Assembly (NCBI GenBank): GCA_016793925.1 | Contig: JAEULH010000083.1 | Span: 1 to 64,000, forward strand | DNA: 64,000 nucleotides | Direction: 5' to 3' | Source of the DNA: Rhodospirillales bacterium | GTDB lineage: Bacteria; Pseudomonadota; Alphaproteobacteria; Rhodospirillales; Defluviicoccaceae | In this document: positions 1 to 64,000 of the stretch, one piece after another | Layout of the letters: each line of letters begins with the position of its first letter | Numbering within the stretch: the stretch's first letter is position 1 | Made by a program: the position numbers and the translations under genes | Notes under the pieces: model-generated | What the model was told of the DNA's origin: nothing | What the model saw: only the letters and a program-made list of their open reading frames with translations | The model's database searches: none

Positions 1-1
1 C

Positions 2-280
2 ACCTTCAGCGGCGTCCTCGCCTCGTACGGCGTCGCCGCGCCCGTGGCGCATTCCCTGGAATCGACGTTCGCAGCCGAGGGCAAGTACCTCGAGTGCATC
101 AAGGCCGGGATCATCGCCCACATCCAGGGCTACGCCCCGCAGATCGCCATCGAGTTCGCGCGCAAGACGATCCCCAGCCACCTGCGGCCGAGCTTCGCCG
201 AAGTCGAGGAGACAATACAGAACGCTCCGGCTCACAACGCTGCCGGCCATGACGCGACGGCCGTGAGCGCTCCGGCCTGA
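2..280 (+). CDS. motA: Flagellar stator protein MotA, C-terminal end (partial)
   Basis: This is the last 92 codons of a MotA-type proton channel subunit; the frame is open to the left edge of the window. MotA is the four-helix inner-membrane partner of MotB and its cytoplasmic loop drives the flagellar rotor. The visible part carries the family's C-terminal signature: the turn GVAAPVAHSLES after the last membrane segment, then KYLECIKAGIIAHIQGYAPQ and the tail motif IPSHLRPSFAEVE. The protein ends 10 bases before motB, the standard motAB operon order. An extra Ala/His-rich tail of about 20 residues follows the conserved end. The identification rests on the C-terminus only but the motifs and the motB neighbour make it secure. 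Confidence 0.93.
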   Translation, partial: TFSGVLASYGVAAPVAHSLESTFAAEGKYLECIKAGIIAHIQGYAPQIAIEFARKTIPSHLRPSFAEVEETIQNAPAHNAAGHDATAVSAPA

Positions 281-290
281 AGAACGGCGG

Positions 291-1154
291 ATGAACCAGA
301 CGCCGGTCATCGTCAAGAAAGTCCACGGTGCTGGCCACAAGAAGCACGGCGGCGCCTGGAAGGTCGCCTACGCCGACTTCGTCACCGCGATGATGGCATT
401 CTTCCTGCTGCTGTGGCTGCTGAACGCCGCGACCCGCGAGCAGCTCGAAGGCATATCCGACTACTTCTCGCCGATCACCACCCGCCCGGCGACGAGCGGC
501 GGCGGCGGTCTGCTTGCGGGCGAGGTTGCCGCGGAGAAAGGCACCTACGAGATGGACATCGCCGAGGCCAAGCCGATGGAGCCGCCGCCGCTCATGGACC
601 CGAGGGGCTTCCCGCCACCGCCGGCGGCCACGGAGGCCGAGACCTCGTCACCCCGCGACAGCGCGCGCGAACAGCAGCAGTTGGACGAAGCCGAAGCCGC
701 GCTGCGCGCCGCGATACGTCGTCTGCCGAAAGCCGCAAGGCTCGCGAAGAGCCTCCTCATCGACAACACGGCCGAGGGCTTGCGGATTCAGATCGTCGAT
801 CAGGAAGGGCTGCCCATGTTCCCCCGCGGCGAAGCCGGCATGTACACCCACACCCGGTCGCTGCTGAAGATGGTCGCGGGGGTCGTTCTCGAGATGCCGC
901 AGGCGATCGCGATCAGCGGCCACACGGATGCGCTTCCCTTCGCCGCTTCGGCCGGCTACTCGAACTGGGAGCTGTCGGCCGATCGCGCGAACGCCGTTCG
1001 CCGTGCGCTTGTCGAAGATGGCGTTCCGCCCGATCGCGTCGCCCGCGTCGTCGGCCGGGCCGCGACCGAGCCGCTGTTGCGCGACGATCCGGAAGCGCCC
1101 GGCAACCGCCGCATCACGGTCGTTCTGCTTCGCGGATCGAAGGGCGTGCGCTAG
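291..1154 (+). CDS. motB: Flagellar stator protein MotB
   Basis: MotB anchors the stator to peptidoglycan and supplies the proton-binding aspartate. The 287-residue protein has a basic cytoplasmic N-terminus, then one membrane helix beginning YADFVTAMMAFFLLLWLL; Asp29 in the YADF motif corresponds to the essential channel aspartate. A Pro-rich periplasmic linker (about residues 75-130) leads to an OmpA/MotB peptidoglycan-binding domain with the core ISGHTDALPF and the helix NWELSADRANAVRRAL (about residues 205-245). The start ATG lies 10 bases after motA, so the pair is co-transcribed and probably translationally linked. Length and domain order are normal for the family. Confidence 0.96.
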   Translation: MNQTPVIVKKVHGAGHKKHGGAWKVAYADFVTAMMAFFLLLWLLNAATREQLEGISDYFSPITTRPATSGGGGLLAGEVAAEKGTYEMDIAEAKPMEPPPLMDPRGFPPPPAATEAETSSPRDSAREQQQLDEAEAALRAAIRRLPKAARLAKSLLIDNTAEGLRIQIVDQEGLPMFPRGEAGMYTHTRSLLKMVAGVVLEMPQAIAISGHTDALPFAASAGYSNWELSADRANAVRRALVEDGVPPDRVARVVGRAATEPLLRDDPEAPGNRRITVVLLRGSKGVR

Positions 1155-1252
1155 CGCCAGACTTCAGATTGTCCACCGATCATGGCTTGTTCTCAATGTC
1201 TCTCAGGGATGATAATAGTTCTCGGGTGTCAAGCTGGTCGACCGGGCAGGCG

Positions 1253-2014
1253 ATGAAGCACGATCTGGCAGGGCTGACGGCGCAGTATTTCTTCTCGACC
1301 GCGCCCCTGCCATGCCCCTATCTCCCCGGGCGCACCGAGCGCCGACTGGTGACGGAGTTGAGCGGACGGCAGGCCGTCGCCGTCCACGACACGCTGTCGC
1401 GCGCCGGCTTTCGGCGCAGCCACGGCATCGCCTACGTTCCGGTCTGCCGAAACTGCGCGGCCTGCGTCGCCGTGCGGATCGTCGCCGGCGAGTTCAAGCC
1501 CTCGCGCGGACAGCGCCGAACCCTGGCCCGGAATGAGGACCTCATCGCCATCGAGCGGCCGGCGCGGGCGACCGACGAACAGTATCGGCTGTTCCGGCGT
1601 TACCAGCGCGCCCGTCACGGCAACGGCGAAATGGCGCGGATGGATTTCGCCGACTACCAGATGCTGATCGAGGAAACGCCGGTCGATACCCTCGTCGTCG
1701 AGTTCCGCGACCGGGACGGCAGGCTGGTTGCCGGGTGCCTCGCCGACCGTCTCGCCGACGGCTTCTCCGCCGTCTACAGCTTCTTCGATCCGAGCCTGAC
1801 GAAGCGCAGCCTTGGCACGTACATGATCATGTGGCTGGTGGAATGGACGGCGCTGCTCGACCTTCCCTACGTCTACCTGGGCTTCTGGGTCGATAACTGC
1901 GCCAAGATGGACTACAAGAGGGTCTTCCGGCCGATGGAGGCGTATACCTCCGAAGGCTGGAAGCGCCTGGAGCCGCTCGCGGCGAGGGATCGCGACCGCG
2001 AAGACGCGGGCTGA
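1253..2014 (+). CDS. bpt: Aspartate/glutamate leucyltransferase (N-end rule)
   Basis: Bpt moves leucine from Leu-tRNA to N-terminal Asp or Glu of proteins, marking them for ClpS/ClpAP degradation. The 253-residue product shows the ATE_N signature (PCPYLPGRTERR, then CRNCAACVAVRI with the CxxC pair) and the ATE_C part with GLADRLADGFSAVYSFFDP-like core and the YLGFWVDNCAKMDYK motif that is near-invariant in the family. I chose ATG 1253, which follows a GGGCAGG stretch and gives the usual N-terminus. An in-frame ATG at 1196 would add 19 residues but has no Shine-Dalgarno sequence. It stands alone after motB, with a 98-base gap, and probably has its own promoter. Confidence 0.93.
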   Translation: MKHDLAGLTAQYFFSTAPLPCPYLPGRTERRLVTELSGRQAVAVHDTLSRAGFRRSHGIAYVPVCRNCAACVAVRIVAGEFKPSRGQRRTLARNEDLIAIERPARATDEQYRLFRRYQRARHGNGEMARMDFADYQMLIEETPVDTLVVEFRDRDGRLVAGCLADRLADGFSAVYSFFDPSLTKRSLGTYMIMWLVEWTALLDLPYVYLGFWVDNCAKMDYKRVFRPMEAYTSEGWKRLEPLAARDRDREDAG

Positions 2015-2270
2015 ACCGAGGCGGGCGCGCGTTCCGGCGGGTCGCCGCCGATCCTGCATCCGACACGATCCCGATCGAGCCGCGCAACGGGCGCGATTGC
2101 TTCTTTTCTGCGCCGTCGCCCGGGAGGCGTCGCCATCCGCATCGGGTTCCATTCGCGGACGGCTTGATCTAGGCTCGCCCCACGTCTGGCGCTGATTCTC
2201 TGACGCAACATCAATAATGACGCGATCCCGGCCCGATGCCGCGATCCGTCTTCACGGGAAGGGACTGTTC

Positions 2271-3383
2271 ATGGATCGCCGGGGCTTCATTCGCGCCGCC
2301 GCCGTCACGGGCGTTGGCGGCGCCGCTGCATCTCAACTCGCCGCGCCCGCCGTTGCGAAGGGACGGATGGAGTGGCGAATGGTGACGACGTGGCCGAAGA
2401 ACTACCCGGGTCTCGGCACCGGCGCGGAACTCCTCGCCCAACTGATCGAGCGCGGCACGGACGGGCGACTCACCGTCAAGGTGTTCGGCGCCGGCGAAAT
2501 CGTTCCCGCGTTCGAGGCGCTCGACGCGGTGTCCGGCGGCACCGTCGAGATGGGCCACGGCGCATCCTACTACTGGAAGGGCAAGATCGCCGCGTTGCAG
2601 TTTTTGACCACCTTTCCCTTCGGCCTGACCGCGCAGGAGCAGAACGCCTGGTTCCAGTATGGCGGCGGTCAGGAGATCGCCGATGAGATGTACAAGCAAC
2701 TCGGCTGCAAGTTCTTCCCGTCGGGCAACAGCGGGGCGCAAATGGGCGGCTGGTTCAACCGGGAGATCAACAGCCTGGAGGACTACAAGGGGCTGAAGAT
2801 GCGCATTCCCGGGCTGGGCGGCGAAGTCGTCAAGGCCGCCGGCGGCAACGTCGTCAACCTTCCGGGCGCGGAAATCCCGCCGGCCCTTCAGTCCGGCGCG
2901 ATCGACGCCGCAGAATGGGTCGGACCGTACAACGATCTCGCCTTCGGCCTCTACAAGAGCGCCAAGTACTACTACTACCCCGGCTGGCATGAGCCGGGTT
3001 CGACGCTCGACAACTTCATCAATCTCGCGGCCTGGGAGGGGCTGCCGGCGGACATCAAGGCGGTCATCGAAAGCGCCAACGCCGCAGTCAACCAGACGGT
3101 GCTCAGCGAGTTCGTCGCCCGCAACAACTCCTCGCTGAAGACGCTGGTCCAGCAGCACGGCGTCGTCCTCAAGGCGTTTCCCGACCCCGTTCTGGAAGGC
3201 CTCGGCGGCCTCTCGGGACAGGTCCTCGACGGCCTCGCCGCCAGCGATCCGATGAGCCGCAAGGTCATGGACAGCCTGCTGTCGTTCCGCAAGGACGCAA
3301 TGGCGTGGACCAGGCTTTCCGAGCAGGCTTTCACCGCCGCACGGGCCCTGCCCTACACCTTCGCCGAAGCCAAGGCCGGGTAG
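2271..3383 (+). CDS. TRAP transporter solute-binding protein, TakP-like (keto-acid type)
   Basis: This is the periplasmic receptor of a TRAP uptake system. Residues 1-30 form a Tat signal (DRRGFIRAAA, ending AAPAVA), so the protein should be exported folded. The mature part matches the TakP branch of the DctP family, with MVTTWPKNYPG, the RIPGLGGEVVKAAGG strand and EWVGPYNDLAFGLYKSAKYY. In the characterised TakP the latter two regions line the ligand site and bind 2-oxo monocarboxylates through a cation. The start ATG 2271 has a GGGAAGGGA Shine-Dalgarno eight bases upstream; an upstream in-frame ATG at 2217 would block the signal. The matching permease genes lie 2 kb away on the opposite strand, which is an unusual arrangement. 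The exact substrate is inference. Confidence 0.88.
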   Translation: MDRRGFIRAAAVTGVGGAAASQLAAPAVAKGRMEWRMVTTWPKNYPGLGTGAELLAQLIERGTDGRLTVKVFGAGEIVPAFEALDAVSGGTVEMGHGASYYWKGKIAALQFLTTFPFGLTAQEQNAWFQYGGGQEIADEMYKQLGCKFFPSGNSGAQMGGWFNREINSLEDYKGLKMRIPGLGGEVVKAAGGNVVNLPGAEIPPALQSGAIDAAEWVGPYNDLAFGLYKSAKYYYYPGWHEPGSTLDNFINLAAWEGLPADIKAVIESANAAVNQTVLSEFVARNNSSLKTLVQQHGVVLKAFPDPVLEGLGGLSGQVLDGLAASDPMSRKVMDSLLSFRKDAMAWTRLSEQAFTAARALPYTFAEAKAG

Positions 3384-3619
3384 CCGGCGCGCGATCACCG
3401 CATCGGCGGCAAGGTCCGCGGCGTTGCCGCCGGCGCAGGCGCACAATTTTACCCTATAATGTCGATTGACTTGATAGACATATAGCCATAGCCTTTTCTG
3501 GCGCGGGAACAGAAGGCTCCCTCGCCGGTCGGAGCGAGGCCATGCGCGCCCTTCTCGGACGGCCCGATGCCGTTCGCGGCGCCGTTGTCCTGCAGCGAAA
3601 GGGAAGAAAGGGAACTGCT

Positions 3620-5377
3620 ATGAGCACGATTCACAACGCCTTCGTGATCAAGGTCGACGGCAAAGTCGGCGGCCTCGTTCGGCGCGAGAGCCGCGGCTTT
3701 CGCTTCATCGCGACGGATGGCGCGTTCAGCGCCCTCGACCAGAAGCGGTTCGCCTCGCCGGCAAAAGCGGAACTGGCGGTCCGGCGCATCGGTCGGACGA
3801 AGGAAGGGGCGCCAAAAGCGGTTCCCGCTCGCGGGCCGGCGGCCCTCATCGATCGCGTCGCGGCGCTCTTCTCCCGTTCGCATTCCCGGTCCCCGTCGTG
3901 GCCAGGCCTCCGCCTTCCGCACGCGTCCAGCGAACGACCGCGACCGAACCTTCGCCCGAGCGCAGCCCCGCGCAGCAGCGCCTTTTCCGAGCGCGAGGCC
4001 GCCTCCAGTCGCAGCCAGGCTTTGGCCATCGTCGGCGCCGGCTTCAGCGGGACGTTGCTGGCGCTCCATCTCTCGCGGCATGACAGGTTCAATCGACGCA
4101 TCCACCTGTTCGAGCAGCGGGCAAGCTTCGGCCCGGGACTTGCCTACTCGACGGGAAACCCGAGCCACCGGGTCAACACCCGGGCAATCAACATGAGCGC
4201 GTTTCCCGACCGGCCCGATCATTTTGTCGAATGGCTGGCGGATCATGCGCGTCGCAATCGCCTCGAGCAGCCGACCGGCTACTCCTTCGTCACCCGCCGC
4301 GTGTTCGGGTCGTATATCGAAAGCCTGCTCCGCGCCCAGATTTCGGACAACACCACGTCGGGGCGATTGTTTCTGGTTGCGGACGAGGTCGTGGACCTGG
4401 GCCAGGACGGCGATCTCGTCTCGATCCGCACCGCAGGCGGGCGGACCTACACGGCGCGGCGCGTCGTCCTCGCCACCGGCAACCCGGCGCCCGGACGAAA
4501 CGACGGGGCCTATTTCGGCGACCCGTGGGATCCGGCGGCCGTTGCGGGCCTCTCGCCGGACGGCGCCGTCCTCCTCATGGGCACCGGCCTGACCATGGTC
4601 GACGTTGTCCAGTCGCTTCTGGACGTGGGCCACACCGGCCCGATCATCGCGATTTCGCGACGGGGACTGTTGCCTCGCGTTCACACCCGCGCGGAGCCCT
4701 TGCGCCTGGACAGGGACGAGATCCCCGAGACGGCGTCGTTGGCCGAGCTCACCGTCTGGTTCCGCCGGCAGCTTGCGAAGGCCGAGGCCGACGGCGCGGA
4801 CTGGCGGTCGGTGATCGACGGTGTTCGGCCCCACGTCAGCGAACTCTGGGCGCACCTTCCCATCGACGCGCGGCGCCGCTTCCTGAGACACCTCCGCCCC
4901 TACTGGGATGTGCATCGGCATCGACTGTCCCCGCAGGTCAACGCCCTCTTCCAGGACGCGCTCGCGCGCGGCCAGTTGACGGTGCACGCCGGCCGCATCG
5001 TCGAACTGCGGCCGGATACGCAAACCGCGACCGTCCGCTTTCGCCGGCGCGGGGTCGCGGCCGTCGAGGAGACGTTGCGGGTCGATCGCGTGATCGATTG
5101 CACCGGGCCCGCCACCGCCTACCGGGGCGGCGTCTCCCCCGTCATCGACAGCCTGCTCTCGCGCGGCTGGGCCAGGCCCGATCCGCTCAACCTCGGCCTG
5201 GAGGTCGACCAGCATGGCGCACTGGTTCAAAAGGACGGCACGCCTTCATCCCGCGTCTTCGCGGTCGGTCCGCTCACCCGCGGGTCGTTCTGGGAGAGCG
5301 TGGCGGTACCCGACATCCGCGCCCACTGCGCTCGCCTCGCCGACCATCTGGCCTCGCTTGCGCTCGTGACGCGATAA
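3620..5377 (+). CDS. FAD/NAD(P)-binding oxidoreductase (NAD_binding_9 type) with extra N-terminal domain
   Basis: This 585-residue protein has two parts. Residues 1-57 form a small domain (AFVIKVDGKVGGLVRRE, then a GFRFIATDGAFSALD strand and an AxxAxRR helix) that looks like free-standing alphaproteobacterial small proteins. A Ser/Arg/Pro-rich linker (58-132) follows. From residue 135 comes a flavoprotein: dinucleotide motif IVGAGFSG (137-144), PGLAYSTGNPSHRVNTRA typical of the HI0933-unrelated FAD-NAD(P)-binding family, a second GTGLTMVDVVQSLL glycine motif, and VIDCTGP near the C-terminus. The family reaction is not defined. It sits between the TRAP receptor gene and its permeases, facing the permease genes end to end. 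ATG 3620 is preceded by AGAAAGGGA and fits better than the ATG at 3542. Confidence 0.82.
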   Translation: MSTIHNAFVIKVDGKVGGLVRRESRGFRFIATDGAFSALDQKRFASPAKAELAVRRIGRTKEGAPKAVPARGPAALIDRVAALFSRSHSRSPSWPGLRLPHASSERPRPNLRPSAAPRSSAFSEREAASSRSQALAIVGAGFSGTLLALHLSRHDRFNRRIHLFEQRASFGPGLAYSTGNPSHRVNTRAINMSAFPDRPDHFVEWLADHARRNRLEQPTGYSFVTRRVFGSYIESLLRAQISDNTTSGRLFLVADEVVDLGQDGDLVSIRTAGGRTYTARRVVLATGNPAPGRNDGAYFGDPWDPAAVAGLSPDGAVLLMGTGLTMVDVVQSLLDVGHTGPIIAISRRGLLPRVHTRAEPLRLDRDEIPETASLAELTVWFRRQLAKAEADGADWRSVIDGVRPHVSELWAHLPIDARRRFLRHLRPYWDVHRHRLSPQVNALFQDALARGQLTVHAGRIVELRPDTQTATVRFRRRGVAAVEETLRVDRVIDCTGPATAYRGGVSPVIDSLLSRGWARPDPLNLGLEVDQHGALVQKDGTPSSRVFAVGPLTRGSFWESVAVPDIRAHCARLADHLASLALVTR

Positions 5378-5400
5378 GTCGAAACGGGCGCGCGGGAACG

Positions 5401-7053
5401 TCAGGGAAACAGGGTCGCGGGCAGCCACGTCGCCAGCGCCGGGAAGGCCGCGACCAGCGCAAGGACGGCGAGCTGGATGGCGACGAACGGGACGATCCCG
5501 CGATAGATGTCGAGTGTCGTGACCTCCGGCGGCGCGACGCCGCGCAGGTAGAACAGGGCGAACCCGAAAGGCGGCGTCAGAAAACTGGTCTGCAGGTTGA
5601 TCGCGATCATGACCCCGAACCAGACGGGGCTGACGTCCATCTGCAGGATGATGGGTCCGACGATCGGCACGACGACGAAAATGATCTCGATGAAGTCGAG
5701 AAAGAAGCCGAGCACGAACATCACCAGCATGACCGCCAGCATCGCCGCGAACGAGCCGCCGGGCATGCTGCTCAGGACGTCGGCGACGAGCCTGTCGCCG
5801 CCGAAGCCGCGAAAGACCAGGGAGAACACCGACGCGCCCAGCAGAATGACGAAGACCATGCTGCTGATCCGGACCGTCGCGCGCATCACCTCGCCGAGCA
5901 CGCCGACGCCGACGAGGATGCGGATAGCGTCGATCAGTCCCCAGAGGAGGGCAAGCGCGGCGACGACAGCGAGGCCGAAGGCAACGGCGTCGAGCGGAGG
6001 CACGACGTCGCGCTGAATGCGCAGATCGAACAGCGCGCTCAGCGCGATCTGCAGCGCCAGCGCAAGCCCGGCGAGCTCAAGGGGCCGGCCGGCGATCCGG
6101 CGCAGGATGCGCCCCGGTCCGCCGCGGCTTTCGCCCTCCCGCCGCGCCGCCCTGCCGTTCTTGTCGCCCCCGTCCGCGTCACCTCGGGTCGCCTGCGCGG
6201 CGAGCAGAAGCGCGCCGATACAGCCGACCGCAGCGGCTTCCGTCGGCGTGGCGACGCCGGCGAGGATGGAGCCGAGGACGGCCAGAATCAGCAGGCCCGG
6301 TGGCAAAAGCGCCGTCATCACCCGGCGACCGAGGTCGGGCGCGCGTCCGCCGCCGCTCCGGATCAGGGCCGGGCAACTCGCCGGCTTCACGATCGCCTGA
6401 ACGACGATCCAGCCCATGTAGCAGACGACAAGGATCATTCCGGGGATGAAGGAGCCGGCGAAGAGGTCGATGACCGAAACCGGCTCGGGCGCCCAGTTGC
6501 CGATGGCGCGTTGCGCCTCGGCGTACGCGCCTTGCAGGATGTCGCCGAGAAGAACGAGAACGATCGATGGCGGGATGATCTGCCCCAGGGTTCCGGACGC
6601 GCTGATCGTCCCTGCCGCCAGCTTCGGGTCGTAGCCGGCGCGAAGCATGGTCGGCAGGCTGAGCACCCCCATCGTCACCACCGTCGCCCCGACGATGCCG
6701 GTCGACGCCGCCAGCAGCATGCCGACGAAGACAACGCTCAGGCCGAGGCCGCCGCGCATCCGGCCGAAGAGCAGGCCCATGGTTTCGAGCAACTGGTCGG
6801 CGATTTTGGCGCGCTCCAGGGTAACGCCCATGAAGACGAAGAGCGGCACGGCGACCAGCACCTCGTTGACCATGATGCCGAGGTACCGCAACGGCAGGCC
6901 CCCAAGCAGGCGCAGGTCGAAGACGTCGAAACAGGCTCCGACAAGCGCGAACCCGAGCGCCGTCCCGGCGAGGCTGAAGGCCACCGGAAAGCCAAACATG
7001 AGCACGCCGCAGACGACGGCGAACATCGAGACGCTGAGGATTTCCCCGGCCAT
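5401..7053 (-). CDS. TRAP transporter large permease (DctM-like)
   Basis: DctM is the ion-coupled membrane channel of TRAP systems. The 550-residue protein has about a dozen hydrophobic segments and the family motifs GFPVAFSLAGTALGFAL near the N-terminus, PLFVFMGVTLER, GILGQIIPPSIVLVLLGD-like and the C-terminal FFLDFIEIIFVVVPI and QTSFLTPPFGFALFYLRG. It is about 120 residues longer than the common DctM because of a hydrophilic and membrane insertion around residues 235-370, a feature of the larger permeases that pair with TakP-type receptors. It starts 2 bases after the stop of the small permease, so the two are one operon. Its partner receptor is most likely the Tat-exported protein at 2.3-3.4 kb; that pairing is inference. 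Confidence 0.9.
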   Translation of the reverse strand: MAGEILSVSMFAVVCGVLMFGFPVAFSLAGTALGFALVGACFDVFDLRLLGGLPLRYLGIMVNEVLVAVPLFVFMGVTLERAKIADQLLETMGLLFGRMRGGLGLSVVFVGMLLAASTGIVGATVVTMGVLSLPTMLRAGYDPKLAAGTISASGTLGQIIPPSIVLVLLGDILQGAYAEAQRAIGNWAPEPVSVIDLFAGSFIPGMILVVCYMGWIVVQAIVKPASCPALIRSGGGRAPDLGRRVMTALLPPGLLILAVLGSILAGVATPTEAAAVGCIGALLLAAQATRGDADGGDKNGRAARREGESRGGPGRILRRIAGRPLELAGLALALQIALSALFDLRIQRDVVPPLDAVAFGLAVVAALALLWGLIDAIRILVGVGVLGEVMRATVRISSMVFVILLGASVFSLVFRGFGGDRLVADVLSSMPGGSFAAMLAVMLVMFVLGFFLDFIEIIFVVVPIVGPIILQMDVSPVWFGVMIAINLQTSFLTPPFGFALFYLRGVAPPEVTTLDIYRGIVPFVAIQLAVLALVAAFPALATWLPATLFP

Positions 7054-7055
7054 GT

Positions 7056-7601
7056 CTAGCGGTCCGGCGCGCCGTCGCGAGCCCCGAAGGCTCCGTCACA
7101 ACCGGCCAGGGTGAGGATGGCGCGGCCGGCCATCGCCAGGCCCTGCAGGCCGAGAAGGACGCAGAAGAGGAGAAGCACCGATTTCAGCAGGAACACGCCG
7201 GGCAGGCCGCCGGCTTCGCGCGAGCCTTCCAGGCGCAGCCAGGAGACGACGACGTACGGCCACGCGACCCAGCCGATCATGATCACGAAAGGCAGGAGCA
7301 GCAGAACCGCGCCAACCAGATCGACGGCCGCCTTCGTCCGCGGCGGGGCCTCGCGGTAGAAGATATCCACCCGAACGTGGCCATCGTGAGCGAGGGTGTA
7401 GCCGGCGCCGACCATGAAAACGATGCCGTGGAGCCAGACGTAGGACTCCTGCAGCCAGACGAAGCCGATCGAGAAGACGTATCGCAGGACGACGACGACG
7501 AAGGTGATCAGGACCATCGCCAATGTCAGCCACGCGGCGGCGCGCCCGGCGACCTCGTTGAGCCCTTCGATCGCAAGGACCAACCGCTTGATTGCGCGCA
7601 T
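7056..7601 (-). CDS. TRAP transporter small permease (DctQ-like)
   Basis: DctQ is the four-helix accessory membrane subunit of TRAP transporters. The 181-residue product shows four hydrophobic segments, the first beginning WLTLAMVLITFVVVVLRY, followed by the family-typical WLQESYVWLHGIVFMVGAGYTL and HVRVDIFY at the start of the third. ATG 7601 is used because GGGAGCAG precedes it; a GTG two codons further upstream (7607) is possible. It is the first gene of a two-gene operon with the large permease. The region upstream (7608-7747) separates it from recO and holds no recognisable gene. Confidence 0.88.
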   Translation of the reverse strand: MRAIKRLVLAIEGLNEVAGRAAAWLTLAMVLITFVVVVLRYVFSIGFVWLQESYVWLHGIVFMVGAGYTLAHDGHVRVDIFYREAPPRTKAAVDLVGAVLLLLPFVIMIGWVAWPYVVVSWLRLEGSREAGGLPGVFLLKSVLLLFCVLLGLQGLAMAGRAILTLAGCDGAFGARDGAPDR

Positions 7602-7747
7602 GGGCACTGCTCCCGACTCCCGCGTCCCGGCCGCCTTGTCGCGGCTTCACATTGCGGCGTCGGGCAGCACCGTATTGGCTTTGACGCCCGCTGCATACCG
7701 TTCTTCATTGAGAGCTTGATCGAAACGGGGCACGGCCGGGCGCACGT

Positions 7748-8506
7748 TCAGGACGCCGCGGTGGGCGCGTCCCCTTGCGATGACGTCGCGCGGCGAAGCC
7801 GGTCGAGCAGGCGCAGGCGCGCCGCCGGCAGGCCATGCCCGCGCATGCGGAAAACGTTGCGCTCGAGGAAGTACCCGGTCAGCGCCAGCCCCGCGACCGC
7901 ATCCGCCGCCGTGCCCGTTGCTCCCGGCGCAAGGAGGAAGGGCGGCAGCGCAAGCAGCCGGTCGTGGTAGGGCGCGCCCGCAACCCGCGAGACCGCGCGG
8001 CCGCTCCGGGGCGAAACGTAAACCAGGTCATCGCAACTGCCGGTGGCGGCGCAGGCGGAGAGGTCGAGGCCGTAGCCGAGCGCCTGCAGCAGGCCAAGCT
8101 CCCACTTTACGGCCGCCGACGGCCACACCGCATCGTCCGCAAGGCTGGCCAGCAGCGCCAGCATGCCGGCGAAGACGGCCGCCTGGGGTTCGCGCTCCGG
8201 CAGCGCCGCTTCGGCCACGGCGCAGGCCGAAGCGAGCGCGGCGAGCCGGGCGGGATGTTCAAGCAGCTCGCTCGCGCGTTGAACGCCGGGCTCCCAGGAG
8301 ACGGTGCCGAGGTGATCGGCGAGCCGCGCCCGCCAGACCGCCCGGATCACGCTGCCCGGCTGGAGGAAGCCGCGAGCCCTGCGACTGCGAGCGCCTCTTA
8401 CGAGCCCGACATGGCGGCCATGGTCGCGGGTCAGCAGCGAGACAACGGCCGAGCTTTCGCCATGTCGCCGGAGCGAAAGGATGATGGCGTCATCGGTCCA
8501 TTCCAT
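7748..8506 (-). CDS. recO: DNA repair and recombination mediator RecO
   Basis: RecO helps load RecA on SSB-coated single-stranded DNA in the RecFOR pathway. The 252-residue protein begins with the oligonucleotide-binding fold (MEWTDDAIILSLRRHGESS, VVSLLTRDHGRHVGLVRGA) and ends with the helical domain containing LDLSACAATGSCDDLVYVSP, the usual RecO zinc-site region with its Cys residues and the VSPRSGRAVSRVAG stretch. Placement after era is normal in alphaproteobacteria, although here 530 bases and a small opposite-strand gene separate the two. Start ATG 8506 gives the standard N-terminus. Confidence 0.92.
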   Translation of the reverse strand: MEWTDDAIILSLRRHGESSAVVSLLTRDHGRHVGLVRGARSRRARGFLQPGSVIRAVWRARLADHLGTVSWEPGVQRASELLEHPARLAALASACAVAEAALPEREPQAAVFAGMLALLASLADDAVWPSAAVKWELGLLQALGYGLDLSACAATGSCDDLVYVSPRSGRAVSRVAGAPYHDRLLALPPFLLAPGATGTAADAVAGLALTGYFLERNVFRMRGHGLPAARLRLLDRLRRATSSQGDAPTAAS

Positions 8507-8761
8507 GGTCTCGCCTGCCCATTGTCCGGAGGCCATCCCCGCGTCCGGCTCGCTTCCCGTCGGCCTGCACAAGGAGGCGGCACCCGCCCGCCCGGTGTGC
8601 AAGAAATGGGCGGTGCGCCGGGACCTGCCGTCGACGACCGTCCACGGACGCGCCGGCCCGCCTCGCATTCTCGGCCCTGCCCTGCGCCGCGCGGCGCAAT
8701 TGGCCCGGTTGTTGCTGCGCTCGCGCCACAATGCAAATCGTTCTGGGGAACGGGGAAGACA

Positions 8762-9013
8762 ATGGACGGATATGTTGAGGACCGGCGTTTGGGCATTCAC
8801 AACATCATGATTACCGAACCGCATCCCTGTCGGAGAGGCTTTTTCCGCCGGATCTACGCCCGCGTCGAGATCGCGAACAACGGCGAATACTGGGTCTGGC
8901 GACAGATCGATGAGACCGGCGCGCCTTTGACCGACGCCGAGCGCGCGTTCGATACGGAGGATGCGGCGCTGAGCGACGCGGTCAGCCGGCTCCACGGCGA
9001 GGCGGTCGTCTAG
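8762..9013 (+). CDS. Small conserved-looking hypothetical protein
   Basis: An 83-residue reading frame lies between recO and era on the opposite strand. It starts at ATG 8762 with GGGGAAG just upstream. The sequence has a basic first half (HPCRRGFFRRIYARVEI), an aromatic strand (NNGEYWVWRQIDETG) and an acidic helical end. The composition and codon positions look like a real folded protein rather than a shadow, since nothing is encoded on the other strand here. I do not recognise the family. It converges on era, whose stop is 24 bases away. Confidence 0.5.
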   Translation: MDGYVEDRRLGIHNIMITEPHPCRRGFFRRIYARVEIANNGEYWVWRQIDETGAPLTDAERAFDTEDAALSDAVSRLHGEAVV

Positions 9014-9036
9014 GCGATCCCAACCGCCGCCCCCGC

Positions 9037-9972
9037 TCAAGCCTGGAAGTCGAGCCCGACGTCCCGGTACCAGGCCGGGTCGTCGCTCCAGTGCGCCTGC
9101 ACCCGGACGAAAAGGAACAGATGAACGCGGCAGCCGAGGAGCCGCTCCAGGTCCACGCGCGCGGCGCTGCCGATCCGGCCGAGCCGACTGCCTTTGCGGC
9201 CGATGACGATGGCCTTCTGGCCGTCGCGCTGGACATTGATGATCTGGCGGATCTCGACACTGCCGTCGTTGCGCTGAACCCAGCTTTCGGTTTCGACCGA
9301 AACGGCATATGGCAGCTCCTGCCCTAAAGCCATGAACAGCTTCTCGCGGGTGATCTCGGTCGCAAAGACGCGCTCCGACAGATCGGACACCTGATCGTCG
9401 GGAAACAACCACGGGCCGTGCGGCAGGCGCTGTTGCAGGAGCGCGACGAGATCCCCGACCCCGTCTCCGGTCTGCGCGGAGATCATGACGATGTCGGAAA
9501 AGGTCCCCGCCTCATCCAGGTTCGCCGCCAGACGGAGAAGTTCCGGCTTGGCGACCAGGTCGATCTTGTTGAGCGCCAGGACCGCTCGCCGGTTCGCGCT
9601 CCGAAGGCGCTCGGCGATGCGCAAGGGCTCGCCGGCGACGCTTCGACTGGCGTCGACCACGAGCACGATCTCGTCGGCGTCCCCGGCGCCGCTCCAGGCG
9701 GCCGCGACCATGGCGCGCTCCAGCCGCTTGCGCGGGGCGAAGATGCCGGGGGTGTCGACAAGGATGAGCTGCGCGTCGCCGCGCAGCGCGATGCCCAGCA
9801 CCCGGAACCGCGTCGTTTGCGTCTTCGGGGTGACAATGCTGACCTTGGCGCCGACGATACCGTTGACCAGCGTCGACTTGCCCGCGTTCGGCGCGCCGAT
9901 GACGGCGATGAAGCCGCAGCGCCGGCCGGCCCCGGCGCAGGGATCGGCTGGGCTCGCATCGTCCTTTCCCAA
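9037..9972 (-). CDS. era: GTPase Era
   Basis: Era is the essential GTPase that binds the 3' end of 16S rRNA during 30S subunit maturation. The 311-residue protein has the G1 loop GAPNAGKS, the switch region KTQTTRFRVLG, G3 DTPGIFAP, G4 NKID and a C-terminal KH domain with ETESWVQRNDGSVEI and IGRKGSRLGRIGSAAR. The frame begins with TTG at 9972, which is well placed behind an AAGGAGA Shine-Dalgarno; no ATG lies before the G1 loop. It follows rnc by 12 bases in the same operon, so rRNA processing (rnc) and 30S assembly (era) are made together. Confidence 0.96.
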   Translation of the reverse strand: MGKDDASPADPCAGAGRRCGFIAVIGAPNAGKSTLVNGIVGAKVSIVTPKTQTTRFRVLGIALRGDAQLILVDTPGIFAPRKRLERAMVAAAWSGAGDADEIVLVVDASRSVAGEPLRIAERLRSANRRAVLALNKIDLVAKPELLRLAANLDEAGTFSDIVMISAQTGDGVGDLVALLQQRLPHGPWLFPDDQVSDLSERVFATEITREKLFMALGQELPYAVSVETESWVQRNDGSVEIRQIINVQRDGQKAIVIGRKGSRLGRIGSAARVDLERLLGCRVHLFLFVRVQAHWSDDPAWYRDVGLDFQA

Positions 9973-9984
9973 GGCCGTCTCCTT

Positions 9985-10692
9985 CTAGCCGGCGGGTTCG
10001 AGGCGACGGAGGAGTTCCTCGGCCGCCGCCTGTTCGGCAGCGCGCTTGGTCGCGCCGGTCGCGATCGCCGCACCGACGTCCGGCAAAGCCACCTCGACCC
10101 AGAACTCCGGCGCATGCGCCGGGCCGTGGCGCCTTACCTCGCGGTAGTTCGGCAGGCCCAGGTTCCGGCCCTGCGCCCATTCCTGCAAGGCCGTTTTCGG
10201 ATCCTTCGGCGGCGTCGACACGCCGCTGATGAAAGCCGACCACTGCGCCTCGATGAAGGCGGCGGCAGCCGACAACCCGCCGTCCAGGAACATCGCGCCG
10301 ATGATGGCCTCGCAGGTATCGGCGAGCATGCCGGGATTGCGCGTGCCGCCGGCTTCCCTCTCGCTCCGCGAGGCGACGATCGACGCGCTCAGGTGCAGCC
10401 GCTCGGCCACCCGCGTCAATGTCGGCCCGCTCACCAGCGCCGCGTGGCGCTGGGCCAGCCCGCCTTCCGGCTCGTCGGCGAAGCGCCGGTAGAGCAGCTC
10501 GGCTATGACGAGACCGAGAACGCGGTCGCCGAGGAATTCCAGGCGCTCGTTCGATACGACCGACGACCCGCGGACGCCGCGCGCGCTGCCGTGGGTCAGC
10601 GCCAGGGCAAGCAGCGTCGGGTTGGAGAACCGGTGGCCGAGACGCTGCTCGAGGCCGGCGTCCTCGCCGTGCGCGCCACCCGCGGCGTTCAC
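9985..10692 (-). CDS. rnc: Ribonuclease III
   Basis: RNase III cuts double-stranded RNA, including the rRNA precursor. The 235-residue protein contains the catalytic signature NERLEFLGDRVLGLVIAE, the second acidic cluster LADTCEAIIGAMFLDGG and a C-terminal dsRNA-binding domain (DPKTALQEWAQGRN to AATGATKRAAEQAAAEEL). The GTG start at 10692 overlaps the lepB stop codon as GTGA, which forces translational coupling. Earlier open frame belongs to a shadow of lepB. Order lepB-rnc-era is conserved across proteobacteria. Confidence 0.95.
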   Translation of the reverse strand: MNAAGGAHGEDAGLEQRLGHRFSNPTLLALALTHGSARGVRGSSVVSNERLEFLGDRVLGLVIAELLYRRFADEPEGGLAQRHAALVSGPTLTRVAERLHLSASIVASRSEREAGGTRNPGMLADTCEAIIGAMFLDGGLSAAAAFIEAQWSAFISGVSTPPKDPKTALQEWAQGRNLGLPNYREVRRHGPAHAPEFWVEVALPDVGAAIATGATKRAAEQAAAEELLRRLEPAG

Positions 10693-11483
10693 CGGATGCC
10701 CGTGAACAGGCGGTCGAAACGGACCGTCTGCGGCCACTCCCAAAGCCTGAGCGGATTGCCGTCGATGGAGAAGAAAATGAACTCGGCGCGTCCGACCAGG
10801 TTCTCGAACGGCACGTAGCCGACCTCGCCCAGGAACCGGCTGTCGCGGGAGCTGTCGCGGTTGTCGCCCATGGCGAAGTAGTGGCCGGGCGGCACGGTGT
10901 ACACGCCCGTGTTGTCGAAGGGGCCGGCGTCCGTCAATTCGATGATCGGATGAGAGACGCCGTTCGGCAGCGTTTCCCGGTAAAGGTGGAAGCGCCGCCC
11001 CGCCCCTTGCCCGTCCGGCAGCGTGTACTCGCCCAGCGGCACGCGCTCGACCGGCTTGCCGTTGATATTGACAATGCCGTTGACGACCTGGATGTCGTCG
11101 CCGGGCAGGCCGATGATCCGCTTTATGTAGTCGGTCTTGTTGTCGGACGGCAGCTTGAAGACCACCACATCCCCGCGCTGCGGCTCCGAGGCGAGGATCC
11201 GGCCCGGGATCAGCGGCAGGCCGAACGGCAGCGAGTACCGGCTGAAGCCGTAGGCGTACTTGGAGACGAACAGGTAGTCGCCGACAAGCAGCGTCGGGAT
11301 CATCGACCCCGAGGGGATGTTGAAGGGCTCGAAGGCGAAGGTGCGGATGACGACCGCGATCAACACCGCGTAGAAGATCGTCTTCAGCAGGTCGAGGAAG
11401 CTGCTGGTCTTGGCGCGAGCGCCCCTCGACGTCGTCTCGCCGGTCACCGTCTGCTCGTCCGCTCTGTTCAGATCGCGTTTCAT
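10689..11483 (-). CDS. lepB: Signal peptidase I
   Basis: LepB removes signal peptides from secreted proteins on the outer face of the inner membrane. The 264-residue protein has one N-terminal membrane segment (FLDLLKTIFYAVLIAVVIRTF) followed by the catalytic serine box FNIPSGSMIPTLLVGDYL, the lysine box GDVVVFKLPSDNKTDYIKRIIG and the box YFAMGDNRDSSRDSRF. It sits in the operon acpS-lepB-rnc-era, 12 bases after acpS, and ends within the GTG start of rnc. Confidence 0.96.
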   Translation of the reverse strand: MKRDLNRADEQTVTGETTSRGARAKTSSFLDLLKTIFYAVLIAVVIRTFAFEPFNIPSGSMIPTLLVGDYLFVSKYAYGFSRYSLPFGLPLIPGRILASEPQRGDVVVFKLPSDNKTDYIKRIIGLPGDDIQVVNGIVNINGKPVERVPLGEYTLPDGQGAGRRFHLYRETLPNGVSHPIIELTDAGPFDNTGVYTVPPGHYFAMGDNRDSSRDSRFLGEVGYVPFENLVGRAEFIFFSIDGNPLRLWEWPQTVRFDRLFTGIR

Positions 11484-11495
11484 CGTCCCGCCAAG

Positions 11496-11927
11496 TCAAG
11501 AATTCCTAACGTCCGTATGCGCGACCGGCGACGCGGTCACCGCCGAGATGACCACGACCGCGTGCGCCAGCGGATACTCGTCGGACAACGAAAGCTCGAT
11601 GGCAGCCGTCATCCCCGTCGGGGTCAGCATGGTCAGACGCTGCAACGCACCGCCGCTCAGCGTCAGGAAGGGTTTGCCCGAAGGCAGATTGTCGACCTCT
11701 ATGCCGCGCCAGGCGACGCCGTCGCGAAAGCCGGTGCCGAGCGCCTTTGCGCAGGCCTCCTTGGCGGCGTAGCGCTGGGCGTAGCGGGCGGCGCGAGTGA
11801 CGTGGCCTTCGCAACGGGCGCGTTCGGTCGCGGTAAAGACCCGTTCGCGGAACCGGTCGCCCCACCGCTCCAGAGTCCGCTCGATGCGACGGATGTCGAG
11901 GAGGTCCGTGCCGACCCCGATGATCAT
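11496..11927 (-). CDS. acpS: Holo-[acyl-carrier-protein] synthase
   Basis: AcpS transfers phosphopantetheine from CoA to acyl carrier protein. The 143-residue product shows the family N-terminus [16 protein letters not shown] with the metal-binding Asp, and the second motif [15 protein letters not shown]. The ATG overlaps the stop of pdxJ (ATGA). The pairing pdxJ-acpS-lepB is classical in proteobacteria. Confidence 0.95.
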
Positions 11928-12688
11928 AGCAGCGGCCCCCGCGGCGTCCGCGGCGCCGTCGCGCGCGCGTCGTCCATCAGATCCCGCATCTGGCGGATGG
12001 CGGGTTCGAGGCCGCGAAAGATGGCCTCGCCGATCAGGAAATGACCGATATTCAGCTCGACGATCAGGGGAAGCGCCGAGATGGCTTCGACCGTGTCGTA
12101 GGTCAGGCCGTGGCCGGCGTGCGATTCCATCCTGAAATCGTGGGCGCGCAACGAGGCCGTCTCGATGCGACGAAGCTCCCTCTCCCGCTCCGCGCCCGTG
12201 CTGTTGCAGTAGCGCCCGGTGTGGAACTCGACGGCGCCGGCGCCGAGCATCGCCGCGGCCTCGACCTGTTCCAGCGACGGCTCGATGAACAGCGACACCC
12301 GGATCCCGGCGAGGCTCATCTCTGTGACAAAGCGGGCGAGATATTCCACGCCCGCGGCGGCGTCAATGCCGCCCTCGGTCGTCCGTTCCTCGCGCCGCTC
12401 CGGCACCAGGCAGACCGCGTGCGGCATGTGGCGCAGCGCAATCTCGAGCATGTCGTCGGTCGCGGCCATCTCCAGGTTCAGCGGCGCATCGAGGATGCGC
12501 CGAAGCTGGACAATATCCTCGTCGGAGATGTGCCGGCGATCTTCGCGCAGGTGGGCGGTTATGCCGTCGGCGCCTGCTTCCACGGCCGCCTTTGCGGCGC
12601 GCACCGGGTCGGGGTGGCGGCCGCCGCGGGCGTTGCGAATGGTCGCGACGTGGTCGATGTTGACGCCTAGACGAAGATGTCGAGCCAT
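11924..12688 (-). CDS. pdxJ: Pyridoxine 5'-phosphate synthase
   Basis: PdxJ condenses 1-deoxy-xylulose 5-phosphate with 3-amino-2-oxopropyl phosphate to form vitamin B6. The 254-residue TIM barrel has the expected [21 protein letters not shown] start, [28 protein letters not shown], the GRYCNS-like TGRY region and [11 protein letters not shown] chose ATG 12688; an ATG at 12772 would add 28 unrelated residues. It is the first gene after the 165-base gap from rsh and overlaps acpS by four bases. Confidence 0.95.
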
Positions 12689-12853
12689 GCTTCTCCCAGT
12701 ATCGCCGACAGCCGCAGCACGGGCGGACGCGTTATAGGCGATCGGATGCCGTTCCCCTAGATCAACCTGCATTCGCGAGAAATGCGCGGGCCGCCGGTCG
12801 CTGGCGGCCGGGCCGGCCGACCGTCCGCCCCCCGCTCCTCCGACCCCTGGCCT

Positions 12854-15001
12854 CTAGCCCCGGGCGCGGTCGACCGCGTTGATTGCGGGCGTTGCGCGCA
12901 GGGCGGCGATGATGTCGGTCAGGTGTTTGACGTCGCGGACCTCGATATCGATGAGCATGTCAAACAGCTCGTTGGTGCGATTCGTGATCTTGAGGTTGGT
13001 GATGTTGCCCTGGTTCTTGCCGATGACAGTGGTCAGGCTGCCGAGGCTCCCCGGTTCATTGACAACGATGAGTTGGACCCGGCTCGTATGCAGCGGCGCC
13101 GCCGGATCGTCGACGTCCCATGAGACGTCGATCCAGCGCTCCGGCGTATCGGCGAACGCAACCAGGCTGTCGCAATCGATGGTGTGGATGGTCACGCCCT
13201 TGCCGGTCGTGACGACGCCGACGATGCGATCGCCCGGCAACGGGTGACAGCAGCCGGCGAAATGCACGGCCATGCCCGGAATGAGGCCCTTGAGGGGTAC
13301 GTTGAAGTCCGGCTTCGGCACCTTCTTGCCGCGCCGGCCGAGCGGGATGACCTTCTGGTAGAAGCTGGGCTTCTTGCGGGTACCCGGGAATACCGTCTCG
13401 ATGACCTGCCGGCCGGTGAGCAGGCCGGCGCCCACCTGCGCGCAGAGATCGTCGACGGTCGGCTGCTTGAAGTTCTTGAGGACGCCTTCCAGCGCCTTGT
13501 TGGAGTACTCGTAGCCCTCCTCCTTGAACGCGCGCTCGAGGATGGAACGGCCGAGTTGAAGATACTGCTCCCGCTCCTTGGATCGAATGAACCGTCTGAT
13601 CCGCGCGCGCGCCTTGCCGGTGACGACAAACCGCTCCCAGGTCGGCGATGGCGTCTGCGCCCGCGAGGTGATGATCTCGACCTGATCGCCGTTCTGCAGC
13701 ACGGTGCGCAGCGGCATCAGCCGGCCGTTGATCTTGGCGCCGACGCACTTGTCGCCGATCTCCGAATGCACGGCGTAGGCGAAATCGACCGGTGTCGCGC
13801 GCGCCGGCAGGTTGATCAGGTCGCCCTTGGGGGTGAAACAGAAAACCTCGTCCTGGAACATCTCGAGCTTGGTGTGCTCGAGGAACTCCTCCGGTCCGAC
13901 GGCGTGTTCGAGGATTTCGAGGAGTTCGCGCAGCCACCGGTACTGCCGGCCGTTGGTGTGGCTGACGTGCTGCTTGTAGTGCCAGTGGGCGGCGACGCCG
14001 CGCTCGGCGACGGCGTGCATCTCGCGGGTCCGGATCTGGATCTCGATCCGGTGGCCTTCGGGGCCGAGCACGGCTGTGTGCAAGGAGCGATAGCCGTTCG
14101 GTTTCGGTGTCGAGATGTAGTCCTTGAAGCGTCCGGGGATCACCGGATAGCCGTGGTGCACGCTGCCGAGGGTCCGGTAACAGTCCTCCACCGTCTCCAC
14201 GACGACGCGGAAGGCCATGATGTCGCAGAGCTGCTCGAAGCCGAGATTGTTCCGCTGCATCTTGCGCCAGATGGAAAATGCGGTCTTCTCCCGACCGACG
14301 ACCTCGGCCCGCACGCCGCCGGCGGTGATTGTCGTGTGCAGCTCGTCGATGATCCTGTTGATGAGGTCGCCGCCCTGGTCGCGCAGGAAATTCAACCGGG
14401 CCATGATCGAAGCGCGCGCGTGCGGGTTGATCTCGGCGAAGGCGAGATCCTCGAGTTCGATCTTCATCTCCTGCATGCCGATGCGTTCGGCGAGCGGAGC
14501 GTAGATGTCCATCGTCTCGTGGGCGATGCGGCGGCGCTTCTCCGGGTCGCGGATGTGGCGCAACGTCCGCATGTTGTGCAGCCGGTCCGCCAGTTTGACC
14601 AGGAGAACGCGGATGTCCTCGGACATCGCGAGGACGAGCTTGCGGAAGTTCTCCGCCTGCGAGGCTCGCTCCGACTGCAGCTCGATCCGGGTCAGTTTGG
14701 TGACCCCGTCGACCAGGCGCGCCACCTCATCGCCGAAGAGGTAGCGAATCTCGTCGACGGTGGCGGTCGTATCCTCGATCGTGTCGTGCAGCAGCCCGGT
14801 GATGATCGACGCGGTGTCGAGGCGGTAGTCCGTCAGGATGCCGGCCACCTCGAGGGGATGCGAGAAATAGGGATCGCCGGAGGCGCGCCGCTGGTTGCCA
14901 TGCGCCTTCATCGCAAACACGTAGCCGCGGTTGAGCGCCTCCTCGTCGACGCAGGGGTCGTAACCCTTGACCCTCTCAACCAGCTCGAATTGCCGGATCA
15001 T
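12854..15001 (-). CDS. rsh: Bifunctional (p)ppGpp synthetase/hydrolase Rsh (RelA/SpoT)
   Basis: Rsh makes and degrades the alarmone (p)ppGpp. The 715-residue protein has the HD hydrolase domain with an intact HDTIEDT motif (residues 72-78), a synthetase domain with RFKDYISTPKPNGYRSLHT and an IEIQIRT strand, a TGS domain (VFCFTPKGDLINLPARATPVDFAYAVH-region) and a C-terminal ACT domain. Both active sites look complete, so it should be the sole stringent-response enzyme, as usual in alphaproteobacteria. The start ATG 15001 removes a short upstream extension. It follows rpoZ by 84 bases and precedes pdxJ in the same direction. Confidence 0.96.
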   Translation of the reverse strand: MIRQFELVERVKGYDPCVDEEALNRGYVFAMKAHGNQRRASGDPYFSHPLEVAGILTDYRLDTASIITGLLHDTIEDTTATVDEIRYLFGDEVARLVDGVTKLTRIELQSERASQAENFRKLVLAMSEDIRVLLVKLADRLHNMRTLRHIRDPEKRRRIAHETMDIYAPLAERIGMQEMKIELEDLAFAEINPHARASIMARLNFLRDQGGDLINRIIDELHTTITAGGVRAEVVGREKTAFSIWRKMQRNNLGFEQLCDIMAFRVVVETVEDCYRTLGSVHHGYPVIPGRFKDYISTPKPNGYRSLHTAVLGPEGHRIEIQIRTREMHAVAERGVAAHWHYKQHVSHTNGRQYRWLRELLEILEHAVGPEEFLEHTKLEMFQDEVFCFTPKGDLINLPARATPVDFAYAVHSEIGDKCVGAKINGRLMPLRTVLQNGDQVEIITSRAQTPSPTWERFVVTGKARARIRRFIRSKEREQYLQLGRSILERAFKEEGYEYSNKALEGVLKNFKQPTVDDLCAQVGAGLLTGRQVIETVFPGTRKKPSFYQKVIPLGRRGKKVPKPDFNVPLKGLIPGMAVHFAGCCHPLPGDRIVGVVTTGKGVTIHTIDCDSLVAFADTPERWIDVSWDVDDPAAPLHTSRVQLIVVNEPGSLGSLTTVIGKNQGNITNLKITNRTNELFDMLIDIEVRDVKHLTDIIAALRATPAINAVDRARG

Positions 15002-15085
15002 TGTCGGACCTGGTGGAAGCTCCGCCCCGGCGCGCATCGGCGACCCGCCTGTCTCCCATCGAGTCGCGCCGTGGGCGCGTCGCGG

Positions 15086-15550
15086 TTACAACGCCTCGGG
15101 TTCGTCGTCCCCGAGATCGGCATCGGGATCGGCTTCGGCATCGACGTCGTCTTCGCCCTCCGCGACCGCCGCGCCTTCGTCCTCCACATAGAGCTCGTCT
15201 TCGCGCATCTCCTCGCTCGCCTGCGCCTCGCCGCGTTCCTCGCCGATTTCGTCGACGACCTCTTCGCCGCCGTCTTCGCTGAGCGGCAGGAGGTCGATCT
15301 CCTCGCCTTCGGGATCGTCGGATTCGACAATCGTCTGCAGTCCGCGGATCAGGCCGTTTTCGAGGTCCTTGAGGTCGACCCTGGCGTCCGCGATTTCGCG
15401 CAGGGCGACGACGGCGTTCTTGTCGTTGTCGCGATCCACCGCGAGCGGCGCGCCGGCGGCTATGTTCCGACCCCGTTGGGCCGCGAGCATGACCAGCTCG
15501 AACCGGTTCGGAATCCGGGTTACGCAGTCTTCAACGGTTACACGCGCCAT
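15086..15550 (-). CDS. rpoZ: RNA polymerase omega subunit with long acidic tail
   Basis: Omega helps assemble the beta-prime subunit. The first 75 residues are a normal omega ([43 protein letters not shown]). A strongly acidic tail of about 80 residues follows, rich in Glu and Asp, making 154 residues in all, longer than typical alphaproteobacterial omegas. GGAGAGGA precedes the ATG. The rpoZ-rsh order is the classical one and links the alarmone enzyme with its polymerase target region. The tail is probably disordered; its role is unknown. Confidence 0.95.
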
Positions 15551-15641
15551 ACAGTCCTCTCCACATCAAGCCTTCGCGTCGCCCGCAAGCCGGCATTGTG
15601 CCCGCATCGTCAGCGCGACGCAATTTCTGCCTGCCGCGGCA

Positions 15642-16142
15642 TTACGGCCGCAGCACTTCGATCTGCTGGTCGCCCGGCAAGGCGTCGAGCATCTCCTGCA
15701 CCGTCAGCCCCGACAGCGGGTGACGCCACTCGGGAGCCAGTTCGGCCCAGGGGGCGAGCACGAAGGCCCGCTCCGCCAGCCGCGGGTGCGGAAGACGCAG
15801 CGACGCCGCCCCCTCACTCACCACCAGCTCGTCGTAGGCCAGCAGGTCCAGGTCGAGGCAACGCGCCTCGTTCACCTCGCCGCGCACCCGGCCGAACTCG
15901 CATTCGATTTCGTGCAGGACAGCCAGGAGGAGCGCCGGCCGCAGGTCGGAACGAGCGGAGGCCACGCCATTGATATAGTGCGGTTGAGACGACGGCGGCA
16001 GGGGGGCGGTACGATACCACCGCGATCGCGCGGTGATCGTGATCCCGCGGCCCGCGAGCCTGACCAGCGCAACCTCGAGGGAGGCCGGAGGTGAGCCGAA
16101 CCTGGCGCTGGGCTGATTGCCGCCAATGCCGATATAAATCAC
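15642..16142 (-). CDS. folK: 2-amino-4-hydroxy-6-hydroxymethyldihydropteridine pyrophosphokinase
   Basis: FolK transfers pyrophosphate from ATP to the pterin in folate synthesis. The product shows the start VIYIGIGGNQP, the acceptor region RSRWYRTAPLPPSSQPHYING, the family signature RCLDLDLLAYDE and LPHPRLAERAFVLAPWAEL. The Thr before the LDLDLL motif is replaced by Cys. The frame has two GTG candidates: 16142 (used here, AGGAG about ten bases upstream, normal N-terminus) and 16175 (11 residues longer, no clear ribosome site). It begins the minus-strand run with rpoZ and rsh. Confidence 0.92.
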   Translation of the reverse strand: MIYIGIGGNQPSARFGSPPASLEVALVRLAGRGITITARSRWYRTAPLPPSSQPHYINGVASARSDLRPALLLAVLHEIECEFGRVRGEVNEARCLDLDLLAYDELVVSEGAASLRLPHPRLAERAFVLAPWAELAPEWRHPLSGLTVQEMLDALPGDQQIEVLRP

Positions 16143-16245
16143 AGGGCCGTCTACTCCTGGCGACCTTGAAGGCACCTCAGGGTAAACTTATGTACTTTTG
16201 CAAATCGTTTCCACGAACATCAAGCAACTCTGCAAAGCCATTTGC

Positions 16246-16283
16246 GGGTGTCGCTGATCGATACCCACAGCCGCATTTGCGGC
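16246..16283 (+). promoter_or_regulatory. Two adjacent short hairpins upstream of the NYN gene
   Basis: Between the divergent folK and NYN genes are two inverted repeats: GGGTGTC (16246-16252) with GATACCC (16260-16266), and GCCGC (16270-16274) with GCGGC (16279-16283), the latter around an ATTT loop. They end 22 bases before the NYN start codon. No T-run follows, so they are not terminators. They could be an operator or 5' leader structure; the sequence alone does not tell. Confidence 0.35.
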
Positions 16284-16304
16284 ATGAGATAGGGACATGT
16301 CTGG

Positions 16305-16904
16305 ATGCTATTCTACCCCCAGGAACGCATTGGTTTATTCATCGACGGCTCGAATCTGTACGCCGCTGCCAAGGCGCTGAACTTCGATATAGATTACAAG
16401 CGCCTACTCGAGCTCTTCGCCGCCAAGGGCCATCTGATCCGCGCTTTTTACTATACCGCCCTGATCGAGGACCAGGAATATTCGCCGATTCGGCCGCTCA
16501 TCGACTGGCTGGACTACAACGGCTACACCATGGTGACCAAGCCGACGAAAGAGTTCACCGACGCATTCGGCCAGCGCAAGATCAAGGGCAACATGGACAT
16601 CGAGCTCGCGATCGACGTGATGGAGATGGCCGAGCATCTCGATCATGTCGTTCTGTTCTCCGGCGACGGCGACTTCCGGCGGCTGGTGGATGCGATCCAA
16701 CGGCGCGGCGTTCGCGTGACCATCGTCAGCACGATCCGCTCAAAGCCGCCGATGGTTGCGGACGAACTCCGCCGGCAGGCCGACAATTTCGTCGAACTGC
16801 TGGATCTGCAGCCGAGCATTCAGCGCAACCTCCCCGGACGCGAGGAGCGCACCCACGCCAACACGCCGGCTTCGCCGTCCGGGTCGATGCTCGAAAGCGT
16901 GTAA
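16305..16904 (+). CDS. NYN domain protein (LabA/DUF88 family putative RNase)
   Basis: The 199-residue protein is a PIN-like NYN nuclease. It carries the acidic metal-site motifs of the family: IGLFIDGSNLYAA at residues 9-21, KGNMDIELAIDVM and LFSGDGDFRRLVDAI, followed by VTIVSTIRSKPPMVADEL. NYN proteins of this type are thought to cut RNA, and LabA members act in gene regulation in cyanobacteria; the substrate here is unknown. The C-terminal 30 residues are basic and disordered. The uracil-DNA glycosylase gene starts 10 bases downstream, suggesting an operon. Confidence 0.85.
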   Translation: MLFYPQERIGLFIDGSNLYAAAKALNFDIDYKRLLELFAAKGHLIRAFYYTALIEDQEYSPIRPLIDWLDYNGYTMVTKPTKEFTDAFGQRKIKGNMDIELAIDVMEMAEHLDHVVLFSGDGDFRRLVDAIQRRGVRVTIVSTIRSKPPMVADELRRQADNFVELLDLQPSIQRNLPGREERTHANTPASPSGSMLESV

Positions 16905-16914
16905 AGGCGACGGC

Positions 16915-17562
16915 GTGACGCAACCGGTCGCGCCCGCCCGCGACTGCCCGCTTTGCCCGAGGTTGGCGGCTCTGCGCCAAACCTGCCGCACGGCGAATCC
17001 GCACTGGCACGCCGCGCCCGTGCCGTCGTTCGGGGACGAAGATGCCGCGGTCCTGATCGTCGGCCTTGCGCCGGGGCTGCAGGGAGCGAACCGGACCGGG
17101 CGGCCGTTTACCGGTGATTTCGCGGGCGTTCTGCTTTACCAGACCCTGCTCGGGGCCGGCCTTGCGGAGGGCCGCTACCAGGCCGATCCGGCGGACGGCC
17201 TCCGCCTCGCCGGCTGCCGCATCACCAATGCCGTGCGCTGCGTGCCGCCCGAGAACCGACCCAGCACCGCGGAGATCGAAGCCTGTCGTCCCTTTCTCGC
17301 CGCCGAGATCGCCGCGATGGCGCGGCTGCGTGCGATCCTGGCGCTGGGCAACATCGCCCACAACGCCGTCCTCGCCTGCTATTCCGTGCGCCGCGCAAGC
17401 TTTCCCTTCCGCCACGGCGTCCGCCACCGCCTGCCGGATGGGAAGGTGCTCGTCGACAGCTACCACTGCTCCCGGCTCAACACCAACACCGGCCGCCTGA
17501 CGAAGGCGATGTTCGAAGCCGTCATCGCCGACCTGGCGGCGGCCGCCCGCGCAAGCGGGTGA
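16915..17562 (+). CDS. Uracil-DNA glycosylase, family 5 (UdgB type)
   Basis: This enzyme removes uracil and deaminated bases from DNA. The 215-residue product has the CPLCPRL cysteine pair near the N-terminus for an iron-sulfur cluster, motif A GLAPGLQGANRTGRPFTGD, and motif B HCSRLNTNTGRLT, which are diagnostic of family 5 rather than family 4. Motif A lacks the catalytic Asp/Asn of family 1, as is normal for UdgB. The start is GTG 16915, ten bases after the NYN gene; an ORF extending further upstream only overlaps the NYN gene. Confidence 0.88.
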   Translation: MTQPVAPARDCPLCPRLAALRQTCRTANPHWHAAPVPSFGDEDAAVLIVGLAPGLQGANRTGRPFTGDFAGVLLYQTLLGAGLAEGRYQADPADGLRLAGCRITNAVRCVPPENRPSTAEIEACRPFLAAEIAAMARLRAILALGNIAHNAVLACYSVRRASFPFRHGVRHRLPDGKVLVDSYHCSRLNTNTGRLTKAMFEAVIADLAAAARASG

Positions 17563-17665
17563 TCTTCGCTGCGGGCCAGTCGGCGCCGCCGCTGAACAGG
17601 TTGTCGTTCACGGCGACCAGCCCCACCGGCCCCCGAGCCGGCCCGCCGCGTCCGCGGCCGGTCGC

Positions 17666-18541
17666 TCAGCCGGCGCGGGCCATACGCGGGCCGGCGTCGC
17701 TGACCGACAGGATTCGCCGTGTTCCGCCTTCGAGCACAAGGCAGGTCAAGGCATTCCCGTAGCACGCGCCGGTGTCGATGCCGATGCGGTGCTCGCGCAA
17801 CTGCGGCTCGTCGCTCACCGAATGGCCGTGGACCACCACCTTGTCCAGCGGCCGGTCGTAGTCGAGAAACCCATCGCGGATCCACAACAGGTCCTCCGGG
17901 ACCTGCCTCTCCAACGGCACCTCGGGCCGGATGCCGGCATGGACGAAGGCGTAGTCGCCGATCTCGCAGTACAGTTGGGTCCGCGCAAGGAACTCGATAT
18001 GGGAGCGCGGGACCAGCTGGGCCAAGCGATCGCGAACATGGACGAACCGTTCCGCCGGCGGAATGTCCTGGGCGATCCGCACGCCATAGCTGTACACCGT
18101 CGCGTCGCCGCCGTACTTGAACCAGACGCCGCCGCTCGCGGGATTGTCGAAAAAATCAAGAAACTGCTGTTCGTGGTTGCCCCGCAGGAAGACCGGGTCG
18201 AAGCCGGGCAGCCGCGGGCCGGCGAGCAAATCCACGACCTCGCGACTGTGCAGGCCGCGATCCACGTAATCGCCGAGGTAGACGATAATGTTGCGCAGGC
18301 CACCGCCGGCCCAGCGTGCGTCGGCGATGATCTGCCCGTGAAGCCGTTTCAAAAGGTTCAGGCAGCCGTGGATATCGCCGATGACATAGACGCGCACGCC
18401 TTCCGGAACGCGTGCCGTATCGAGACCGACACGCTGGCGTCTGGCGAACAGGCGAGCCAGTCCGCGTGCAGGCCCGCCGGCGGCGCCACCATCGGCAAGC
18501 CGGCGAGACCAATCGAGGCCCAGCGTCAATGGGTTGACCAT
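17666..18541 (-). CDS. Metallophosphoesterase (Ser/Thr phosphatase/ApaH-like)
   Basis: A 291-residue calcineurin-like phosphoesterase. Residues 50-120 contain the metal-binding motifs GDIHGCLNLL, YLGDYVDRG and LRGNHEQQF; further motifs are FVHAGIRPEVPLERQ, VVHGHSVSDEPQL and GIDTGACYGNALTCL. This pattern is that of small bacterial PPP-type phosphatases often annotated as serine/threonine protein phosphatases. The natural substrate is not predictable. It is transcribed divergently from the exopolysaccharide locus across a 455-base intergenic region, and convergent with the glycosylase gene. Confidence 0.87.
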   Translation of the reverse strand: MVNPLTLGLDWSRRLADGGAAGGPARGLARLFARRQRVGLDTARVPEGVRVYVIGDIHGCLNLLKRLHGQIIADARWAGGGLRNIIVYLGDYVDRGLHSREVVDLLAGPRLPGFDPVFLRGNHEQQFLDFFDNPASGGVWFKYGGDATVYSYGVRIAQDIPPAERFVHVRDRLAQLVPRSHIEFLARTQLYCEIGDYAFVHAGIRPEVPLERQVPEDLLWIRDGFLDYDRPLDKVVVHGHSVSDEPQLREHRIGIDTGACYGNALTCLVLEGGTRRILSVSDAGPRMARAG

Positions 18542-18996
18542 GTCCTATGCCCAACTTCTGCACCCGCTCACATCTGTTCGCAGATGCACCCTGAGAAACC
18601 TGCACTCTCTCGTACTACGTCCGTCGGTTGCAGTCTACGGCAATTCCGTACAAGGCCGAGTCCTCATCAACCGCACAACTCGCGCCAACCAGGCCGAATG
18701 ACCGCCACATTAATCTCGCATCGGTTGCATTTCAAGAGCAAAAAGTAATCAAGGGCTGAATGGCGAAGAGCCGGGGCCCGCGGCGGCGGCGGAGATCGGG
18801 TCATTGCCGCTCAATCGCATCACGGGTTGCCAAACTGCAACAGTCGGACCCCTCTCGCGCCCCCACCCGTCGTCCAACCGGATTGCGTCATTGCGACATA
18901 GAGAGTAGTAACGATCCGGTCGCTGCGTCAGTGCGACCTCATTTTTTTTTGCCGTCCGGCATCGTTTGATATCTGGAAGGGGAGGAGAGGCGAACG
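18542..18996 (+). promoter_or_regulatory. Divergent intergenic region with a 13-bp direct repeat pair
   Basis: This 455-base stretch holds no gene that I can support. Its right half is AT-richer than the surroundings and includes an eight-T run at about 18944-18951. A 13-base element GCGTCATTGCGAC (18885-18897) recurs as GCGTCAGTGCGAC (18925-18937), one mismatch, exactly 40 bases apart. The barrel-protein gene begins at 18997 behind a strong GGAGGAGAGG ribosome site (18981-18990). The repeats therefore lie 60-110 bases before the exopolysaccharide operon and are candidate operator half-sites for a regulator. Confidence 0.45.
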
Positions 18997-20337
18997 ATGA
19001 AAAAGAGCAAAGTCGCCGCTCTGCTGGCCGTTGCGCCCTGGGCGCTCGTTGCCACGACAGCGGTGGCCGTTGCGCAGGTCAAGAATCCGCTGCCGCCGGG
19101 CTCCGTTCCCCTGCCCGCGCAAGGCGGCGCCTCTCCCGGCAATGCCCAGCAGGTCACGGTTCTGCCCCGCGGCGACACGGTCGCGACCCGGGCCCGCCCG
19201 GAATATGATCCGCTCGGGATCCGCGCCGGCTCCTTCTTGTTCTTCCCGCAGCTTTCGGTGAGTGAAGTCTACAACGACAATATTTTCGCGACCGACGGCG
19301 GCAAGGTCGACGACTTCATTACCGTGCTGAGCCCGCAAGCGACCCTCGAATCGAACTGGTCGCGCCATGCCCTCGCCATCGCCGGCGGCGGCGATTTCAG
19401 CTTCTATAAGCAGAACCCCGACGAGGACTACCAGGACTGGTTCGCGGCAACGGACGGTCGCATCGACGTCAGCCGCGACATCGCGCTCTACGGTGGCGGC
19501 GGCGCCGCCAGGCGGCACGAAATCCGCGGCTCTCCGGACGATCCGGGCGGCGATGAACCGACCGTCTACTACGAGTACAACGCCTTCGCCCGCTACGACC
19601 AGAACTTCGACCGGTTCGGGTTGACGGTCGACGGCCTCTTCGACCGGGTGGACTATACCAACACGCCGGTTTCCGACGGACCGGACATCAGCAACAACGA
19701 TCGCGACCGCAACGTCTATTCGACGCCGGTCCGCCTCGGCTACGAGATCACGCCCGACTACGAGGCCTTCGTCCGCGTCGCGCCCAACATTCGTCGCTAC
19801 GACCAGACGCCGGACTTCGATGGCGTCGACCGCGACTCGTGGGGCTACCAGGCGGTGGGCGGCCTTGCCCTCGACTTCGGCGGCATCACCTTCGGCGAAA
19901 TCTACGCCGGTTACATGCAGCAGTTCTACGACGACAGCGACCTGAACAACGTCAACACGCCGACGTTCGGCGGTTCGGTCACCTGGAACGCGACGACCCT
20001 GACCACGCTCAACCTTGCCGTCGAGCGAAACGTCCTGGAGACGACGGCGATCGGCGCTTCGTCCTACATCAGCACCAGCGGCGAGTTGACGATCGATCAC
20101 GAACTCCTGCGCAACGTCATCCTCACGGCCGGCGGCGCCGTCACCAACAACGACTACGACGGCATTAACCGCAAGGACTGGTTCTATCTTGGCAACTTTG
20201 GCGCGCGCTACCTGTTGAATCGCAACCTGTACCTGTCGGCAGGCTACCTCTACCGCCACCGCAGCTCGACCGGTTCGGACGGGGTCGACGACTTCACACA
20301 GAATTTGATTAGAATCGGGCTGCAAACGCAGCTTTAA
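18997..20337 (+). CDS. Outer-membrane beta-barrel protein (BBP2-like), exopolysaccharide locus
   Basis: A 446-residue secreted protein with a signal peptide (KKSKVAALLAVAPWALVATTAVAVAQ) and a Pro-rich stretch, then a series of alternating aromatic/polar strands beginning SFLFFPQLSVSEVYNDNIFAT. This opening is typical of the putative outer-membrane barrels (PF10082-like) found beside polysaccharide export genes in alphaproteobacteria. The repeated patterns such as FAYARYDQNFDRFGLTVDG-like hairpins support a barrel of many strands. It ends one codon before the Wza-like lipoprotein gene, so the two are coupled. Its likely job is a late step of polysaccharide export; that is inference from position. 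Confidence 0.82.
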   Translation: MKKSKVAALLAVAPWALVATTAVAVAQVKNPLPPGSVPLPAQGGASPGNAQQVTVLPRGDTVATRARPEYDPLGIRAGSFLFFPQLSVSEVYNDNIFATDGGKVDDFITVLSPQATLESNWSRHALAIAGGGDFSFYKQNPDEDYQDWFAATDGRIDVSRDIALYGGGGAARRHEIRGSPDDPGGDEPTVYYEYNAFARYDQNFDRFGLTVDGLFDRVDYTNTPVSDGPDISNNDRDRNVYSTPVRLGYEITPDYEAFVRVAPNIRRYDQTPDFDGVDRDSWGYQAVGGLALDFGGITFGEIYAGYMQQFYDDSDLNNVNTPTFGGSVTWNATTLTTLNLAVERNVLETTAIGASSYISTSGELTIDHELLRNVILTAGGAVTNNDYDGINRKDWFYLGNFGARYLLNRNLYLSAGYLYRHRSSTGSDGVDDFTQNLIRIGLQTQL

Positions 20338-21051
20338 ATGCAAGGGGTCTTGTTGAACATCATGCGCACGAGCAAGGGGGCCGCAAACCGGCTACAGCGG
20401 CATTGGCGCAATCTCGGGGAAAGGTTGCGACTGGGGGGACTTCTGGCGGCGGTCATCGTCATGACGGTGGCGATGGCGGCATGCTCAGGTTCGACCGATC
20501 GAGGAACCGCCGGCGGAACCGAAGCCCCGGCGGGGAGCGTGCCCGGCAATCCGTCGAAGGAACAGGCCGCGAAGGCGCAGGCCGAGCTGGCCAATTCCTA
20601 TACCCTGGGGCCGGGCGATCGGGTCAGGGTTACGGTCTTCGGTCATGAGGACCTTTCCGGCGAGTTCGAAGTCGACGGCAGCGGCATGATCTCGCCGCCC
20701 CTGGTGCGCGACATCAAGGCGCAGGGCCTGACCGTGCGCCAGGTCGAAAAGATCATCGCCGATCGCCTGTCGCCGGATTACCTGCGCAATCCGAGCGTCA
20801 GCGTCGAGGTGATGAATTACCGGCCGTTCTATATCTTCGGCGAAGTCAATTCGCCGGGCAGCTACCCCTACGTCAACGGCATGACGGTGGTGAATGCCGT
20901 GGCGATGGCGGGCGGCTACACCTACCGGGCACGGCAGAGCAGTGCGCGCCTGACCCGCGCGACGGATCAGAGCCGCACCCCGGAAACGGTCGACCGCGAT
21001 ACGCCGGTGCTTCCCGGCGATGTGATCGAAGTGCCGGAACGCTACTTCTAG
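20338..21051 (+). CDS. Polysaccharide export lipoprotein (Wza/GumB family)
   Basis: This 237-residue protein is a short outer-membrane polysaccharide export protein. It has a lipoprotein signal with lipobox MAAC (Cys49), the Poly_export domain opening YTLGPGDRVRVTVFGHEDLS, DGSGMISPPLVRDIKAQG, the SLBB-like part VSVEVMNYRPFYIFGEVNSP and GSYPYVNGMTVVNAVAMAGG, ending LPGDVIEVPERYF. The ATG at 20338 directly follows the stop of the barrel gene (TAAATG); ATG 20362 is an alternative that shortens the signal's n-region. The cognate chain-length/tyrosine kinase partner (Wzc/GumC) is not in this window. Confidence 0.9.
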   Translation: MQGVLLNIMRTSKGAANRLQRHWRNLGERLRLGGLLAAVIVMTVAMAACSGSTDRGTAGGTEAPAGSVPGNPSKEQAAKAQAELANSYTLGPGDRVRVTVFGHEDLSGEFEVDGSGMISPPLVRDIKAQGLTVRQVEKIIADRLSPDYLRNPSVSVEVMNYRPFYIFGEVNSPGSYPYVNGMTVVNAVAMAGGYTYRARQSSARLTRATDQSRTPETVDRDTPVLPGDVIEVPERYF

Positions 21052-21060
21052 AAGCGGCAG

Positions 21061-21810
21061 ATGCGCACCGCCGGTGACAGTGACGCGCGGGCGGGTGCGT
21101 TGCCTCGGGATCGGCCGGCTGTGACGGGGCTGCGCACCCGCGGCGTCGCGCTGTTTTCCGGCTTGTGCGCCGCGGCGCTGCTGGCCCTCGCCGTCCCGCG
21201 GTTTTTCGCGGCCGTTACGCTTCTGCCGTCCTCTTCGACCATGGACCGGCTGCAGGAATTGCAGCCGGTCAGCACCCCTGCGCTCGAACGGCTGATTCGC
21301 AACCAGCGCCGGGCGCTGGCCTGGCAACCAAGCGGTCGCACCTGGACGGATCTCGGACTGGCGCAACTCCTGATCGCCGAGCGCCTGCCGGGCGACGATC
21401 CGCAAGCGAAGGAGCGCTTCGCCGCCGCCCGCCAAGCCCTGATCGAGGGTCTCTCCATGGCGCCGGCCAATCCGTTCGCCTGGTCGCGGCTGGCCTACTC
21501 GCAGGCGGTCCTGAACGGCTGGACGTCGGAAGCCGCTGCGGCGCTGCGCATGGCCTTCATTACCGGTCCGTACGAGCCCCGACTGCTGTGGCCGCGCTTG
21601 CGACTGAGCCTGTCAGCATGGCCGAGCATCCCGCTCGAGGACCATGAACTGGTCCTTCAGCAGATCCGCGAGGCCTGGGCGGCGGACCCGGAAACCCTGA
21701 CCGCGCTGGTCACTCAGACGGATCAGATCGCCACCGCGAAGCTCGCGCTTTCCGGCAATGCCGCCGAGCTTCGAGCCTTCGAGGCGCGCCTGGACGAGGC
21801 CCACCGCTGA
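21061..21810 (+). CDS. Membrane-anchored protein with helical (TPR-like) repeats, exopolysaccharide locus
   Basis: A 249-residue protein with one N-terminal membrane segment (about residues 28-52, GVALFSGLCAAALLALAVP) and a periplasmic helical part. The stretch from WTDLGLAQLLIAE through ARQALIEGLSMAPANPFAWSRLAYSQAVL resembles tetratricopeptide repeats. I do not recognise a named family. It starts nine bases after the Wza-like gene and ends 39 bases short of the convergent O-antigen-ligase-like gene. A role in assembling the export machine is plausible from position only. Confidence 0.68.
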   Translation: MRTAGDSDARAGALPRDRPAVTGLRTRGVALFSGLCAAALLALAVPRFFAAVTLLPSSSTMDRLQELQPVSTPALERLIRNQRRALAWQPSGRTWTDLGLAQLLIAERLPGDDPQAKERFAAARQALIEGLSMAPANPFAWSRLAYSQAVLNGWTSEAAAALRMAFITGPYEPRLLWPRLRLSLSAWPSIPLEDHELVLQQIREAWAADPETLTALVTQTDQIATAKLALSGNAAELRAFEARLDEAHR

Positions 21811-21849
21811 GACGAACCCGGTGCGGATCGCCTCCGGACGCGTTCGCCT

Positions 21850-23217
21850 CTACCAGTCGTCGTCTTCGCGCCGGCTGCTCCTCGCTTGCGCGCACGCGGT
21901 GCCGATCAGAAGGCTGTAGGTCGCGATGACGGCAGGCACCTGGAGACTGTAGTCGTAGGCGGCATGGTAACCGATGAGCACGGTTGCCGCGAAGCCCGCT
22001 GCCGCGTAGGCGCTGTCGCGCTGGCGGCGGACGGCGCCGGACAGAGTGAGAAGCAGCAGGCCGGCGACCAGGAGGAAGGCGGCGATGGCGGCGGGCAGCC
22101 CAAGCTCGAGAATGGTTTCGAGATAGCCGCTGCGGGCGTGGAGGACCGTCGCCGGAAAGTCGCTGGTCCGGTAGAAGCGAAAGATGTCCTCGAACGTCCC
22201 GTAGCCGGTGCCGAGCAGCGGCGCCCCGGCAATGGCGTCGAGGCTCAGGGACTGGAGCTGATCGAGCTCGTGCGCGTCGGACGTCGCCAGCGGAGCAATC
22301 GGCGCGACGATCTCCTGAATTGTGGCGACCACAGCGATGGTCAGGACGCTGCCCACTGCGAAGACGGCGAGCCGGAGCGGACGGGCCAGCTTTCCGACCG
22401 AGGCAACGGCGAACAACGCCACAAGCGCGACGCCGGCGCCGGTCATGTCGCCCGGGGAGCGAAAGATCGAGATCATCGCCAGAAGCAGCAGCCAGACGCC
22501 GAGCAGAGGCCAGCTTGCGCCGCTTCCATCGGCGAGGCGGCGAATGAGGTCGCCGAGGCTGCGTCTCGGCGTCGCGGCGCCGCGGGCCAACACCAGAGCG
22601 CTGGCGCAGATCAGCGCCATGCTGACGTAGGTCGCATACGGGTGGCTGTCGGCGACGGTGCCCCAGGCGAACCAGCCGTCATCGGGGCCGGGCAGGCCCA
22701 GGCGGCTCTCCCAGCCGAACCAGAGCTGAAGCAGTCCCCACAGGCCGTAGGCCGCGCCCGCGATGATGATCGCGAGAAAGATCTGCTCCGCCCGCGCGGT
22801 CCGCCGGCCGTACTGCAGAGCGAGCCAGAAAATGCCGGCGTAGGTCAGCAGCCGGGTCAGCGCCGCGAACGTCTCGTCGGGGCTGAGGGAAACCCGCCCG
22901 CCCAGATCGAGATCGAGGGCCCGTGCGGCGCTCTCCCACAGCGGATGATGCCAGGCGGCCGGCGTCCACGTGACCGTCTGCAGGGCCGCCCAGCCGGCGA
23001 AGACGGCAAGGAGGGCGATGAACGGCCAGGTGGCGCGCAGGCCGAACGCCGGCTTCTGCACGCCGACCAGCACGCGCACGCTCCAGGCCGCAACCAGCGC
23101 GCCGATCGCGCAGGCGAGGAAGCTCCAACTCCACGGATGAATCGACGCGTACGGCAGCGGCGCGAGAACGACGACAAGAATGAGGGTCCAGTAGATCACC
23201 GGCTGCTCGGAGCGCAT
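21850..23217 (-). CDS. O-antigen ligase/polymerase family membrane protein
   Basis: A 455-residue polytopic membrane protein with about 12 hydrophobic segments. The large periplasmic loop characteristic of the Wzy_C/O-antigen ligase family is visible (about residues 310-370), containing the sequence APLLGTGYGTFEDIF and HARSGYLETILELGLPAAI; the GxGxGxF followed by HxxxLExxxELG pattern matches Wzy/WaaL-type enzymes that join glycan chains. ATG 23217 is the first good start; the open frame upstream to 23529 overlaps the kinase gene. It faces the polysaccharide export genes end to end. Confidence 0.82.
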   Translation of the reverse strand: MRSEQPVIYWTLILVVVLAPLPYASIHPWSWSFLACAIGALVAAWSVRVLVGVQKPAFGLRATWPFIALLAVFAGWAALQTVTWTPAAWHHPLWESAARALDLDLGGRVSLSPDETFAALTRLLTYAGIFWLALQYGRRTARAEQIFLAIIIAGAAYGLWGLLQLWFGWESRLGLPGPDDGWFAWGTVADSHPYATYVSMALICASALVLARGAATPRRSLGDLIRRLADGSGASWPLLGVWLLLLAMISIFRSPGDMTGAGVALVALFAVASVGKLARPLRLAVFAVGSVLTIAVVATIQEIVAPIAPLATSDAHELDQLQSLSLDAIAGAPLLGTGYGTFEDIFRFYRTSDFPATVLHARSGYLETILELGLPAAIAAFLLVAGLLLLTLSGAVRRQRDSAYAAAGFAATVLIGYHAAYDYSLQVPAVIATYSLLIGTACAQARSSRREDDDW

Positions 23218-23437
23218 CGCCTTCCTTCGAGCCAGCCGCGCGCGCGGCCAAATCCGCCACGGCAACGGGCTGGCGCGGTGCCGGCGTGAAACTGGATCGT
23301 CCGCATAGCGCCGCCAGTAAGGCATTGCAAGCATCGCCATTGCAAGGCTTGCGATCGCGGACGGCCGCACCCCCGGGTTCGACGCGTGACGCCGCCGGAT
23401 CGGGCGGTCGACCGCTCCCGGCCCTGGCCGTTCGCTC

Positions 23438-24967
23438 TCATGCGTGCGCCGCCGCGCGACCCGGCGATGTGCTCCGGGGCAGAGACAAGGTTGCGCAGAG
23501 CCCGCCTCCGGCGCGATTGGCGAGCGCAATGGCGCCTCCGTGCGCCTCCGCCGCCGCGCGCGCGATCGCGAGCCCCAGGCCGCTGCCGCCGGTCTCGCGG
23601 CTGCGCGATCCTTCCCCGCGGTAGAAGGGCTCGAAGGCCCGCTCCAGCTCGGCCTCGGCGAGTCCAGGACCGCGATCCTCGACGATGATGCGCGCAGGTC
23701 CGGGCTCGTCTGCGGACGGCAGCACCAGGGAAACCTCGGCCTCGCGTCCGTACTTGATTGCGTTGTCGATCAGGTTCGCCACGGCCCGGCGAAGGGCGAC
23801 CGGACGGGCGACGAAGGCGACGTGTTCCGGTCCGCGGTAGCGCACGGCCCCGCCGGCATCCTCAACCTCATCGCAGGCGGTCTGGACCAGGACGGCAAGG
23901 TCGAGCGGCCCCGGTCGCTCGTCGCGGAAGGCATCGCGCACGTACTCCAGGCTGGTGGTAACCAGCGCCTCGATCTGGTCGAGGTCGGCACGGAACTTGC
24001 CCTGCTGCTCGCGATCGTCGAGGAGCTCCGCCCGCAGCCGCAGCCGGGTCAGCGGCGTGCGCAGATCGTGCGACAAGGCGGCCAGCATCCGCGTGCGCCG
24101 GCGGACCATCTGCTGCAGGCGCGCCTGCATGGCGTTGAAGGCGCGCGCGGCGCGGGCGACCTCCTCCGGCCCGGCCTCGGACAACGGCTCCGCGTCAAGA
24201 TCGCGACCCAGCCGCTCCGCGGCGGCGGCGAACATCGACAACGGCGTGCTCGCCCGCCAGACGGCGATGGCCGCGATCGCTGCGGCGGCGACGCTGGCCG
24301 CGGCAATCAGGATCAGCATCGACGATGTCCACAACGGCGAGAGCGGCGCCAACGGTCCGGCGAAAATCAGCCAGCTCCCGTCATCGAGGCGGAGCGCGCC
24401 GCGAAGCCGGTCGTCGGCCGCCATGCCTGCGGCCATCATCGGCGGCCCGGGACGATATCGGCCGCCCCCGCCTGTCGCCTCGCCATCCTCGCCCGCTCCT
24501 CCGCCGCTTCCCCCCGTCTCTCCCCCCGCGTCTCCCGCCGTTTCTCCTCCGTCTCCGGGTGTCGGCGCCCCGGCCGGACCGCGCCGAAAAAGAGGCTGCG
24601 AGTCCAGACTGAGGCGCAGGCCGTCGCCCGGCTCCGCGGCAAGGACGTCGGCAAAGGCGCGGCGGACCTGGCGGACGCGCCGGCCGTCCGGGTCATCGGC
24701 GACCATCGGCTCCGTCGACCAGCGCATGCGCAGGCCGAACCCGCGCAACCTCCAGATCTGTTGCGACCGATCGGCGGGCGGCGAGTCCTCCAGCAGGCGC
24801 GCCGCAGCGATCACCCGCTCGGCCACGGCCCGATCGCGCGCGTCCGCCTGGAAGCTTTGTCGCGCCCACAGGTATGCCCCGAGGCCAAGGCCGTTCGAGA
24901 CCAGGATGGCCAGGGACAGGACGAGAATGGTCCGCCCAACCAGGCTCCGCGGCCACAGCGCGCTCAA
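23438..24967 (-). CDS. Sensor histidine kinase (EnvZ-like) with Gly-rich periplasmic insert
   Basis: A 509-residue inner-membrane kinase. Two membrane helices (about 12-34 and 213-237) bracket a periplasmic domain. Within it, residues 130-172 are a low-complexity Gly/Glu/Asp/Pro stretch. Then follow a HAMP domain (about 238-290), the phospho-acceptor H-box ALSHDLRTPLTRLRLRAELL with His300, and the ATP-binding N, G1 and G2 boxes (NLIDNAIKYG, EDRGPGL, GSGLGLAIARAAAEAHGG). The start overlaps the stop of the response-regulator gene as ATGA, so both are made in step. The signal is unknown; the neighbouring EF-hand protein suggests a periplasmic metal-related cue. Confidence 0.93.
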   Translation of the reverse strand: MSALWPRSLVGRTILVLSLAILVSNGLGLGAYLWARQSFQADARDRAVAERVIAAARLLEDSPPADRSQQIWRLRGFGLRMRWSTEPMVADDPDGRRVRQVRRAFADVLAAEPGDGLRLSLDSQPLFRRGPAGAPTPGDGGETAGDAGGETGGSGGGAGEDGEATGGGGRYRPGPPMMAAGMAADDRLRGALRLDDGSWLIFAGPLAPLSPLWTSSMLILIAAASVAAAAIAAIAVWRASTPLSMFAAAAERLGRDLDAEPLSEAGPEEVARAARAFNAMQARLQQMVRRRTRMLAALSHDLRTPLTRLRLRAELLDDREQQGKFRADLDQIEALVTTSLEYVRDAFRDERPGPLDLAVLVQTACDEVEDAGGAVRYRGPEHVAFVARPVALRRAVANLIDNAIKYGREAEVSLVLPSADEPGPARIIVEDRGPGLAEAELERAFEPFYRGEGSRSRETGGSGLGLAIARAAAEAHGGAIALANRAGGGLCATLSLPRSTSPGRAAAHA

Positions 24968-25719
24968 GACGCCTCGACCTCGGGCGCAAACAGGTAGCCG
25001 CCGCCGCGCACGGTCTTGATCAGCGCGGGGTCATGGGGATCGCGCTCGATCTTGCGGCGCAGCCGGCTGATCTGCACGTCGATGCTCCGGTCGAACGCGA
25101 CGGCGCCGCGACCGCGCGCCAGATCGAGAAGCTGGTCGCGGCTGAGAACCCGTTGCGGATGCAACGCCAACGCTGCGAGCAGCCCGAACTCGCCGCCGCT
25201 GAGCGGCACCAGCGTGCCATCGGCAGCCGTCAGGTCGCGCCTGTCGAGGTCGAGACGCCAGCCGGCGAAGCGCAGGCTCGCCGAGGCGGCGTCGGCCCGG
25301 CGCGCGCCGGCCAGTCCCCCCGGCGGCGCCCCGGCGCGGCGCAGAACGGCGCGGATCCGCGCCAGCAGCTCGCGCGGATTGAACGGCTTGGCGACGTAGT
25401 CGTCGGCCCCGAGCTCGAGGCCGACGATGCGGTCGACGTCCTCTCCGACCGCGGTCAGCATCACGATCGGCACCGCCGAGGATGCCCGCAGGCCGCGACA
25501 CAGGCTCAGCCCATCCTCCCCGGGAAGCATGACGTCGAGGATGACGAGATCGACCGCCGCATCGGCCAGAACCTTGCGCATGCCTCGACCGTCGCCGGCG
25601 ACACTGACGCGATAGCCGTGCTTGGCGAAAAAGCGCGACAGCAGGTCGCGGATCTCGCGGTCGTCGTCGACGATCAGGATGTGCGCCGAAGGCGCGGGCT
25701 GGCCAGAGGGTTCGGTCAT
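24964..25719 (-). CDS. OmpR/PhoB-family response regulator
   Basis: A 251-residue two-domain regulator. The receiver has the acidic pair (DDD at 18-20), phospho-acceptor Asp62 in LVILDVMLPGEDGLSL, the conserved Thr (IVMLTAVG) and Lys (DDYVAKPFNPREL). The C-terminal winged helix shows LSGGEFGLLAALALHP and RSIDVQISRLRRKIE with the final hairpin IKTVRGGGYLF. ATG 25719 is used because the frame upstream lacks any domain. It is the first gene of the operon with the kinase and is divergent from the EF-hand gene, a likely target. Confidence 0.93.
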   Translation of the reverse strand: MTEPSGQPAPSAHILIVDDDREIRDLLSRFFAKHGYRVSVAGDGRGMRKVLADAAVDLVILDVMLPGEDGLSLCRGLRASSAVPIVMLTAVGEDVDRIVGLELGADDYVAKPFNPRELLARIRAVLRRAGAPPGGLAGARRADAASASLRFAGWRLDLDRRDLTAADGTLVPLSGGEFGLLAALALHPQRVLSRDQLLDLARGRGAVAFDRSIDVQISRLRRKIERDPHDPALIKTVRGGGYLFAPEVEAS

Positions 25720-25988
25720 GGCCGTCACTATAGCGCCGCTGCGCCGGCGCGGGTCAGACAGTCTCTCCCTGGCGAGACCGATCGCCCGCGGCCGCCCGTC
25801 GCTACTCGGGTTCCGCATATTTTCGGTAACGCCATGCTACATCCCAGGCGAATGACATCCTCCGTTACAAATCGCCACACTGGCGGAAATCAACGCGCAA
25901 AGATGCCGGAATAGGATCGGGGATGACGACAAATTCGGTGCGGCCCCCGGATCAACCGGCTTCCGCCCGAGGGTTACAGGAGACGATC
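25720..25988 (+). promoter_or_regulatory. Shared control region between response regulator and EF-hand gene
   Basis: These 269 bases separate two divergent genes. An inverted repeat CGCCA-CAC-TGGCG lies at 25873-25885, and a GTTAC element occurs in both orientations (GGTAAC near 25825-25831 and CCGTTAC near 25862-25868) about 35 bases apart. These are candidate sites for the OmpR-type regulator, whose family binds short direct or inverted repeats. The EF-hand ATG follows a good CAGGAGA ribosome site. I cannot assign promoters confidently. Confidence 0.35.
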
Positions 25989-26684
25989 ATGATTACCTTG
26001 AGACGCAACCTCTTCGCCTCGACGGCAGCTCTGGCGATGGTCGCTGCCGCGGCTGCGTTCGCCGCCGATGCGTCTTCGGCGCCGACGACCGGTGGAGGCC
26101 AGGCGCAGGGGCGTGGCATGCAGATGTTCGCCCGCTGCGACACCAACAGCGACGGCCAGATCAGTCGCGACGAGTTCGACGCCTGCCAGGCCATGCGCTT
26201 CGGTCAGATCGACAGCAACGGCGACGGCAGGGTGACCCTGGAAGAGTTCCAGGCAAACGCCATGGGTCGCAACCCACAGAAACAGGAGTTGATGTTCCAC
26301 CAGATCGACGCGAACGGCGATGGCGCTGTCACCGAGGATGAGTTCGAAAGCATGCACAACGCCAAGTTCAAGAGGGTCGACGCCAACGGCGACGGCATGA
26401 TCACCCAGGCCGAGGTCCAACAGATGCACCAGAACATGCGCGGCTCACGCATGGGCCAGGGCATGGGGCCCGGCCAGGGCATGGGACCCGGCCAGGGCAT
26501 GGGGCCTAGTCAGGGCATGGGACCTGGTCAGGGCATGGGACCCGGTCAGGGCACGGGGCCCGGTCAGGGCATGGGGCCACGACAGGGCACGGGACCCGGC
26601 CAGGGCATGGGGCCACGACAGGGTATGGGCCAGGGCACGGGACCGAGCACGACGCCGACCGCCCCGGCGCCCGCGCAGCAGTAG
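25989..26684 (+). CDS. Secreted EF-hand protein with Gly-Gln-Gly-Met-Gly-Pro repeat tail
   Basis: A 231-residue exported protein. Residues 1-27 form a signal peptide ([21 protein letters not shown]). Four calcium-binding loops follow: [12 protein letters not shown] (51-62), [12 protein letters not shown] (75-86), [12 protein letters not shown] (107-118) and [12 protein letters not shown] (131-142), each with acidic residues at positions 1, 3, 5 and 12. The tail from about residue 155 is about ten copies of a GQGMGP-type hexapeptide. ATG 25989 with CAGGAGA upstream is preferred to ATG 25923. It probably acts as a periplasmic calcium buffer or metal sensor with the divergent two-component pair; that link is inference. 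Confidence 0.88.
26451..26645 (+). repeat. Tandem 18-bp coding repeat (GQGMGP units)
   Basis: About ten imperfect 18-base units of the form GGCCAGGGCATGGGACCC lie in frame at the 3' end of the EF-hand gene. Units vary at third positions and in a few codons (Met to Thr, Gly to Ser or Arg). Such arrays change copy number by slippage, so length is likely to differ between strains. Confidence 0.9.
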
Positions 26685-26992
26685 GCTCGAGGCGCCGTCG
26701 CGCTTCAGGCGGCGGGAGGAACCGGTCGCGGCTTCATGCGTCGCGGCCGGCCGCCGGCCGAGGCTGCGGCAGGCAGAACGGGAAACGTCGCGACGGCGCG
26801 ATCGCATCGGATCGCGAGCTGGCGGGGCCGGGAAGATCGGCGGGCACGCGCGAAGCGCTTGCTACCGGTCGTGCGGGACGCTAAAGCCTGTCCGAGAAAT
26901 TAGAGCGCAGCGCGTCGCCGCCGGTTCGATCGTCGGCGAGCGTGGCGCTTTTATGCGCGGATCGCGCACCACCTCAATCTTTATTCGGGGAC
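26685..26992 (+). other. Intergenic stretch between EF-hand gene and ahcY
   Basis: These 308 bases hold no supported gene. The left part has GC-rich palindromic runs (GGCCGGCCGCCGGCC around 26745-26760) without a T-run, so only a weak end signal can be argued. The right part, nearest ahcY, is less GC-rich and includes a stem GCACG (26844-26848)/CGTGC (26870-26874) and a GCTAAAGCC stretch at about 26879-26887. I looked for SAH and SAM riboswitch patterns and could not match them. Confidence 0.4.
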
Positions 26993-28261
26993 ATGATGGA
27001 CGCACCGAGACACGATGTGAAGGATCCGGGCCTGGCCGAGGCCGGTTCGCGCCGGGTGGAATGGGCATTGGCCGAGATGCCCGTCCTGCGCTCGCTGATG
27101 GAGCGCTTTGCCGACGAGAAGCCGCTCGCCGGCACCCGCATCAGCGCCTGCCTGCACGTAACCGCCGAGACCGCCAACCTCGCGCGCGTTCTTGTCGCCG
27201 GCGGCGCCGAGGTCGCTTTGTGCGCCAGCAACCCGCTCAGCACACAGGATGACGTTGCCGCGGCGCTTGCGCTGAAGTACGGCATTTCGACCTTCGCCCA
27301 CCGCGGCGACAACCATGAAAACTACTACCGCCGCCTCGCCGCCGCGCTCGACATCAGCCCCAACATCACCATCGACGACGGCGCCGACCTGGTCAGCCAG
27401 CTTCACACCGGCCGCACGGAGCTGCTCGACGGCATCATCGGCGGCACCGAGGAAACCACCACCGGCGTCATCCGCCTGCGCGCCATGGCCGCGGAGGGCG
27501 CGCTCCGCTACCCGATCATCGCCGTCAACGACGCCGACACCAAGCACCTGTTCGACAACCGCTACGGCACCGGCCAGAGCACCATCGACAGCATCCTCCG
27601 CTCGACCAACATCCTGATCGCCGGCAAGGTCTTCACCGTTTGCGGCTATGGCTGGTGCGGCCGCGGCGTCGCGATGCGCGCGCAGGGGCTGGGCGCCAAG
27701 GTCATCGTCACCGAGGTCGAGCCCGTCCGCGCCCTGGAGGCGACCATGGACGGCTTCCAGGTGATGCCGCTGATCGACGCCGCGCCGCTGTCGGACATCA
27801 TCATTACCGTGACCGGCAACAAGCACGTCATCGATCGCCATCATCTCGAAGCGTTGAAGAACGGCTGCATCATCGCCAACGCCGGCCACTTCGACGTCGA
27901 AATCAACCTCAAGGCGCTGCGTGAGATGGCCACCAACCGCTTCGAGCCGCGCACGTCGGTTGAGGAATTCACGCTCGACGGCGGCCGTCGGGTGCGGGTG
28001 CTGGCCGAGGGTCGGCTGGTCAACCTCGGCGCCGCCGAAGGCCACCCGCCGTCGGTGATGGACATGAGCTTCGCCAACCAGGCGCTCGCCGCGGCCTACA
28101 TCCGGCAAAACCACAACAGCCTGGAGAAGACCGTCCACGTCATGCCAAAGGCGCTTGACCAGGAGGTCGCCCGGCTGAAGCTGGAGGCGATGGGCTCCAA
28201 CATCGACGTCCTGACGGCCGAGCAGGAGAAGTACCTCGCCTCCTGGCAGGAGGGAACCTGA
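26993..28261 (+). CDS. ahcY: S-adenosylhomocysteine hydrolase, short (archaeal/Thermotoga-like) form
   Basis: AhcY splits S-adenosylhomocysteine into adenosine and homocysteine, keeping methylation going. The 422-residue protein shows [63 protein letters not shown] and the NAD-binding [19 protein letters not shown], then [14 protein letters not shown]. It lacks both the roughly 40-residue insert and the C-terminal KPxxYRY tail of the long form usual in proteobacteria. This makes it the short type known from archaea and Thermotoga. ATG 26993, after CGGGGAC, is the likely start. It is followed by phaZ at 71 bases. Confidence 0.9.
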
Positions 28262-28331
28262 AGCCGGCGCCGACCCGGACAGGCGTCCCGCGGGGGACGC
28301 CGGTCCCCACGCGCGCCGGATCGGACGGGCA

Positions 28332-29414
28332 ATGAAAGCGGCGGTGCTGGCTGTTGTCGCGGCGCTGACGGTTCTCGGCATGAACCGGGCGCCGGCGCAC
28401 GCTGCGACCGACGCGCCCGGTGCGCTCCCGCAAGGCATCGCCGATCCCGCCGGCGTCACCGTCTCCGGCGTCTCCTCCGGAGGCTACATGGCGGTGCAGA
28501 TGCACGTGGCCCATTCCGCGTCGATTGCCGGTGCCGGCGTGCTCGCCGCCGGCCCCTACCACTGCGCCGGCGACAACTATCCCTTCAACCTGCTCCGCGC
28601 CATGAACACCTGCGCTAGGATGGCCGAGCTGGTTCCCTTCATGGGCCCGCCGGCGTTGCCGCCAAGCGTCGAGCAGACGCAAACGGAGGCAACGCGCGGC
28701 CGCATCGACGATCCCGCGCACCTGCGCCACGCCCGGGTCTATCTCTTTTCCGGCCGACTTGACGAGTTCGTGCCGCAGTCGGTGACCGACGTCCTCAAGG
28801 CCTACTACGAGACCTTCGTCCCGCCCGGCGACATCGCCTATGTCAACAACATCCGGGCCGATCATGCAATGATCAGCGAGGACTTCGGCAACCCCTGCGA
28901 CACCTCGAAAGACCCATACATCAACGACTGCGACTATGACGCCGCCGGCGCGCTGCTGACCCAGCTCTACGGTCCCCTCGCCCCGCCCGGGACAGCAGAA
29001 CCCGGCGCCAAACGCGCTCTCATCCGATTCGACCAGACCGCCTTCGACCCGGACGCTGCGAGCCACGGGCTTGCCGCCGAAGGCTATGCCTTCATTCCGG
29101 ACGGCTGCACCGGCGACAGGAGATGCCGTCTGCACGTCGCCTTCCACGGCTGCCGGCAGTACGCCGGCGCGGTCGGCGACGCCTTCGTCGCCCACGCCGG
29201 CTACAACGACTGGGCCGCGGCCAACGACATCGTCGTTCTCTACCCGCAGACCACGCCGCTGCGCCGGCGATTGCTCGGCATCGCCCTGCCCTGGCCCAAC
29301 CCGCTGGGCTGCTGGGACTGGTGGGGCTTCACCGGACGCGATTTCGACGTGAAGAGCGGCGCCCAGATCGGGGCCGTGTGGGCGATGGTCCAACGCCTGA
29401 CCGCCGGCCGCTGA
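28332..29414 (+). CDS. Secreted polyhydroxybutyrate depolymerase/esterase
   Basis: A 360-residue exported alpha/beta hydrolase of the extracellular PHB-depolymerase type. It has a signal peptide (residues 1-24, ending PAHA), the lipase box GVSSG with Ser48 in VSGVSSGGYMAVQMHVAHS, DEFVPQSVTDVLKAYYE, and the C-terminal HVAFHGCRQYAGAVGDAF and WDWWGFTG motifs with the catalytic His region of this family. The enzyme should cut short-chain polyhydroxyalkanoate outside the cytoplasm or in the periplasm; it may instead act on other esters. Many Cys residues may form disulfides. It lies between ahcY and a DUF3616 gene on the same strand. Confidence 0.82.
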   Translation: MKAAVLAVVAALTVLGMNRAPAHAATDAPGALPQGIADPAGVTVSGVSSGGYMAVQMHVAHSASIAGAGVLAAGPYHCAGDNYPFNLLRAMNTCARMAELVPFMGPPALPPSVEQTQTEATRGRIDDPAHLRHARVYLFSGRLDEFVPQSVTDVLKAYYETFVPPGDIAYVNNIRADHAMISEDFGNPCDTSKDPYINDCDYDAAGALLTQLYGPLAPPGTAEPGAKRALIRFDQTAFDPDAASHGLAAEGYAFIPDGCTGDRRCRLHVAFHGCRQYAGAVGDAFVAHAGYNDWAAANDIVVLYPQTTPLRRRLLGIALPWPNPLGCWDWWGFTGRDFDVKSGAQIGAVWAMVQRLTAGR

Positions 29415-29567
29415 GCGGATCGCCCGTCGGCCGATTGGCAAAGCGCGCAGGGTGGTCTAGCGTCGTCGCCATGCTCGCCGACCCTGTCGCTCCTGTCTGC
29501 GCCGGGGACGTGGACGAACTGCCGCCCGGATCAAGATCGAGCCGCACCGACGACGAGGATCCCAGCA

Positions 29568-30692
29568 ATGGCGACCATGGCGCAGCCTGAACGGCGCATC
29601 CGGCTCGACTTCCGGCGGCAAGAGGATCGCAGCGCCGGGGCGCCGGCGTCGGTCCTGCGCGGCGATCTCTCCGCCTGCGCCATCACCGGCGACTGCCTTT
29701 GGCTCGGCTGTGACGAAACGGCGACCGTCGAGCGGCTGATTCGCCAGGCCCCCTCGACCTACGCCGATCACCGCAGCTTCCAGCTCGCCGACATCTTTTC
29801 CCTTCCCGCCGGTGCCGGCGAGGAGATCGACATCGAGGGCCTCGCGGCCGACGACGGCTACCTGTGGATCGTCGGCTCGCACAGCTCCAAACGGAAGAAG
29901 CCGAGGCGCCACGAGAACGACGCCCGGGAAGCGCTTGAGCGGCTGTCGACCATCTCGATCGACCCCAATCGCTATTTCCTTGCCCGCGTGCCGCTGGTCG
30001 CGGGCGCGGCGGAAGGCCTCTTCGGCCTCGCCGGGTTCGACGGCAGCGAAGCGTCCGCCGGCAGAAGCGCCGCCTGTCTGCCCATGTCCGGCGGCGGCAA
30101 CGTCCTCACGGACGCTCTCGGCCGCGACCCGCTGCTCGGCACCTTCCTCCGGATTCCGTGCAAGGAGAACGGCCTCGACATCGAGGGCATTGCGGTCCGG
30201 GGCGGGCGCGTCTTCCTTGGCCTTCGCGGCCCGGTCCTGGGCGGCTGGGCGACGATCATCGAGCTCGCCATCCGCGACGACGGCCCCGGTCGGCTGGGGC
30301 TGGACGCGATCGGCGGCGCGGGAGAGACCTACGCGCGGCGCTTCTTCGACCTCGACGGGCTCGGCATCCGCGACCTCGCCTTCGCCGACGGCGCGCTGTT
30401 GATCCTCGCCGGGCCGACCATGGACCTGGACGGGCCGGTGCGGCTGTACCGCTGGCCGATGCCGCTGGAGGCCGGCGACGGTGCGGTCATCACCCACGAC
30501 CGCCTCGAGGTCGTCTTCGACATGCCGTACGGCGACGGCGTGGACCACGCCGAGGGCATCGCCCTGCTCGACGAAGGCCCGGACGCCGGCCGGCGTGAGA
30601 TCCTTGTGGTTCACGACAGTCCGGCGCCGGACCGCCTGCACGGCGACGGCACGGCCATCGACGCCGACGTGTTCTCGCTGGGCCCGGCCTAG
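29568..30692 (+). CDS. DUF3616 family protein
   Basis: A 374-residue cytoplasmic protein without a signal peptide. The pattern of repeated IEGLAADDGYLWIVGSHSS, LDIEGIAVRGGRVFLGLRGP and VDHAEGIALLDEG segments indicates a beta-propeller-like fold and matches the DUF3616 family. The function is unknown. It is 153 bases downstream of the PHB depolymerase gene and converges on purU with a 25-base gap, so it may share a transcript with the former. Confidence 0.82.
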   Translation: MATMAQPERRIRLDFRRQEDRSAGAPASVLRGDLSACAITGDCLWLGCDETATVERLIRQAPSTYADHRSFQLADIFSLPAGAGEEIDIEGLAADDGYLWIVGSHSSKRKKPRRHENDAREALERLSTISIDPNRYFLARVPLVAGAAEGLFGLAGFDGSEASAGRSAACLPMSGGGNVLTDALGRDPLLGTFLRIPCKENGLDIEGIAVRGGRVFLGLRGPVLGGWATIIELAIRDDGPGRLGLDAIGGAGETYARRFFDLDGLGIRDLAFADGALLILAGPTMDLDGPVRLYRWPMPLEAGDGAVITHDRLEVVFDMPYGDGVDHAEGIALLDEGPDAGRREILVVHDSPAPDRLHGDGTAIDADVFSLGPA

Positions 30693-30717
30693 CGGGCCTT
30701 GCGCGCCGTCCCGAGCG

Positions 30718-31575
30718 TCAACGCAGGACCACCGTCTTCGACCCGTTGAGCAGAATCCGGTGCTCGATGTGCAAGCGCACGGCCCGCGCCAGCACAATGC
30801 TTTCGATGTCGCGCCCCACGGTCGCCAGGGCATCCGGCCCATAGGTGTGATCGACCCTTTCGACGGCCTGTTCGATGATCGGCCCCTCGTCAAGGTCGCG
30901 GGTGACGTAGTGTGCGGACGCGCCGATCAGCTTGACCCCGCGTGCATGCGCCTGGTGGTACGGCTTCTGCCCCTTGAAGCCCGGCAAAAACGAGTGATGG
31001 ATGTTGATGCAGCGACCGCGGAGGCGATCGCAGGTCGAGGCGGTCAGGATCTGCATGTAGCGGGCGAGGACGACCAGGTCGATCTCGAGCTCGTCGACCA
31101 GACGCAGCACCGTGGCTTCCTGGTCGCGCCGGGTCTCGGCCGTCACCGGCAAGTGGAAAAACGGAATGCCATGCCACTCTGCGAGCGGCGCGAGATCGGG
31201 ATGATTCGAGACGATCGCGGGGATCTCCACCGCCAGGTCGCCGGTGCGGTAGCGATAAAGCAGGTCGTTCAGACAGTGGTCGGCCCGCGAGACCAGGATC
31301 ACGACGCGCGATTTGCGCGCCGCGTCGTGCAGGCCCCAGACCATGTGAAAGCGCTCGGCAATGCGCGAGAACGCGTGGGTGAAGCTTTGCGCCGGGACGG
31401 CCTCGGCGGCGGTTCGAAACACGGTGCGCATGAAGAAGCGGTCGCTCAGCGGATCGCCATAGTGGGTCGATTCGGCGATGAAGGCGTCCTGCGCCGCGAG
31501 GAATCCCGACACCGCGGCCACGATCCCGACGGTGTCGGGGCACGAGATTGTCAGGATGTAGGAACGCTGCTCCAT
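30718..31575 (-). CDS. purU: Formyltetrahydrofolate deformylase
   Basis: PurU hydrolyses 10-formyl-tetrahydrofolate to formate and tetrahydrofolate, balancing one-carbon pools and feeding purine synthesis with formate. The 285-residue protein has an ACT domain (ILTISCPDTVGIVAAVSGFLA) followed by a formyltransferase domain with SNHPDLAPLAEWHGIPF, the catalytic INIHHSFLPGFKGQKPY and GASAHYVTRDLDEGPII. A GGGAGA ribosome site precedes ATG 31575. The longer open frame upstream is not used. It is divergent from rquA across 260 bases. Confidence 0.95.
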   Translation of the reverse strand: MEQRSYILTISCPDTVGIVAAVSGFLAAQDAFIAESTHYGDPLSDRFFMRTVFRTAAEAVPAQSFTHAFSRIAERFHMVWGLHDAARKSRVVILVSRADHCLNDLLYRYRTGDLAVEIPAIVSNHPDLAPLAEWHGIPFFHLPVTAETRRDQEATVLRLVDELEIDLVVLARYMQILTASTCDRLRGRCINIHHSFLPGFKGQKPYHQAHARGVKLIGASAHYVTRDLDEGPIIEQAVERVDHTYGPDALATVGRDIESIVLARAVRLHIEHRILLNGSKTVVLR

Positions 31576-31835
31576 TGCTCTCCCAACCTGCGAAGCGTGA
31601 ACGGGACGCGGCGCGCCGGGGCGTGAGCAAGCGCGCTGGCGAAACGGCCGCCCCCCGCGCAGCACGACCCGCCGGGGCCGGCAAGCGCCGGTGGCGTCGT
31701 GCGAGAGTAGTCGCCTGTGTCCCGCCGGCAAACCCCGCGGTTGAGCATGCGGTTCTGAAAGCTGGCCTTTTGCGCTTTGAGCGCCATGCAAAACAGTGTA
31801 TCCGGACGCCTGCACAAGACCGGTGAGGACAGCGA

Positions 31836-32579
31836 ATGGATGGCGGCATCGACAACCGGCCTGTTCCGGCGCACGAGGCCGAGGCACCTCAGCTGCCGGA
31901 TTACCTCGTCAAGACGTACACCTGGGCCTACCTGAAACCGGCGAGCCTGCGGCTGCTCGACAACACGCTTGTCGTCACGGCCATACTCTGGGGCAACCTG
32001 AATCGCCTGATCCGCGTCAACTGCGCCGAGCTTTCGGCGGGCCAGCGGGTTTTGCAGGCCGCGAATGTCTACGGCCGCTATTCGGCGGACCTGGCCCGAA
32101 CGCTCGGTCCCGAAGGTCGCCTTGAGGTCATCGACATCGCGCCGCTGCAGGTGGACCACTGCCGGCGCAAGCTGCGAGGCTTCCCCCAGGCCAAGGTTCG
32201 GCTGGCCGACGCCGCCGCACCCGGTGGCGGCGTCTACGATACCGTCTGCTGCTTTTTCCTCCTCCACGAGATCCCGGACGACCACAAACATCGGGTCGTC
32301 GACGCCCTGCTCGCGGCCGTACCGCCGGGCGGGAAGGTGATCTTCACCGATTACCACAGGGCGGCCGGCTGGCATCCCCTGCGCTGGCCCATGAACCTCG
32401 TCTTCCGTATCCTCGAGCCGTTCGCCTTCGGTCTGATCGAGCGCGAAATCGCAGATTTCGCCAGCGATTCCGCGGCATTCGTCTGGCGCAAGAGCACGTA
32501 CTTCGGCGGTCTTTACCAGAAGGTCGTCGCGGAACGGCCGCGCCTCGTCCCGGCCCGCGCCGCCCGCGCCGCCGAGTAG
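31836..32579 (+). CDS. rquA: Rhodoquinone biosynthesis protein RquA
   Basis: RquA converts ubiquinone to rhodoquinone, the low-potential quinone that lets fumarate reductase work in reverse under oxygen limitation. The 247-residue protein has a methyltransferase-like fold in which the usual SAM glycine motif is replaced by VYGRYSADLA (residues 78-87), a hallmark of RquA. It also shows PDYLVKTYTWAYLKP at the N-terminus, FFLLHEIPDD and the diagnostic block TDYHRAAGWHPLRWPMN followed by FRILEPFAF. These match the RquA of Rhodospirillum rubrum as I recall it. It stands alone in its direction, 260 bases from purU, converging on the SixA-like gene. Confidence 0.8.
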   Translation: MDGGIDNRPVPAHEAEAPQLPDYLVKTYTWAYLKPASLRLLDNTLVVTAILWGNLNRLIRVNCAELSAGQRVLQAANVYGRYSADLARTLGPEGRLEVIDIAPLQVDHCRRKLRGFPQAKVRLADAAAPGGGVYDTVCCFFLLHEIPDDHKHRVVDALLAAVPPGGKVIFTDYHRAAGWHPLRWPMNLVFRILEPFAFGLIEREIADFASDSAAFVWRKSTYFGGLYQKVVAERPRLVPARAARAAE

Positions 32580-32597
32580 CAGGCCGGTCGCCGGCGC

Positions 32598-33119
32598 CTA
32601 AGCCTGGGCCAGGTCGCTCGCGACGACGAAAGCGTCGAGAGTTGCGCCGGCGGGGGCTAGGTCGTGCCAGCCTTCGATATCGGCGGTCAGCGTCGCCAGT
32701 GCGCAGGTCGGAAACTTGCGCGCCAGCCTGCCCTTCGCCTGCTCGTCGCCGCCGCACGTCAGGGTCCGCGCGAGCATCTCCAGACCCGGGTTGTGGCCGA
32801 TAATCATCACCGAGGCGAGGCTTTGGCTCAGGCGGCGCAGCCGACGCAGCAGCGTCGTCGGCTCGGCCAGGTAAATTCCCTGTTCAAAGCGGACGGGTAG
32901 CGCCGTCGGCAACCGGCGCTGAACCCGCTCCAGCGTTTCCCGGGTTCGCTTCGACGGCGAGCAAAGCACCTGGGCCGGCGTGATGTCGCAGGCGAGCAGG
33001 TGGTCGCCCATGGCTTTCGCCGCGTGCCGGCCGCGCTTGTTCAGCGGGCGGTCGAAATCGTCGCACGCCTTGTCCTCCCAACTCGACTTGGCGTGGCGCA
33101 GCAGATAGAGCGTCTTCAC
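32598..33119 (-). CDS. SixA-like histidine phosphatase
   Basis: A 173-residue histidine-phosphatase-superfamily enzyme. It opens with the catalytic box LYLLRHAKSSW, then DFDRPLNKRGRHAA, the second catalytic stretch CSPSKRTRETLE and IGHNPGLEMLA with the acid/base and second His. SixA removes phosphate from phosphohistidine in signalling and PTS proteins; the target here is unknown. The start is GTG 33119. It lies 19 bases from the rquA stop, end to end, and downstream of a repeat-rich gap. Confidence 0.85.
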   Translation of the reverse strand: MKTLYLLRHAKSSWEDKACDDFDRPLNKRGRHAAKAMGDHLLACDITPAQVLCSPSKRTRETLERVQRRLPTALPVRFEQGIYLAEPTTLLRRLRRLSQSLASVMIIGHNPGLEMLARTLTCGGDEQAKGRLARKFPTCALATLTADIEGWHDLAPAGATLDAFVVASDLAQA

Positions 33120-33175
33120 AAGGTCGTTCCGCAGGCTCCCGGCGACGCGGGTGATAGCATTTGTCCATCGTCATT

Positions 33176-33210
33176 GCGAGGGGGGCAAAGTTCGAAAGAC
33201 GCCCCCTCGC
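33176..33210 (+). repeat. Intergenic palindromic repeat (GCGAGGGGG stem)
   Basis: A near-perfect inverted repeat, GCGAGGGGG (33176-33184) with CCCCCTCGC (33202-33210), sits next to a TCGTCATTGCGAG motif common in dispersed palindromes of GC-rich proteobacteria. It could be a transcription stop for ppk1 or the SixA gene, but no T-run follows. It resembles known intergenic palindromes rather than coding sequence. Confidence 0.55.
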
Positions 33211-33273
33211 CGATCCGCACCGGATTGCCACCCGCCGCGGCAACGCCCTCAGGCGGCAATGCCCTCACCCCGG

Positions 33274-33300
33274 CCCTCTCCCGCGTACGGCGGGAAAGGG
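33274..33300 (+). repeat. REP-like hairpin (CCCTCTCCCGC stem)
   Basis: CCCTCTCCCGC (33274-33284) pairs with GGCGGGAAAGGG-type sequence to 33300 with ten of eleven bases matched and a five-base loop. The motif CCTCACCCCGGCCCTCTCCC is familiar from repetitive extragenic elements in many proteobacteria. Just before it is a 14-base direct repeat (CGGCAACGCCCTCA at 33238, CGGCAATGCCCTCA at 33254). Confidence 0.6.
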
Positions 33301-33344
33301 AGAAGCCCAGGCCGCGCCGTCATTCGGCGTCACGACGCCACGCC

Positions 33345-35636
33345 CTAACGCGGCTCCCGCGGAGCCCGCCTCGCATAGGCCCGCGGCTTGATCTTGCGCA
33401 GGCGCCGCGCCCGCTCCAGCCGCCGCTCGGCCGCGACGATCAGCACGTCCTGCGACCCGCGGTGGGCCTGGCCGCCGCGCGGGCGGCGCTGGATGTAGCT
33501 GCCGTCCGGCTGCATCTGCCAGGCGCTGCGATGATCGGCGAGCTGCGTCTCCAGGATCGCCCGCAATTCCTTGCGCAGTTCCGGGTTCTCGACCGGAGCC
33601 AGCACCTCGACCCGGCTCTGAAGATTGCGGCTCATCAGATCGGCCGAGCCGATGAAGTACTCCTCGTCGCCGCCGTTCTGGAAATAGTAGATGCGCGCGT
33701 GCTCGAGAAAGCGACTGATGATGCCGATGACGGTCACCGTCTCCGACAACCCCGGGATGCCCGGGCGGAGCCGACAGGTGTCGCGGATGATGAGGTCGAC
33801 CTTCACCCCCGCCTGCGAGGCGCGGTACAGCGCCTCGACGATGTCGGAATCCTCCAGGGCGTTGGCCTTGAGCCGGATCAGCCCCGGCGTCTCGGCGGTG
33901 TGCCTAGCGGCCTCGCGTTCGATCTTGGCGATCAGCGCCTTTTTCATCGTCGTCGGCGCGGCCAGGATCTTGCGGTAGTTGCGCGCCGGGCGGCACCCCG
34001 TCGTCAGGTAGTTGAACAGCTCGGTAATGTCGAAGCCGATCTCCTTGTCGCAGGTGAGCATGCCGAGGTCGCAGTAAAGCCGCGCCGTTCCGGCATGGTA
34101 GTTGCCGGTGCCGATGTGGCAGTAGCGCTTCAGCCCGTTGTAGTCGCGGCGAACGACCAGGATCAGCTTGGAGTGCGTCTTCAGCCCGAGGACGCCGTAG
34201 GTGACGTGGATGCCGGCCTCTTCCAGTCGGTTCGCCCAGCGCAGGTTCGCCGCCTCGTCAAAGCGCGCCTTGAGTTCGACGACGACGGCCACCTGCTTGC
34301 CGTTGCGCGCGGCCTCGATGAGGTACTCGATGATCTTGGTGTCCGCCGAGGTCCGGTAGAGCGTCATCTTGATCGCGTAGACCTTGGGGTCTTCGGCCGC
34401 CTCGCGCACAAAGCGCACGACCGAAGTGGCAAACGACTCGTACGGGTGGCTGAGCAGGATCGGCCCGTTCTCGCGAATGATGTGAAAGATGCTGTCGTGA
34501 TCCTGGAGCTTGATGTTGTCGATCGCCTGGTGCGGCGGATAGCGGAACGCCGGTCGGTCGAGCGCCGCGATCTCCATCAGATCGCGCATGCCCATCATCA
34601 CGTCGGTGTTGTAGACCTCCTTTTCGGCGTCCAGGCCGAGTTCGGCCGCGAGCATGCCGCGGTGGTTCGGGTCCATGTCGCGAATGGTCTCCAGCCGGAC
34701 GATCGGCGCGAACTTCCGCTCGCGCAACTCGGCCTCGATCATCGCGACCAGGTCGTCGGCCATTTCCTCGTTGCGATCGGTGTTGGCGTTGCGCGTGACC
34801 CGGAACAGCTCGACCGACTCGATTTCCATCCCCGGAAACATGTCCTCGAGGCAGTGGGCCATCACGTCCTCGAGCAGGACGAACTGGTCCGTCCCGGCGA
34901 CCCGGAGGAACCGCGGGACGCCGGCGCCGCTCGGAACCTTGATCCGCGCCATGGTCAGGCTGGACTCGTGGGGAAAGCGCAAGGTGACGAGCAGGTTCAG
35001 CGACAGGTTGGAGATGAAGGGGAAAGGATGCGCGGGGTCCATCGCCAGCGGCGTGACCAGAGGGAAAATGTTCTCTCCGTAATAATCGCGGATCTGGGCC
35101 TGCGATGACTTCGGCAACTTGGAGAAGGCGCGAATGTGGATGTCCTGACGGCGCAGGTCACCGATAAGGTCGAAATACGTCTCGCGCTGCTTGCGGCGGA
35201 ACTCCGCCGTCACCGCCCGACACTCTTCGAGCTGCTGGCTCGGCGTGCGACCGTCGACCGTAAGCTTCTGCACGCCGGCGCCGATCTGCTGCTTCAGGCC
35301 ACCGATCCGCTTCATGAAAAACTCGTCCATGTTCGACGAGGCGATAGCGAGGAACTTGACCCTTTCGAGAAGCGGCGTGCGCCGGTCGGCGGCCTCATGC
35401 AGAACCCGGTCGTTGAAGCGCAGCCAGGTCAGTTCGCGGTTGAGGTACAGCTCGGGCGAGCGCAGATCGAAACTGGGCGTCGGCGTCTTCGCTTCGGCCA
35501 ACTCAGCCGGGCCGGGGGCTTCCGCCTCCGCGATCGCCGCCGGGTCGGCCGCTTCCGCCTCCGCCATCGCACCGTCCGCTTGTGACAAGGTCTCCTCGGC
35601 GGTCATCGCTTCGCCGTCGTCTGCGGCAACGGACAT
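33345..35636 (-). CDS. ppk: Polyphosphate kinase 1
   Basis: PPK1 builds polyphosphate from ATP and can run in reverse. After an acidic, Ala/Glu-rich N-terminal extension of about 55 residues the 763-residue protein follows the family: LYLNRELTWLRFNDRVL, ASSNMDEFFMKRIGGL, the catalytic YRTSADTKIIEYLIEAA, the phospho-His region GLKTHSKLILVVRRD, HIGTGNYHAGTARLY and the second His/phospholipase-D-like part CRLRPGIPGLSETVTV. ATG 35636 is chosen over a start at 35726, because it lies after GAGAGAGGA and follows the PAP stop by one base. It is co-transcribed with the PPK2-type gene. Confidence 0.96.
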   Translation of the reverse strand: MSVAADDGEAMTAEETLSQADGAMAEAEAADPAAIAEAEAPGPAELAEAKTPTPSFDLRSPELYLNRELTWLRFNDRVLHEAADRRTPLLERVKFLAIASSNMDEFFMKRIGGLKQQIGAGVQKLTVDGRTPSQQLEECRAVTAEFRRKQRETYFDLIGDLRRQDIHIRAFSKLPKSSQAQIRDYYGENIFPLVTPLAMDPAHPFPFISNLSLNLLVTLRFPHESSLTMARIKVPSGAGVPRFLRVAGTDQFVLLEDVMAHCLEDMFPGMEIESVELFRVTRNANTDRNEEMADDLVAMIEAELRERKFAPIVRLETIRDMDPNHRGMLAAELGLDAEKEVYNTDVMMGMRDLMEIAALDRPAFRYPPHQAIDNIKLQDHDSIFHIIRENGPILLSHPYESFATSVVRFVREAAEDPKVYAIKMTLYRTSADTKIIEYLIEAARNGKQVAVVVELKARFDEAANLRWANRLEEAGIHVTYGVLGLKTHSKLILVVRRDYNGLKRYCHIGTGNYHAGTARLYCDLGMLTCDKEIGFDITELFNYLTTGCRPARNYRKILAAPTTMKKALIAKIEREAARHTAETPGLIRLKANALEDSDIVEALYRASQAGVKVDLIIRDTCRLRPGIPGLSETVTVIGIISRFLEHARIYYFQNGGDEEYFIGSADLMSRNLQSRVEVLAPVENPELRKELRAILETQLADHRSAWQMQPDGSYIQRRPRGGQAHRGSQDVLIVAAERRLERARRLRKIKPRAYARRAPREPR

Positions 35637-35637
35637 C

Positions 35638-37287
35638 CTATCCTCTCTCTCGTTTGCGCAACGCCTTCGCGCCCTCGAGCTCCTGCTGTTCGAGGCTGGC
35701 GGCGAGGCTGTCGTTGAGTGTCGCAAGAACCTTCAGCCGGGCAAAGCGCTTATCGTTCCCTTCGACCAGGGTCCATGGCGCCCGGCGCGTACTGGTGCGC
35801 TCGACCATGTCGTTGACGGCCAGTTCGTACTCCTCCCAGCGCTCGCGGTTGCGCCAGTCCTCGTCGGTCAGTTTCCACCGTTTGTAAGGTGTCGACTTCC
35901 GCTCCTCGAAGCGCCGAAGCTGCTCGTCCTTGGTGATGTGCAGCCAGAACTTGCACAGCACGATGCCGTGCTGAACGAGCTGTTCCTCGAAATCCCTGAT
36001 CTCGCTGTAGGCGCGGCGCCATTCGTTCTCGCCGGCGAAGCCCTCGACGCGCTCGACCAGAACCCGGCCGTACCAGCTCCGGTCGAAAATCGTCACCCGG
36101 CCGGCGCGCGACAGGTGCCGCCAGAAGCGCCACAGGTAGTGGTGCGCGCGTTCCTCGTCGCTCGGCGCGGCGATCGGAATGACCTGATAGTCGCGCGCAT
36201 CCAGCGCCGCGGTGATCCGGCGGATGACCCCGCCTTTGCCGCCGGCGTCCCAGCCCTCAAAAACCAGGAGCGTCGAGATGCCAAGCTGCTTGGCCCGGCG
36301 GCAATGCTGGTTGAGCGCGCCCTGGGCGGCTTCCAGGTTCTTGCTGTAAAGCTTCTTGTCGACGCTTTGGCTGGTGTCGAGGCGGCTCAGGATCGTAACC
36401 CGCGGCAGGCGGATGACCTGCTCGCCGGAGCCGCCCTCCTCCGCTTCAGCCTTATCGCCGTCGCCTCCGGCGCCCTTGCCATGCTCGTCTGCGCCGCCGA
36501 CGACATGCTTCACGACCGTCCCGGCCGCATGGTCGCGGCGCTCGCGAAGCTCGTTGGCCAACCGCTTGCGAAGCTCGACCTCGTCCAGATGCTTGAGGAT
36601 GCTCTCCAGCAGGAGGTTGCCGACCGTGACGCTGCGGTAGCGCTTGTCGAAGCCCTCGACGATATGCCACTGGGCCCAGCCCGTGCTGGTGCGCATGATC
36701 ATCTGCTCGGCGGCGGCGACGAAGCTTTCGTACATGTGCCAGTGGTCCCAGTCGGTCTGGGTCACGCGCCAGCGGGTCAGCGGGTTCTTCTCGAGCGACG
36801 CCAACCGGTCTTTTTGCGCCTTTTTGCCGAGGTGCATCCAGAACTTGATGATCAGCGCGTCGTCGTCGGCCAGTTCCCGTTCGAACGCCCCGATCCGCTC
36901 GAGATCTTCTTCGAACTCGGCCTCGCTCGCCCGATCGTAGACGCGATCGAGGATCGGCCGCGAATACCAGCAGCTGAGGAACATGCCGATCCGCCCCCGC
37001 GGCGGCATGTCGCGCCAGTAGCGCCAGTATTCGGGACGCTCGGCCATCTCGTCGGACGGCGACCCGTACGCGCGCGTGATCAGCCAGCGGGGATCCATCC
37101 ACTCGTTCAGGAGGTTGATCGTCTCGCTCTTGCCGGCGCCGTCGACCCCGCCGAAGACGATGATCACGGGGAAAGGCGCGGACCGCAGCCGCTGCTGGAC
37201 CGCGAGCAGTTCCGAGCGCAGAACCTCGACGGTGCGGTGGTAATCGTCTTTCGATAGGGTCTTGCCGAGCTCGGCGGTGCGGAACAT
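35638..37287 (-). CDS. pap: Two-domain PPK2: polyphosphate:AMP phosphotransferase
   Basis: This 549-residue protein has two PPK2 domains joined by a Gly/Glu-rich linker (about residues 265-292). Domain 1 has Walker A GGVDGAGKSE (46-55) but CWYSRP (107-111 region) where the Walker B DRSWYGR is expected. Domain 2 has EGWDAGGKGG (344-353) and an intact DRSWYGR (402-408). Two-domain members of this type phosphorylate AMP to ADP using polyphosphate, with activity in the C-terminal domain. That fits here. It is upstream of ppk1 by one base and divergent from ppx, forming a compact polyphosphate locus. Confidence 0.9.
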   Translation of the reverse strand: MFRTAELGKTLSKDDYHRTVEVLRSELLAVQQRLRSAPFPVIIVFGGVDGAGKSETINLLNEWMDPRWLITRAYGSPSDEMAERPEYWRYWRDMPPRGRIGMFLSCWYSRPILDRVYDRASEAEFEEDLERIGAFERELADDDALIIKFWMHLGKKAQKDRLASLEKNPLTRWRVTQTDWDHWHMYESFVAAAEQMIMRTSTGWAQWHIVEGFDKRYRSVTVGNLLLESILKHLDEVELRKRLANELRERRDHAAGTVVKHVVGGADEHGKGAGGDGDKAEAEEGGSGEQVIRLPRVTILSRLDTSQSVDKKLYSKNLEAAQGALNQHCRRAKQLGISTLLVFEGWDAGGKGGVIRRITAALDARDYQVIPIAAPSDEERAHHYLWRFWRHLSRAGRVTIFDRSWYGRVLVERVEGFAGENEWRRAYSEIRDFEEQLVQHGIVLCKFWLHITKDEQLRRFEERKSTPYKRWKLTDEDWRNRERWEEYELAVNDMVERTSTRRAPWTLVEGNDKRFARLKVLATLNDSLAASLEQQELEGAKALRKRERG

Positions 37288-37433
37288 TTTCTGCCGTCCT
37301 CCCCATCCCGCTGTGCTACATGACACCGGGGGAAAAACGGAGATCGCACCGGCGGCATGAGACCTGATCCGACCCGGCCGCGTCTTTCGCGGGAGCGGCG
37401 GAGCGGCGCACTACAGCCAATATCAGACGGGCA

Positions 37434-38978
37434 ATGAGCGACGGCAAGCGGCATCAGCCAGAGATCGAGGGCGACGGCGCAGACGCTGCGGCCCGACCGG
37501 GGCGCATCGGCGTCGTCGACATCGGCTCGAACACCGTCCGACTGGTCGTCTACGACCTGCCCAACCGGCTGCCGATCCCCATTTTCAACGAGAAGAGCCA
37601 GTGCGCCCTCGGCCTCGGCATGGGCGAGACCGGCAGGCTCAACCCCAAAGGCGTCGGCGAAGCCGTGCGCAGTCTGGTGCGCTTCGTCAAGCTCGCCCGG
37701 GCCATGGATGTCGGCCATCTCGAACTCGTCGGGACCGCGGCGGTCCGCGATGCGAGCGATCGTTCCGATTTCATCCGTCACGTGGAGAGCGTGTGCGGGG
37801 TGCCCGTACACGTGCTGAGCGGCGCCGAAGAGGCGCGGCTCGCCGCCGTCGGGCTTGTCAACGGCGTTCCCGACGCCGACGGCGTGCTTGGCGATCTCGG
37901 CGGCGGCAGCCTCGACCTGGTCGGCCTCGCCGACGGCGAGGCGGGACGCTACGCAACCCTGCCGCTCGGCCATCTGCGCCTTCCGGAGCGGGCGAAGGGC
38001 AACATCGAGGCGGCCCGCGCGATCGTTGCCGCAGACCTCGCCCAGGTCGGCTGGCTCGACGAAACCAACGGGCGGCGCCTCTACGCGGTCGGTGGCTCGT
38101 GGCGGGCGCTGGCGCGCCTCTTCATCGAGCAGACCCATCACCCCCTGCATGTCATCGACAATTTCGAACTCGGCTTTTTCGGCGCCCTCCGCCTCGCCAA
38201 TCTGGTCGCCGGGCTCAGCCAGAAGACCCTCGCCGAGGGCGGCAGCGGCATCGATCAGAAGCGGCTCGAGACCTTGCCTTACGCGGCACTGACCCTTGCG
38301 GTGCTGCTCGAGCGGACACGTCCAGCGCGGGTCGTCTTCTCCGCCTTCGGGATGCGCGAGGGGCAGATGATCGAACTGCTGCCGGCGGGGCTGCGCGAAC
38401 AGGATCCGCTGCTCAGCGCCTGCGAGAGCCACGCCGAGCGCACCGGCCGTTTCGCCATCCATGGCCAGGAGATCCTCGACTGGATGGCGCCGCTGTTCGC
38501 CGGCGAAACCGCCTGGGAAAGGCGGCTGCGCCTCGCGATCTGCCTCGTCAGCGACATCGGCTGGAGCGAGCATCCGGACTATCGCGCCATCCACGCCTTC
38601 TTCCGCGTCCTGCGCGTGCCGTATCCGGGCCTGACCCACCCCGACCGCGTCGAAATGGCGCTCGCGATCTTCGTCCGCTACGGAGGGAGCGCGACCGACC
38701 CGTGGGTGGCCCGCCACCTCAGCATGCTCGACGACGCCCGGACGACGCGGGCGCAAACGACCGGCCTCGCCCTGCGGCTGGCGCACACGCTGTCGGGCGG
38801 CGCCCCCGGGTTGCTGCGTCAGACCGCCCTCGCGACCGACGAAAAGCGCCTCAGCCTGCGCATCCCGAAGGACGGCTCGGTCTTCATGAGCGGAGCGGTC
38901 GAGCGGCGGCTGAACCGTCTCGCCCGAACCATGGCCCTCAAGGCCCAGATGGTCGAACACGCCGAGGCGGACTCCTGA
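37434..38978 (+). CDS. ppx: Exopolyphosphatase (Ppx/GppA family)
   Basis: Ppx removes terminal phosphates from polyphosphate and may also hydrolyse pppGpp. The 514-residue protein has the ASKHA-fold phosphate loop GVVDIGSNTVRLVVYD, VGTAAVRDASDR, the second loop VLGDLGGGSLDLV and a C-terminal HD-like part (RTGRFAIHGQEILDW). The start ATG 37434 is 146 bases from the divergent PAP gene, so a bidirectional control region is likely. In alphaproteobacteria ppx is normally followed by rnd; here a restriction gene intervenes. Confidence 0.93.
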   Translation: MSDGKRHQPEIEGDGADAAARPGRIGVVDIGSNTVRLVVYDLPNRLPIPIFNEKSQCALGLGMGETGRLNPKGVGEAVRSLVRFVKLARAMDVGHLELVGTAAVRDASDRSDFIRHVESVCGVPVHVLSGAEEARLAAVGLVNGVPDADGVLGDLGGGSLDLVGLADGEAGRYATLPLGHLRLPERAKGNIEAARAIVAADLAQVGWLDETNGRRLYAVGGSWRALARLFIEQTHHPLHVIDNFELGFFGALRLANLVAGLSQKTLAEGGSGIDQKRLETLPYAALTLAVLLERTRPARVVFSAFGMREGQMIELLPAGLREQDPLLSACESHAERTGRFAIHGQEILDWMAPLFAGETAWERRLRLAICLVSDIGWSEHPDYRAIHAFFRVLRVPYPGLTHPDRVEMALAIFVRYGGSATDPWVARHLSMLDDARTTRAQTTGLALRLAHTLSGGAPGLLRQTALATDEKRLSLRIPKDGSVFMSGAVERRLNRLARTMALKAQMVEHAEADS

Positions 38979-39050
38979 GGCGGGTGTGCTTCCATGCCAC
39001 CTCAGCTCGGTCGGCTTCAGAACGAGGTCGTCCTCGCAGGCCCATCCCCC

Positions 39051-40304
39051 TCAGTCGATCAAGGCGGATGGGTCGACCGTCAACTCGTTTTCCTCCGAAG
39101 CCTCCACCCCTATTTCACGCCGCTCATTGAAGAAGGTCATATCAACTTCGATAAGATCCACCCGGCGCTTTACGAGCCCGATCTCGTGCTTGACCAGAAG
39201 CTCAATAAGTTTGTCACCATCGATCAACGTAATGGGAGCAGCGCCCGGATAGATCGCAGCGTCCTTGCACCCTTTCGCAAATTTACCAAGGGTAATAATG
39301 CTGCCTCGAATCGCGCCATGATAGGGCAGGGCGCCCCTGAGCTGATCGAGGACAGGACGATTCAGGCTTGCCTGCTGTCTCTTTACCTGAACAACCTCTG
39401 TGATTTCAGTAATTCCATACTGATACTTTGCAACGACGTCGACACCCTTGTCGCCACTTTGCTTCGTAACGACAACATCCTCATAATCCATTGCCTCAAG
39501 CAAATCCCGCACGAGTTTTTCGAATTGGTAAGATCCCATCCTAGAGAGCTGGTCGCGAAGCTGCTGAGTTTGCTGCGCGTTGAAATCCTTGATTGCCCTC
39601 AGCGTCGCTGCCTTGGGATCCTCCTGTTCAGTGGCTGTCGTCGCCGCGTACTTCAGCCCTTCATCCGTGATGGCGTACGAGTTGCCATTGCGGGCGATCA
39701 AGCCTCTCTCGACCAGATTGCGCAATCGTCTCCAGAGCGCTTCTTTGATCGCCGACGCAGTGCCAACCCGTGAACGCTCTTTCAGATACTGTCCCCACTC
39801 GTCGAGAAGATCAGAGCGCTTGACGGGAGATTTCGGCGCGAGGATCGACAGAAGCTGAGGCAGTCCCTCAATTTCATCGATGGCCCGGACAATGCTCTCT
39901 TCGTTGTTAAGAAAGCCTTCACCGGACTGGGTCAGGTGGTAAATGCCGTGCACGTCCGTGACGAGCAGATCATAGCTGTTGATAAAGAGGTAAGATCCGT
40001 AGACGTATCTGGGATTTACCTGCTTGCCGCTACTCTGCCAGATTCTCTCAGCTAAAGCTTCGTTTTCATCAGATAGGCGCTCTTTTATCCAGGTGTCCGG
40101 TTCCGTCCAATCGACCGGATTTTGGGGAGTGCCTCTTTGGTCCTGAAGGGCATTTATAAGGGTTAGAACTGCCTCTTTGGTAAAACCGGGCCAAATCTTG
40201 AGCAGTGCCCGGACTTCCGAGTACAGCGGAAAAAACGGCGTTCGTACACGAACAAGCGCTTCCTCAACCACTCCGCTTCTCCCAACCGCGAAGCATGACG
40301 TCAT
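39051..40304 (-). CDS. Mrr-like restriction endonuclease (type IV-like)
   Basis: A 417-residue protein with N-terminal helical/winged-helix regions and a C-terminal Mrr-type nuclease domain. The nuclease signature is visible as FEKLVRDLLEAM (Glu262), KQSGDKGVDVVA (Asp289) and VVQVKRQ (Gln306, Lys308), i.e. the E-D-QxK pattern of Mrr enzymes, followed by LRGALPYHGAIRGSIITLG. Such enzymes cut DNA bearing foreign methylation. No methyltransferase is adjacent, consistent with a type IV function. It uses AT-rich codons (AAT, TTT, ATA) more than its neighbours and has visibly lower GC, a sign of transfer. A GTG at 40271 behind GGGAGA is an alternative start. Confidence 0.85.
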   Translation of the reverse strand: MTSCFAVGRSGVVEEALVRVRTPFFPLYSEVRALLKIWPGFTKEAVLTLINALQDQRGTPQNPVDWTEPDTWIKERLSDENEALAERIWQSSGKQVNPRYVYGSYLFINSYDLLVTDVHGIYHLTQSGEGFLNNEESIVRAIDEIEGLPQLLSILAPKSPVKRSDLLDEWGQYLKERSRVGTASAIKEALWRRLRNLVERGLIARNGNSYAITDEGLKYAATTATEQEDPKAATLRAIKDFNAQQTQQLRDQLSRMGSYQFEKLVRDLLEAMDYEDVVVTKQSGDKGVDVVAKYQYGITEITEVVQVKRQQASLNRPVLDQLRGALPYHGAIRGSIITLGKFAKGCKDAAIYPGAAPITLIDGDKLIELLVKHEIGLVKRRVDLIEVDMTFFNERREIGVEASEENELTVDPSALID

Positions 40305-40332
40305 TTAGACAAGGACGCTTCTTGTTATATCT

Positions 40333-41484
40333 TCAAACCTCGATGACGGCGAGTTTGCCGTCGCGAACCGCGAGCGCGATTCGCCCATCTCGCAGCCGCA
40401 GCGCCGCTTCGCCGAACAGCGCACGGCGCCAGCCGTGCAGAGCCGCAACCCCCGCGGCCTCGCCCGATGCCGCCAGCACTTCGAGGTCGTCCGCCGAAGC
40501 GACCAGTTTCTGCGCCACGTCCTCCTGCTCGCACTTCAGCTTGAGCAGAACCTTGAGCAGGTCGGCGACGGGACCGGCGCCGCGCGGCGGCTCACGGCGG
40601 ACGACCGCAACGGGAAGATCCTTCTCCGGCAGGTCGAGCCCCCGGCGCACCGCGGCCAGCACCTGCGCGCCCGACTGGCCCTCGGCGAACTTCCGCCCCA
40701 GGCCCCGGGTCAGCGCCAAAGCCTCGGTCGTCGTCGGTACGTGATGGGCGATTTCCAGGAGTGCCTCATCGCGCAGGACCCAGGCGCGCGGCGCATCGCG
40801 ATGCTGCGCCTCGCGTTCGCGCCAGGCCGCCAGCTCCCGAAGAATGGCCAGGAAGCGGCCGTTGACCGCCCGGGTCTTGAGCCGACGGTAGGCGTCCATC
40901 GGCTCGGTCCAGTAGGTCGCCGGATCGGTGAGGGTCGCCATTTCCTCGCCGAGCCAGTCGCTGCGCCGGCTGGTCTCGAGCTTCCGCTTGAGCTTGCGAT
41001 AGATCTCGCGCAGGTGGGTGACATCGCTCAACGCATACTCGATCTGACGCCGGCTCAACGGCCGCACCGACCAGTCGGTGAACCGCGAGGCCTTGTCGAG
41101 CTTGGCCTTGGCGAGCTTGGCCGCCAAGGTCTCGTAGCCGACCTGGTCACCGAACCCGCAGACCATGGCGGCGACCTGGGTATCGAACACCGGGGCCGGA
41201 AGCTGGCCCATCAGGTGATAGAAGATTTCGAGATCCTGCCGCGCCGCGTGGAACACCTTGACGATCGCCGGCGCAGTGAGGACCGCCAGCAGCGGCGCCA
41301 GATCGATGCCGTCCGCCAGCGGGTCGACGGCCACCGCCACCTCCGGGCCGGCGATCTGAACCAAGCACAACTTGGGCCAGAAGGTGCGTTCGCGCATGAA
41401 CTCCGTGTCGACCGCGACAAACGGGGCATCGGCAACGGATTGGCAGAAATCGCGCAGCGCGTCGGTGTCGGTGATCAGATGCAT
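40333..41484 (-). CDS. rnd: Ribonuclease D
   Basis: RNase D trims tRNA 3' ends. The 383-residue protein has the DEDDy exonuclease motifs DTEFMRERTFWPKL, VFHAARQDLEIFYHLMG with VFDTQVAAMVCG, and YALSDVTHLREIYRKL, then an HRDC domain (about 205-290, RLKTRAVNGRFLAIL and RDEALLEIAHHVP). All acidic residues and the Tyr are present. It is divergent from aspS across 299 bases, the usual alphaproteobacterial arrangement, apart from the restriction gene downstream. Confidence 0.93.
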   Translation of the reverse strand: MHLITDTDALRDFCQSVADAPFVAVDTEFMRERTFWPKLCLVQIAGPEVAVAVDPLADGIDLAPLLAVLTAPAIVKVFHAARQDLEIFYHLMGQLPAPVFDTQVAAMVCGFGDQVGYETLAAKLAKAKLDKASRFTDWSVRPLSRRQIEYALSDVTHLREIYRKLKRKLETSRRSDWLGEEMATLTDPATYWTEPMDAYRRLKTRAVNGRFLAILRELAAWREREAQHRDAPRAWVLRDEALLEIAHHVPTTTEALALTRGLGRKFAEGQSGAQVLAAVRRGLDLPEKDLPVAVVRREPPRGAGPVADLLKVLLKLKCEQEDVAQKLVASADDLEVLAASGEAAGVAALHGWRRALFGEAALRLRDGRIALAVRDGKLAVIEV

Positions 41485-41783
41485 CGCTGCAGCCTATAGC
41501 CGCATTTGCCTGAAACGCAAAGCAACCTCTGCCGTAACCGGGGGCGCCGCTGCCGGGATCCGGCCGAAGCGATGTCCGGCGCGGGCTTGACAAACATGGG
41601 CGGTCCATGTCGTTGTGTGCCTGCTTGCTGCTTGCCCGAATGCGAGCCGCCGTCCTTCGCGTCCTCCGGCCCGGACACCTTGTCGCGCTCCATCCAGATT
41701 CGCCGCGCCCGATCGTCGGTTGACGCGCTCGCCCTCAAGGCCCCGCCACGGACCGCGGTGCCGCCACAGTCGCCTGAATAAGC
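41485..41783 (+). other. Intergenic region between rnd and aspS
   Basis: No supported gene lies in these 299 bases; a 91-codon frame on the plus strand has Cys/Pro/Ser-rich composition typical of a chance frame. It should hold the divergent promoters of rnd and aspS. I see no convincing -10/-35 pair, T-box-like structure or terminator. Confidence 0.3.
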
Positions 41784-43703
41784 ATGCATCCATTCCGCAC
41801 CCACACCTGCAACGAGCTTCGGCTGTCCCACGCCGGCGTCCGCGCCCGCCTGTCGGGCTGGATCCACCGCAAGCGCGATCACGGCAACCTGCTGTTCATC
41901 GACCTGCGCGACCACTACGGCGTCACCCAATGCGTGATCGACGCGTCGAGCGGGTTTTTCCTCAGCGCCACCGAGGCCCGGCCGGAGAGCGTCATCACGG
42001 TCACCGGCAGGGTCGTCGCGCGCTCGCCGGAAACGGTCAACCCGGCGGTCGCCACCGGCGAGGTCGAACTCGCCATCGACGATCTGAAGATGGAGTCGCC
42101 GGCGGAGATCCTGCCGCTGCAGGTTTCCGGCGATGCCGACTACGGCGAGGAGACGCGCCTGCGCTACCGGTTTCTCGATCTTCGCCGCGAACGCCAGCAT
42201 CGCAACATCACCCTGCGCAGCGCGATCATCGCCTCGATCCGCCGGCGGATGGTCGAGGCCGGCTTCGTCGAGTTCCAGACGCCCATCCTGACGGCGAGTT
42301 CGCCCGAAGGCGCGCGGGACTATCTCGTCCCCAGCCGCCAGCACCCGGGCAAATTCTACGCCCTGCCGCAGGCGCCGCAGCAGTTCAAGCAGCTTCTGAT
42401 GGCCTCCGGCTTCGACCGCTATTTCCAGATCGCCCCGTGCTTTCGCGACGAGGACGCCCGCGCCGACCGCTCGCCAGGCGAGTTCTACCAGCTCGACTTC
42501 GAGATGGCGTTCGCCACCCAGGACGACGTGTTCGCCGCCATCGAGCCGATCCTCCACGACGTCTTCGTCGAGTTCGGCGACGGCCGGGGGGTGACGGGCC
42601 TGCCCTTCCCGCGCATCCCCTACGACGCCAGCCTGGACTGGTTCGGAAACGACAAGCCGGACCTGCGCAATCCGCTGGTGATGGCCGACGTCGGCGAAGC
42701 CTTCCGGGGCTCCGGCTTCGGCCTGTTCGCCCGCGCGGTGGACGCCGGCGGCAGCGTTATCGCCATCCCCGCGCCCGCCGCCGCCGCGAGGCCGCGCAGC
42801 TTCTTCGACGGGCTCAACGCCTGGGCGCGCGACGAAGGCGCCGGCGGCCTCGGCTATGTCGTCTTTGCCGGGCACGGCGGAGCGGGGACGGAACCGGCCG
42901 CGGACGGCGGCGAGGCCGGCGTGAGGACGCCAGCCGGCAAGGGTCCGATCGCGAAGCATCTCGACGATGCGCGTCTCGAGGCGATCCTGACCGCGCTCAA
43001 CGACGCCGCACGCCGGGCGGCCGAAGGCCTCGGCCTGCCGCCCCGCATCTACGGCGAGGGCGACGCGGTGTTCTTCGTCAGCGCCGAGAAGGTCAAGGCG
43101 CAGCGTTTCGCCGCCGCCGCGCGCGAGCGGATCTGCGACGAGCTCGGCCTGCGCGAAGCCCGCGCCTTCCGCTTCACCTGGATCGTCGACTACCCGGCCT
43201 ACGAGCGAAACGAGGAAACCGGCCAGATCGAGTTCAGCCACAATCCGTTTTCGATGCCGCAGGGCGGTCTCGACGCGCTCGAGAGCATGGATCCGCTCAG
43301 CATCAAGGCCTACCAGTACGACATCGTCTGCAACGGCATCGAACTCTCCAGCGGCGCAATCCGCAACCATCGGCCGGATATCATGATCAAGGCCTTCGCC
43401 ATCGCCGGCTACGGCGAAGACGAGGTTCGCCGCCGCTTCGGTGGGCTCTTCAACGCCTTTCGCTACGGCGCGCCCCCCCACGGCGGCTGCGCACCCGGGA
43501 TCGACCGCATCGTCATGATGCTGGCGGACGAGCCCAACATCCGCGAGATCATCGCCTTCCCGATGAACCAGCAGGCCCAGGATCTGTTGATGGGCGCGCC
43601 CGCCGAGGTCGATGCCGCGCGGCTGAAGGAACTCAGCGTCCGCCTCGACCTGCCGAAGGCGAAGGCGACGTCCGGCGGCGGCGGGAAGCCGGAGCCGCGC
43701 TGA
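41784..43703 (+). CDS. aspS: Aspartyl-tRNA synthetase
   Basis: AspRS charges tRNA with aspartate. The 639-residue protein has the N-terminal anticodon-binding OB fold ([21 protein letters not shown]), class II motif 2 ([22 protein letters not shown]) and motif 3 ([14 protein letters not shown]), plus the bacterial GAD insert. An extra Gly/Ala-rich loop of about 20 residues precedes [17 protein letters not shown], which partly accounts for the length. A non-discriminating function, common when AsnRS is missing, cannot be judged here. It converges on hdaA. Confidence 0.96.
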
Positions 43704-43718
43704 GGCACAGCCCGGCGT

Positions 43719-44441
43719 CTACGGCGCGCGCGACGCCGCTCGTGGCGGCGACGGCATCGCGTCGCACTCGGCGAGAACGGCCCGCGCCAGCGGTATCGTC
43801 ACCGCCTGGCGCCGCGCCAGCGCCGCGGCGTCGATTTTCTCGACGAGCCGACCGGCCGCGGCGAGCGAGCGCTCCATGCGGGCGAGGAGATAACCGAGCA
43901 CGTCGTCGCCGACGCGAAGCTGGCGATCGACGAACAGCTTGCCCATCACCGCGCGCATCAGGGCCTCGTCCGGCTCGTCGATGCCGACCGTACACGCCGC
44001 GTTCAGCCGCGAGGCGAGATCGGGAAGCGCGAGCGGCCAGCGCGCCGACGGCTGATGCGCTGTCAGCAGCAGCTTGCGCTGCGTTTGCGCCGCGGCGTTC
44101 ACGAGGTGCAGCAGGGCCGGCTCTCCCCCGGACGCCCTGACGCAGAGGTCGGCATCGTCGAGCACGGCGGCCGGCGCCTGCTCGAAGACGGAGAGCGGGT
44201 CGCCGCCGACAAGGTCGTCGCCGGCGAGCCGGGCGGCGCCGCTGCCTTGGCCGAAGGCCCGAGCGAGATGGGATTTGCCGCAGCCTGTCGGGCCATGGAG
44301 AAGCAGGACCGGCGTCGGCCAGTCCGGCCAGCGGCGCAGCCAGGCGACGGCGTCGGCATTGCTCGCGGCGACGAGGAAATCGGAGCCGGCCATCGCCGGC
44401 TCGTGGGCGAACGCGAGAGGAAGCTGGCGGCCGTCACTCAC
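43719..44441 (-). CDS. hdaA: DnaA-related regulatory inactivator HdaA
   Basis: HdaA promotes hydrolysis of DnaA-ATP with the beta clamp, limiting replication initiation. The 240-residue protein starts with the clamp-binding motif QLPLAF (residues 6-11), followed by an AAA+ module with Walker A LHGPTGCGKSHLARAF and Walker B AAVLDDADLC, sensor-like SRLNAACTVGIDEPDE, and no DNA-binding domain IV, which separates it from DnaA. The start is GTG 44441; it overlaps the perM gene end by eight bases. Placement after perM is conserved in proteobacteria. Confidence 0.92.
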   Translation of the reverse strand: MSDGRQLPLAFAHEPAMAGSDFLVAASNADAVAWLRRWPDWPTPVLLLHGPTGCGKSHLARAFGQGSGAARLAGDDLVGGDPLSVFEQAPAAVLDDADLCVRASGGEPALLHLVNAAAQTQRKLLLTAHQPSARWPLALPDLASRLNAACTVGIDEPDEALMRAVMGKLFVDRQLRVGDDVLGYLLARMERSLAAAGRLVEKIDAAALARRQAVTIPLARAVLAECDAMPSPPRAASRAP

Positions 44442-45558
44442 GGTCGGCGACCGCCTCCGACCGCTCCGCAGCGGCGTCGCCGCCGCCGTCCGCAGGTTCG
44501 CCGCTGCGGCTGCGATAGAGCGGGCTCTGCAGGTAGCGTGCGATGGCGAAGCGGACCAGGACGCCGATGACCGCCGCCGCCGGCACCGCCAGCAGCACGC
44601 CGGTGAACCCGAGCAGGGCGCCGCCGGCCATCAGAGCGAACAGCACCCAGACGGGATGAAGCCCGACCCGCTGACCGACGAGGCGCGGCGTCAGAACGTA
44701 ACCTTCCAGGATCTGCCCCGTGGCGAACACCGCGGCGACCAGACCGATCGGCAGCCAGCTGTCGAACTGCGCGAGCGCGAGGCCGAAGCCGACGACCAGG
44801 CCGAGCCCGGTGCCGAGGTAGGGTATGAACGAAATGAGCCCGGCGCCGACCCCCACCAGCACCCCGAAGTCGAGACCGACAAGGGTCAGCCCGACCGCAT
44901 ACCAGGTTCCCAGGGCGAGGCAGACCAGCGCCTGGCCGCGAACGAAACCGGACAGGCGATCGTCGATCTCGCCAACCTGTTCGCGGATCGTGGCCGCGGC
45001 GCCGCGCGGCAAGAGGCCGTCGACGTGGGCGACGATCCGGTCCCAGTCGCGGAGCAAATAGAACGCCACGACCGGCATGATCACGACCAGCGACAAGGCG
45101 TTGAAGAGGGCGAGGCCGCCGCTCCACAGCCCGCCGACGATCTGCCCGAGCCAGCCGAGGATGTTCCCGGCGACGTCGCCGACCGCCGAGCGCAGGCGTT
45201 CCACCTCGGCATCGGACAGCGATGCCTGAAGCCGCTCGAACATCGGCATGATCGCGTCGCGGCCCTTCTGGATGTAGTCCGGCAGGCGGGCCAGAAGTTC
45301 GACGACCTGGACCTGAAGGATCGGGAAAAGCAGAACGGCGGCAGCGACGAGGACCGCAAGGAAAGAGCCGAGGATGATCAGGACGGCGGCGGTGCGGGGG
45401 CAGCCGACGGCTTCCAGCCGGTCGGCCAGCGGGTCGAGCAGGTAGGCGACGGCCATGCCGGCGATGAACGGCGGCAGCGCACCGCGCAGCTCGTAGATCA
45501 GGACGGCGCCGACGACGGCAAGGCCGAGCCAGATCAGCTGGCGCCGCTCGACGGTCAT
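44434..45558 (-). CDS. perM: AI-2E family/PerM-like permease
   Basis: A 374-residue inner-membrane protein of the AI-2 exporter/PerM superfamily with about eight hydrophobic segments. Typical motifs are PFIAGMAVAYLLDPLADRLE at the N-terminus, VVIMPVVAFYLLRDWDRI, FVRGQALVCLALGTWY, and SFIPYLGTGLGLVVGF with GQILEGYVLTPRLVGQRVGL. The transported solute is unknown. It overlaps hdaA by eight bases and follows the DUF2066 gene by 11, so the three form an operon. Confidence 0.87.
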   Translation of the reverse strand: MTVERRQLIWLGLAVVGAVLIYELRGALPPFIAGMAVAYLLDPLADRLEAVGCPRTAAVLIILGSFLAVLVAAAVLLFPILQVQVVELLARLPDYIQKGRDAIMPMFERLQASLSDAEVERLRSAVGDVAGNILGWLGQIVGGLWSGGLALFNALSLVVIMPVVAFYLLRDWDRIVAHVDGLLPRGAAATIREQVGEIDDRLSGFVRGQALVCLALGTWYAVGLTLVGLDFGVLVGVGAGLISFIPYLGTGLGLVVGFGLALAQFDSWLPIGLVAAVFATGQILEGYVLTPRLVGQRVGLHPVWVLFALMAGGALLGFTGVLLAVPAAAVIGVLVRFAIARYLQSPLYRSRSGEPADGGGDAAAERSEAVADRE

Positions 45559-45569
45559 CGGCGTCGGCC

Positions 45570-46706
45570 TCAGGAGCGCGGCCGCGCGGTCAGCACAAGG
45601 CCCTCCGCACCCTGCCGAAGGATGAGGTCCGCCTGCTCCAGGGCGAGGCCCAACTGCTCGGCGGTCCCATAATGATGGATGTTGATGAGCGCATGCGAAC
45701 GCGTCAGCAGCACGACGTCCGTCTTCTCGATGGTCTCGACGCCGTCGAGGCGACGGCGCACGGTCAGCCAGTCCTCAAGGCTCGAAATCGGTACGGCGAC
45801 CGACTCGACGGCAGCCTGCGACGCCACCACCAGGTTCTCGCGCTTCCACTGGTTTTGCACTTCCGTCATGGTCGCTTCCGCGGCGCGGGCGAGCAAGTCG
45901 TCGGCGCTTTCCCCGTTCGTCGCAGTGTACCGGCGGGTCGGCCCCTTCCGCGCCCCGTCGGCGCCGTAAAGGGTCAGCGCGACCGTGAGCTCGGCGGCGC
46001 CCGATCCGGTGTCGGGAGCGAGAACGGCGAACGGCACCAGTGCGTCGACCGCCCCGTAGTGCAGAGCGATCTCGCGCATCCGGTCGGCGTCGCCGACGGC
46101 AGCCTGCTCGGCGTCGATGGCCGCCATGTCGGCGGCGTCGCCCATCGGGATCATCACCGGAACCAGTTGCCCGCCGGGCAGCGCGCGCCAGGCCGCCAGC
46201 CACGGGTTCGGCTCATCCCACAGAACCAGCGAACCTTCGCTGCGCAACACGGGCAGAACCACGAGCGTCTTCGCTCTGGTCAGCGCGTAGGGAACGCCCC
46301 TTTGCGCCAGCAGAAGACGAACCTCGTCTTCCTTGAAGGTGTAGTTCAGGGTCGCGATGTAGCGCACCGAAGAATACTTCTCGTCGGCGACGGAGAAGTC
46401 CCTGATCATCGTCTCGATCTGGGCGTCGGAGACCTTGCCGACCTTGGCTCGATCCGAAGACAGCGTCATCCGGTCGATGAGCTGCCAGAAGGCGTCGCGT
46501 GCGCCCTTGCTCATCGCCTGCTCGCGAGCGGCCGCGGCGGTCTGTGCGGTCACGTCGACCGGAATGCCGCGAACATCGAACAGCCCGACCTGTGCGGCCG
46601 TCGGATCCGCCAGATCCTGAGCGGCGACCCTGGCCACCGCCAGGACCATGACAAGACAGGCGATGAGGACTGGCCGGCCGAACGGCGACGCTCCCCGATC
46701 GGTCAT
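45570..46706 (-). CDS. DUF2066 domain secreted protein
   Basis: A 378-residue exported protein. The signal peptide (RPVLIACLVMVLAVARVAA) precedes a domain beginning FDVRGIPVDVTAQTAAAAREQAM and containing FSVADEKYSSVRYIATLNYTF, matching DUF2066, a family usually encoded between purM and perM. Its function is not known. ATG 46706 is the nearest start to the signal; ATG at 46727 or upstream would add a few residues. It is divergent from purM and shares base 46706 with the only non-ATT purM start. Confidence 0.83.
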   Translation of the reverse strand: MTDRGASPFGRPVLIACLVMVLAVARVAAQDLADPTAAQVGLFDVRGIPVDVTAQTAAAAREQAMSKGARDAFWQLIDRMTLSSDRAKVGKVSDAQIETMIRDFSVADEKYSSVRYIATLNYTFKEDEVRLLLAQRGVPYALTRAKTLVVLPVLRSEGSLVLWDEPNPWLAAWRALPGGQLVPVMIPMGDAADMAAIDAEQAAVGDADRMREIALHYGAVDALVPFAVLAPDTGSGAAELTVALTLYGADGARKGPTRRYTATNGESADDLLARAAEATMTEVQNQWKRENLVVASQAAVESVAVPISSLEDWLTVRRRLDGVETIEKTDVVLLTRSHALINIHHYGTAEQLGLALEQADLILRQGAEGLVLTARPRS

Positions 46707-47833
46707 TGCATGAGGCCTCGGATCCATTATGGTCGGAGCCAGTTCTAGCATGTCGGCCGGAGGATGACATTAGCGGTTTCGACTACAAGGCGGCTGGGGT
46801 CGACATCGACGCCGGGGCCCGACTGGTCGACGAGATCGCACCGCTGGCCGCGGCCACGCGCCGCAGCGGCGTCGTCTCCGGCCTCGGCGGCTTCGGCGCC
46901 CTCTTCGACCTGCGCGACACCGGTTACCGGGACCCCGTTCTCGTCGCTTCGACCGACGGGGTCGGCACGAAGCTGAAGGTTGCTTTTGCCGCCGGCGTTC
47001 ACGATTCCATCGGCATCGATCTTGTCGCCATGTGCGTCAACGATCTTGTCGTCCAGGGCGCGGAGCCTTTGTTCTTCCTCGATTATTTTGCCACCGGCCG
47101 GCTTCGTCTGGACACCGCGCGCGCCGTCGTCGGCGGGATCGCCGCCGGCTGCAGGGAGGCCGGTTGCGCCCTGATCGGCGGCGAGACCGCCGAAATGCCC
47201 GGCATGTACGCCCACGACGACTACGACCTCGCCGGTTTTGCGGTCGGCGCGGTGGAGCGCGATCGCATCGTCGGCAGCGATCCGCCGCGTGCGGGCGATG
47301 TGGTCCTCGGCCTCGCCGCGTCGGGGTTGCATGCCAACGGCTTTTCGCTCGTCCGCCGGATCGTCGCCGAGAAGGGCTACGACTACGGCGATGCCGCACC
47401 GTTCGCCGCCGATGCATCCCTCGCCCAGGCCCTGCTCCGGCCGACCCGGATCTACGTGCGAAGCTGCCTTGCGGCCATCGCCGGCGGCGGCGTGCGGGGG
47501 CTGGCGCACATCACCGGCGGCGGCCTGATCGAGAACATTCCCCGCGTCCTTCCGGACCCGCTGGCGGTAGAGCTGGAGGCGAAGGCCTGGCCGCTGCCGC
47601 CGGTCATGGACTGGCTGAAAAGCGCCGCGCATCTGCCGGCGGCGGAGATGGCCCGGACGTTCAACTGCGGGCTTGGCATGATCTGCATTGCCGCCGCCGA
47701 TCGGGCCGACGACGTCGCCGCAGCATTCGCTCAAGGAGGCGAGACGTTGTATACGGTCGGCCGTGTGGTTCGCCGCGACGACGGCGGGCCGAGCGTCATC
47801 CTGCGCGACGTGGAGCAGGCATGGCCGCGGTAG
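46706..47833 (+). CDS. purM: Phosphoribosylformylglycinamidine cyclo-ligase (start uncertain)
   Basis: PurM closes the imidazole ring in purine synthesis. The family core begins FDYKAAGVDIDAGARLVDEI and continues with DGVGTKLKVAF, GAEPLFFLDYFATG, GGETAEMPGMY, GLAASGLHANGFSLVR and GGGLIENIPRVLP. The protein is intact, but the start is odd. No in-frame ATG or GTG precedes the core; the candidates are TTG 46706 and ATT 46769. The latter has GGAGG (46759-46763) five bases upstream and gives a normal N-terminus. An ATG at 46764 is out of frame by one. purN overlaps the end by 13 bases. Confidence 0.9.
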   Translation: MHEASDPLWSEPVLACRPEDDISGFDYKAAGVDIDAGARLVDEIAPLAAATRRSGVVSGLGGFGALFDLRDTGYRDPVLVASTDGVGTKLKVAFAAGVHDSIGIDLVAMCVNDLVVQGAEPLFFLDYFATGRLRLDTARAVVGGIAAGCREAGCALIGGETAEMPGMYAHDDYDLAGFAVGAVERDRIVGSDPPRAGDVVLGLAASGLHANGFSLVRRIVAEKGYDYGDAAPFAADASLAQALLRPTRIYVRSCLAAIAGGGVRGLAHITGGGLIENIPRVLPDPLAVELEAKAWPLPPVMDWLKSAAHLPAAEMARTFNCGLGMICIAAADRADDVAAAFAQGGETLYTVGRVVRRDDGGPSVILRDVEQAWPR

Positions 47834-48489
47834 GGAGCGGACGAAGGCTGCGGATCGGCGTGTTGATCTCCGGGCGCGGCAGCAACCTGCAATCGCTCAT
47901 CGATGCGACGAAGCAGGCCGACTACCCCGCCGAAATCGGGCTCGTCATCGCCAACACCGCGGGCGCGTACGGCCTCGAGAGGGCGCGCGCGGCGGGCGTC
48001 GCGACGCAGGTGATCGACCACACCGCCTACGCCTCGCGCGGCGCCTTCGAGACTGCGCTGAGCGAGGCCCTGAACGCCTCAGGCTGCGAACTCGTCTGCC
48101 TCGCCGGCTTCATGCGGCTGCTCACCGAACCGTTCGTCGAGGCATGGTGGGACCGCCTGATCAACATTCATCCGTCGCTGCTGCCGGCGTTTCGCGGTCT
48201 GCAGGTCCACGAAAGGGTCATCGCCTACGGCGCCCGCTTCACCGGCTGCACCGTGCACTTCGTCCGCCCTGCGATGGACGACGGCCCGATCGTCGTTCAG
48301 GCGGTGGTTCCCGTCTTCGACGACGACGATCCGGACCGCCTCGCCGCGCGCGTCCTCATCGAGGAACACCGGATCTACCCGTTGGCCGTTCGCCTGATCG
48401 CGGAGGCACGGGTGCGCGTCGAGGGCGCCCGCGTCCGCATCGCCGGCGCACCCCGCGACGACGTTTCGCTGATCAACCCTCGGGCGTAA
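47821..48489 (+). CDS. purN: Phosphoribosylglycinamide formyltransferase
   Basis: PurN transfers formyl from 10-formyl-tetrahydrofolate to GAR. The 222-residue protein has the phosphate loop ISGRGSNLQSLID, ANTAGAYGLERA, the catalytic INIHPSLLPAFRGLQ and TVHFVRPAMDDGPIVVQA. The ATG lies 13 bases before the purM stop, so translation is coupled. The pair forms the purMN operon and is paired functionally with purU, 17 kb away, which uses the same cofactor. Confidence 0.95.
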   Translation: MAAVGSGRRLRIGVLISGRGSNLQSLIDATKQADYPAEIGLVIANTAGAYGLERARAAGVATQVIDHTAYASRGAFETALSEALNASGCELVCLAGFMRLLTEPFVEAWWDRLINIHPSLLPAFRGLQVHERVIAYGARFTGCTVHFVRPAMDDGPIVVQAVVPVFDDDDPDRLAARVLIEEHRIYPLAVRLIAEARVRVEGARVRIAGAPRDDVSLINPRA

Positions 48490-48571
48490 GCGGCCGCGAC
48501 CCGGACCGAGGGAGCGCCGCCGGCCGCCGGGCGCCCACCTCAAACGGTCCCTTTCGAGAGCGCCCCGGGCG

Positions 48572-48994
48572 CTACCCGACGATCTCGATGTCGCTGAAGA
48601 AAAACTTGATCTCCTTCGCCGCGTTCTCGGGCGAATCCGAGCCGTGCACGGCGTTCTCCTGCACGTTCTGGCCGAACGCGTGACGGACGGTGCCTTCGGC
48701 GGCGTTGGCGGGGTTCGTCGCACCCATGATTTCGCGGTTGCGGGCGATCGCGTTGTCGCCTTCGAGAACCTGCGCGACGACCGGCCCGGAGGTCATGTAC
48801 TCCACCAGCTCATCGTAGAACGAGCGCTCGGCATGCACGGCGTAGAACTGCTCGGCCATGGTCTTGGTCAGATGCAGACGTTTTTGCGCGACCACCTGCA
48901 GCCCGCCCTCTTCGAACATGGCGATGATCTTTCCGGTCACATTGCGCGCCGTCGCGTCGGGCTTGATGATCGACAACGTCCGTTCCGCGGCCAT
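48572..48994 (-). CDS. ndk: Nucleoside diphosphate kinase
   Basis: Ndk moves the gamma phosphate between nucleoside triphosphates through a phospho-His. The 140-residue protein shows the N-terminal [58 protein letters not shown] and the active-site block [12 protein letters not shown] with the catalytic His. A purine-rich AAGGGG site is nine bases before the ATG. It is monocistronic and convergent with purN. Confidence 0.97.
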
Positions 48995-49265
48995 GGCAGT
49001 AGTCCCCTTCTTCTTGCGATCAATTGGAAAATCCGCTCAGGCGAGCCCCATTGGCCGGGGCCCATGTCCACCTGCGCCGGAACCTCCATCCGCCGCAAGG
49101 ACGCGGCCTTATAGACTCCGCCCGCAGTGGTGACAAGCGCGACGGAGCGGCCCGAAGCTGGCGGCTGGCGGCGGTTGGCGACGCGACCGGATCCTGCGAT
49201 CGCCCAGCCGAACCGTTTACAGGGATTTCGGCGAGGAGCCGTCGATTCAGGCGCGGGCACCCCGG

Positions 49266-49931
49266 TCAGGCAACGATCGCCGGAAGATGGCCGATTTTCA
49301 CATACAACAGGCAGCCTTCGAGGCTGAACGGCGCATGCCGGCTGCCCGGAGGATTGCGCAACCAGGAACCGGCCGCGTAACGGCCCTCCTCGTCCTCGAC
49401 GGCGCCATCCACCACCAGGATCTCCTCGCCGCCGGGATGATCATGGGGAGCAAACCGGGTCTGGGGCGCATAGCGGACGAGCGAGACGCGCTCGCTGCCG
49501 AAGCCGTGCAGCGGTAGGACGGCGATGCCGCGCGACAGCCCGGGAAACCATTCCTCGGCGTGGGTGTCGACGACCACCCGCGCACGATCGTCGGGGTGAA
49601 ACTGACACCGCTTGACGAACAGGACGCAGCCGCCGTCGCTCCACGACTCCTGCCCCGCTCCCGGCGGGTTGCGGATGTAGGTCCCGCGCGGGTAGGCGCC
49701 GGCGTCGTCGGCGAAGGCGCCGTTCAGGACCAGGATCTCCTCGCCCGGCGAGCGCTTGCGGCCCGCAGACCGGCTGTTCGGTCGATAGCGAACGATGCCG
49801 GTCATCCGCGCCTCCTCGTCGCCGTGGCACTCGAGCACCCGCCGCTCGATGCCGGCGGTCGGCGACGCCGTCCACTCCGCCTCGTCGGCGAAACTCACGG
49901 CTCGTTCGGCAAGGTCCGCATGCAGGCGCAT
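49266..49931 (-). CDS. Double-cupin protein (ChrR-like)
   Basis: A 221-residue protein with two cupin units. The first (about 40-105) carries PGEEILVLNGAFADDAG and YPRGTYIRNPPG but has RKR where metal-binding His residues are expected. The second (about 140-215) has FAPHDHPGGEEILVVDG with HxH and GSWLRNPPGSRH, so only this one seems able to bind metal. The pattern matches the cupin part of ChrR anti-sigma factors, but no zinc-binding anti-sigma domain precedes it, so it need not be one. ATG 49931 is the likely start, as the upstream frame is low-complexity. It follows the DJ-1-like gene downstream on the same strand. Confidence 0.75.
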   Translation of the reverse strand: MRLHADLAERAVSFADEAEWTASPTAGIERRVLECHGDEEARMTGIVRYRPNSRSAGRKRSPGEEILVLNGAFADDAGAYPRGTYIRNPPGAGQESWSDGGCVLFVKRCQFHPDDRARVVVDTHAEEWFPGLSRGIAVLPLHGFGSERVSLVRYAPQTRFAPHDHPGGEEILVVDGAVEDEEGRYAAGSWLRNPPGSRHAPFSLEGCLLYVKIGHLPAIVA

Positions 49932-50106
49932 AACCCGCTGGCGCCATCTCCGTCGTTCGCGGCGCGGCTCCGATCGGCCGCCACCGCGTCCACAAGGCGG
50001 GATCATACCACAGGCTGCGGCCGCGCGCTGTCCGGAAGAGCCGGCGCCCCGTTCCACCGGGGCCGCGGGCGCGAACGCGAGCGGCCCGCGACGCGGGCCG
50101 CCTCGC

Positions 50107-51462
50107 TCAGCGTCGCTGGATGCGCTCGACCGCAGGGTCGTCCTTCGTCAGGGGACGTCCGCGTCCGTCTCCGGCGATGAAGTAGTCGCCGTTCAGACCG
50201 CCGAGCCGGCTGGCCAGCATCAGGTCCGCCGCACTGTCTCCGTCCTCCACGGTGTTGCCGGTGATGATCGCGCCGCCGCTCAGGACCGCCATCGGCGCCT
50301 GACCAAGCTCCATGACATAGCCCCCCTCTTCCGGCCCGATCGCCTGCTTCAGCATGTCGCTGAGGTTGATCGGCGCGGCGCCGCTGATGGAGGGATAATA
50401 GGTTTCGTCCGGGTTCATGGTCGCCGTGTACTCCGTGAAGTTGTCGGCGTCGCCATGGCCGGTTGCGAAATGACCTTGCAGAAGGTAGGCGCCGGTGAGC
50501 GAATCCTTGGCCTGGGCGAGCGCGATCGAGCCATAGCAGATGCACGCGACCGGCTTGCCGCCCTTGACGAACGCCTCGAGCAGCGCCCAGTCCCGGGTGT
50601 TGTTCCCGAAGTCGCCGATCGCGCCGCCGCCGCCGACCCAGGCCATGCCGGCGAACGAATCGAGGGCCTCCAGGTCGGGATCGAGGCGCGCCGCGTAATC
50701 GTCCCGAACGCCCTCGCCCTGCTTGGGGCGCGGATAGCTGTCGCGAACGATGTCGCGCAGGCTCGTCGGTTTTTGCAAGAAGCCGGTGAATTCGCCGACC
50801 GGGTCCAGCTCGGGAGGCACGACCTCGGCGCCCTGCGCGATCGCGGCATTGCGCCTTTCATCGTACCTGGCGCGCTGGGCGGGCGTGAGGAACTGCCGGC
50901 CCAGGCGGGCGATTCCTTCCGTAATCTGCAGCGCATTCAACGCCTGGTCGGAAAACGGCGCGACCGTGGTCACGCCGTAGGGAATGGGTTCTTCTCCGTG
51001 CTCGGTGATGGGAACGATGCGGGCGCCCTTGAGCATCAACTTGCGAACGAAGAGGGTGAATTCGGGACTGAAGTAACCGGAAACCGGAACCCGTACGCCG
51101 AACGTCTCGCCGTTGGCGAAGAACTTGCCGCGAATGTCGACACCGGTCCTGCGGCTGACATCCTCGTCGACCATCTCGATGAGCGTATCCTTGCCGGTCC
51201 CATCGCTCAGCGCCGCGGCAAGCCGTTCGATCCGAAGATGGCGATCCACCGGGGTCGGGCGCGCCGTCGCAAACAAAGGCAGTTTGTTGGCCGACGCATA
51301 GGCGGTGTGCCGGGCGGCCTCCGCGTAACTCGCGTAGGCCTGCCTCCAGTCGATCCGGCCGCCATGGGCGCTGTCTACGGCGCGGCCGACCTTGTCGTCC
51401 TGGGCGTCCATTCCCCCATATGTCGCTCGATTCCCAAACCCCGTCGTCGTTCTCTCAGCCAT
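50107..51462 (-). CDS. Enlarged DJ-1/PfpI-superfamily protein
   Basis: A 451-residue protein, about twice the size of a usual DJ-1/PfpI domain. The DJ-1 parts are recognisable: the opening strand and Glu motif VSGYFSPEFTLFVRKLM (127-143), the glycine loop AWVGGGGAIGDFGNN (274-288), the nucleophile elbow VACICYGSIALA (305-316, Cys309 in the position of the reactive Cys, with Tyr instead of His after it) and the C-terminal IITGNTVEDGDSAADLM. An N-terminal extension of about 125 residues and an insert at roughly 165-265 separate these. Family members act as glyoxalases, deglycases or chaperones; the reaction here is unknown. It has a GAGGAGG ribosome site. Confidence 0.72.
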   Translation of the reverse strand: MAERTTTGFGNRATYGGMDAQDDKVGRAVDSAHGGRIDWRQAYASYAEAARHTAYASANKLPLFATARPTPVDRHLRIERLAAALSDGTGKDTLIEMVDEDVSRRTGVDIRGKFFANGETFGVRVPVSGYFSPEFTLFVRKLMLKGARIVPITEHGEEPIPYGVTTVAPFSDQALNALQITEGIARLGRQFLTPAQRARYDERRNAAIAQGAEVVPPELDPVGEFTGFLQKPTSLRDIVRDSYPRPKQGEGVRDDYAARLDPDLEALDSFAGMAWVGGGGAIGDFGNNTRDWALLEAFVKGGKPVACICYGSIALAQAKDSLTGAYLLQGHFATGHGDADNFTEYTATMNPDETYYPSISGAAPINLSDMLKQAIGPEEGGYVMELGQAPMAVLSGGAIITGNTVEDGDSAADLMLASRLGGLNGDYFIAGDGRGRPLTKDDPAVERIQRR

Positions 51463-51576
51463 GTGTGCCTCCTCGGGCCGTATCGAACGCTGCCGGAAAG
51501 GTTTGCCGGCGCGTCCTTTGGAAGGACAAGCCTACCGACTGCTGCGGCGAGATCAACGAGCGCCTCGCCTGCCCGC

Positions 51577-54402
51577 TCAGGGACCGGCCGGCCGCTCAGG
51601 ATCCGACGCCGCCGGCGCGCCTGCGCCGTGCGCGCCGCGCCAGTAGGCGGGAATGTCGCGGCGATAGCGGCGCATGACGAGGTTGGCGATCAGCGCGGTC
51701 CAGCCCGTCTGGTGCGCCGCCCCCAGCCCCTGCCCGGTTTCTGCATGGAAGTATTCGTAGAACAACAACAGGTCGCGCCAGTGCGGGTCCATGGCGAACG
51801 GCGGCTGATCCGCCAGCGCCGGGACCGCCCCGCGGCCGCCGCCGGCGGTCCGCTCGCCGGTGTGGCGGTACATGTCGACGATCCGCTCCGCGACCAGGGT
51901 GGCGATTTCGCGCAGGCTGAGCGTGCGACCGCCGAGGCAGGGTACCGGAACTCGAAAGTCTTCGCCGAGGAAGCGGTGGAAGCGCTCGATCGACTGGATC
52001 AGGAGGTAATTCACCGGCAACCAGACCGGGCCGCGCCAATTGGAGTTGCCGCCGAACATCGGCGATGTGGACTCGCCCGGGACGTACTCGATGACCGCCT
52101 CGCCGATCCCCGGGAGGGTGCCGAGATTGCGCCGGTCGGCGTGGATCTTGCTGACGCTGCGGACCCCGTGGGGCGAGAGGAACTGCCGCTCGTCAAGAAG
52201 GCGCGTGAGGATCCGCGGCAGCATCGTGTGATCGACCAGCGCCAGCAGATGCTCGCCGCGCGCGTTCTCCGCGTCGGGACAGGCGCAGATGTGATGCCCC
52301 TGGAACGTGCCTCCCTTGTGCATGTGAAGGCCCGCCTTGAAGCGCGGGGCATGCGCGAGCAGGCGCTCGTCGACGACCTCGGTCGCGAACAGCGGGATCA
52401 GCCCGACCATGGAATAGACGTCGATGCGATGGACGCCGCCGTCCGGCGTAACGATCAGGTCCTTGAAGAAGCCGCTCTCCGGATCCCACAACGACACCCC
52501 GGCGCCGCTGTGTCCGCCGATGGCGTCGGCAATGGCCAGGAACTGCTCGTAGGTCAGGATCGCGATGTCCTCGTACTCCGGATCGATCGCGTTCAGCTCC
52601 AGGGCGATCACGGTCATGTCCAGCGCGAACATCGCCATCCAGCCGGTCGCGTCGGCCTGCTTCAGGCTGTAGCCGAAGGGGAGCGGGTGCGACCGGTCGG
52701 TGACGGAGATGTTGTCGAGGCCGAGGAAGCCGCCCTCGAAGACGTTCTGACCGTCCGCGTCCTTGCGGTTGATCCACCAGGCGTAGTTGAGCAGAAGCTT
52801 GTGGAAAACCCGCTTGAGAAAGCCGTGGTCGCCGACGCCGCGCTGGACCCGCTCGGCGCGGAACGCCTTGAGCGCGGCCATGGCGTGCACCGGCGGGTTG
52901 ACGTCGCCGAAGTTCCACTCGTAGGCGGGAATCTGTCCGTTGGGGTTGAGGTAGCGCTCCGACACCATCAGCTCGACCTGGTCCTTGGCGAAGTCGATGT
53001 CGATCAGGGCCAGGGCGCTGCAGTGGAAGGCGAGATCCCAGGCGGCGAACCAGGGATACTCCCAGGCGTCCGGCATCGAGATGATGTCGCGGGCTTTCAG
53101 CGTCTTCCAGCCTCGGTTGCGCCCGTCCAGCCGGCTCGCCGGCGGCGGGAACAGGTCGCCCTGCAACCACCGCTCGACGTCGTAGTGATAGAACTGCTTG
53201 GTCCAGATGACGCCCGCCAGCGCCTGACGGATGATGCCCTGATCCTCGGGCCGGGCCGCCGGCTGCAGGTCATGGAAGAAGACGTCCGCCTCGCTGCGGC
53301 GGGTCGCCAGGATCACCTCGGTGCGCGCGAACGGGGTTGACAGCGACTTGGCCGAGAGCACCAGGTCGACGCGGACGCTGTGCCCGGCAGGCACGTCGTA
53401 GCCGTGCCAGGCGGCGAACTTGCTGCCCGCCTTCGCCGCATTTACGGCGCTCGCGTCGCCGCCGACCACGCGGTCGTGGAAGGCGTCCTTCGCCGAAGCG
53501 CCGGCGTTGCCGATGCCGAACAACCGGTCGCTGTTGGTGTCATTCTCGCAGAAGAGTTCCCGGGCGGCCTGCCGCCCATACAGGAAGTAGTGGCCGAGGT
53601 CGGAATGGTCGGCGCGCACGCACCATGCCGCGCCCAGGGGCGCGCTCTGCGCACGGATCTCGGGCTTGCGCTCGCCGCGCCGCGAGGCCTCCTCCGACCC
53701 GCGCTCGGCCTCGCCGCCGGCGTTGTCGCCGGGCTCGCCCCACGACCAGGTGTTGCGGAACCAGAGCGTCGGCAGAAGGTGCAGCTCGGCCGTCTCGGGG
53801 CCGCGGTTGGCCGCATCGATCCGGATGTGGATTTCGTCGACGCCGGCCTTGGCGTAGGTCACACCGATATCGAAGTAGCGGTTCTCGGCGAACGCGCCCG
53901 CTTCCAGCAGCCCGAAGGGCGGGTCGAACCTGCTGCGCCGCGCGTTTTCCTCGACCAGCGCCGCGTAGGGGAACGCCGTTTGCGGATACTTGTAGAGATA
54001 GCGCAGGTAGCTGTGGCTGGGCGTCGCGTCGAGATAGAAGTAATACTCCTTCACGTCCTCGCCGCGATTGCCCTGCGCGCCGGTGAGGCCGAACGCCCGC
54101 TCCTTGAGGATCGGGTCGCGACCGTTCCACAGGGCCAGCGCAAAACACAAGGTCTGGTTCTCGTCGCAGATGCCGCCGAGGCCGTCCTCGCTCCAGCGAT
54201 AGGCGCGGGCGCGAGCGTGTTCGTGCGGCAAAAAGCTCCAGGCGTCGCCGCCGGCGCCGTAGTCTTCGCGGACGGTTCCCCACGCCCGCTCCGCCAGGTA
54301 CGGCCCCCACAACCGCCAGTTTTCGGCGCCGCGACGCTGGTTTTCCAGTCGGCGGCGCTCGGCGCCTGCCGCGCGGTCGTCGTCCCGGGCATGCTCGTCC
54401 AT
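51577..54402 (-). CDS. GH63-type glucosidase (MGH1-like)
   Basis: A 941-residue protein of the glucosidase family found in bacteria as 'MGH1-type glucosidase' (GH63-like). It lacks a signal peptide. Recognisable stretches are WGPYLAERAWGTVREDYG near the N-terminus, YLDATPSHSYLRYLYKYPQ, IPAYEWNFGDVNPPVHAMAA in the catalytic alpha/alpha barrel and WRGPVWLPVNYLLIQSIERF with the C-terminal GQGLGAAHQTGWTALIANL. The family cleaves alpha-glucosidic bonds, possibly of trehalose- or mannosylglycerate-like sugars; the substrate is unknown here. GAGGAG precedes ATG 54402. It lies 115 bases from the DJ-1-like gene and is transcribed before it. Confidence 0.85.
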   Translation of the reverse strand: MDEHARDDDRAAGAERRRLENQRRGAENWRLWGPYLAERAWGTVREDYGAGGDAWSFLPHEHARARAYRWSEDGLGGICDENQTLCFALALWNGRDPILKERAFGLTGAQGNRGEDVKEYYFYLDATPSHSYLRYLYKYPQTAFPYAALVEENARRSRFDPPFGLLEAGAFAENRYFDIGVTYAKAGVDEIHIRIDAANRGPETAELHLLPTLWFRNTWSWGEPGDNAGGEAERGSEEASRRGERKPEIRAQSAPLGAAWCVRADHSDLGHYFLYGRQAARELFCENDTNSDRLFGIGNAGASAKDAFHDRVVGGDASAVNAAKAGSKFAAWHGYDVPAGHSVRVDLVLSAKSLSTPFARTEVILATRRSEADVFFHDLQPAARPEDQGIIRQALAGVIWTKQFYHYDVERWLQGDLFPPPASRLDGRNRGWKTLKARDIISMPDAWEYPWFAAWDLAFHCSALALIDIDFAKDQVELMVSERYLNPNGQIPAYEWNFGDVNPPVHAMAALKAFRAERVQRGVGDHGFLKRVFHKLLLNYAWWINRKDADGQNVFEGGFLGLDNISVTDRSHPLPFGYSLKQADATGWMAMFALDMTVIALELNAIDPEYEDIAILTYEQFLAIADAIGGHSGAGVSLWDPESGFFKDLIVTPDGGVHRIDVYSMVGLIPLFATEVVDERLLAHAPRFKAGLHMHKGGTFQGHHICACPDAENARGEHLLALVDHTMLPRILTRLLDERQFLSPHGVRSVSKIHADRRNLGTLPGIGEAVIEYVPGESTSPMFGGNSNWRGPVWLPVNYLLIQSIERFHRFLGEDFRVPVPCLGGRTLSLREIATLVAERIVDMYRHTGERTAGGGRGAVPALADQPPFAMDPHWRDLLLFYEYFHAETGQGLGAAHQTGWTALIANLVMRRYRRDIPAYWRGAHGAGAPAASDPERPAGP

Positions 54403-54575
54403 ATCCGCTCCTCGCCGAACCCCTCGGCTCGATCCGAGGTTAGGTCAAGCCGCGACCGCTGGCGAGAGGCGGTTTTTGGGACGGAAGCGGCGACCTGGAA
54501 GAGCTGCCGGCAGTGCCTGAAGCGCGTTGGGCTTGCGCAGTCGCAGTTGTGGTGGCGACCTGCGGACGTCCTCCC

Positions 54576-55949
54576 TCACCGCCTGAACGTCGCGGCGAGT
54601 TCGAGATGAGGTGACCAGAGGAACTGGTCGACCGGCGTTACCGTTTCGAGGCGGAAGCCGCCGCCCGCGAGAAGCCGCGCGTCGCGGATGAAGGTCGCAA
54701 GATTGCAGGAGATCGCGACCACGACGGGCACGGGCGAGTCCGCGAGAAACATCGCCTGGGCGCGAGCGCCGGCCCGCGGCGGATCGAACGCCACCGCGTC
54801 GAAGCGGCGGAGTTCGTCCGGCTCCAGGGGCCGGGCGAACAGGTTGCGCCGTTCGGTCGTGAGGCCGGTTTTGCCGCGCACGGCCGCCGCCAGCGCCGCC
54901 ACGGCCGCTTCATCGCCATCGACGGCATGAATCCTTTTGCCTGCGGCGGCCAGGGCGAGAGCGAACACGCCAAGGCCGCAGAACAGGTCGGCTGCGGTAT
55001 TTGCCTGCGCCATGGCTGCAAGCACGGCCTGCGTGAGCGCGGCCTCGCCAAGGCCGCTCGCCTGAAGGAAGGCGTCGGGTGGAACGGCAACGGCGCTCCC
55101 GCCATGAACGACGGCGACCGGCCGGTGCTGGACGACGGGTTCGGCCGGCGCCGCCGGTTTCCGCCGCCACGAGAGCCGGGCCAGCCCTGCTTCGCAGGCA
55201 AAGCATGACCACCGTTCGCGCAGGCTGGCCGACGGCGGGTCCGACCAGTCGAAGACGACATCGAGGCCGCCATTCAGGCGGCTGATTGCGACCCGCGTCT
55301 TCCCGCCGCGCGCGAGCGTCCCGTCGAGAAGCTCGCGCAACATGGGAACAACAGCCGCGATGTCGGGATCGAGGACCGGACACGCCGACAGGTCGATTAC
55401 ATCGTTGCTGCGGGCGGCGGCAAATCCGACGCAGACCCGCGACCCCGCCGCAGCCGCTCGGACAGCGGTGAAGGTTGCGCGCCGGCGGGCGCCGGGCGGG
55501 ATGCGGACCGGCGACGCCACGGACGCGTCGCCGAGACCGGCGCGATCCAGCGCCAGCCGCAGTCGCCCCAGCTTCCAGGCGATGTAGTCGTCGTCACCCA
55601 GATGCTGCAGGGCGCAACCGCCGCAGCGGGCGAAGTGAGGGCACGGCGCTTCGGTCCGGCCTGGCCCTGGCCGCAGGATGGCGACGATCTCCGCCATCCG
55701 GCCGTCGCCGTGGGACGGACCGATCCGGACGCGCAGCCGATCGCCGGGCAGGCTCTTGGCAATGAACAATTTTTCTCCATCCGGGCCGACCGCCAGGCCG
55801 TCGCCGCGGCTGCCAAGGCCGGTGACCTCGACCTCGACCGGCGCCCCGCTGGACGCTTCGGCGGCTTGCCGCTGCCGCACCCGCCGCGATGGCCGCTTGG
55901 TTTGGGCGGAGCCTCGCCCGGTCGAGCGCACCTTCCGCATGTGCACCAT
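54576..55949 (-). CDS. TrmA/RlmD-family RNA m5U methyltransferase with TRAM domain
   Basis: A 457-residue SAM-dependent enzyme that methylates uridine in rRNA or tRNA. After a basic tail, residues 40-105 are a TRAM RNA-binding domain (VEVEVTGLGSRGDGLAVGPDG). The iron-sulfur cluster motif CPHFARCGGCALQH follows. The C-terminal catalytic part has AADLFCGLGVFALALAAAGK, FDPPRAGARAQ and the catalytic Cys motif ISCNLATFIRDARLL, with FLWSPHLELAA at the end. The exact base (U747/U1939-type) cannot be told. ATG 55949 is chosen because upstream sequence is not conserved in style. Confidence 0.87.
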   Translation of the reverse strand: MVHMRKVRSTGRGSAQTKRPSRRVRQRQAAEASSGAPVEVEVTGLGSRGDGLAVGPDGEKLFIAKSLPGDRLRVRIGPSHGDGRMAEIVAILRPGPGRTEAPCPHFARCGGCALQHLGDDDYIAWKLGRLRLALDRAGLGDASVASPVRIPPGARRRATFTAVRAAAAGSRVCVGFAAARSNDVIDLSACPVLDPDIAAVVPMLRELLDGTLARGGKTRVAISRLNGGLDVVFDWSDPPSASLRERWSCFACEAGLARLSWRRKPAAPAEPVVQHRPVAVVHGGSAVAVPPDAFLQASGLGEAALTQAVLAAMAQANTAADLFCGLGVFALALAAAGKRIHAVDGDEAAVAALAAAVRGKTGLTTERRNLFARPLEPDELRRFDAVAFDPPRAGARAQAMFLADSPVPVVVAISCNLATFIRDARLLAGGGFRLETVTPVDQFLWSPHLELAATFRR

Positions 55950-56060
55950 CCCGTTGGTTTCCTTACACAGGCGATTTCGTCGCAGCGAAGCTCTTCTTCC
56001 GGCACGGTCGGAACGGCGCGGCATGCATGGCCCGCATAGCTTCGCTGCACATTTTTTGGT

Positions 56061-56089
56061 TTGCAGCGTCGATCGAGCTGCGCTATATA
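56061..56089 (+). promoter_or_regulatory. Candidate promoter of the small RNA
   Basis: TTGCAG (56061-56066) and TATATA (56084-56089) are separated by exactly 17 bases, the ideal spacing for a sigma-70-type promoter. Transcription would begin near 56096 and run into the structured region and terminator that end at 56261. The -10 is strong; the -35 matches the consensus in the TTG half only. Confidence 0.5.
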
Positions 56090-56095
56090 AGCGAA

Positions 56096-56261
56096 CGATG
56101 GTGTTGCGGTGCAGCATTCGCTTTGAGCGCAACGCCCACGAGTTTCAGAGTTTTCGAGTGCAACGCTCGAAAAAGGGGCCTGTTTCCGAACAGGTCCTAC
56201 GTCTCCCAGACGTGAAGCCTCCCTGTTGGACTTGAGCCGGGCTTTTTAGCCCGGCTTTTTT
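56096..56261 (+). ncRNA. Candidate trans-acting sRNA, AbcR (alpha-r15)-like
   Basis: This 166-base noncoding stretch lies between two minus-strand genes and has a promoter, a chain of hairpins and a Rho-independent terminator. Hairpins are TTTTCGAG/CTCGAAAA (56151-56173), CCTGTT-TCCG-AACAGG (56179-56194), ACGTCT-CCC-AGACGT (56199-56213) and the terminator stem AGCCGGGC/GCCCGGCT. The loops and single strands carry CTCCCA (56204-56208 region) and GCCTCCCTG (56217-56225), C-rich anti-Shine-Dalgarno motifs like those of the alphaproteobacterial AbcR sRNAs, which repress ABC transporter mRNAs with Hfq. The family match is from memory of AbcR and is not confirmed by a covariance model. Confidence 0.6.
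56235..56261 (+). terminator. Rho-independent terminator
   Basis: An 8-bp perfect stem AGCCGGGC (56235-56242) and GCCCGGCT (56249-56256) around TTTTTA is followed by a T-run to 56261. It is the clearest intrinsic terminator in the window and ends the small RNA transcript on the plus strand. Confidence 0.85.
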
Positions 56262-56291
56262 CTGCGTGTTGCCGTTCAGACGCATTGTCGT

Positions 56292-57104
56292 TCAGACGAG
56301 GTCGGCTGCGACCACGTCGAGGATCATCATCGCCGCGAAACCGGCCACCAAGCCGAAGGTGGATTCGCTTTCGTGGCCGTTGCCGTGGGTCTCGGGGATG
56401 ATCTCGTGGCTGATGACGAACAGCATGGCGCCGGCGGCCCCCGACAGGCCCAGGGGCAGGAAGGTCTGCGACAAAGACACGAACCACGCCCCGGTCAAGC
56501 CGCCGACCGTCTCGACGACGCCGGTCGCAAGCGCGACCAGCACCGCCTTCGCACGACTGTAGTTGAGGCTGAGGAGCGCCAGGGCGACGACGAAGCCTTC
56601 GGGCAGGTTCTGCAGGAAGATCCCGCCCATCAGCGCGAGCCCGTTGGCGACGTTGCCGCCGCCGAAACCGACGCCGACCGCGGCGCCCTCCGGAAAATTG
56701 TGCAGGGTGATGGCGAAGACGAAGAGCCAGATCCGCCGCACCGTGCTTGGCGAGTGATGTTCATGGTCGAGGAAGAAATGCTCGTGCGGCAGATAGCGGT
56801 GCGCAAGCCAGATGCCGCCCGCGCCAACGAGCATCCCCAGGGCGACGAGAACGACGCCGCCCAGCACGCTGCCGGCCTGCGCCGACCCGGCGTCGAGTCC
56901 GGGGAGGATCAACGAAAAGGAGACAGCCGCCAGCATGATGCCGGCCGATCCGCCGAGCAGGACGTCCTGGAGACGGCGCGACGCGTTCGAAATCAGCAGC
57001 ACCGGCAGGGCGCCGATGCCGGTCGCCAGGCTCGCGATCAGACTGGCGAGGCTGCCCGCATGGACCGGCGACAGGCTCGAAAAGTAGGCGACGACCGCGT
57101 CCAC
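56292..57104 (-). CDS. ZIP-family metal transporter
   Basis: A 270-residue polytopic inner-membrane protein of the ZIP (zinc/iron permease) family. Eight hydrophobic segments and the two signature helices are present: LHNFPEGAAVGVGFGG (TM4, with metal-binding His, Asn, Glu) and ISHEIIPETHG (later His/Glu motif), plus LQNLPEGFVVALA. A His-rich loop, LPHEHFFLDHEHHSP, lies between TM3 and TM4 as in ZupT-type importers. The start is GTG 57104 behind AAGGAA. The likely job is uptake of zinc or related divalent metals. Confidence 0.88.
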   Translation of the reverse strand: MDAVVAYFSSLSPVHAGSLASLIASLATGIGALPVLLISNASRRLQDVLLGGSAGIMLAAVSFSLILPGLDAGSAQAGSVLGGVVLVALGMLVGAGGIWLAHRYLPHEHFFLDHEHHSPSTVRRIWLFVFAITLHNFPEGAAVGVGFGGGNVANGLALMGGIFLQNLPEGFVVALALLSLNYSRAKAVLVALATGVVETVGGLTGAWFVSLSQTFLPLGLSGAAGAMLFVISHEIIPETHGNGHESESTFGLVAGFAAMMILDVVAADLV

Positions 57105-57161
57105 CGGGATTCCTTCACGTGGTTCCCTGTCGAATCCCGGTCGACGCGCGCTGCCTCGATC

Positions 57162-59195
57162 TCAGGACGCCTGCTGCGCGGCGCGCTGGGCGATCACGTC
57201 GTCGGCGAGCCGGCCGGTCAGTTCCTGCAGGTGGTCGAAACTCCATTCGAAGGTGCCGACGCCAAGCGTCGCCGAGCGCAACTCGATGATCAGGTCGTAC
57301 ATCTCCGCCTGGGGCAGCAGCACCGCAACCTCGTCCCAGCCCTGCCAATCGGTGCGCGCCTGAAAACCGAGGATCTGGCCGCGACGGCCGCTGACCAGGC
57401 GCTGGATGCGCGAGGTGAACTCCGAGGGCACCGAGATCTTGAAGTTGAAGATCGGCTCGAGGATGACCGGATTGCATTTCGGCATGCCCTCGCGCATCGC
57501 CTGCTGCGCCGCCTTGCGGAAGGCCATGTCCGAGCTGTCGACGGTATGGAACTGGCCGTCGGTCAAGGTCACGGCGAGGTCGACCACCGAAAAGCCGAGC
57601 GGTCCGCGGTTCATGTATTCGCGCACGCCGGCTTCGACCGCGGGGATGTATTGCTTGGGCACCACGCCGCCGGTGATCGAGTCCGAAAAGGCAAAGCCGC
57701 TGCCGCGCGGGAGCGGCTTGATGTCGATGTGGACGTCGCCGAATTCGCCGTGGCCGCCCGACTGCTTCTTGTGCCGGGCGTGCTGACTGACCGCCGCGCG
57801 AATCGTTTCCTTGTAGGGAATCTGCGGCCGGTGCGAGACCATCTGGACGTTGTAGCGATTGCGCAGGCGGTCGAGCGCGATCGCGAGGTGCATCTCGCCC
57901 TGGCCCCACAGCAGCATCTCCCCGGTGTCGGGGTCGTGGCCGAAGGACAGCGACGGGTCTTCCTCGACCAGCCGGGCGAGCGCGCTGGTGAGCTTCACTT
58001 CGTCGGCGCGCTGCTCGGCGTGAACCGCCAGCGCGAACAACGGCTTCAGCGGCGGCGGCCATGGCTGGCCGCCGAGTTTGCCGCTCGCGGAAAGCAGGGT
58101 TCCGGTCGTCGCGTTGTCAAGGCGGCCGAGCGCGACCACCTCGCCGGCCTGCGCACCGGTCCTCTTCTCCAGCCGGGCGCCGAGGGGACGATTGACCCCG
58201 CTCACCCGCTCCCCGTTCAGGGTCATGCCGTCGGCGATCTCGCCGCGCCAGACCCGAACGTACGACAGCTTGCCGGTGTGCGCGGCATGGACGCTTTTGA
58301 AAATCCGCGCGCACGGTTCGCCGGCATCGGGAACCTCGAGCCGGGCCGCGGTCACCGCCGGTTCGGGCGCTTCGTGCCGCAGCGCCTTCATCAGCCGGGT
58401 GACGCCGTGCATGGACTCCGCGCAGCCGAAGAAGACCGGCACGATCAGATCGTCGGCAAGGTCGCGGCTCAGACCGGCATAGATCTCGTCGGTCGGCGGC
58501 ACCACGTCTTCCAGGAGCTTCTCGAGCAGGTCGTCGTCGAAGTCGGCGATGGCCTCGAGCATATCCCGGCGCGCTTCCTGCTCCTGCTCGGCCGCGTCCT
58601 CGGGCAGGCTGATGAGCTCCGAGCGCTGGCCCGGCGACCAGCGGAAGGCGCGTTCGCTGACGAGGTCGACGAAGCCGGTGATCTGTCCCTGCTTCTCGCG
58701 CAGCGGGATCTCGCGCAGGACCAGCGGCCGCGCCGACAGCGCCTGCAGCGCCTCAAGCGTGGCCCGCACGCTGGTTTCGGCCTGATCCATCTTGTTGATG
58801 AAGACGATGTGCGGAACGCCGTTATCGTCGAGAAAGCGAAGCAGCGGCGCGACCGTCAGGACCTTGTCCGGCGCCGGCTCGCAAACCAGAACGGCGATGT
58901 CGGCCACAAGCAGGGCGCTGTAGGAGTCCTGGATCAGCTCGATGTTGCCGGGGCAATCGAGGAACGTCCAGGTCTCGTCCAGATATTCGGTCACGGCCAC
59001 GTTGAGTTCGGTACTCATCTGCCGCGCGCGGGCTTCCGCGGAAGCATCGCCTACGGTGTTGCCGTCGCGCACGCTGCCCTTGCGCGTGGTCGCGCCGGTG
59101 AGCGACAGGATGCTTTCCAGAAGCGAGGTCTTGCCGCTGAGGTAAGGGCCGACGAGCGCCGCGCAGCGGGGCGGCGAAGGCGATTTCCTGCTCAC
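57162..59195 (-). CDS. Elongation factor G paralogue (EF-G-like, altered G3 motif)
   Basis: A 677-residue GTPase with EF-G domain order. G1 is GPYLSGKTS (residues 16-24), G4 is NKMD (134-137), and G3 is DCPGN (80-84), where normal EF-G has DTPGH. The catalytic His that activates water for GTP hydrolysis is thus replaced by Asn. Domains II-V follow, including the EF-G-like GQGEMHLAIALDRL, GGHGEFGDVHIDI and DSSDMAFRKAAQQAM. It resembles the alphaproteobacterial EF-G-like proteins of unknown role rather than canonical fusA. GTG 59195 with GGGAG upstream fits better than the frame's earlier start. The gene stands alone. Confidence 0.87.
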   Translation of the reverse strand: MSRKSPSPPRCAALVGPYLSGKTSLLESILSLTGATTRKGSVRDGNTVGDASAEARARQMSTELNVAVTEYLDETWTFLDCPGNIELIQDSYSALLVADIAVLVCEPAPDKVLTVAPLLRFLDDNGVPHIVFINKMDQAETSVRATLEALQALSARPLVLREIPLREKQGQITGFVDLVSERAFRWSPGQRSELISLPEDAAEQEQEARRDMLEAIADFDDDLLEKLLEDVVPPTDEIYAGLSRDLADDLIVPVFFGCAESMHGVTRLMKALRHEAPEPAVTAARLEVPDAGEPCARIFKSVHAAHTGKLSYVRVWRGEIADGMTLNGERVSGVNRPLGARLEKRTGAQAGEVVALGRLDNATTGTLLSASGKLGGQPWPPPLKPLFALAVHAEQRADEVKLTSALARLVEEDPSLSFGHDPDTGEMLLWGQGEMHLAIALDRLRNRYNVQMVSHRPQIPYKETIRAAVSQHARHKKQSGGHGEFGDVHIDIKPLPRGSGFAFSDSITGGVVPKQYIPAVEAGVREYMNRGPLGFSVVDLAVTLTDGQFHTVDSSDMAFRKAAQQAMREGMPKCNPVILEPIFNFKISVPSEFTSRIQRLVSGRRGQILGFQARTDWQGWDEVAVLLPQAEMYDLIIELRSATLGVGTFEWSFDHLQELTGRLADDVIAQRAAQQAS

Positions 59196-59304
59196 GAGCG
59201 TTCTCCCGGGGCATGGCTTCTTGGCGGGCGCGCGAACGCGCCACATTACGTTGTGGCGTCAGCCTACCGCCTCAAGGCAGTGAATCAAGCGCAAAACCGG
59301 ACGT

Positions 59305-60803
<1,499 letters not shown>

Positions 60804-60944
60804 ATGCGCTGGTTGCTTGTCGTAATGACCTTGGCGCTGCTCGCAGGATGCGCCACGGCGCAGGAAGTCTGCACCAAGAAAGGCTACGACCCGGGAACGG
60901 ATGCGTACGCCAAGTGCATGAAACAGCAGAGCATTCCCGACTAG
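60804..60944 (+). CDS. Small lipoprotein
   Basis: A 46-residue reading frame, too short for most gene callers. MRWLLVVMTLALLAGC is a lipoprotein signal with lipobox LAGC; the mature 31 residues have two further Cys and the pattern GYDPGTDAYAKCMKQQS, which occurs in small alphaproteobacterial envelope proteins. AAGGGGAGGG precedes ATG 60804. No function is known. Confidence 0.7.
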   Translation: MRWLLVVMTLALLAGCATAQEVCTKKGYDPGTDAYAKCMKQQSIPD

Positions 60945-61173
60945 GACCTGATCGTGATCTAGAGTTCTTGCGAGGCTGGCTACAGGCAGCCAAGTGCGGG
61001 TCGCGCTGACGTGCGCCCGGCACTTTTTGCGCCTGTTGACGGCGCCTCGCCCGCTCGCGCCGATCGGCAGCCCGACGGCAACGAGCCGTGGCCGTTCCGG
61101 CCTCTCCCGAAGCCATCGTCGCCTGCACTTACGTCCGGATGGGCGCTTGCCCGGCCTGCCGCCTTCAGCTCGA

Positions 61174-61260
61174 TGGTGCGGGCGGTCGGACTCGAACCGA
61201 CACTCTGTCACCAGAACCGGATTTTGAGTCCGGCGCGTCTGCCAATTCCGCCACGCCCGC
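61174..61260 (-). tRNA. tRNA-Leu(CAA)
   Basis: On the minus strand the sequence folds as a class II tRNA: acceptor GCGGGCG/CGCCCGC, D arm GCGGAATTGGCAGACGC, anticodon stem-loop CCGGA-CTCAAAA-TCCGG with anticodon CAA (codon UUG), a long variable arm, T arm GTCGGTTCGAGTCCGAC and discriminator A. The CCA end is encoded (61174-61176). The structure is complete. Confidence 0.95.
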
Positions 61261-61444
61261 CGTGCGCATCATCGATCGGCACAGGAATAGGGGACTATAG
61301 CTCGCGGCGACGCGAGGTCAACGTCATGCGCGCGGATCCTCGCACGCCGTCGGCGGCGGTCGAAGACGCCCGACGCCGGCGCGGTCGATACCGTCGTCGT
61401 GAAGCGAACGCCTGCGCTCGAAGCGAACGAAGCGAGCGCGCCGG

Positions 61445-62178
61445 CTACATCGCCTCCTTGATCCCCCGTCGAATCAGCCACCAGTTCATCGGATAGCTGG
61501 TGGCGAAGCCGAACAACATGGCGATCTGCATCATGAACCAGAACTCAACGGAGTTGACGCGCAAGGGCGCGCCGAGAACCGTCCGGAAAATGTAGAAGTA
61601 GGCGATCGCCATGAAGCCGTACATCCCGAGCTGCCAGGCGGTCAGCGAGGCGGCGTCGGCTTTGACCGCCTGGACCAGAGCCCGCGCCGGCGAAAGATTG
61701 CGCATCGGCTTTATGGTGAAATACTGAAAGGCGACGCCGAATGCGAAAGCGAAGATGTAGTCGACGATCCAGACGGCGAAGATCTTCTCCGAAAAAATGC
61801 TCTGATAGCCGAACCAGATGGCGATGACCGGAACGAGAAAGACGAGCCATTCGGCGACGATGTCGCCGAGCGTGCAGCCGCTCCCGCAATGGCTCGCGCC
61901 CTTTCCGACCTTCACCGGAAAGGGCGTCTGCGCCTTTGCCGGCATCTCCTCGCCGCGCTGCATCGCCGCGTGCGCCTTTTCGTGCGCCGCCAGCCGGCCG
62001 TAGGTGAAATAGCCCCACAGCGCGAGCACACGGCGAACAGCGCCGTGACCGGCCAGACGATGTTCATGATCCACATGTGCTGCGGATGTCGCCGGACGTC
62101 GATGGCGATGACGACCATGCAGGCGAACCCGAGCAGCAAGGATACGATCGACAGCGTGTGGAGCCACGGTGGAACCAT
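61445..62178 (-). pseudogene. DUF4396 membrane protein gene with a one-base frameshift
   Basis: Two frames together spell a DUF4396 protein. The first half reads MVPPWLHTLSIVSLLLGFAC to HMWIMNIVWPVTALFAV from 62178 down to about 62035. It then shifts to the frame ending at 61445 with LALWGYFTYGRLAAHEKAHA, GKGASHCGSGCTLGDIVAEW, YIFAFAFGVAFQYFTIKPMR and TSYPMNWWLIRRGIKEAM. Adding one base at about 62029-62036 joins them. With four or more membrane helices and the CGSGC motif the rest is intact, so this is either a recent lesion or a sequencing/assembly error. The longer ORF reaching 62359 is a shadow in its first part. Confidence 0.75.
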
Positions 62179-62610
62179 CTGTCACCTCCCCTGTCCTGTC
62201 CCTCCGCGGAGGCCCTGTCCCGTCCCTCCGCGGAGGCGCGAGCGCCCGCCCGCGCCACGCCCCCTCGAAGGCAAAACCTGCAGGCGACCTGAAGTTCCGC
62301 AACGACGGGCAAAAGGCGGCTTGCTGGGACGAAGGCGCGACAAGAGATCCCCGGCGCACTGCGCCGCCGAGGGCAAGGCTTGACGCCGAAGGATGCTTAA
62401 CGCCGGATAATGCGGCCGCCTGCCGCCTTTGGCTTCATGGCCGTCACCGCAGATTCTCCGCGCGCGCCGGGTGACGGAAGGGAGAGCGAGGATGGGGAGC
62501 GAAACAAGCGCGAACCGGCAATCGCCAGATCGAAAACCGCGACTTTAGCCATACAATGACGTGTAGCGCATGGTGCGCTGGCACGCGGGCATTATGACAG
62601 GAGCAGCTCT
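62179..62610 (+). other. 432-base gap between DUF4396 and GlsB-like genes
   Basis: No supported gene. Beyond the 24-base tandem duplication, there is only a chance Pro/Arg-rich frame. The right end carries the promoter region for the GlsB-like gene; an ATG at 62611 is preceded by AGGAGC. No terminator hairpin with a T-run is seen. Confidence 0.35.
62189..62236 (+). repeat. Tandem 24-bp duplication with a palindromic core
   Basis: Two 24-base copies, 62189-62212 and 62213-62236, differ at one position. Each ends with the perfect 12-base palindrome CCTCCGCGGAGG. They sit just upstream of the frameshifted DUF4396 gene on its 5' side. Confidence 0.7.
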
Positions 62611-62859
62611 ATGGGTATTATCAGTTGGATCGTCTTCGGCCTGATCGCCGGGCTTATCGCCAAACTCTTGATGCCGGGCAAGGATCCGGGCGGGTTCTTC
62701 ATTACCATCCTGCTCGGCATTGCCGGTGCGCTCGTCGGCGGCTTCATCGCCCGCGCCATGGGGCTGGGCGACATCGACGGCTTCAACCTCGGCAGCTTCT
62801 TCATAGCTGTCGCCGGTTCCATTCTGCTTCTGATCGGCTACCGCATGGTCAAGCGCTAG
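62611..62859 (+). CDS. GlsB/YeaQ/YmgE family membrane protein
   Basis: An 82-residue inner-membrane protein of the GlsB/YeaQ/YmgE (transglycosylase-associated) family, seen in general stress responses. Two to three helices are visible: GIISWIVFGLIAGLIAKLLM, ITILLGIAGALVGGFIARA and a last one ending LLLIGYRMVKR, with the family's PGKDPGGFF turn. The ribosome site AGGAGC is six bases upstream. Its molecular role is unknown. Confidence 0.88.
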   Translation: MGIISWIVFGLIAGLIAKLLMPGKDPGGFFITILLGIAGALVGGFIARAMGLGDIDGFNLGSFFIAVAGSILLLIGYRMVKR

Positions 62860-62899
62860 ACCGCAACGGGGCGCGGCGGTCGCTTCCGAGCGCTCGCCG

Positions 62900-63556
62900 C
62901 TAGCGCTGAACGATGAACCGGCGCGCGTCGAGGCGAGCCTGCCAGCCATGGCGTTCGAGCTCCGGATCGCGGTGATCTTCTTCGGGGTAGCCAAGGCAGA
63001 GATAGGCGACCAGTCGCCATTCGTCCGGGACCTCCAGGGTCGCCCGGACTTCGTCTGCATCGAGAATCGACACCCAGCCCATGCCGACGCCATGGGCGCG
63101 TGCGGCCAGCCACAACGTATGAACGGCGCCGACGACCGAGTAGGCCAGGGTCTCGGGCATGGTCTGTCGGCCGAGCCCGTGGCCGTGGCCGGTTCCGGTG
63201 TCGGCGAAGATCGCGAGATGCGTCGGCGCCCGCTCCAGTCCGGCCAGTTTCAGCGAGGCGTACAGGCGCGCTCGGTCCCCGGCGTAGGCGGCGAGCGCGT
63301 CGGCGTTGCAGCGCGCAAAGTTGTCGCGGACCGCGGCGCGCCGCGCCGGCTCGTCGACCTTTACGAAGCGCCACGGCTGGCTGTTGCCGACCGACGGCGC
63401 GAGCGCGGCGAGTTCGACCAGACGATCGAGCAGGCCCGGCGACAACGGCTCGGTGCGGAAGCGACGGACGTCGCGTCGCCAACGAAACAGGGTTTCAAGC
63501 TGTCGGCGGAAGGCAGCGCTGAAGTCGGGCGGCGGGCAGGATTCGATCGGTATCAC
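62900..63556 (-). CDS. bluB: 5,6-dimethylbenzimidazole synthase BluB
   Basis: BluB splits FMNH2 with oxygen to make the lower ligand of vitamin B12. The 218-residue nitroreductase-fold protein has FRWRRDVRRFRTEPL, APSVGNSQPWRFVKV, ADTGTGHGHGLGRQTMPETLAY and ARAHGVGMGWVSILDAD, all as in BluB rather than ordinary nitroreductases. The start is GTG 63556. No other cobalamin gene or B12 riboswitch is nearby. It converges on the GlsB-like gene. Confidence 0.9.
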   Translation of the reverse strand: MIPIESCPPPDFSAAFRRQLETLFRWRRDVRRFRTEPLSPGLLDRLVELAALAPSVGNSQPWRFVKVDEPARRAAVRDNFARCNADALAAYAGDRARLYASLKLAGLERAPTHLAIFADTGTGHGHGLGRQTMPETLAYSVVGAVHTLWLAARAHGVGMGWVSILDADEVRATLEVPDEWRLVAYLCLGYPEEDHRDPELERHGWQARLDARRFIVQR

Positions 63557-63786
63557 GATGCGCCGGACTGTAGCGCGCGCGTCGCCATGTGCAAGCGCAG
63601 GTGCGAGGTCGAAGCGCCGCCACCGACGTGACTGCGCCGCTCGTCAAGCGGGGAGCGGGGAGCGGGCGGGATGCGATCGCACGGCCGAGACCCCACGTCA
63701 TCCGTATCGGCGGATCGACCATCGGCGCTCCGGGAGCGGGCGTCGCTCGCCGATCTGCAATCGCAGGATCCGGAAAGCCCCTCGGC

Positions 63787-64000
63787 GTGCCCCTCCCTGC
63801 CCGCCTCGCCGCCCGACTCGCTGCCGTCGCGATCGCCGCCGTGGCCCTTCTCGCGGCCCCGCGGCTCAGCGCGGAGGATGCCGGGGCGGCGTGGGCGGCG
63901 CTGCGCGCGGGCGGCCACATCGCTCTCATGCGCCACGCCAGCGCGCCGGGAACCGGCGATCCGGCCGGGTTCCGTCTGGATGACTGCGCAACGCAGCGCA
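63787..64000 (+). CDS. Secreted histidine phosphatase family protein (truncated by window end)
   Basis: The frame starts at GTG 63787 and runs off the right edge after 71 codons. Residues 1-29 form a signal peptide (ARLAAVAIAAVALLAAPRLSA). The phosphatase motif LMRHASAPGTGDPAGF with the catalytic RH follows, then RLDDCATQR. This is the start of the exported histidine-phosphatase family common in alphaproteobacteria. The rest of the enzyme lies outside the window. Confidence 0.75.
   Translation, partial: MPLPARLAARLAAVAIAAVALLAAPRLSAEDAGAAWAALRAGGHIALMRHASAPGTGDPAGFRLDDCATQR

Follow-up and report, generated by a model that had tools for sequence, protein, structure and literature searches.

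The 64,000-nucleotide stretch of DNA analysed here (the window) carries, on its plus strand, a small RNA (sRNA) gene, the product of which is very likely a trans-acting antisense repressor, activated by LsrB and assisted by Hfq, that takes the place of AbcR1, in locus and in regulation, outside the Rhizobiaceae and forms a distinct RNA family. An earlier note, made from the letters alone, had placed such a gene between a methyltransferase gene and a ZIP transporter gene, and direct sequence reading, fold and conservation confirm that it is real. LTTR-driven sRNAs with anti-Shine-Dalgarno (anti-SD) segments are a known kind; the present family and its class-wide spread appear to be undescribed. 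At the gathering thresholds, Rfam searches of the whole window returned tRNA only and no family for the sRNA. In a sequence search of the open-licence literature, where absence is not proof, the core of the sRNA was printed in no paper, and no paper in that literature joined LsrB/VtlR with SorX/SorY.

Location and predicted structure of the sRNA

The sRNA gene occupies positions 56095-56261 (+), about 167 nt, as delimited by fold, covariance model and conservation, with its 5' end predicted from the -10 element; the window genome contains one copy. With a predicted folding energy of -75.8 kcal/mol (z = -4.83), which none of 200 shuffles equalled, the RNA forms four hairpins ahead of the terminator, one more than the earlier note had counted. 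The 5' hairpin SL1 (56100-56136, +) is variable, and relatives carry a GTTGCAnnGCAGC hairpin at its position. It is followed on the same strand by SL2 (56151-56173; helix 1) and SL3 (56175-56198; helix 2), both of which show both-side changes in all 7 modelled pairs, and by the near-invariant SL4 (56199-56213, +; helix 3), in which 99.8% of cells are paired. The earlier note had described a CTCCC and a CCTCCC motif as unpaired. The former (aSD1, 56203-56207, +) lies within SL4, where pairing of its first CT with AG is possible, leaving CCC as the strict loop, whereas the latter (aSD2, 56218-56223, +) is indeed single-stranded, being held in the unpaired linker GAAGCCTCCCTGTTGGACT (56214-56232, +), which is common to SorX, SorY and BjrC1505. 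The intrinsic terminator (56234-56261, +) comprises a stem at 56234-56257 and a T6 run ending at 56261, as perfect as had been claimed, with compensatory changes in 6/6 modelled pairs (helix 4). A hand-specified structure was used in place of the one that RNAalifold derived from a MAFFT alignment, in which linker and terminator were wrongly paired.

The alignment of 89 distinct sequences has 96.6% of its cells paired and both-side changes in 22/27 pairs. The covariation score is 0.446, compared with 0.154 for shuffled alignments and at most 0.113 for slid partners; the score gains from an alignment that had been fitted to the structure, but the gap to the controls is still large. Conservation and covariance of the hairpins in relatives, the lack of which had been named beforehand as grounds against the gene, are both present. 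That the region is instead a small-protein gene or the 3' UTR of a neighbour has a practically negligible probability. An open frame runs through it in the window, but in the homologs the spacing of SL1 and core is distributed among the three frames (32, 31 and 21), so the region is not coding, and conservation tracks the helices rather than codons. Nor is it the 3' UTR of either neighbour, as one of them is transcribed divergently and the other convergently.

Conservation and spread of the family

A DNA match to the sRNA is found in 50/60 relatives, and hardly any variation is seen in a 27-nt core, CGTCTCCCAGACGTGAAGCCTCCCTGT, among Rhodospirillales, Acetobacteraceae, Azospirillum, Thalassospira, Caedibacter and other groups. 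Exact copies of the 29-mer CTACGTCTCCCAGACGTGAAGCCTCCCTG are present in at least 116 GTDB genome stretches, its carriers including Thalassospira, Nisaea, Azospirillum, Roseomonas, Elstera, Reyranella, Pelagibius, Caenispirillum, Caedibacter and Defluviicoccus SSA4. R2, the covariance model built here for the family, detects the sRNA in 107/240 alphaproteobacterial genomes (a broader model, R3, is considered below). The term orphan, applied to the sRNA by the earlier note, does not fit: the family is widespread, and loss of the lsrB linkage is confined to the lineage of the window. Six genomes (L020, L023, L059, L154, L168 and L204) contain two or three tandem copies, some with a box of their own each, as in AbcR1/AbcR2.

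Promoter and predicted LsrB/VtlR box

A predicted LsrB/VtlR box, ATGCATGGCCCGCATAGCTTCGCT (ATGCATGGCCCGCAT-AGC-TT-CGC-T), which the earlier note had not reported, is located at 56023-56046 (+), about 70 nt upstream of the predicted start, and differs from the consensus ATGCR-N5-YGCAT-N3-TG-N3-T by one mismatch (TG to TT). The GCAT-N3-TG-N3-T part of this consensus corresponds to the LsrB/VtlR box of Brucella, Agrobacterium and Sinorhizobium (PMC7486931; PMC8844928), and the nfeR1 promoter bears TGCA-N6-GCAT at -72 to -60 (PMC10746234). TGCR-N6-GCAT was found within 260 nt upstream in 92/129 homologs, with about 0.04 (0.038) expected for each. Columns that were no part of the search are conserved as well, namely an A before the motif, an R after it, and then a TG and a T in the GCAT-N3-TG-N3-T spacing. 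Genome-wide, the box at one mismatch or fewer gives 4 sites, as against 0 for the reversed control. The exact box is missing from about a quarter of the homologs, which, like the mismatch in the window's own box, counts against the LsrB-activated reading.

The pair of -35 and -10 elements proposed earlier, at 17-base spacing, is present in the letters, as TTGCAG (56061-56066, +, by direct sequence reading), a 17-nt spacer and TATATA (56084-56089); the -35, however, is poor, a further point against that reading. The -10 element CTATAT (56083-56088, +) exactly matches the alphaproteobacterial RpoD -10, which has been quoted as CTATAT (PMC8844928). TATA lies 59-61 nt past the box in 33/45 homologs having TATA in that interval, the distance in the window being 60 nt. 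A scan with the sigma70 consensus found no promoter site, as would be expected of an activator-dependent promoter.

Ancestral linkage to lsrB

The window genome encodes 10 LysR proteins, one of which is the LsrB ortholog; its gene, on contig 89 (75362-76249), follows trxB, and its best relative in the PDB is LsrB of A. tumefaciens (9HH1, 317 bits). Two points count against a role of LsrB here: lsrB and the sRNA gene are on different contigs in the window genome, and A. tumefaciens LsrB was called unique to Rhizobiales in a 2025 paper (PMC11975290). Despite that description, an LsrB ortholog in a trxB-lsrB pair is observed outside Rhizobiales. Across the class, LsrB orthologs (E <= 1e-55) occur in 140/240 genomes and in 99 of the 107 that carry the sRNA. 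In 78 of these 99, the sRNA gene lies downstream of lsrB on the same strand within 5 kb, at a distance of 500 nt or less in 72 of the 78 (median 181 nt), and many relatives show the order lsrB, sRNA gene, convergent EF-G-like gene.

This linkage is ancestral, and its remnants are seen in the window. Upstream of the sRNA gene and divergent from it, an RlmD-like 23S rRNA uracil methyltransferase gene (54576-55952, -; NCBIfam RlmD below cut-off, Pfam PF05958) occupies the place that lsrB has in most relatives. Downstream, the convergent gene for a ZIP (ZupT-like) zinc transporter (56292-57104, -), rare at this place in relatives, now stands between the sRNA gene and the EF-G-like gene (57162-59246, -; NCBIfam EF-G over cut-off), which is the retained ancestral 3' neighbour. 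In two genomes of the same family (L005 and L006), the available stretch holds the EF-G-like gene but no lsrB, while lsrB is at the locus in L003, L004, L007, L009 and L018. In the window lineage, lsrB has moved away and the RlmD-like gene has taken its place.

Comparison with AbcR1 and AbcR2

The sRNA had been likened to AbcR in the earlier note, and the likeness is borne out for the way of working and the position of the locus (box, site downstream of lsrB in most relatives, anti-SD layout, hfq gene), but not for membership in the ar15 family. In S. meliloti, R. leguminosarum and Shinella, according to records from a plasmid collection, trxB-lsrB (lsrB being annotated VtlR in one of them) is followed by the same box and two ar15 genes; this order shows that AbcR shares the locus and box of the sRNA. 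AbcR1/AbcR2 (ar15, RF02345; Rhizobiaceae and Brucella) likewise lie downstream of trxB-lsrB/vtlR with an LTTR box, and likewise place anti-SD motifs both in a hairpin and in an unpaired segment, followed by a terminator; Hfq use and transporter targets would be expected in common by analogy. With regard to the features that characterize ar15, adjacency to lsrB/vtlR is found in the above 78/99 family genomes and not in the window genome, the upstream LsrB/VtlR box is present as a predicted one, and the two anti-SD motifs are present in letters different from CUCCUCCC/UUCCCCUC.

By contrast, AbcR1/AbcR2 have two hairpins ahead of the terminator, in place of four, and lack the 27-nt core, and the sRNA is usually a single copy; no match in sequence or structure between the two is detectable in either direction. 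RF02345, the covariance model that the earlier note had suggested running, did not match the sRNA at E up to 10, nor was its cut-off (40 bits) exceeded in any of the 240 genomes, while the same model gave 97-127 bits on the AbcR pairs of Sinorhizobium, Rhizobium and Shinella as positive control. Conversely, the ar15 genes of Rhizobiaceae were not matched by R2 or R3 with the filters off. As neither model matches the other's genes, we do not file the sRNA as ar15, AbcR-like as it is and at AbcR's locus.

It is conceivable, though somewhat doubtful, that the sRNA is a diverged AbcR that escapes an overly narrow Rfam model. The identical locus, box and anti-SD layout would fit with this, as would two members that have UUCCUCCCAGU in a hairpin loop like that of ar15 SL1, and the lsrB-downstream RNAs of other groups, which form low-scoring intermediates. 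The mutual silence of the ar15 model and R2/R3 speaks against it, as do the 3' module, held in common with SorX/SorY and not with ar15, and the restriction of the bridging loop motif to 2/173 members. Several R2-negative genomes have a box, C-rich segments and a terminator directly behind lsrB, and R3 gives low-scoring matches at several such places. Eleven lsrB-downstream stretches recognized by neither ar15 nor R2 (L249, L250, L252, L254, L256, L257, L259, L264, L278, L280 and L289), with a box or part of one, C-rich motifs and a terminator, are possible intermediates.

Relation to SorX/SorY and other known RNAs

Membership in the SorX/SorY family of Rhodobacterales is another alternative, which we consider unlikely. 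It draws on the 3' part of the sRNA, which includes the CCUCCCUGUU module and is matched at E 8e-8 (RF02784) and 1.9e-7 (RF02651), and on the resemblance of the lsrB-linked RNA in Paracoccus and other Rhodobacterales-like genomes to SorX/SorY. The scores nevertheless fall short of gathering (37.9 bits vs 46.6 for SorX, RF02784; 42.6 bits vs 111 for SorY, RF02651), and SorX/SorY lack SL2, SL3 and SL4. What they have in common with the sRNA is the 3' module CCUCCCUGUUGGACUU with a GC-rich terminator, the lsrB linkage in Paracoccus, and transporter targets under oxidative stress, SorX acting on a spermidine and SorY on a malate transporter (PMC8307010). Unlike the sRNA, they have known promoters dependent on RpoH/RpoE, as reported for R. 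sphaeroides SorY/SorX (PMC8307010). In L325 (Paracoccus), L290 and L223, lsrB is immediately followed by a SorX/SorY-like RNA, which links the singlet-oxygen RNAs to the AbcR locus.

BjrC1505 (RF02356) has the GCCUCCCUGUUA linker ahead of its terminator, as does the sRNA, but differs in its 5' part, with no upstream box seen, and its model gives the sRNA only 14.4 bits against a gathering threshold of 50. A copy of ar8 (MmgR/SisA, RF00519) is a very improbable identity. The model scores 25.7 bits, a CUCCCU single strand is held in common, and ar8 and ar15 belong to one Rfam clan; however, gathering is 41, and a true ar8 is encoded elsewhere in the same genome (contig 86, 16953-17021, 50.4 bits), on which two grounds we exclude it. 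MmgR/SisA, an Hfq sRNA repressing many mRNAs, resembles the sRNA in having the single-stranded CUCCCU ahead of the terminator, and differs in its neighbour and in that an LsrB box has not been reported for it. NfeR1 of Sinorhizobium (ar14) likewise has an LsrB box and several anti-SD motifs and is activated by LsrB (PMC10746234), but it is Hfq-independent, carries CCUCCUCCC in each of three hairpins and has no reported linkage to lsrB; CCUCCUCCC is absent from the sRNA, and the Rfam searches gave no ar14 match. Finally, RFMSmelC671 of S. meliloti resembles the sRNA in its published description (PMC3927594), which places CUCCCUGU in an unpaired stretch that separates variable hairpins from a terminator.

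Proposed mechanism and wider meaning

Taking AbcR, SorX and SorY as guides, we infer for the preferred reading, an LsrB-activated repressor, the following course of transcription, LsrB binding, Hfq binding and target repression. The redox-sensing LysR regulator LsrB/VtlR would bind the box, some 70 nt ahead of the start, and activate a sigma70 promoter whose -10 is good and whose -35 is poor. The resulting RNA of about 167 nt would terminate at 56261 and be bound by Hfq, the gene for which is present in the window genome, and would expose two C-rich anti-SD segments, CUCCC in SL4 and CCUCCC in the next single strand. Pairing of these with ribosome-binding sites may lower the translation of transport and metabolism mRNAs according to the redox state. 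Such targets are suggested by analogy with SorX, SorY and AbcR, the last of which represses transporter mRNAs (PMC8844928). Inside the window, the best target pairing (-21.1 kcal/mol) is at the 1% level of random 36-mers; as in-window pairing is not above random, which counts against the preferred reading, no target is claimed, and the TRAP transporter of the window, offered by the earlier note as one type of target, is at most a candidate.

We further consider it rather probable that a module of LsrB and an sRNA is ancestral to most Alphaproteobacteria, and that its box-controlled anti-SD RNA has been rewritten into AbcR, SorX/SorY, BjrC1505 and the present family, which have been described as unrelated or missed. 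AbcR RNAs have been studied as a speciality of rhizobia and Brucella. If the proposal is true, the same redox-to-transport RNA circuit would operate in a sizeable fraction of Alphaproteobacteria, Azospirillum, Thalassospira, Acetobacteraceae and Caedibacter among them, through an RNA family missing from Rfam; separately named RNAs would be joined by locus and promoter, offering a test case for the conservation of circuit wiring amid turnover of RNA sequence.

A second RNA behind a predicted LsrB box

The window genome has a single exact match to the LsrB box, and it precedes a second RNA, on contig 5 (7472-7677), which is found in 27/60 relatives, with a box in most of those inspected. It consists of a hairpin, CGGATGGTTCCCCTGCCATCCG, and a terminator, GCGCCCGGTTGACCCCCCTGACCGGGCGC, and is flanked on one side by a membrane-protein gene (YccA/Bax-inhibitor-like by eye) and on the other by a response regulator gene.
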